Shown piece after piece: positions 1-20,975 of a DNA stretch of 20,975 bases (within the stretch, counting starts at the first letter, position 1; every line of letters starts with the position of its first letter). The notes below the pieces were generated by a model. It saw only the letters and a list, made by a program, of their open reading frames with translations. It was not told where the DNA came from and ran no database searches. This stretch comes from a virus: IMG/VR virus record IMGVR_UViG_3300005098_000247, positions 1-20,975 of that record, one strand, 5' to 3'. A program made the translations under genes and the position numbers.

Positions 1-3
1 ACG

Positions 4-375
4 ATGGCAAAGGTAAAGAAACTCACGCGGGATTACACGCCCGCGTTTGACCGTGGACTGAAGTTTCACGGCAAAGGTGAACCGCTTACCGTGACCGTGC
101 TCTGCGCGATTCCGCCTGATACTCTGGCCGCGATTGCCGAAGTTGAAGGCGTGACCATCAGTGACTACGATTCACGCGATGGCAAGCGCAAGCGAATCAG
201 TGGTGGCGGCATAGACGCGAGCGCGTTTGTGACCGGCCTACTGATTAACTACCTTGCCGAACGCGGCTGCGGCAAGCCCGTCAACCCGCGTGAAGCTTCT
301 GCTATCGTGACGCGAGCACGCGCGTTACACAAGGGCAGGACTCCCAACGCTAAGGCCATTCCCGCGAAATGGTAG
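4..375 (+). CDS. hypothetical protein (123 aa)
   Basis: I do not recognise this protein. The translation opens MAKVKKLTRDYTPAFDRG, is basic at the N-terminus and has mixed alpha/beta character with no signal peptide or membrane segment. The ATG lies three bases from the window edge, so its ribosome-binding site is not visible and a longer form starting upstream cannot be excluded. It overlaps the next gene by 7 nt, which implies translational coupling. The pair is closed by an intrinsic terminator at 574-611, so they form the end of an upstream operon. The function is unknown; only the coding call is reasonably secure. Confidence 0.7.
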   Translation: MAKVKKLTRDYTPAFDRGLKFHGKGEPLTVTVLCAIPPDTLAAIAEVEGVTISDYDSRDGKRKRISGGGIDASAFVTGLLINYLAERGCGKPVNPREASAIVTRARALHKGRTPNAKAIPAKW

Positions 376-566
376 ACACTTACGCGGCCTATGTGCGCGA
401 CTTAGCAGGCAAATGCCTGTCATATCTGCGCACATTGAATCGCGAGTGGCGCGAGTCCGATGTGCGCGAGTTCATTCGCGCACAAGACTCACCGCCATTC
501 ACGCTTACCGAGTTCACGGTCTGCGAGGTCTGCGAGGTCATCGCAGAATACGCCGACTTGAGCTAG
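369..566 (+). CDS. hypothetical protein (65 aa)
   Basis: This small acidic, probably helical protein starts inside the 3' end of the preceding gene (7-nt overlap). It has no Shine-Dalgarno site of its own, so translation is probably coupled. It contains a closely spaced cysteine pair in CEVCEV (about residues 51-54) near the C-terminus, but I see no full zinc-binding set. The stop codon lies 8 nt before an 11-bp terminator stem, consistent with the last gene of an operon. No family is recognised. Confidence 0.6.
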   Translation: MVDTYAAYVRDLAGKCLSYLRTLNREWRESDVREFIRAQDSPPFTLTEFTVCEVCEVIAEYADLS

Positions 567-573
567 GTTACTC

Positions 574-611
574 ATCCCGCGCCTGCGTGCTCAGGCGCGG
601 GATTTTTTTTT
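574..611 (+). terminator. intrinsic (rho-independent) terminator
   Basis: An uninterrupted 11-bp GC-rich stem pairs 575-585 with 592-602 around a 6-nt loop (586-591). It is followed at once by nine T residues (603-611). This is a textbook rho-independent terminator ending the operon of the two genes before it. It insulates the noncoding region downstream from read-through. Confidence 0.93.
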
Positions 612-659
612 CGCCGCCGCCAGAGTCATACGCGGGAACGACCTGTCTTCCGCCTTGTC

Positions 660-736
660 CGCCACTTCCGCCCGCCACTTGACCACCAATCTGGCCGCCA
701 CCAGCAATCCGAACCCGCCACACCCCCGTGCGCCAC
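660..736. repeat. cluster of five CGCCAC hexamers
   Basis: CGCCAC occurs at 660-665, 673-678, 696-701, 716-721 and 731-736, all in the same orientation, in a C-rich noncoding stretch. The spacing is 13 to 23 bp. No gene fits well here. Such repeats could be operator or iteron-like binding sites, but the local C-richness makes chance copies more likely than in average sequence. Confidence 0.45.
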
Positions 737-793
737 CTGTCGCGCTGATTAGCCCACCCTCCCTGCTTATTGGGAGTCCCGACGAAAATTATG

Positions 794-914
794 AAAAAAA
801 AAGCGAGCGCGGTTTTGGACCTTTCTGTGAAGAGAGAAGAGAGAAGAGTGTTAAGAGAGTAGGGCCGACAATTACGACAAAGAGCGACATTACGATTATT
901 CAAAAAAAAAGCGA
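794..914. repeat. two perfect copies of a 13-mer (nine A then GCGA)
   Basis: The same 13 bases, nine adenines followed by GCGA, occur at 794-806 and 902-914, 108 bp apart. Between them the + strand is strongly purine-rich. A-tracts of this length bend DNA. The second copy ends 8 bp before the -35 box at 923, so it sits where an upstream promoter element would be. This may be part of an origin or a promoter control region; that role is inference. Confidence 0.5.
829..849. repeat. three tandem copies of a GAAGAGA-type 7-mer
   Basis: GAAGAGA is repeated at 829-835 and 836-842, with a third copy ending in T at 843-849. It lies in the purine-rich half of the noncoding region. It may be simple-sequence expansion or part of an origin-like element. 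Confidence 0.6.
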
Positions 915-916
915 CA
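866..916. repeat. phased CGACA repeats upstream of the RNA promoter
   Basis: CGACA occurs at 866-870, 875-879, 885-889 and 912-916. The first three are spaced 9-10 bp, close to one helical turn. The last ends 6 bp before the -35 box at 923. The layout is like binding sites for a protein contacting one face of the helix. The motif is short, so this is suggestive only. Confidence 0.35.
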
Positions 917-922
917 AAGGGC

Positions 923-950
923 TTGACAAGGGCGTAGGATATGTTATACT
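923..950 (+). promoter_or_regulatory. strong sigma70-type promoter for the candidate structured RNA
   Basis: A perfect TTGACA -35 box (923-928), a 16-bp spacer and a TATACT -10 box (945-950) preceded by TG at 942-943 form an extended -10 promoter. The predicted start is at or near G957, the first base of a long helix. The 9-mer TGTTATACT recurs at the promoter at 3628-3636. No convincing gene starts within the next 390 nt, so this promoter probably drives a noncoding RNA. Confidence 0.8.
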
Positions 951-956
951 TGGTAT

Positions 957-1186
957 GTGAGAGGCGGCAAGGTCAAGACGGGGAACGCGAACCGGGCAAA
1001 CAATCTCCTACCTGGTGAGCGAGCGCACACTTGTCTTGAGGGGGTCTCTCACAAAATATTTCCTTCTTCAATTTTGGCCTGGTCTGCGGCCTTGCACCAC
1101 GGCAAGTCGTGCGGATGTCAGCTGCGTATATTAGCAAGCGATGCGTACGAGGCGGCACGGTCAGGGCTGCGGGCCTCTTTGTTTTT
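957..1186 (+). ncRNA. candidate small structured RNA (about 230 nt), family unknown
   Basis: Three nested helices follow directly from the predicted transcription start. P1 pairs 956-965 with 1044-1053 (10 bp, one G-T). P2 pairs 973-982 with 1030-1039 (10 bp, two G-T). P3 pairs 986-996 with 1011-1021, with a symmetric tandem G-A mismatch (989-990 against 1017-1018) and a 14-nt loop. Smaller hairpins follow at 1053-1057/1071-1075 and 1091-1095/1102-1106, then a terminator-like stem with a T-rich tail at 1149-1186. It does not match any riboswitch, ribozyme, tmRNA, 6S or SRP signature that I can recognise. A GTG-started open frame overlaps it (957-1298) but its composition looks non-coding. The 3' end is uncertain; read-through to about 1330 is possible. 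The role is unknown: a regulatory, replication-control or packaging-type RNA are all open. Confidence 0.6.
1149..1186 (+). terminator. terminator-like hairpin with T-rich tail
   Basis: GAGGC at 1149-1153 pairs with GCCTC at 1173-1177, and GCA at 1155-1157 pairs with TGC at 1168-1170. The run TTTGTTTTT (1178-1186) follows directly. The stem is imperfect, so termination may be partial. This would set the 3' end of the candidate RNA begun at 957 while allowing some read-through into the gene at 1354. Confidence 0.55.
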
Positions 1187-1287
1187 GGAAGCTCACCATC
1201 TGCGTCACGCAGAAGCACTGGAAAGAGAGTATCCTGGCCAGAGAAATCGACTACAGCCAACCCTGCACGACCAGAATGGCGCTTTAC

Positions 1288-1325
1288 GGGGGTCATGATG
1301 GGCCACCGCCCGGCGTGGCCCCCCC
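1288..1325 (+). other. strong hairpin in the leader of the next gene
   Basis: GGGCCAC (1300-1306) pairs with GTGGCCC (1315-1321), 7 bp with an 8-nt loop. A G-run at 1288-1292 can extend pairing to the C-run at 1322-1325 across a bulge. It lies about 15 nt before the ribosome-binding site at 1341. It lacks a proper T tract (ATAATTTTG follows), so it is a weak terminator at best and may be a leader structure. Apart from a short hairpin at 1200-1212, I see nothing else between 1187 and 1340. Confidence 0.5.
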
Positions 1326-1353
1326 ATAATTTTGAACCTTGGAGAGTTCCAGT

Positions 1354-1719
1354 ATGTTGACTTTCGAAAAAATCATAATCTACAGCCAGACCTATGACTT
1401 CGGCAGGCACATACGGCTCGTCATCAGGATAAAGCCGGACCCGGCAAACACCGGGGTCTACGACTGGAAATGCCTGGTATGCAATCGCCCTGGCCTGCCC
1501 GCACTCCGCGACGCTCAGATTGGCGACACCGCTCCCATCTTCTATGAAGGCCCCACTGAAGGCTTCATGAAAAGCGTTGATATGCTCATTGAGAGCTACC
1601 ATGGGAACATGCCCCTTGATAACTGGAAGAAGCTGGACAGCGCCTGGCGACGCTTCAAGAAAAACTACTCAGAAGCACCCGAGGAACTGCCGCAACCCGA
1701 TGCCAGCGAGGAATCTTAG
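1354..1719 (+). CDS. hypothetical protein (121 aa)
   Basis: No family is recognised. The ATG at 1354 is chosen over an in-frame TTG at 1339 because GGAGAG at 1341-1346 is well placed as its ribosome-binding site. The N-terminal half looks beta-rich (FEKIIIYSQTYDFGRHIRL) and carries a CLVC cysteine pair near residue 42. The C-terminal half is helical and ends in an acidic Pro/Glu/Ser tail. Its stop codon directly abuts the ATG of the next gene, so the two are surely co-translated. Its position before a replication-like gene suggests an early function, but none can be named. Confidence 0.75.
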   Translation: MLTFEKIIIYSQTYDFGRHIRLVIRIKPDPANTGVYDWKCLVCNRPGLPALRDAQIGDTAPIFYEGPTEGFMKSVDMLIESYHGNMPLDNWKKLDSAWRRFKKNYSEAPEELPQPDASEES

Positions 1720-2619
1720 ATGCCTGGCTACTGGAAGAAATCGGAGATACTTAGCACCTTCTGGACAGGCACTATGCGCCGCGAGGAGAGCGACACTAAA
1801 ATCCTCTTCCTGTTCATGATTGACCAGAAGGACAGGCGCGGTGAGGTCTTCGGCGCCTGGGACCACTTCGCTTTTCACTGCGGCTTCTATGACGGCGAAG
1901 CTCTCTCCAAAAAACGCTTTGAACAGGCCCTGAAGAGGCTGATGGCACCCGACCCGGAGAGCACGTCGAAGCTCATGGAAGGGAGAAGGGTCGTTCAGCT
2001 CGGTCCCAATCACTATAAACTTGTTACCCACGAGGAACAGGAGAGAAAACTCGCCGCCGAGCGCAAGCGCGCACGCGACCGCGAAGGCCGCAGGGAGCGT
2101 TACGCGCGCGAAGTCGCCGCCAAAAATGACCGTCCAGGACCCGGGGTCGCCGAACCGCCAGCACTATCACCATCCCCTCCTATGGCGGAAACTGGGGAGC
2201 CTGAAAAAAAGCCCCCAGCGGCGACCCCCCCCGAACTCATAGAAGCTGTGCGGATTTCGCACAATGACCCTGAGAGAAACCCATCGAAGGCTGACGTTGC
2301 TGCCTGGAACCAGCTAACTTCCCGCGGCCAGAACAACGAGCGCAAGGCTTATCTGCCATGGGTTATCCTCGCAGTAGTGAAGCTGGCCCGGGCCGATACC
2401 GAACCCCGCGGTGACGGCAACTTCTGCTGGTCGCAACAACTCAACAGCTTCGCACAGCTTATCACCAAGAAACCCGCACTGGTTGAGGGAGAAGATGGGA
2501 AGATGAAACGGACCACGGTGGGCCAACCGCGTAAATTCGACAAGATGTATGCGTATTTCTATGAGCAGCTCAAGCGGCTCAACGAACAAAGGGCGGCGGC
2601 AAGGAGGCAACATGACTGA
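1720..2619 (+). CDS. putative replisome-organiser-like replication protein (299 aa)
   Basis: The first ~120 residues look like the winged-helix DNA-binding domain at the N-terminus of many phage replisome-organiser and replication-initiation proteins. The pattern is a run such as DTKILFLFMIDQKDRRGEV, a helical segment, then a closing beta element near VVQLGPNHYKL. A highly charged Lys/Arg/Glu helix follows (about 125-150), then a Pro-rich linker (about 150-190), and a helical C-terminal domain (about 195-299) with aromatic residues. This domain-linker-domain layout is known for proteins that bind an origin and load helicase. The gene sits 0.8 kb after a repeat-rich noncoding region that could be the origin. 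A GAGGA site at 1710-1714 precedes the ATG. The call is by architecture only and could be wrong. Confidence 0.45.
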   Translation: MPGYWKKSEILSTFWTGTMRREESDTKILFLFMIDQKDRRGEVFGAWDHFAFHCGFYDGEALSKKRFEQALKRLMAPDPESTSKLMEGRRVVQLGPNHYKLVTHEEQERKLAAERKRARDREGRRERYAREVAAKNDRPGPGVAEPPALSPSPPMAETGEPEKKPPAATPPELIEAVRISHNDPERNPSKADVAAWNQLTSRGQNNERKAYLPWVILAVVKLARADTEPRGDGNFCWSQQLNSFAQLITKKPALVEGEDGKMKRTTVGQPRKFDKMYAYFYEQLKRLNEQRAAARRQHD

Positions 2620-2833
2620 GCCTTATATCCAGTCTGAGAGACCGCGCGAGGCCAGACTGTTCGCCTCGGGTTTCATCAGGGCAGGCTGCATGTTTGATGA
2701 GCCCTCCGATAGCGATGAGCGTAAGCTCCACGAAGAATTGGCTGGCTACAGGGGCCTGGCCATGGATGTTTGCGGCATCAAGGCGGACTACATTGCCCGA
2801 ATAAGACGCAATTTCCGAAGGAGCGAACAATAA
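2612..2833 (+). CDS. hypothetical protein (73 aa)
   Basis: The ATG at 2612 has an excellent AAGGAGG ribosome-binding site at 2601-2607, so it is preferred over the longer frame beginning at 2549. It overlaps the end of the preceding gene by 8 nt. The protein is small and charged, with an Arg-rich C-terminus (ARIRRNFRRSEQ) that could contact nucleic acid, but no known fold is recognised. It has no membrane segment, so it is not a holin. It appears to be co-transcribed with its neighbours. Confidence 0.65.
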   Translation: MTEPYIQSERPREARLFASGFIRAGCMFDEPSDSDERKLHEELAGYRGLAMDVCGIKADYIARIRRNFRRSEQ

Positions 2834-3168
2834 TGAGATTCGGTTACGACCATGAAAACAAGCGACTGATGATTGTCTCCGAATGCGATGCCGATGTCGC
2901 CCAGATTGTGGGCGTCCACCACATGATGAATAATTTCAAGGCAAGCCACACATTCCAGATAAATCATGCTGAGAACATCTGGGGCGAGATGCAGCAGCAG
3001 GCCATCTTGGGCGTCCAGGCCACCGAGCAGGTAATTATAGTTCCGCCCAACGCAGATGCCGATAACGCTGCCAGAGAGATTGCGAAAAAGACTTTCGGGC
3101 CATTGTACGAAAACAAGGAGACAGAGACGGGAGGCGATAATAATGGCGAAAAGTCCAATGGCAGTTGA
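2833..3168 (+). CDS. hypothetical protein (111 aa)
   Basis: The start codon shares one base with the previous stop (TAATG), and GGAG at 2819-2822 is suitably placed upstream, so this start is preferred over the longer frame from 2770. The translation begins MRFGYDHENKRLMIVSE, has a central helical segment rich in His, Met and Gln, and ends in a low-complexity acidic and Asn/Gly tail. No family is recognised and there is no membrane segment. Its last 26 nt overlap the peptidase gene that follows. Confidence 0.65.
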   Translation: MRFGYDHENKRLMIVSECDADVAQIVGVHHMMNNFKASHTFQINHAENIWGEMQQQAILGVQATEQVIIVPPNADADNAAREIAKKTFGPLYENKETETGGDNNGEKSNGS

Positions 3169-3619
3169 CTGGTGTGCGTACTGGAGAGAGCTTGATGCCC
3201 TTTTGCAGGCTCACGGGATAGAACACTTCACTGCCCGCGAAGTGTCAAAGAACTCCATCAAGTTCATAGACGATGTGGCATACTTGAACCAGCCAGCCCC
3301 AAAGCAATACTGGCATAATTTCATTCTAACGCTCAAGGCCATGGAAGAACTTCGTAGCGCCATGGGTGGTCATCCGCTCTACGTCACCAGCGGCTATCGG
3401 TGCCCGAAGTACAACCGCGCCTGCGGCGGCGTGCCGAACTCCCAGCATCTCTATTGCCGCGCGGTCGATTTCTACAGTGCCCACGCCCAGCCGCATGAGC
3501 TGGCGGACATGCTTCACAGGTCTTTCCCGCATAGCGCGGGCATAGGCAAGTACCGGAACTTCACTCATTTCGATACGCGCGTGAAGAAGCAGCGTTGGCC
3601 CAAGAAACTGTGGTGGTAG
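3143..3619 (+). CDS. M15-family zinc peptidase, probable endolysin (158 aa)
   Basis: This is a D-Ala-D-Ala carboxypeptidase-like zinc enzyme (peptidase M15, close to the M15_3 group) that cuts peptide cross-links of peptidoglycan. The signature is complete: SGYRC at residues 83-87, SQHLYCRAVDF with zinc ligands His102 and Asp109 (H-x6-D), and THFD with His142 and Asp144. The closing Arg/Trp-rich segment is also typical. The length of 158 aa fits a single catalytic domain with no wall-binding domain. The ATG at 3143 is chosen because of GGGAGG at 3130-3135; a longer frame from 3056 lacks support. There is no signal peptide, so release would need a holin, which I do not see nearby. The place before the late genes suits a lysis enzyme, though a virion-borne role is possible. 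Confidence 0.85.
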   Translation: MAKSPMAVDWCAYWRELDALLQAHGIEHFTAREVSKNSIKFIDDVAYLNQPAPKQYWHNFILTLKAMEELRSAMGGHPLYVTSGYRCPKYNRACGGVPNSQHLYCRAVDFYSAHAQPHELADMLHRSFPHSAGIGKYRNFTHFDTRVKKQRWPKKLWW

Positions 3620-3627
3620 CCATCATG

Positions 3628-3636
3628 TGTTATACT
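3628..3636 (+). promoter_or_regulatory. extended -10 promoter for the virion genes that follow
   Basis: TGTTATACT is an extended -10 element (TG, one base, TATACT) and is identical over nine bases to the element at 942-950. The -35 region (about 3608-3613) is poor, as is usual for extended -10 promoters. The predicted start at about 3643 lies only about 2 nt before the ATG at 3645, so the mRNA would be essentially leaderless. There is no Shine-Dalgarno site before that ATG, which fits. Confidence 0.55.
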
Positions 3637-3644
3637 AGAACCGA

Positions 3645-4196
3645 ATGGCGACGTTCGGTGATACAACCATCTATGGTGTAGCGCTAACTGTCCTGTTGCC
3701 TCTCGAAAACTTCATGGGGCTGTTCACGACCCCGGCAGACTGCAACGTCATACAGAGCATACACATGTACGGGACTGCTCAAACTGGTCAGGCGGCCATG
3801 GAAGCAGTTGTCTATCGTGATGTTGCCGGTGCTCCGGGTCCGCTGGTTGGAACTGGCACGCCGGGCGGCTCCCCGGTTTTTTCCGGCCCTAACGCCTGGT
3901 GGGTAGACGCCATTCTCTGCCCAGTCATTCCTTCTGCCCTGTACTGGTTCGGCTTCGTCAATGCAGACCCAGCCAATGGCATAGCTATGAGCAATGGCGG
4001 AAGTCCTGGCCGGTTCATCTTTTATCATGGCGCAGACCCGGCCTACCCTCCACCCAGCAATCCCGAGCCAGGCATGGGATTGATAGACCCGAATCAGCAT
4101 GGGCTTTATGTGACCTATTTCCCCTCTGCCGGTCTTACGGGCAGGAAGGATAATAACCTCAAGCGTCTGAAATTGATGCACAACGGAGGATTGTGA
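3645..4196 (+). CDS. putative beta-sandwich virion protein (183 aa)
   Basis: The protein is Gly/Pro/aromatic-rich and looks all-beta. The pattern AVVYRDVAGAPGPLVGTG, then WWVDAILCPV and ALYWFGFVN, resembles jelly-roll carbohydrate-binding-like domains found in tail and head appendages, in which a strand ending in Tyr is followed by a GAPG turn. There is no membrane segment or catalytic motif. It has no Shine-Dalgarno site, but an extended -10 element ends 8 nt upstream of the ATG. Its stop overlaps the next start (TGATG), and the two genes are probably functional partners. It may be a surface or receptor-binding protein; this is inference from fold-like pattern and context. Confidence 0.55.
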   Translation: MATFGDTTIYGVALTVLLPLENFMGLFTTPADCNVIQSIHMYGTAQTGQAAMEAVVYRDVAGAPGPLVGTGTPGGSPVFSGPNAWWVDAILCPVIPSALYWFGFVNADPANGIAMSNGGSPGRFIFYHGADPAYPPPSNPEPGMGLIDPNQHGLYVTYFPSAGLTGRKDNNLKRLKLMHNGGL

Positions 4197-5062
4197 TGGT
4201 AAACATTGAGCCTTATGGTGGTGTTACGACGGACTTCATTTCGGGCGACCGGAGTAGCGTTGTCAACCGCATAGAGAGCGTGAATATGCTGCCACCCGGG
4301 CTTATGCTGTCCGCTGACTACGTTCCCGGCACAAAGCTCTGGAGCATGTACGGCGAGGCGGATAGCTTGGGCGGCCCGGTCGTATGCTCTCCCGCTTCCA
4401 GCCAGGGCACCTACATTTTTCCCATTCCGGCAAACAAACAGTTGTTCCTCATCTCAAGCAGCGCCTCAGATGACGTCGGAAGCACGGGAATTGAGACGGT
4501 CGGTATTTACTATATCGACAGCGACGGAGACGAGCAATACAAGACTGTGGACCTCAATGGTGCAAGTCAGGTCGAAGCATTCGCCGCTGCGGACAACGTG
4601 ACGAAAATCAACAAGATTATCGCTACCTCTGTCGGCACCGGGGCAGTGGCCGCTGGCAATATCCAGTTGTCCGATTCAGGCCAGTCCGAGCTGTACGAGT
4701 GGATTCCCGCGGGCGGCACACAGAGCCTGACTGCGCGCTACTGGGTCCCGAAGGGCTATGTTGCTTTCGTGACAGGCGTAACGTGCCGCAGCGAAACCGG
4801 CAGCGACGGTTACATCACGTTCGACCTTGAACGCACGAACTCGAGCGGCGTGAACGTAATTGAGCCGTCAATCTACTGTGCCATCCCGGACAAGTGGGAT
4901 GAAATCATGCGTGAGCTGAAACCGGCTTATTATGCGGCTGGTGGGCTCGCGGGCTATGCAGCCGTTATGGTGACAAGTGGCGGAACGAACGACGGCGTAT
5001 GCACGGCAAGCCTGCATGTCGCCGTAGTAAAGACGCCGCCAGACCTCAAAACTTATCGCTAA
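4196..5062 (+). CDS. putative virion structural protein, beta-rich (288 aa)
   Basis: The ATG at 4196 lies 5 nt after GGAGGA (4185-4190) and is preferred over the GTG at 4193. The sequence is Ser/Thr/Gly-rich and beta-strand-like throughout. A central run (GTGAVAAGNIQLSDSG, then IPAGGTQSLTARYWVPKG) resembles a repeated strand pattern I associate with phage structural proteins, with an I-x-x-G-x-x-Q-S-x-x-A-x-Y-x-V-P-x-G core. No catalytic motif or membrane segment is visible. It is coupled to the preceding beta-rich gene. It could be a head fibre, decoration or receptor-binding protein. The structural assignment is moderate and the specific role is unknown. Confidence 0.55.
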   Translation: MVNIEPYGGVTTDFISGDRSSVVNRIESVNMLPPGLMLSADYVPGTKLWSMYGEADSLGGPVVCSPASSQGTYIFPIPANKQLFLISSSASDDVGSTGIETVGIYYIDSDGDEQYKTVDLNGASQVEAFAAADNVTKINKIIATSVGTGAVAAGNIQLSDSGQSELYEWIPAGGTQSLTARYWVPKGYVAFVTGVTCRSETGSDGYITFDLERTNSSGVNVIEPSIYCAIPDKWDEIMRELKPAYYAAGGLAGYAAVMVTSGGTNDGVCTASLHVAVVKTPPDLKTYR

Positions 5063-5072
5063 GAGGTGAATC

Positions 5073-5420
5073 GTGGAAAAGAACAAGAAGTCCAAAACAC
5101 GCAGACGGACCGACGTGAATCTCGATGACGCAAGCATCCAGCGACTGCGCCACGGGACAACGAAGGTTACTATCCCGTTACCCCAGGTGAGGTCGTTCCT
5201 TTATCAGTTGGGGAACGCCTACTTCAAATACGTAGCAGCCGCTGAGGCTGCCGTAGCTGCGGCTAAAGAGCGTGGCCTGCGGGGAACCGCTGCCAAGCTC
5301 TACGCCACGAAGCATATGCACAAAACCCTCAACGAAGAAAGCACGCCCGACTACATGCCCTGGCGGTACAAGTCCCTCATCCTTGAGCTAGTTTACATTG
5401 TCAAGAGCCAGGATAACTAG
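5073..5420 (+). CDS. hypothetical basic protein (115 aa)
   Basis: Translation starts at GTG 5073 after AGAGGTG (5062-5068). The N-terminus is very basic (MEKNKKSKTRRRTDVNL), followed by helical segments including an Ala-rich helix (about residues 50-70) and an aromatic C-terminal part. A basic tail plus helices just before the terminase region would fit a small terminase or another DNA-binding packaging protein, but no recognised small-terminase signature is visible and the spacing includes another gene. I leave it unassigned. Confidence 0.65.
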   Translation: MEKNKKSKTRRRTDVNLDDASIQRLRHGTTKVTIPLPQVRSFLYQLGNAYFKYVAAAEAAVAAAKERGLRGTAAKLYATKHMHKTLNEESTPDYMPWRYKSLILELVYIVKSQDN

Positions 5421-5441
5421 GGGGAATGGAGGTTGTCTTCT

Positions 5442-5900
5442 GTGCGGGGCAAAACGGCTGAGGCCAAACCCGGTCAGGGAAGACCGATAGAGCCGGTCGC
5501 GCCTATTGCCCCAGGAGACCAGCTACCCTTCTACGTCAACACCTGCACCTTCGGGGGCTACGCTCTTACGGAGCCGAAGCGGAAGTTCACGCGGGCTGGA
5601 ACCGAATACGCTTACGTTCCCCTTTTGCAGTACAGCAGCGGACAGCGCCGCAAGGACGGTCGCAGGCCGCATCAAATCATAACGGTGCAAGCCTACCAGC
5701 CAACTGCCATTGAGCGTCTCATGGAAATCAAGAAGGGCGAAGCTTTCATCGCCATCGGCAGGCTGGTTGTGCCGTACGGCTTCGGCATCCAGCTCGTTGG
5801 CGGAGACAGCGTTCAGCTCATCGCGCATTATATAAACTCGGTCAAGGCCAAGGACGTTGAACCTCGGAAGTGGGTCAGTTATGGTGGAAAGCGCAACTAA
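5442..5900 (+). CDS. putative OB-fold single-stranded-DNA-binding-like protein (152 aa)
   Basis: The middle of the protein follows the strand order of SSB-type OB folds. An opening NTCTFGGYAL is followed by a turn with PKRKFTRAGTEYAYVPLLQY, then IITVQAYQPTAIERLMEIKKG and FIAIGRLVVP, as in the Ae-x-l-KKG-x-x-v-x-GRL segment of bacterial SSBs. Residues 1-25 are a Pro-rich, flexible lead and the end is basic. There is no acidic SSB tip. GTG at 5442 is favoured because GGAGG at 5428-5432 is 9 nt upstream; a TTG at 5433 would sit directly on the ribosome-binding site. Its last 20 nt overlap the terminase gene. The role is probably in DNA replication or recombination. The fold call is by eye. Confidence 0.45.
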   Translation: MRGKTAEAKPGQGRPIEPVAPIAPGDQLPFYVNTCTFGGYALTEPKRKFTRAGTEYAYVPLLQYSSGQRRKDGRRPHQIITVQAYQPTAIERLMEIKKGEAFIAIGRLVVPYGFGIQLVGGDSVQLIAHYINSVKAKDVEPRKWVSYGGKRN

Positions 5901-7590
5901 CGCCGTAGAGCCGGTTATTGAGAAGATGACCAGCCAACCTGGTCTGCGCAACACCGTTGACCTTCCCGGCTACGACCCTATGGCAACGCCCAGCAAGAAG
6001 ATGCAGGAAGAGCTCTTTGAGCTGTTCAAGAAGCATCCATGGTACTGGCTGAGTTCCGGTCTGATATATACGCGAGACGACAACGAAGAGGACGATTCCA
6101 AGGCTATCAAGAAATTCCCGCACGAGCTGGCTTACCTGAAGATAGCTACGCACATCTGGGTGCAGTACAACATGACGCTGTGGCAGAAATCGCGGCAGCT
6201 TCTCATGTCGTACTTGTTCTCGTTCCTGTACGACTGGCAGGCGTGCTTCAAGACTTCACGCACAACCCATCTTATCTCGCGCAACGCCGAGGACTCCCAG
6301 TATCAGCTAATGCGCATCAAATGGATGCACGAGATGTTGCCGGAATGGGTTACCGAAAGATTGCCACACGTTGAGTTTCTTGAGAAATCAATACAGTACT
6401 GGCATTATAAGCCCAATGACAAGAAGCTGAAACGCCCTCACGTCCAGGATTCGCTGATACGGGCGATGAGCGAGGATAGCTCAGCGCCCCGCAGCCGCAC
6501 GCCGTCAGGGACATTTGCCGACGAGATGGCGCACCTGAAGCCTACTAGATGCACCAAGCTCGTTCGCGCGGCTCTCCCGTCTTTGCAGAAAGGAGCGAAG
6601 TTCACAGGCGTGACTTCCGTGAACGAGCGCGGGGATTGGTTCCGGCTCTTTTATAGCCTCAAAGTGGGGCAGCATGATGTCCCAAAGAAGCTCTACCGGC
6701 ACAGGCTGCGGAAGGGCATGAGCATATTCAAGAATAACCGCGGCTGGTATTGCATTGAGCTGCACCATACGGCTGACCCCAACAAGCAAAAGGATAGTCC
6801 TTGGTATAAGCGTGAGCGCAAGAAATACTCCGAAGAAGACTGGGCCCAGGAAATGGACATGTCCACGCTGCCAGTGCATGATAAAGGCGTCGCGTACTTC
6901 AACGTGTTCCAGAAATCCATGCACGTCACCGAGGAGACTTTTGATACGGAAGACGTGGCTGCGCTCGTCCGCGGCTGGGACTTTGGCTTTGGCTTTCCGG
7001 TATGCCTCTTCGTTCTGTGGCTGACGGACGGCTCGCTGTATTGCTTTGACGAACTGAGGGGCAAGAATGAAGTCACACAGCGCTATGCCATGCGGGTATT
7101 CGCACAGACGAACCTCTCAATGACCTATGTGCTGCCGGACTACAGCCCCAATAATCCTTTGCCGACGAACGTTGTCTATGACTGGGGTGACGCAGAGGGC
7201 AAGCAAACCGACAGCACAAGCGGCACGACAGATATAGACACCATTTACGATAATTTCAAGGTCAACATCATTCCGGTCGGCGGCGTTCTCGCTGAACGCC
7301 TGAAGAGCATCAACGATAGGCTTATTATGCTGATTGACGATAAGCCCTCTCTGCGTATTCATCCACGCTGCAAAATACTCATTGAGGGGCTGCACGCCGG
7401 TTATCGCAGCCGCGACGACGGGCGCGTGCTGAAAGATGGGCTTTATGACCATTACATCGATGCACTGAGCTGTCTTACGATGGGCGTGGAGCGCCAGGGA
7501 CACGCCCCGCAGGGCTTCGACCCCTATGCCCAACAGATAGAACAGGGCATGGATGTCGGGCAAGAGGTGGGAGGTTACCGCTTTGACTGA
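5881..7590 (+). CDS. terL: terminase large subunit (569 aa)
   Basis: This is the packaging motor: an N-terminal ATPase and a C-terminal RNase H-like nuclease that cuts the concatemer. The Walker A-like segment is KSRQLLMS at residues 103-110, degenerate because the usual G-K-S/T is missing. Walker B is TFADEMAH with Asp214/Glu215. The nuclease triad is Asp367 in GWDFGFG, Asp420 in LPDYSPN and Asp527 in DHYIDALSC. The length is typical for the family. ATG 5881 is chosen; a TTG at 5857 would add eight residues. The gene overlaps the preceding reading frame by 20 nt and the portal gene by 8 nt. It is followed by portal, scaffold and capsid as expected in a head module. Confidence 0.93.
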   Translation: MVESATNAVEPVIEKMTSQPGLRNTVDLPGYDPMATPSKKMQEELFELFKKHPWYWLSSGLIYTRDDNEEDDSKAIKKFPHELAYLKIATHIWVQYNMTLWQKSRQLLMSYLFSFLYDWQACFKTSRTTHLISRNAEDSQYQLMRIKWMHEMLPEWVTERLPHVEFLEKSIQYWHYKPNDKKLKRPHVQDSLIRAMSEDSSAPRSRTPSGTFADEMAHLKPTRCTKLVRAALPSLQKGAKFTGVTSVNERGDWFRLFYSLKVGQHDVPKKLYRHRLRKGMSIFKNNRGWYCIELHHTADPNKQKDSPWYKRERKKYSEEDWAQEMDMSTLPVHDKGVAYFNVFQKSMHVTEETFDTEDVAALVRGWDFGFGFPVCLFVLWLTDGSLYCFDELRGKNEVTQRYAMRVFAQTNLSMTYVLPDYSPNNPLPTNVVYDWGDAEGKQTDSTSGTTDIDTIYDNFKVNIIPVGGVLAERLKSINDRLIMLIDDKPSLRIHPRCKILIEGLHAGYRSRDDGRVLKDGLYDHYIDALSCLTMGVERQGHAPQGFDPYAQQIEQGMDVGQEVGGYRFD

Positions 7591-9448
7591 AACCGAGAAT
7601 AGATACATGATTGAAAAACGCGCGCGTGCTGCACTTGAACAACTGAAGTCTGTGCGGGAGCCCAAAGAGGCGGAATGGAAGCGGTTGCAACTACATGCCG
7701 ACGGGCGTGTTCCGATTTCTCCCAAGACGCCGCACCAGGCAAAGTCCCAAACTTCGCAGCTCTCAATTACAGGCTATCGGCTCGCGCGCCACGTGCAGCG
7801 CATATATACCGATACCGAGGCGCGCATGCGCTTTGCGACCAACTCTCCGATTATGGGCGAGGATGTGCAGTCGTCGCTGAAGCTGCTGGTTGAATACTGG
7901 CTCAACGAGAACAAGTTCCGGCGCATGCTGCCGAAGATTGTCAAGAGCGCGTATTTCTCAAGCTATTATGTCCTGCGCGTTTTCCCTGACCCGATGTTCA
8001 AGCGCCGTCCCGTTGTAACAGAGGTTCCGGCGCTGAAAGACGTTGTGCCCCGGGGCTTCGGCTACGAGGTGAGCTACCAGATGGTGCCGGGTATCCGCAT
8101 CAGCCACATCAGCCCGTACGATTTCTGGGTTAGCAACGATGGCGCACTGCGAGTCTGCCGATATGTTATGAGCCCACAGCAGTTTCTGGAATACGCCTCG
8201 GGTTACCTCAAGGCAGCAGGCATTGATATTAGTGATATTGTGAAAGAGCTTGAGCTGAACCGACCAAAGGCTGACGATAGCATCCAGGGCTTGGAGCCCA
8301 CGGCACGCGACGAGGCCCTTGGCCTGACGAACGTGTATTACGCGGGCGGCGCGCCTGTGCAGCTCTTTCATTTTGAGGGAAACATATCCGGTCTTACGGG
8401 CGACAACGAGCATGTCGGCGCAGCAATGACCTTAGTGCAAATCAAGGGCGGCAGGTTGCGCATGATAGAACCTCCCGCGCCCAGGCCATACTGGGATGGA
8501 AGTGCGAGCGATTATGTTTACGGCACGCCATTCATTGAGGATTTCACGCCGTATCCGCGTTCGCTGTTCTCAGATTACAGGCCATACGCGCAACACCAGG
8601 CAGAACTTTATAACCTCGTGCTGGACGGAACGGGGATTAGGGTAATGCCACCACATGAACTTGACCCAAGGCTCTGGGGTGACCCGAAACATCCAGGGCC
8701 CTCCACGCGCTACCTGTGGCCAGGCAGGCCCTTGCTAAATACTAGAATCGGAGAAGGTCGCAAGGTGGCCGAATACATGAAAATTCCCGAAATGCCGCCT
8801 TCCGTGCTGCAAGTCTATGAGGGGATAGACCGCAAGCTGCAGGAGCTTACCGTGAACGAGCTGACCCAGGGCCTTCCCACGGCAAAGGGCAGACCGACCG
8901 CCACAGAGCTGTCGCTCAAGTCCGGTTACACCAACGAGAATCGCCTGGATTATGTTGAGACAATTGAGGAAAGCCTCATTGAGCCGCTCATTCTAAAGCT
9001 CGTCGCACTCATCGCCCAGTTCCAGTACGATTTTACATCAGACCCGGACATGCTTCAGCTCCTGGGTGAGAAGAGATGTCATCAGCTTGACCAACTGAAA
9101 ACGGACGAACGTATCAAGATTGCACAGGCGACCCGCTCAATCGGTGTGACCGCCATGGCGGAGACTGCGCGGTCACAGGATAACCTCCAGGCACTGATGG
9201 CCTTGCTGGGTGCTATCAGCAAGCTACCGAAAGAGGCACTGGAGATGGTGGCGACGAAGAAAACCAAAATTGACCTTGCTGAGTTCGTTGCCTTGGCACT
9301 GGACTCAATGCCGTTTGATACCACCAAGCTCGTCAGTTACGAACAGGAAGCACCTCCAAATCTCATTGAGCAGGTGATGCGCGCGCGCGAGGCGTCGGGC
9401 GGCATGGAGGAACTCACCAAGAGCGTGGTCTCGGGCGCTATGGTATAA
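7583..9448 (+). CDS. portal protein (621 aa)
   Basis: This is the dodecameric vertex through which DNA enters and leaves the head. The size, position directly after the terminase, and helical C-terminal crown segment support the call. The run TAKGRPTATELSLKSG (about residues 432-447) followed by ENRLDYVETIEESLIEPLI is the typical clip and stem helix region of podovirus portals. The N-terminal part (about 1-130) is helical and the middle is mixed. TTG 7583 is the likely start, with GGGAGG at 7569-7574 eight bases upstream; the longer ATG frame at 7553 lacks a comparable site. The start overlaps the terminase end by 8 nt. The long tail beyond residue 500 is helical and Ala/Glu-rich. Confidence 0.88.
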   Translation: MTETENRYMIEKRARAALEQLKSVREPKEAEWKRLQLHADGRVPISPKTPHQAKSQTSQLSITGYRLARHVQRIYTDTEARMRFATNSPIMGEDVQSSLKLLVEYWLNENKFRRMLPKIVKSAYFSSYYVLRVFPDPMFKRRPVVTEVPALKDVVPRGFGYEVSYQMVPGIRISHISPYDFWVSNDGALRVCRYVMSPQQFLEYASGYLKAAGIDISDIVKELELNRPKADDSIQGLEPTARDEALGLTNVYYAGGAPVQLFHFEGNISGLTGDNEHVGAAMTLVQIKGGRLRMIEPPAPRPYWDGSASDYVYGTPFIEDFTPYPRSLFSDYRPYAQHQAELYNLVLDGTGIRVMPPHELDPRLWGDPKHPGPSTRYLWPGRPLLNTRIGEGRKVAEYMKIPEMPPSVLQVYEGIDRKLQELTVNELTQGLPTAKGRPTATELSLKSGYTNENRLDYVETIEESLIEPLILKLVALIAQFQYDFTSDPDMLQLLGEKRCHQLDQLKTDERIKIAQATRSIGVTAMAETARSQDNLQALMALLGAISKLPKEALEMVATKKTKIDLAEFVALALDSMPFDTTKLVSYEQEAPPNLIEQVMRAREASGGMEELTKSVVSGAMV

Positions 9449-9449
9449 T
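9441..9449 (+). promoter_or_regulatory. extended -10 promoter candidate inside the head operon
   Basis: TGGTATAAT is a perfect consensus extended -10 element and overlaps the portal stop codon. No good -35 box is visible at about 9421. The predicted start is near 9456, giving a leader of about 4 nt before ATG 9460. The next gene has no clear Shine-Dalgarno site. It could boost scaffold and capsid transcription, but a chance match at GTATAA is possible. Confidence 0.45.
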
Positions 9450-9459
9450 CAGAGTGAAG

Positions 9460-9777
9460 ATGGCTTTGTTCACATACCTGCGGGATAAAATCGCACAAAG
9501 ACCTCGGAAGGTTGAGGTCGGAGAGGTAATGCAGGAACTCCGAACCTTCAAGGAAGCCGAGCGACTAGTGCTGCAAATTACCCTGGAGCAGATGGCTGAG
9601 GACTTGGCTACGCTTCTCGGCCCCAATGAGCTCACTGATAATCGGCGAATGCAGCTACTCGGCCAGGTCGCCGCGGCTCATCAAATAGGCAGGAAAATTG
9701 CGGGCGAGAAATACCAGCTAGAAGTTGTTCTGGCTGAACTTTTGGATGAATCTCAATCTCTGGGAGAGGCGTCATAA
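9460..9777 (+). CDS. small helical protein between portal and scaffold (105 aa)
   Basis: The protein is almost wholly helical and charged, with heptad-like Leu spacing (for example TLEQMAEDLATLL at about residues 46-58), no Cys and no membrane segment. It lies where podoviruses often carry a small head-assembly or adaptor protein. I cannot match a family. ATG 9460 is preferred; a GTG at 9454 would lie at or before the predicted transcript start. Its stop overlaps the scaffold start by one base. It is likely an accessory head-assembly protein. Confidence 0.65.
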   Translation: MALFTYLRDKIAQRPRKVEVGEVMQELRTFKEAERLVLQITLEQMAEDLATLLGPNELTDNRRMQLLGQVAAAHQIGRKIAGEKYQLEVVLAELLDESQSLGEAS

Positions 9778-10553
9778 TGGAAAACACGAAAGAGCCTGGC
9801 ACCAACGGTGATGTCAAGAAGGAAACACAGGAACCAGACGAAGACATCAAGACTATCCTCGCACGCCTGGAGGCGACGGAAGCGAAACAGGAGGCTCTGA
9901 AGAGCGAACAAAAGCGGATTACCTCGGCGCTTGACGATGCGATAAGCGGCAACGAGGACGAAGACGATATAGACCGCATGATACGTGCAGGACTACCCGG
10001 AGACGACCACACGCAGGAGAACGTCGAAGGTTTTGTTGACGACCCCGAGGCGTACATCAGGAAGATGGAAGCGAAGATGAACGCCCAGGGCAAGGTTTTC
10101 GCAGAACTCTTGAAAAAGGAGCGCGAGAAACACGAGGAAGCGCTCAATTCTCTGCGTGCCAGCATCCGCGAAGAGGCACAGCGTGTCGTGAATGTGAGGG
10201 AGGAATACCTGAAATTCATGACGGAACATCCGTACCTGCGGGTAGCTGGGGCTGAGGATTATGTGCAGTATCATTTCGACAAGCTCCTGCCCCAGGCTGA
10301 AGCGCAGCGCTGGCCTGTTGAACGGTTCCGTGAGGAGCTGAGTAAGGCTATCACGGGCAGCATTGAAGTCATCGCTAAAGCACGCGAGGCTCATGCGGCG
10401 GGCAAGATTCCTGTACCGCAATACGGCTATCCTACGTCTACATCGCAGCCGCCACCAAAGTCATTTGAGGAGGAATCCGCAGAGGTACTGGCGAAGCAGT
10501 TTGAGGAGGAGACTAACCCGGAGCAGAAACTTCCGCACGAGGAAGCGCTCTAG
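9777..10553 (+). CDS. putative capsid scaffolding protein (258 aa)
   Basis: The sequence is highly acidic and dominated by coiled-coil-prone helices. The segments are about 25-60 (heptads in ILARLEATEAKQEALKSEQ) and about 95-145 (a long Lys/Glu/Arg helix). A Pro/Ser/Gln-rich linker follows around 220, with a short Glu-rich end. Scaffold proteins of dsDNA phages are typically acidic, elongated, helical and encoded directly before the major capsid gene, as here. It has a good GGGAGAGG site before the ATG and overlaps the preceding stop by one base. No protease motif is visible, so it is likely a plain scaffold, not a protease fusion. The call is from architecture and context. Confidence 0.72.
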   Translation: MENTKEPGTNGDVKKETQEPDEDIKTILARLEATEAKQEALKSEQKRITSALDDAISGNEDEDDIDRMIRAGLPGDDHTQENVEGFVDDPEAYIRKMEAKMNAQGKVFAELLKKEREKHEEALNSLRASIREEAQRVVNVREEYLKFMTEHPYLRVAGAEDYVQYHFDKLLPQAEAQRWPVERFREELSKAITGSIEVIAKAREAHAAGKIPVPQYGYPTSTSQPPPKSFEEESAEVLAKQFEEETNPEQKLPHEEAL

Positions 10554-10573
10554 GTAGCTCTTCTCAAATATGG

Positions 10574-10596
10574 TGACACCGGCTTCTTGGCTGTCA
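10574..10596 (+). other. short hairpin in the capsid gene leader
   Basis: TGACA (10574-10578) with CC pairs with GG and TGTCA (10592-10596) around an 8-nt loop, one base bulged. It is not followed by a T tract. It lies in the 70-nt gap between the scaffold stop and the capsid start. It could stabilise the 5' end of processed capsid mRNA. No clear promoter is seen in this gap. Confidence 0.3.
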
Positions 10597-10623
10597 AATT
10601 CGCACAACAAGGAGTGAGTCGTT

Positions 10624-11595
10624 TTGGCTATTCCAAGCTGGGTAGACAGTTCAGCAACCGTTACGCAGCCCATACTCACCCCGAAGGTCTGGCACGCAGC
10701 GCGGCGTCAAGCTATATGTGACAGGTATACGACGGCGCTGTCTGGCGCGCAGGGCAAGAACAAGGGCGATACGTTCTATCACACGTGGTACGGACGTGTA
10801 GCTGGTGACACCGGACCGATTGCGGAGAAGAGCCTCGTTCCTCAGTCAAACGTGACGCCGACACAAGTCGCCATCACAATCGATGAGTACGGACGCGCTT
10901 TCCCGTGGACGGCCAAGTTTGAAGACCTGGCCCGCATCTCCATCAAGACTGGATTGGGCAAGGTTCTCAAAAACCACTACGCGGAAACCATTGATAACTT
11001 GGCGGGCGCGGCTTTCGTAGCTGCGGCTACAAAGATTATCCCGACAGGCACCGATGCGGCTCCCACTATCACGTTTGAATCGCCCCTTGCTACTGACGCC
11101 ACACGCAACATTCAGGCTGGTGACTTCATCAAGATTCGTGAAGGGCTGGAAATGACGTACTTCGCCGACCCCTTCCCTGATGGCAGCTATGTGACGTTCT
11201 TGAACTCACATGGCCTGAAGGGCCTCAAGGAGTCTGCGTTGTGGCAGAACATTCAGCTCTACATCAATCAGACGAAGGAGCAGAGCGGGCTTACAACTGG
11301 CTACATCGGGAAACTCGACAACTTCCACATCTTCGGTACGAACAACACGACCGTTTTCCCGAACTTGTCAGGAACAGGGTCCGAAAACTCTCTGCCGCCA
11401 ACTCAGGGTGTAGTGTTTGGACCGGAGGCGGTTTTCAAGGCGACGGCCAAGGGCTTCCGCATTGTGCCTAAAATTCCGACGGACTACGGACGCGACAAGG
11501 GTATCGCGTGGCTGTGGCTCGGTGGATACGCACAGAGGTACAAACTCTCTACTCCGTATCTGTCCGGGTGTTTCCACATCACGTCTAAATCGTAG
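10624..11595 (+). CDS. major capsid protein (323 aa, HK97-fold, N4 gp56-like)
   Basis: The protein forms the icosahedral shell. Evidence is the position after the scaffold-like gene, the typical length, and sequence of the kind seen in N4 gp56-type major capsid proteins. An N-terminal arm (about 1-45) leads to an E-loop-like stretch KNKGDTFYHTWYGRVAG (about 46-62), then a spine-helix region after DEYGRAFPWTAKFEDLARIS, and C-terminal A-domain strands (GIAWLWLGGYAQRY). The start is TTG 10624, with AAGGAG at 10609-10614 nine bases upstream and no ATG near the N-terminus. No proteolytic maturation site is evident. I am confident of the role and less so of the exact family. Confidence 0.85.
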   Translation: MAIPSWVDSSATVTQPILTPKVWHAARRQAICDRYTTALSGAQGKNKGDTFYHTWYGRVAGDTGPIAEKSLVPQSNVTPTQVAITIDEYGRAFPWTAKFEDLARISIKTGLGKVLKNHYAETIDNLAGAAFVAAATKIIPTGTDAAPTITFESPLATDATRNIQAGDFIKIREGLEMTYFADPFPDGSYVTFLNSHGLKGLKESALWQNIQLYINQTKEQSGLTTGYIGKLDNFHIFGTNNTTVFPNLSGTGSENSLPPTQGVVFGPEAVFKATAKGFRIVPKIPTDYGRDKGIAWLWLGGYAQRYKLSTPYLSGCFHITSKS

Positions 11596-11610
11596 AGTAG
11601 GAGGCATATC

Positions 11611-12042
11611 ATGGGCGTTTATTCTAGAGAACGCTACCAGATGATGCAGGAGTACTGGTGCCCCGTCGCGGTCGACCTCAGCGCATCTGCCACAGACCCT
11701 GTTTGGGTGATGGATGCAGCCGCCATGCTTTCGGTGGACGGCGACATCATCATTACAGATTTCATTTCGCTGGCAGCTACCGAGGCGGTCGGAGACGCGA
11801 CTACACCTGGCGTTGTTTCCCTGGAGTACGGTGGTTCCGAAAAGGCCACCATAAGCTGGGACAACAAGGTTATAGGCACGGTGCTGAAAGCCTCTATGAC
11901 CAACCTCGAAGTGGAGGCTGGCACGATGATTGAGTTGATTCACAAGACTCAGGCATCGGGCGGCACCACTACGGGCATCGTCTACATGGGGTTCACGTAC
12001 GTCATCTGCGCTGGTCAGGATTATGACCAGTTGGGTACGTAG
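11611..12042 (+). CDS. putative head decoration or minor capsid protein (143 aa)
   Basis: This protein has a strong GGAGG site (11600-11604) and lies just 15 nt after the capsid stop, so it is probably made at high level with it. It looks all-beta with an Ala/Thr/Gly-rich composition (DGDIIITDFISLAATEAVGD, ISWDNKVIGTVLKAS). Two Cys are present. Capsid cement or decoration proteins are commonly small beta proteins encoded next to the major capsid gene, which supports the call. A tail-related role cannot be excluded. A stable hairpin follows its stop. Confidence 0.55.
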   Translation: MGVYSRERYQMMQEYWCPVAVDLSASATDPVWVMDAAAMLSVDGDIIITDFISLAATEAVGDATTPGVVSLEYGGSEKATISWDNKVIGTVLKASMTNLEVEAGTMIELIHKTQASGGTTTGIVYMGFTYVICAGQDYDQLGT

Positions 12043-12057
12043 CATCAACAACACTTT

Positions 12058-12095
12058 GGGGCCTGGCTCTGGCTGCTGAAGCTGGAGCCAGCCCC
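12058..12095 (+). other. strong intercistronic hairpin without T tail
   Basis: GGGGC (12058-12062) pairs with GCCCC (12091-12095), and GGCTC (12065-12069) pairs with GAGCC (12085-12089), separated by a small CT/A internal loop. The loop (12070-12084) may fold further. No T tract follows, so it is not a standard terminator. It sits between the decoration-like gene and the adaptor gene and may block 3' exonucleases or cause partial termination, making capsid mRNA more abundant than tail mRNA. Confidence 0.55.
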
Positions 12096-12106
12096 CTGGC
12101 CAGATT

Positions 12107-12853
12107 ATGAACTGGGGCGAGTTGAAAACTAGAACCGGGTATTACGTGCGACGTTCAGGTGGCACGCTGGAAAGTACGCTTATACCGGAATTTCTCTATG
12201 AGGCGCAGGACGAATTATGCCGCAAGCTCTTCCGCTTCCAACGGCATAAGTTCACCATCTCCCTGACCGCCAGCAAGAGCATCTACGAGATTGACCCTTC
12301 GGCACCGCTGCGTATTTGCAAGATGGTGCAGCTACGCTTTGAGGACGCGAGTGGCAAAGAGCTGAAGCCCTGGCTCAAAAAACGTGGCATTATGGAGCTC
12401 AAATCACGGTATGCGAATGCCGCCGAGACGCAGCAACCGCTTTACTGGGACTACGCGATGCAGGAGACGGCGCTGGGGGCTGAGACGCAAAAGATGCAGG
12501 TAATTGAGATATTCCCCACGCCTAATGCCACGGCGGCAACAGGACAGCTCAATGCCTACGCCTATGTATACCTGCCGCGCCTGACGAACGACGCACACAG
12601 CAATCCGTTCCTTGACTGGATGCCCTATGCGCTCATCTACTCTGCTGTGGCGAAGGCGAAATTCTACCTGGAACAGCCGGACAAGGCGCTCGATTACATG
12701 GCCATGGCCGAAAAGGTCTTTGATGAGCACGTAGTGGAGGACAGGATAAAACAGATGGACGACCCCTTCTATTTCGAGGGGGCTTATTATGATGTTGAAG
12801 GCGCTGCCTATGAGACTTACGGCGACGCCGCCAACGCTTATAGTTGGGTCTAA
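12107..12853 (+). CDS. head-tail adaptor protein (248 aa)
   Basis: The opening MNWGELKTRTGYYVRR followed by IPEFLYEAQDELCRKLFRFQ matches the helical N-terminal pattern of phage head-to-tail adaptor proteins that ring the portal (gp6 or gp11-like connectors of podoviruses). A beta-rich middle follows (about 50-160), then helices with YALIYSAVAKAKFYLEQPDKALDYMAM (about 180-206), a typical closing helix pair of this group. There is no Shine-Dalgarno site: the ATG is preceded by CTGGCCAGATT and a hairpin. The gene follows the capsid block and precedes tail genes, as expected. The family-level assignment is moderate. Confidence 0.68.
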   Translation: MNWGELKTRTGYYVRRSGGTLESTLIPEFLYEAQDELCRKLFRFQRHKFTISLTASKSIYEIDPSAPLRICKMVQLRFEDASGKELKPWLKKRGIMELKSRYANAAETQQPLYWDYAMQETALGAETQKMQVIEIFPTPNATAATGQLNAYAYVYLPRLTNDAHSNPFLDWMPYALIYSAVAKAKFYLEQPDKALDYMAMAEKVFDEHVVEDRIKQMDDPFYFEGAYYDVEGAAYETYGDAANAYSWV

Positions 12854-12863
12854 GAGGTGACTG

Positions 12864-13652
12864 ATGTCATATTCACTGACGGTACCGGGTTCAGATAACC
12901 CTAACACCATAGACGACCTGCTCACAGAGGAGCGCACGGTCATTGACCAGTGCATGAACGTTGAGCACGAAACAGATTACAGTGCCGCAGGCTCCGAAAC
13001 TGAGTATCACAAGAAAGAAGCCGGGCGTTGCGATTTCATGACGCATGCTTCATTGCCGACGGGAACCGTTGTTCGCAGCAACGAGGGCAAGATAATCTGG
13101 ACGACTGACCGCGCCCAGCTATGGCTTCAGAGAGCGACAATCGGCAATGCCGTTGACCTGGAGCAAATGGCTTGCCAGCGGAAATGGTATAACTCGGCTT
13201 CCACTACCGTGATTGCAGTTGCTGACGCAACATGGACTACCGTGTTGACTCTGGCAAGCGTGAACTTCCGCGATGTGAATCAGATGTGGCGAATAGATGC
13301 CTGGGTGAACATAAGAGCTCCTCACGATACCGGCGGCAGGTACAAGTTCGGTGTGAAATGCTACGTTGCCGCAAGCGAGAGAGTAATAGGAGCCGCCGTA
13401 TCCGAGACCCAGGGCGTAACGGCAGGAGATTATACGTACGCCACATTTCATCTATTCCACGTTGGGGCAATCCCGTCGCTTTCTGGCACTGGCACGAAGA
13501 ACATAGAGCTTGAGGTTGCTCAGAACTCAGGCTCAAGCCAGAACATCGCTACTCACACATCGGGCGGTATGCCCGCTACGAGCTACGATGTAGGACCGCG
13601 GCTCTTCGCTGAAGAGATTGCTATTGAAGACCCATCGAGTTACGGTTTCTGA
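12864..13652 (+). CDS. putative tail appendage (fibre or spike) protein (262 aa)
   Basis: The N-terminal ~60 residues (LTVPGSDNPNTIDDLLTEER, then HETDYSAAGSETEYHKKEA) resemble the virion-attachment lead of short tail fibres, with the His-x-x-Gly-x-His-like motif common in such N-termini. The remainder is beta-rich and Gly/Ser/Thr-rich, with a possible sandwich domain (about 130-245), and ends in an acidic segment. No pectate-lyase or depolymerase signature is visible. The start has GAGGTG at 12854-12859 upstream. Its stop overlaps the next start. It is likely a trimeric appendage, but a collar or head protein is possible. Confidence 0.5.
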   Translation: MSYSLTVPGSDNPNTIDDLLTEERTVIDQCMNVEHETDYSAAGSETEYHKKEAGRCDFMTHASLPTGTVVRSNEGKIIWTTDRAQLWLQRATIGNAVDLEQMACQRKWYNSASTTVIAVADATWTTVLTLASVNFRDVNQMWRIDAWVNIRAPHDTGGRYKFGVKCYVAASERVIGAAVSETQGVTAGDYTYATFHLFHVGAIPSLSGTGTKNIELEVAQNSGSSQNIATHTSGGMPATSYDVGPRLFAEEIAIEDPSSYGF

Positions 13653-15322
13653 TGAAGAGCAAGGCGCTCAAAACGGTAAGGATACCGGGCTTCGGAGCAG
13701 GCCTTCAGAAGCGCGACCCCTACCACATGCCGCTTGGGGCGCTAGACTTAGTGAAAGACATGCGCGTCGTAGGCCAGGCGCTTGAGACCCTTCCACACAT
13801 GTGGAAGGCTGACGATGGCGTAACAGGGGGCGTGCTTGCAATCATCCCATACAGGGACCCAAAGGGCAATGACCATATAATCGTTGCAAGCCCCACGCGC
13901 CTGAAGCACCTGTATCTGCCCGCCAACTACACAGCCGGTAGCTACCTGACCCAGTACACGGTCATCACGGTGGACAGCCAGATTTCATGGGACCAGAGTT
14001 CCGACTGGCTGTTCGTAACTACAGGCTCCGGCAAGCCTCTAAAGTGGCGGGGCCGGTCTACGACCTTTGCGGAGATTGAAGGCCTGGATAACGTGGAAGG
14101 TGGCACCGATGCGCTGCCCTGGGCGGTCTCTAGCGCAAGGCTTATAAAATGGTTCCAGGGCTGCTGCATACTGCTTGACACGACCGAGAACGGAGTGCGC
14201 TATACGAGCCGCGTGCGCAACAGCAATCTCTACCCCGACACGCTCTACCCGGACAAGTTCGTCTGGAAGCGAGCCTTTGCGTCAGAGGCTGCAACCTATG
14301 TCGATATTGACGACACGCCAGGTCGCATTGTGGCGGCAGAGCCATTATCCAATAATCTCATCATCTACAAAGAAGACAGCGTGCATCGGTTCTTCTTCAA
14401 GGGCGAGATGCTGAGCGATGGCACAGCCGTAGCATTTGCCCATGAGCCTATCGAGGACGAAGGCTTCAACGACAACGCAATCGGCATGCATTCCGTGCTA
14501 CCCCGGAAGAACGACCACATCCTCGTGGGGAATCACAGCATTTATCTCTTTGACGGCTCAAGGTTCAACGACATTGGCCTGAACATCAAGGACGATTTCT
14601 TCGATGATTTCGATTGGGACAGGAAGGATGATGTTCACATAATTCAGCGCCCGGACACGGGAGAGATTTGGATACTCAAGCCCGTAGCTACCGCAAGCAC
14701 GGGCGACGAGGCTTATATCCTGAGCGCCGACGGTGCCTGGTCAACGGTTACACTGCCCGAAGACGCGAGCTGCATGGCCTTTTTTATGCAGGAAGCCTAT
14801 ATCCCCATCGAAAAACTCGACACTGTTTTCAGCGGGACGTGTGCGCCTGAGATAGACAACCTGGACAGCGCCGCGTCCGGCTGCCCGAATTATGCGACCA
14901 TAGATGAAGTTGGTCAGCTCGGCGTGCAGAAGCGCTTCCTCATTGGTGGCCGGGCAGTGCCCGCTACAGGCTATGTGTATTATGCCGAGCCGACTTTTGC
15001 AACTTTCGCCGCTGGCATGATAAAGCGTGAACCGGAGTTCAAGACCATCATCAGCGACCTGGGGCGCCCGAACGTTATGAAGCGTATCGAGCGTATACGC
15101 GGGAAGTACACCAAGGACGCCAGCGACCTGGCCCCCAGGTTTACTGTCAGCGGCTACGATGTAGATGGAAACTCAACGGGGAGCCAGGGACCAACCTTCT
15201 TTGGCAAGTCAATTGACGTTGTGGGTGAGCACTTCGAGTTCGACATCACGATGTATAACTCGAATGGCTTAGGTCGGTTCTACTGGCTTGAGGTGGATTA
15301 CATTGAGGAAGGTGAATTCTGA
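13652..15322 (+). CDS. tail nozzle / stabilisation beta-propeller-like protein (556 aa)
   Basis: The sequence shows repeated beta-propeller-like blades, with runs such as HIIVASPTRLKHLYL, NNLIIYKEDSVHRF and HILVGNHSIYLFDGSRF. These are characteristic of podovirus tail nozzle or stabilisation proteins (T7 gp12-like or P22 gp10-like). The length, about 550 aa, fits, and the position after the adaptor and before the ejection proteins fits too. It would form the hexameric tube closing the tail. Its start overlaps the preceding stop (TGATG) with only a weak ribosome-binding site, so translation is probably coupled. Confidence is good for the fold and role and lower for the exact subfamily. Confidence 0.72.
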   Translation: MKSKALKTVRIPGFGAGLQKRDPYHMPLGALDLVKDMRVVGQALETLPHMWKADDGVTGGVLAIIPYRDPKGNDHIIVASPTRLKHLYLPANYTAGSYLTQYTVITVDSQISWDQSSDWLFVTTGSGKPLKWRGRSTTFAEIEGLDNVEGGTDALPWAVSSARLIKWFQGCCILLDTTENGVRYTSRVRNSNLYPDTLYPDKFVWKRAFASEAATYVDIDDTPGRIVAAEPLSNNLIIYKEDSVHRFFFKGEMLSDGTAVAFAHEPIEDEGFNDNAIGMHSVLPRKNDHILVGNHSIYLFDGSRFNDIGLNIKDDFFDDFDWDRKDDVHIIQRPDTGEIWILKPVATASTGDEAYILSADGAWSTVTLPEDASCMAFFMQEAYIPIEKLDTVFSGTCAPEIDNLDSAASGCPNYATIDEVGQLGVQKRFLIGGRAVPATGYVYYAEPTFATFAAGMIKREPEFKTIISDLGRPNVMKRIERIRGKYTKDASDLAPRFTVSGYDVDGNSTGSQGPTFFGKSIDVVGEHFEFDITMYNSNGLGRFYWLEVDYIEEGEF

Positions 15323-15555
15323 TGGCAGACATTCACAAAATCAGGCCTAATCCGGTTCTGGGGCGGCCTATGGCACCACCAAATCCGGCCATGATGACAG
15401 CGGGCAAGGAGATATGGCGCAGAATTGAGTACCTGACACAGACAGCGAACATGGAGAAGCACAATCGGGAGAATCTCCACAACGCCGTGGAAGCGGAGCT
15501 CAAGGAGATACGTGCTAAAATAAATGAAATCATCGATGTGGTGAATGCAATATGA
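15322..15555 (+). CDS. small coiled-coil protein (77 aa)
   Basis: A Pro/Met-rich N-terminal third (NPVLGRPMAPPNPAMM) leads into one long amphipathic helix (about residues 28-77) with heptad-like Leu/Ile spacing, ending EIRAKINEIIDVVNAI. That suggests a trimeric or helical-bundle virion component. It starts within the nozzle stop (TGATG) and overlaps the next gene by 4 nt (ATGA), so all three are coupled. No family is recognised. Confidence 0.65.
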   Translation: MADIHKIRPNPVLGRPMAPPNPAMMTAGKEIWRRIEYLTQTANMEKHNRENLHNAVEAELKEIRAKINEIIDVVNAI

Positions 15556-16091
15556 CAGAGTTCTTTGAGATACGCAGGATGAAAACAATTGAGCCGCGTG
15601 TATGCGACGAACTCGTGAAGCTCATGGCAGAACACGCCGATTCGCAGGGCTACGATTTCGTTATTGACAAGGCCAACATCAATGAAAGGATAATGCTTTA
15701 CGCCAATGAGCCGCATGCCTGCTTGCTGGTGGCCTATAACGAAAACTATGGTGGTGTCATCGGCTACATCCTCGGCCACTGGTTTGAGGAGGACGACCAG
15801 CGTATAGCCACCATCAAGGAGTTCTATCTGGCTAAACGCGCACGGCGCAAAGGTATCCCGCGCAATTACCTGCGCCGGTTTATCAGGTGGGCAATAGAGA
15901 ACGACTGTGACGGAGTGGAATTCCGCGTTCTGACAGGCATACCGAGCCTTGCGGGATTGGTCAGCATTCTGGAACATAACGGGTTCGAGATGCTTTACAA
16001 AGTATACAGCCTCAATCTGCGAGAAGCTCAGCAGGAAGAGGCGGGAGGTGAAACCGATGGGGTGCTTCTCACCAGCCAAATCGGAGAGTAA
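15552..16091 (+). CDS. GNAT-fold acetyltransferase-like protein (179 aa)
   Basis: The central region matches the GNAT acetyl-CoA fold. Strand 4 is GGVIGYILGHWF (about residues 67-78) and strand 5 is RIATIKEFYLAKRARR. The motif A pyrophosphate loop is RARRKGIPRNYLRRF (about 96-111), which fits the Q/R-x-x-G-x-G/A consensus only loosely (R-R-K-G-I-P). Strand 6 and the closing ILEHNGFEMLYKVYSLNL (about 145-162) are also typical. Substrate and activity are unknown. It is embedded between the tail nozzle and the ejection proteins, so it may be a virion-associated or structural relative. It overlaps the next gene by 35 nt. Confidence 0.75.
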   Translation: MTEFFEIRRMKTIEPRVCDELVKLMAEHADSQGYDFVIDKANINERIMLYANEPHACLLVAYNENYGGVIGYILGHWFEEDDQRIATIKEFYLAKRARRKGIPRNYLRRFIRWAIENDCDGVEFRVLTGIPSLAGLVSILEHNGFEMLYKVYSLNLREAQQEEAGGETDGVLLTSQIGE

Positions 16092-16953
16092 ACCGGAAGT
16101 TATAAGCGCCCGAAGGCTTTACGACCCGGACACATACAAGTTCATCACGCAGCGTGCACGCGAGGGGATTGATGAGGACCTGGCCAATCTGCCCACTTAT
16201 GACCCCTGGGGCGGAAGGTACGGCGTCGATACATCAAAGATGCGGGCAGCTACCGAACAGCTCGGAAAGTTTGATACCACAGTCCCGACCTACGGGGCTG
16301 AATTTATACGTGATTGGCAACAAGTCATGAGGCAGAGACCTTCCTGGCTAGGCAGAGGTCAGGCCCCCGAGATAGAGGGGCTGCTTAGCAGCGCAAAAAG
16401 CACGGCGGAGCGTTTCTATGGAGAGGAGCGCGGTGCCGAGGCCCTTGCTGCACGCAAAGGCGGCTATGCCGGAGGTGGCGCCCAGAGGCTTGAGACCGAC
16501 ATTGGCAAAGCGCGGCTTGCGGGCCAGCTCGGTGAATTCGAGGCCAATATCAGATACAAGGATGTTGCCCAGCGGCGTGAGCTTGAGACAAAATTCATGG
16601 GCGACAGGATGCGTTACATGACGGAAGGCACGATGGAGCTGGCACGGCAGGCGGAAGCGCGCGGCGAGTTTGAGGTCGCCAAGAAGCTGGAAGCCCAGGC
16701 GCTCTATGTAGATGCCCTGTACAGCATCGCACAGCTAGATGAGCGTGAGCTGGAACGGCAGATTGAGGAGTTTGCCAGGGCCCAGGAGCTCACGGCGGAG
16801 CAGCAAACGGAGCTCACGCGCATACTGTTGGCGGAGCGCGTTGACCTTCTGCGGTTGCTCCGGGGTGAAGTTGCCACATCTGGCAAGAGCACAGGCGCAG
16901 GCGCGCTGTATCCGAACCTGACATTAGGAACCACGGCGAAAATAGGAGCCTGA
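16057..16953 (+). CDS. putative internal virion (ejection) protein (298 aa)
   Basis: The protein begins MGCFSPAKSESKPEV and is then almost entirely helical with Ala/Arg/Glu/Gln-rich, heptad-like segments (about 110-270), and ends in a Gly/Ser-rich tail. Composition and position, after the tail nozzle and before two longer helical proteins, match podovirus internal core or ejection proteins. ATG 16057 is chosen because GGGAGG at 16043-16048 is ideally placed; the open frame extends back to 15949 but that part lies inside the GNAT gene. There is no membrane segment or enzyme motif. The name rests on context and composition. Confidence 0.6.
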   Translation: MGCFSPAKSESKPEVISARRLYDPDTYKFITQRAREGIDEDLANLPTYDPWGGRYGVDTSKMRAATEQLGKFDTTVPTYGAEFIRDWQQVMRQRPSWLGRGQAPEIEGLLSSAKSTAERFYGEERGAEALAARKGGYAGGGAQRLETDIGKARLAGQLGEFEANIRYKDVAQRRELETKFMGDRMRYMTEGTMELARQAEARGEFEVAKKLEAQALYVDALYSIAQLDERELERQIEEFARAQELTAEQQTELTRILLAERVDLLRLLRGEVATSGKSTGAGALYPNLTLGTTAKIGA

Positions 16954-16954
16954 T

Positions 16955-19081
16955 ATGCCGATAAACGCCGACCTTTATGAGCTGATAGAATATATAGGCG
17001 CTGCTCTTGGCGTGGAGAAGATGAAGAAGTCTCTGCGCAAGAAGCGCGAGGCTTACCGCGCTGGTCTGAGAGAGGAAGTCAGCAGAGCTGCTGAGCAATC
17101 GATGCAGACTTTTGGCACGTTTAGCGAGGAAGACGTGAGGGGGGTGAAGGCGGTAGCCCCCAGTCTCGTTAGCGAACAGCCATGGAGGGCGCGAGAGGTG
17201 GAACAACAGGGCACGGCGAAGCAGGCCTCGGAAGAATCGCCCATTGCGGAACTCCTGAAGAAGCGCGCTGCGGCGATGGGTCCCGAAGATTTCAGGAAGA
17301 AGTTCGACTTCGGGCGTGCCGTCGCCACCAGGGGCGAAGAACAAGCGGTGATGGGCGAGGAAGATGTTGCCCGAATTACAAAGCTCACCGGCGTAAACCC
17401 TGCTGAACTAAGGGCCATGCAGGAAAAGGAGCTTCTTATCAAGCCTACCAGCCGCGGTATTCCTGTTGGCGGCTATGCTGGTGAGCTTATGCGTGCCGAG
17501 CACGAGCGGGAAGTCAGAGCAAATTACGGACCTCGCATCGAGGCGGCAGAGGCTGAACTTGCTATAAAGAATCTCCAGCCATTATTCCGTGAGTACAGGG
17601 CAGAAAACCCCGACAAGGCAGCAGACATTGACCTTCTTCAGCGTAACTTCGAAGAAGGCTTACGTGCGGGACTAATCACAAACCCATGGGATGAAGCGGT
17701 CAGGAGAGCCTCAGCGCTTGGGCTTGAGCCACCGAAGACCAGCACTGAGATGCGGAACCTGATGGTGACAGAGTTCGGGCAGGTGGCGGAAATTATCGAG
17801 AAGACAGGTAATCTTGACAACCCGATGGCCGTAGAGGCCCTTGCTCGCGGGAATGTGCCGCGCGAGAAACAGGGATTGCCGCCGCTTACCATGGAAGATT
17901 TTCAGGATTATGCGTCCATCTATAATACACGGAAAGCTCTGAACGATTTGAACATGCGGTACACGGAACTCAATCTTGAAATGGCACAGCGGACGCGCGA
18001 TAGGCTTCCGTTCAACGAGTTTATGGTCAGTCACGACAAGCTCTGGGCAGACGCACTCAATTATGGCACCCCTGGTGTCGAGGCTACGCTCGCGGTCTAT
18101 AAAGAGTATGGCGTGAATATCCCGCCTGCGGAGATAGAGAGCGTGCGAAGGTTCGCTGAGCGCGTTGACAACGGCAAACCTGTAGACCTCGGGGATGCTA
18201 TGAAGGCAGTTGCTAACGTGGCTGAGGCATACACGTTATTGGCTTCGGGTGAGGATACGCCACCTCTGCTGAGCGAGCTGGAGGAAACCTCAGCAAAGGA
18301 CCTGAAGGAACGGGGCGCTCTGGAGAGCACGGCGGAAAGCGACGCGAAGCAGCAGCTCTTGGCCTCCCTGGCAGACTTGAGGGTTGAGCTTGAAATGCTT
18401 CCGCTGGTTGAGCGCAAATATATTGTTGACTTCCTAGAGGAATGTAACGTGCCAGGGGCCGCATATCTCACGGCCTCACTTCTGGGCGTTCCCAGAGACT
18501 CTGACGAGCTGAGGGCGGCAAACCGGCAGGAACGCCTGCGGGTAGATAAAGCAACAAAGAATCAATGCGCGAATATGACAAGCTCGACCTATGAGCGGGC
18601 CACCGGGGATGAATTACCTCTAATGCCAGCTACGCATCCGGCTTATCGTGACTGGGAAGATGCGCCGAACGGCGCGCGGGTAGAGGATAGGGTTATCGGC
18701 CTCATCTACTCTCCAGACTGGACGATAGTCCAAGGCGAGCCTCGCCCGGGTGACATTATGGCATTTGTGCTCACGCCCGAGTGGGACGGCATGGACCACA
18801 TGGGCATCGTGACAAGAAACCCGGAGACAGGCAAGCTGGAGTTAGTTTCCAATCGTGTTATTGACCTCGATAGCTGGTTAGCAGGCAACCGTATGGTTAT
18901 GAGCAAAAGAGAGGATTATCAGCGCAAATGGCTTGAGCTGGACAGGGAGGCGGGGGGAAGGAATTTTCTCGTGGATAGACCGCTTGCAGAAGCCGCACTT
19001 GCCTGGAACTGGCCCGCCAGCGGAAATGGCATTACGAGAAAAAACATTCATGGCCTTTTCATCTTTAGGAGACCCGAATAA
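16955..19081 (+). CDS. internal virion protein with C-terminal NlpC/P60- or CHAP-like peptidase domain (708 aa)
   Basis: Residues 1-500 are mainly helical and charged, as in podovirus ejection proteins. The C-terminal ~200 residues look like a papain-like cysteine amidase or endopeptidase. Cys538 lies in NQCANMTSS at the start of a helix. A PRPGDIMAF strand follows, then His615 in MDHMGIVTRNPETGKL, and polar Asn633 in ELVSNR follows as a candidate third residue. This Cys-His order and the GD-x-x-x-F/H-x-G-I-V pattern are hallmarks of NlpC/P60 and CHAP domains. Fused to an ejection protein, it would cut peptidoglycan during DNA entry. A GGAG site precedes the ATG, which lies one base after the previous stop. 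The subfamily and cleavage site are not determinable by eye. Confidence 0.68.
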   Translation: MPINADLYELIEYIGAALGVEKMKKSLRKKREAYRAGLREEVSRAAEQSMQTFGTFSEEDVRGVKAVAPSLVSEQPWRAREVEQQGTAKQASEESPIAELLKKRAAAMGPEDFRKKFDFGRAVATRGEEQAVMGEEDVARITKLTGVNPAELRAMQEKELLIKPTSRGIPVGGYAGELMRAEHEREVRANYGPRIEAAEAELAIKNLQPLFREYRAENPDKAADIDLLQRNFEEGLRAGLITNPWDEAVRRASALGLEPPKTSTEMRNLMVTEFGQVAEIIEKTGNLDNPMAVEALARGNVPREKQGLPPLTMEDFQDYASIYNTRKALNDLNMRYTELNLEMAQRTRDRLPFNEFMVSHDKLWADALNYGTPGVEATLAVYKEYGVNIPPAEIESVRRFAERVDNGKPVDLGDAMKAVANVAEAYTLLASGEDTPPLLSELEETSAKDLKERGALESTAESDAKQQLLASLADLRVELEMLPLVERKYIVDFLEECNVPGAAYLTASLLGVPRDSDELRAANRQERLRVDKATKNQCANMTSSTYERATGDELPLMPATHPAYRDWEDAPNGARVEDRVIGLIYSPDWTIVQGEPRPGDIMAFVLTPEWDGMDHMGIVTRNPETGKLELVSNRVIDLDSWLAGNRMVMSKREDYQRKWLELDREAGGRNFLVDRPLAEAALAWNWPASGNGITRKNIHGLFIFRRPE

Positions 19082-20975
19082 TGCCCCTTGACCCTGAGAC
19101 ACAAGAGCTCGGCCAGAGCCTGATTAGGCAGCTCAGGGCTGTTTCGGAAGCGCGCAAAAAGGGTATAGACGTTCCCCTTCGTCAGCTAACGCACAGGGAG
19201 CTCCGGGCACTGCGCGAAGTGTCTGAAGCCATGGAAATGATGGGACCTCTAGCGAAGGCTACAGACCTTGAGGCACCACGTACCGACATAGACCTCTTCA
19301 AGCGCGAGCTGTTCGGGCCAGCTTATGAGCCACAAGGCTACGAGCGAGCAGCCGAGCGTGTCCAGGGACTTGCCTATGGTGTCGTGCGTGGGTTCCCAGG
19401 TGGTGAATATATTCCGGGGTTTCAGCCCGGCGGCTATGCGGAACCAGCCACGGAGCTCGGCAAAGCGTACGCACCAGTTGGCGAGTACCCAATGACAATA
19501 GCATCCATCTTTGCCTCTGGCTTGGGTTTAGAGAAAGGCTTGGGATTGGTATCCAAAGCGGCCAAGATGACGAGGGCGGCTGAGACCTTAGCTGCGGCTG
19601 AGGCCGGGGGTGCGCTTGACATCCTACAAGTTGGTCGCATGGGTTTGGGAACGGCCAAGGCGACAAGCTTCGGCAGGAAGATATTCAGCATCCAGAAAAC
19701 AATGCGAACAGCAGAGAGCTTCGTGCATCGCAGCAAACTGTTAGCAGCAATGAAGAGCACGGGGGGCTTTGCCTCTGGAGCCTCCGAGCTGGCCAAGCAT
19801 CTGACACGCTTCGGCACATACCAGCGCGCTCTTGAAGCCTACGGCCTGGGCGCTTTATACGCCAGCACGGGGCATCACAGCAAGTTCCATGCGGACAACA
19901 TGCTCGAAGCCATGCAACACGAGGGTATGCTCTGGGCAAAATGGGAGTTCGCAGCCGGAGGCATATGGCACGCTCTAGGGCTTGGCGGCAAGTTCCCCGC
20001 CTACATGAAACGCCGCGCAGAAGCTGCGCGTGCGCGCTTTGAGCCTGTCGTTGACCGAAAAATAGAGGCGAGTGCGATGGAAATGGCTGCGAGTGTTTCG
20101 GAAGAAGGCACAACAGCCGTGCGCACAGAGCGCCCCTGGATGAAAGCGATAATCTATGATGCCGAGGGTGTTCCGACGCATCGCTGGAGCAGCAAGAAAA
20201 ATAAGTATGTGAAGATGACAAAGAGCTACGCTGAGCAGAAAGGCTATTATGTGCCTTTGCCCGAAGATGCGGCACCTGTGAGAATGCTCCAGTACAGCGT
20301 GCATGATTTTACCAGGCCCCTCATGGCACTGGCGGAACGCGGCGAGATGAAATGGCTGCGCTTCCTGAAGCGTCTCTCAGACATGAACGAGCAGAGTTTC
20401 ACTTTCGACGAGCTTCGCAGGCTGGGCAAACGGCATGGCCTGTCGTGGGAAAAGGGGGAGATTGCAGAGCTGCTGCAATACCTGCAGGAGCGTGGGCTCA
20501 TAGATGCAGGGCCAACAGCGGAGACAATCACATTCCGTAGCGACCTAATCCTTGACCGCCTGAGAAACTACGGCGACAGGTTACTGGTTATTGCTGAGGA
20601 GGCATCAAAAGCGCGAGCCGAGGGGCTGCCCGCCGCAGAAGTAGCGGCGGAAGCTATCTCAAGAGCTGGCAAGGAGACGGGGCTTGAAGATTTCATGGCC
20701 CTGTTTGAGCGTAATGCCAGCGCGGAAACTGAACTTCGCTTGCAGCTCGGTCTTGACGTGCGCGAAGGTAAGCCGACATATCCAGTGTTCGCCAAGGAAC
20801 GTGGTGAGTATTATCCCGTAGTGCTCAATGCCATTGACGAGTCTCCACACAAACTGATGCCAGTTATGAACCCACGCACGGGAAGGATAGCTCTAGCCTA
20901 CTACAGGAACGGGCGTATCGCTGACATCATTGAGATGCCCAAGACCCTGACCAATGCGGAAAAGGATGCTCTGTT
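19081..20975 (+). CDS. large helical internal virion protein, 3' end beyond window (>631 aa)
   Basis: A frame opens at ATG 19081, sharing one base with the preceding stop, and has no stop up to the window end. The start MPLDPETQELGQSLIRQL is helical. A Gly/Tyr-rich section (about 95-140, with RGFPGGEYIPGFQPGGY) leads to a weakly hydrophobic stretch (about 138-158, TIASIFASGLGLEKGLGLV). The remainder is mostly charged helix with a winged-helix-like stretch around 440-470. Position and size fit the largest ejection protein of a podovirus, which forms the conduit through the cell envelope. No transglycosylase motif is seen in the visible part. Calling it an ejection protein is inference from context. 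Confidence 0.6.
   Translation, partial: MPLDPETQELGQSLIRQLRAVSEARKKGIDVPLRQLTHRELRALREVSEAMEMMGPLAKATDLEAPRTDIDLFKRELFGPAYEPQGYERAAERVQGLAYGVVRGFPGGEYIPGFQPGGYAEPATELGKAYAPVGEYPMTIASIFASGLGLEKGLGLVSKAAKMTRAAETLAAAEAGGALDILQVGRMGLGTAKATSFGRKIFSIQKTMRTAESFVHRSKLLAAMKSTGGFASGASELAKHLTRFGTYQRALEAYGLGALYASTGHHSKFHADNMLEAMQHEGMLWAKWEFAAGGIWHALGLGGKFPAYMKRRAEAARARFEPVVDRKIEASAMEMAASVSEEGTTAVRTERPWMKAIIYDAEGVPTHRWSSKKNKYVKMTKSYAEQKGYYVPLPEDAAPVRMLQYSVHDFTRPLMALAERGEMKWLRFLKRLSDMNEQSFTFDELRRLGKRHGLSWEKGEIAELLQYLQERGLIDAGPTAETITFRSDLILDRLRNYGDRLLVIAEEASKARAEGLPAAEVAAEAISRAGKETGLEDFMALFERNASAETELRLQLGLDVREGKPTYPVFAKERGEYYPVVLNAIDESPHKLMPVMNPRTGRIALAYYRNGRIADIIEMPKTLTNAEKDAL

Follow-up and report, generated by a model that had tools for sequence, protein, structure and literature searches.

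Within the window analysed here, i.e. an entire IMG/VR virus record of 20,975 bases, the + strand segment at 957-1186 is best read as specifying a base-pairing small RNA which doubles as the first, terminated transcript of a late-block promoter, as in the PR'-tR' units of lambdoid phages (StxS), a reading to which we assign a probability of roughly 40 %. Host RNA polymerase would start at about position 957 from a strong sigma-70-type promoter and stop at an intrinsic terminator ending at 1186. The product would be a stable untranslated RNA of ~230 nt, with its 5' end locked in a 97-nt hairpin that is followed by a single-stranded A/U- and pyrimidine-rich linker, a 3' terminator rod and a U tail. 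The exposed UCUCCU loop and the UUUCCUUCUUC linker would pair with regions around the translation starts of mRNAs from host or phage, and later read-through would give a long transcript of the lysis and particle genes, as in PR'-tR'. Since 923-950 is the only strong promoter ahead of the lysis and particle block, transcription from it probably yields the RNA as a first, terminated product as well; an independent small RNA and a terminated leader of the downstream operon are compatible, and both can be true.

The preliminary description had read the region as a structured RNA with its own promoter. The strong promoter, the structured non-coding segment, the terminator, the missing coding signal and the missing Rfam family of that reading all stand, while its chance argument is overstated for the first helix, P1, taken alone.

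The transcription unit and its surroundings

The promoter proposed earlier (TTGACA, a 16-bp spacer and TATACT with TG ahead) is present with 11 of 12 matches. In a weight-matrix scan of both strands of the record it ranks first at 16.4 bits, the next site reaching 13.5, and no comparable promoter occurs elsewhere in the record; it was scored as a sigma-70-type promoter. The A9 tract upstream (Table 1) appears to sit where an UP element would be. Of note, an exact 13-nt repeat, AAAAAAAAAGCGA, is found at 794-806 and 902-914, 108 bases apart, the second copy occupying the UP-element position, and ATTACGAC/ATTACGAT repeats are found near 872 and 889. A repeated phage-specific promoter motif was sought, and none was seen.

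The terminator said to end at 1186 turned out better than described, as it is formed by a 14-bp stem (1081-1094/1162-1175), with a pairing probability of at least 0.98 in the ensemble, and not by the weak local hairpin at 1164-1176. Runs with at least nine T in 11 positions exist at just two + strand places in the record, i.e. 1176-1186 and the upstream terminator at 601. When 131 sequences (1.09 Mb, consisting of the window and 130 loci from divergent phages) were searched strictly for a promoter followed by a terminator, the 923-1186 cassette was the sole return. Taken together, the promoter, the T-tract after a 14-bp stem and the uniqueness of the cassette make it quite likely that 957-1186 is a real, discrete transcript of ~230 nt. 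A further strong hairpin, GGGGGUCAUGAUGGGCCACCGCCCGGCGUGGCCCCCC (1288-1323, -28.6 kcal/mol), lies just 5' of the gene at 1354 and has no clear U-tract.

Table 1. Features of the window, listed by position
Feature	Position	Strand	Remarks
Two small upstream genes	4-375, 369-566	+	
Intrinsic terminator closing the upstream gene pair	574-603	+	12-bp stem, 8 T
A9 tract	902-910	+	-55 to -47 of predicted start; direct reading
Sigma-70-type promoter, extended -10 (TG)	923-950	+	TTGACA 923-928, TATACT 945-950
P1, 5' arm and 3' arm	956-965, 1044-1053	+	10 bp; pairing probability 0.98-1.0
Predicted untranslated RNA	957-1186	+	about 230 nt; start and end predicted
15-nt repeat, copy 1, GAGGCGGCAAGGTCA	961-975	+	in 5' arms of P1/P2
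P2, 5' arm and 3' arm	973-982, 1030-1039	+	pairing probability about 0.7
P3, 5' arm and 3' arm	986-996, 1011-1021	+	pairing probability 0.87-1.0
Apical loop CAAACAAUCUCCUA	997-1010	+	unpaired 0.98; anti-Shine-Dalgarno-like, candidate base-pairing seed
Single-stranded linker AAAAUAUUUCCUUCUUCAAUUUU	1053-1075	+	unpaired 0.92; candidate second seed and Hfq-type A/U-rich site
3' rod, predicted terminator stem	1081-1175	+	14-bp stem, structured 67-nt interior
15-nt repeat, copy 2, GAGGCGGCACGGTCA	1149-1163	+	14/15 match; near 3' end of terminator rod
U-tract of predicted terminator, TCTTTGTTTTT	1176-1186	+	directly after the 14-bp stem
Small unknown proteins, start of same-strand block 3' of the RNA	first gene at 1354	+	
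Endolysin	3143-3619	+	phrog_894, E 9e-24
Terminase	about 5881-7590	+	
Portal	7553-9448	+	
Capsid (major head protein)	10624-11595	+	

According to the ORF list of the record, the trusted main genes all lie on the + strand, and their order runs from the upstream terminator through the promoter-RNA-terminator unit to endolysin, terminase, portal and capsid. Family searches found no match to a known protein family for the two upstream genes, and the predicted terminator behind them isolates the RNA unit from upstream transcription. It is followed by ~750 bases without convincing genes, with the RNA unit at the end of this gene-poor stretch. The intergenic part at 604-790 is strongly C-skewed (GC skew down to -0.44) and carries several CCGCCAC-type units, after which the sequence turns abruptly purine-rich near 790; it is a possible protein-binding or origin region. 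Downstream, the AlphaFold2 model of the 1720-2619 protein was too poor in quality for use, and a 155-aa protein at 5433-5900 resembles a single-stranded DNA-binding protein by eye, with no convincing library match.

Coding potential, fold and exposed stretches

In agreement with the earlier view that no convincing reading frame explains the region, the overlapping + strand frames score at the non-coding level. With a codon table built from 25 genes of the phage, genes reach 0.14 to 0.35 bits per codon and wrong frames average -0.18, the scores here being -0.15 (-0.154) for 957-1298, -0.19 for 1109-1360 and -0.08 for 1141-1329. None of the frames tested matched a protein family, and the segment 957-1186 is best read as non-coding.

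The helices P1, P2 and P3 of the preliminary description are all present, and the tandem G-A mismatch of P3 (989-990 opposite 1017-1018) is legible directly in the sequence. For P2 there is a competing register, i.e. 968-972/1034-1038 plus 974-977/1030-1033, with a probability of about 0.27 versus 0.71 for the pairing first described. The helices rest on single-sequence thermodynamics with moderate z-scores: minimum-energy folding of 957-1186 against shuffled controls, the check suggested earlier, gave z = -2.67 (3/200 shuffles), which is moderately unusual only. The 5' domain (956-1053) reached z = -2.90 (1/200) and the 3' rod (1081-1176) z = -3.75 (0/200), the borders of both having been set post hoc. 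By direct search, 5.1 % of shuffles contained a helix of at least 9-10 bp that begins at the predicted start, as did 3.3 % when their minimum-energy folds were examined, and an equally long helix at the start was found in 1.8 % of the record's 230-nt windows, or 1.0 % if the domain spans at most 120 nt. Therefore, the statement that the nested helices are unlikely by chance was overstated for P1 alone, because a helix at the start arises in about 2-5 % of controls. Sliding 100-nt windows did not single out the 957-1186 region, as 351-600, inside genes, folds more strongly, and coding windows of this phage match or exceed the RNA region in folding strength. An RNA structure for 957-1186 is thus a plausible model. 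The stretch at 351-600, within and between the two upstream genes, shows unusually strong folding on both strands (z about -2.8 to -5.2) and contains many GCGCGAG-like words.

The apical loop and the linker are the two longest unpaired stretches in the predicted ensemble, and their pairing with the Shine-Dalgarno sequence amounts to -9.0 and -7.4 kcal/mol, respectively. None of 600 whole-RNA shuffles matched both anti-Shine-Dalgarno-like unpaired stretches, a generous control because shuffling destroys the A/U-rich linker; the fairer within-stretch shuffle gave 1.6 % for the loop (p about 0.016) and 4.3 % for the linker (p about 0.04), for an idea that was formed after the sequence was seen. 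Duplexes between the linker and gene starts of this phage have a mean of -11.9 against a background mean of -10.0 (sd 3.1), so close to background that no specific target emerges, and no phage target rose above background in the window. At the level of sequence the segment is a discrete non-coding unit with its own promoter and intrinsic terminator, and a base-pairing function may tentatively be proposed for it, at somewhat less than even odds. The U tail and the A/U-rich linker are suggestive hints at Hfq or ProQ binding. It is tempting to speculate further that an RNA with two anti-Shine-Dalgarno stretches might block translation starts in general and thereby dampen translation in the host or of early phage genes, with the same promoter awaiting the antitermination that opens the late operon, although we consider this very unlikely.

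Relatives and alternative readings

Likewise, the earlier statement that no known RNA family is recognizable held, since Rfam returned 0 matches at the gathering threshold and chance-level ones only at E up to 10. No homologue was found in GenBank phages, plasmids, E. coli genomes, IMG/VR, GTDB genome contigs or Rfam; BLASTN gave no match in 50,697 phage records and none in E. coli genomes at E up to 1. In the plasmid collection, BLASTN returned one 53-nt match of 81 % in Aeromonas, on the opposite strand of a GlgC-like (ADP-glucose pyrophosphorylase) frame, which was rejected as chance because of its E value of 0.009, the broken frame and the lack of any E. coli match. Used as a motif, the 15-nt repeat matched 63 IMG/VR contigs, none of them related, and a 21-mer of the 5' arm matched three genome contigs, which were read as chance because each match lies under a long open frame and lacks the fold. 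The single-sequence covariance models R1 and R2 found the window itself only, the best other R2 match having E = 0.15, and R1 gave no convincing match over 21 whole records.

The phage itself is very divergent. Terminase and capsid peptides, searched as single proteins in IMG/VR, gave no matches, and alignment-based and motif scans of IMG/VR and GTDB genome contigs yielded distant phages only, at 22-51 % identity over short or long segments and mostly at 25-30 % over the capsid protein. Because such scans depend on short exact stretches, they would miss moderately diverged relatives; very near records may also be left out. The similarity of the distant loci is to the terminase, the portal, the capsid, one small adjacent protein or, in three chance-motif loci, the endolysin, and the best two relatives (L120 and L071) showed no match to the RNA. 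The small protein after the capsid gene (11611-12042) has about 45 % identity to one in the IMG/VR contig L120, and no further exact match to the motif HKTQASGGTTTG was found among 2.9 million viral contigs. Because it is one sequence without comparative support, the 957-1186 RNA is a lead and not a result.

Among the other readings of the region, an unlikely one sees 957-1350 as only a cis-acting 5' leader of the operon starting at 1354, in which the hairpins attenuate or control transcription, read-through is decided by a phage protein or by the RNA, and the short RNA does nothing by itself. The predicted terminator does lie between the only strong promoter and the same-strand gene block. 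In addition, the 15-nt repeat, whose quality was equalled in 3/1000 shuffles, could let the 5' region compete with the 3' arm of the terminator, and GCAAGGUC at 967-974 can pair with GGCCUUGC at 1088-1095. However, forcing this antiterminator pairing costs 11 kcal/mol (-80.0 vs -91.0), a sigma-dependent pause element is absent and no known antiterminator was identified upstream. Given this cost, there is no two-state RNA switch without help, and a switch between terminator and antiterminator made by the RNA alone was rejected on energetic grounds. Rather unlikely, too, is that promoter and terminator are real and the fold in between is incidental, leaving a plain spacer transcript without structural importance. 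The z-score of the whole RNA, the chance rate of P1, the equally strong folding of genes of the same phage and the fact that no covariation is available all point that way, while the structure is favoured by two independent domains that each fold better than almost every shuffle and line up with the predicted start and the U-tract.

Far less can be said for a small protein (encoded by a GTG frame at 957-1298, or by 1141-1329) or a decayed coding sequence. Open frames exist, and the 53-nt match falls inside the Aeromonas GlgC-like frame on its opposite strand, but the non-coding codon scores, the lack of family matches, the absence by eye of a ribosome site ahead of 957 and the chance character of that frame-breaking match make such a product highly improbable. 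It is just as hard to credit that the inverted repeat TGTGAGAG...CTCTCACA forms DNA operator half-sites, with a repressor looping the start region, instead of an RNA helix: the arms are near-perfect and one half-site overlaps the predicted start, yet they stand 78 bp apart and enclose further helices that operators do not need.

Comparison with known systems

With bacterial 6S RNA (RF00013), the predicted RNA shares the character of a long, rod-like and stable RNA; in contrast to it, two separate domains are found here and not one rod with a central bubble, and no Rfam match was obtained even at E = 10. The anatomy of base-pairing small RNAs comprises a 5' hairpin, an A/U-rich linker and a terminator with a U tail. 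Those with pyrimidine-rich anti-Shine-Dalgarno seeds combine the 5' hairpin with exposed CU-rich stretches, the A/U-rich linker, the 3' terminator and the U tail, as is the case here, although no sequence relative was found.

The put RNA of phage HK022 is about 70 nt long, forms two adjacent stem-loops near the transcript start and suppresses downstream pausing and termination via the beta-prime zinc-binding domain (PMC9378689). Here as there, a structured RNA would stand at the transcription start just 3' of a phage promoter. However, the fold of 957-1186 does not consist of two adjacent stem-loops within about 70 nt but of one 97-nt hairpin, a 28-nt linker and a terminator rod, and put is not itself terminator-ended.

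The lambdoid PR'-tR' units (lambda 6S RNA, StxS) combine a strong host-type promoter with a short terminated transcript, as predicted here with 230 nt, against about 190 nt in lambda. The layout also agrees, i.e. a sigma-70 promoter, a terminator within a few hundred bases and lysis and morphogenesis genes located 3', except that other genes intervene here between the RNA and the endolysin. In Stx phages, the PR'-tR' transcript is processed to the regulatory base-pairing RNA StxS (PMC7873438). Control of the Q type requires a -10-like pause element, and the Q21 binding site follows the rule of a 6-bp direct repeat (PMC6606751). A search after the predicted start gave no -10-like sigma-dependent pause element (best 0.9 bits at -2, next -0.42 at +12), no 6-bp direct repeat of the Q21 kind was seen by eye in the promoter spacer, and no Q-like gene was recognized in the record, which may be a fragment, so that a Q gene could lie outside it. 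Since no Q-type pause site was found, membership in the PR'-tR'/Q system is not claimed. By analogy, the RNA unit may nonetheless work like a PR'-tR' system; regulated read-through from the 923-950 promoter, in turn, is possible but doubtful.

Beyond the lambdoid and other model groups, phages with known small RNAs are few. If transcribed, the 957-1186 segment would provide one from a deeply divergent phage line, without a sequence relative in the collections searched. Probably, it is a phage small RNA or terminated leader of an ordinary type in a very divergent phage, and its transcription would mean that phages well outside the lambdoid group also use a short terminated RNA in front of their lysis and morphogenesis genes.
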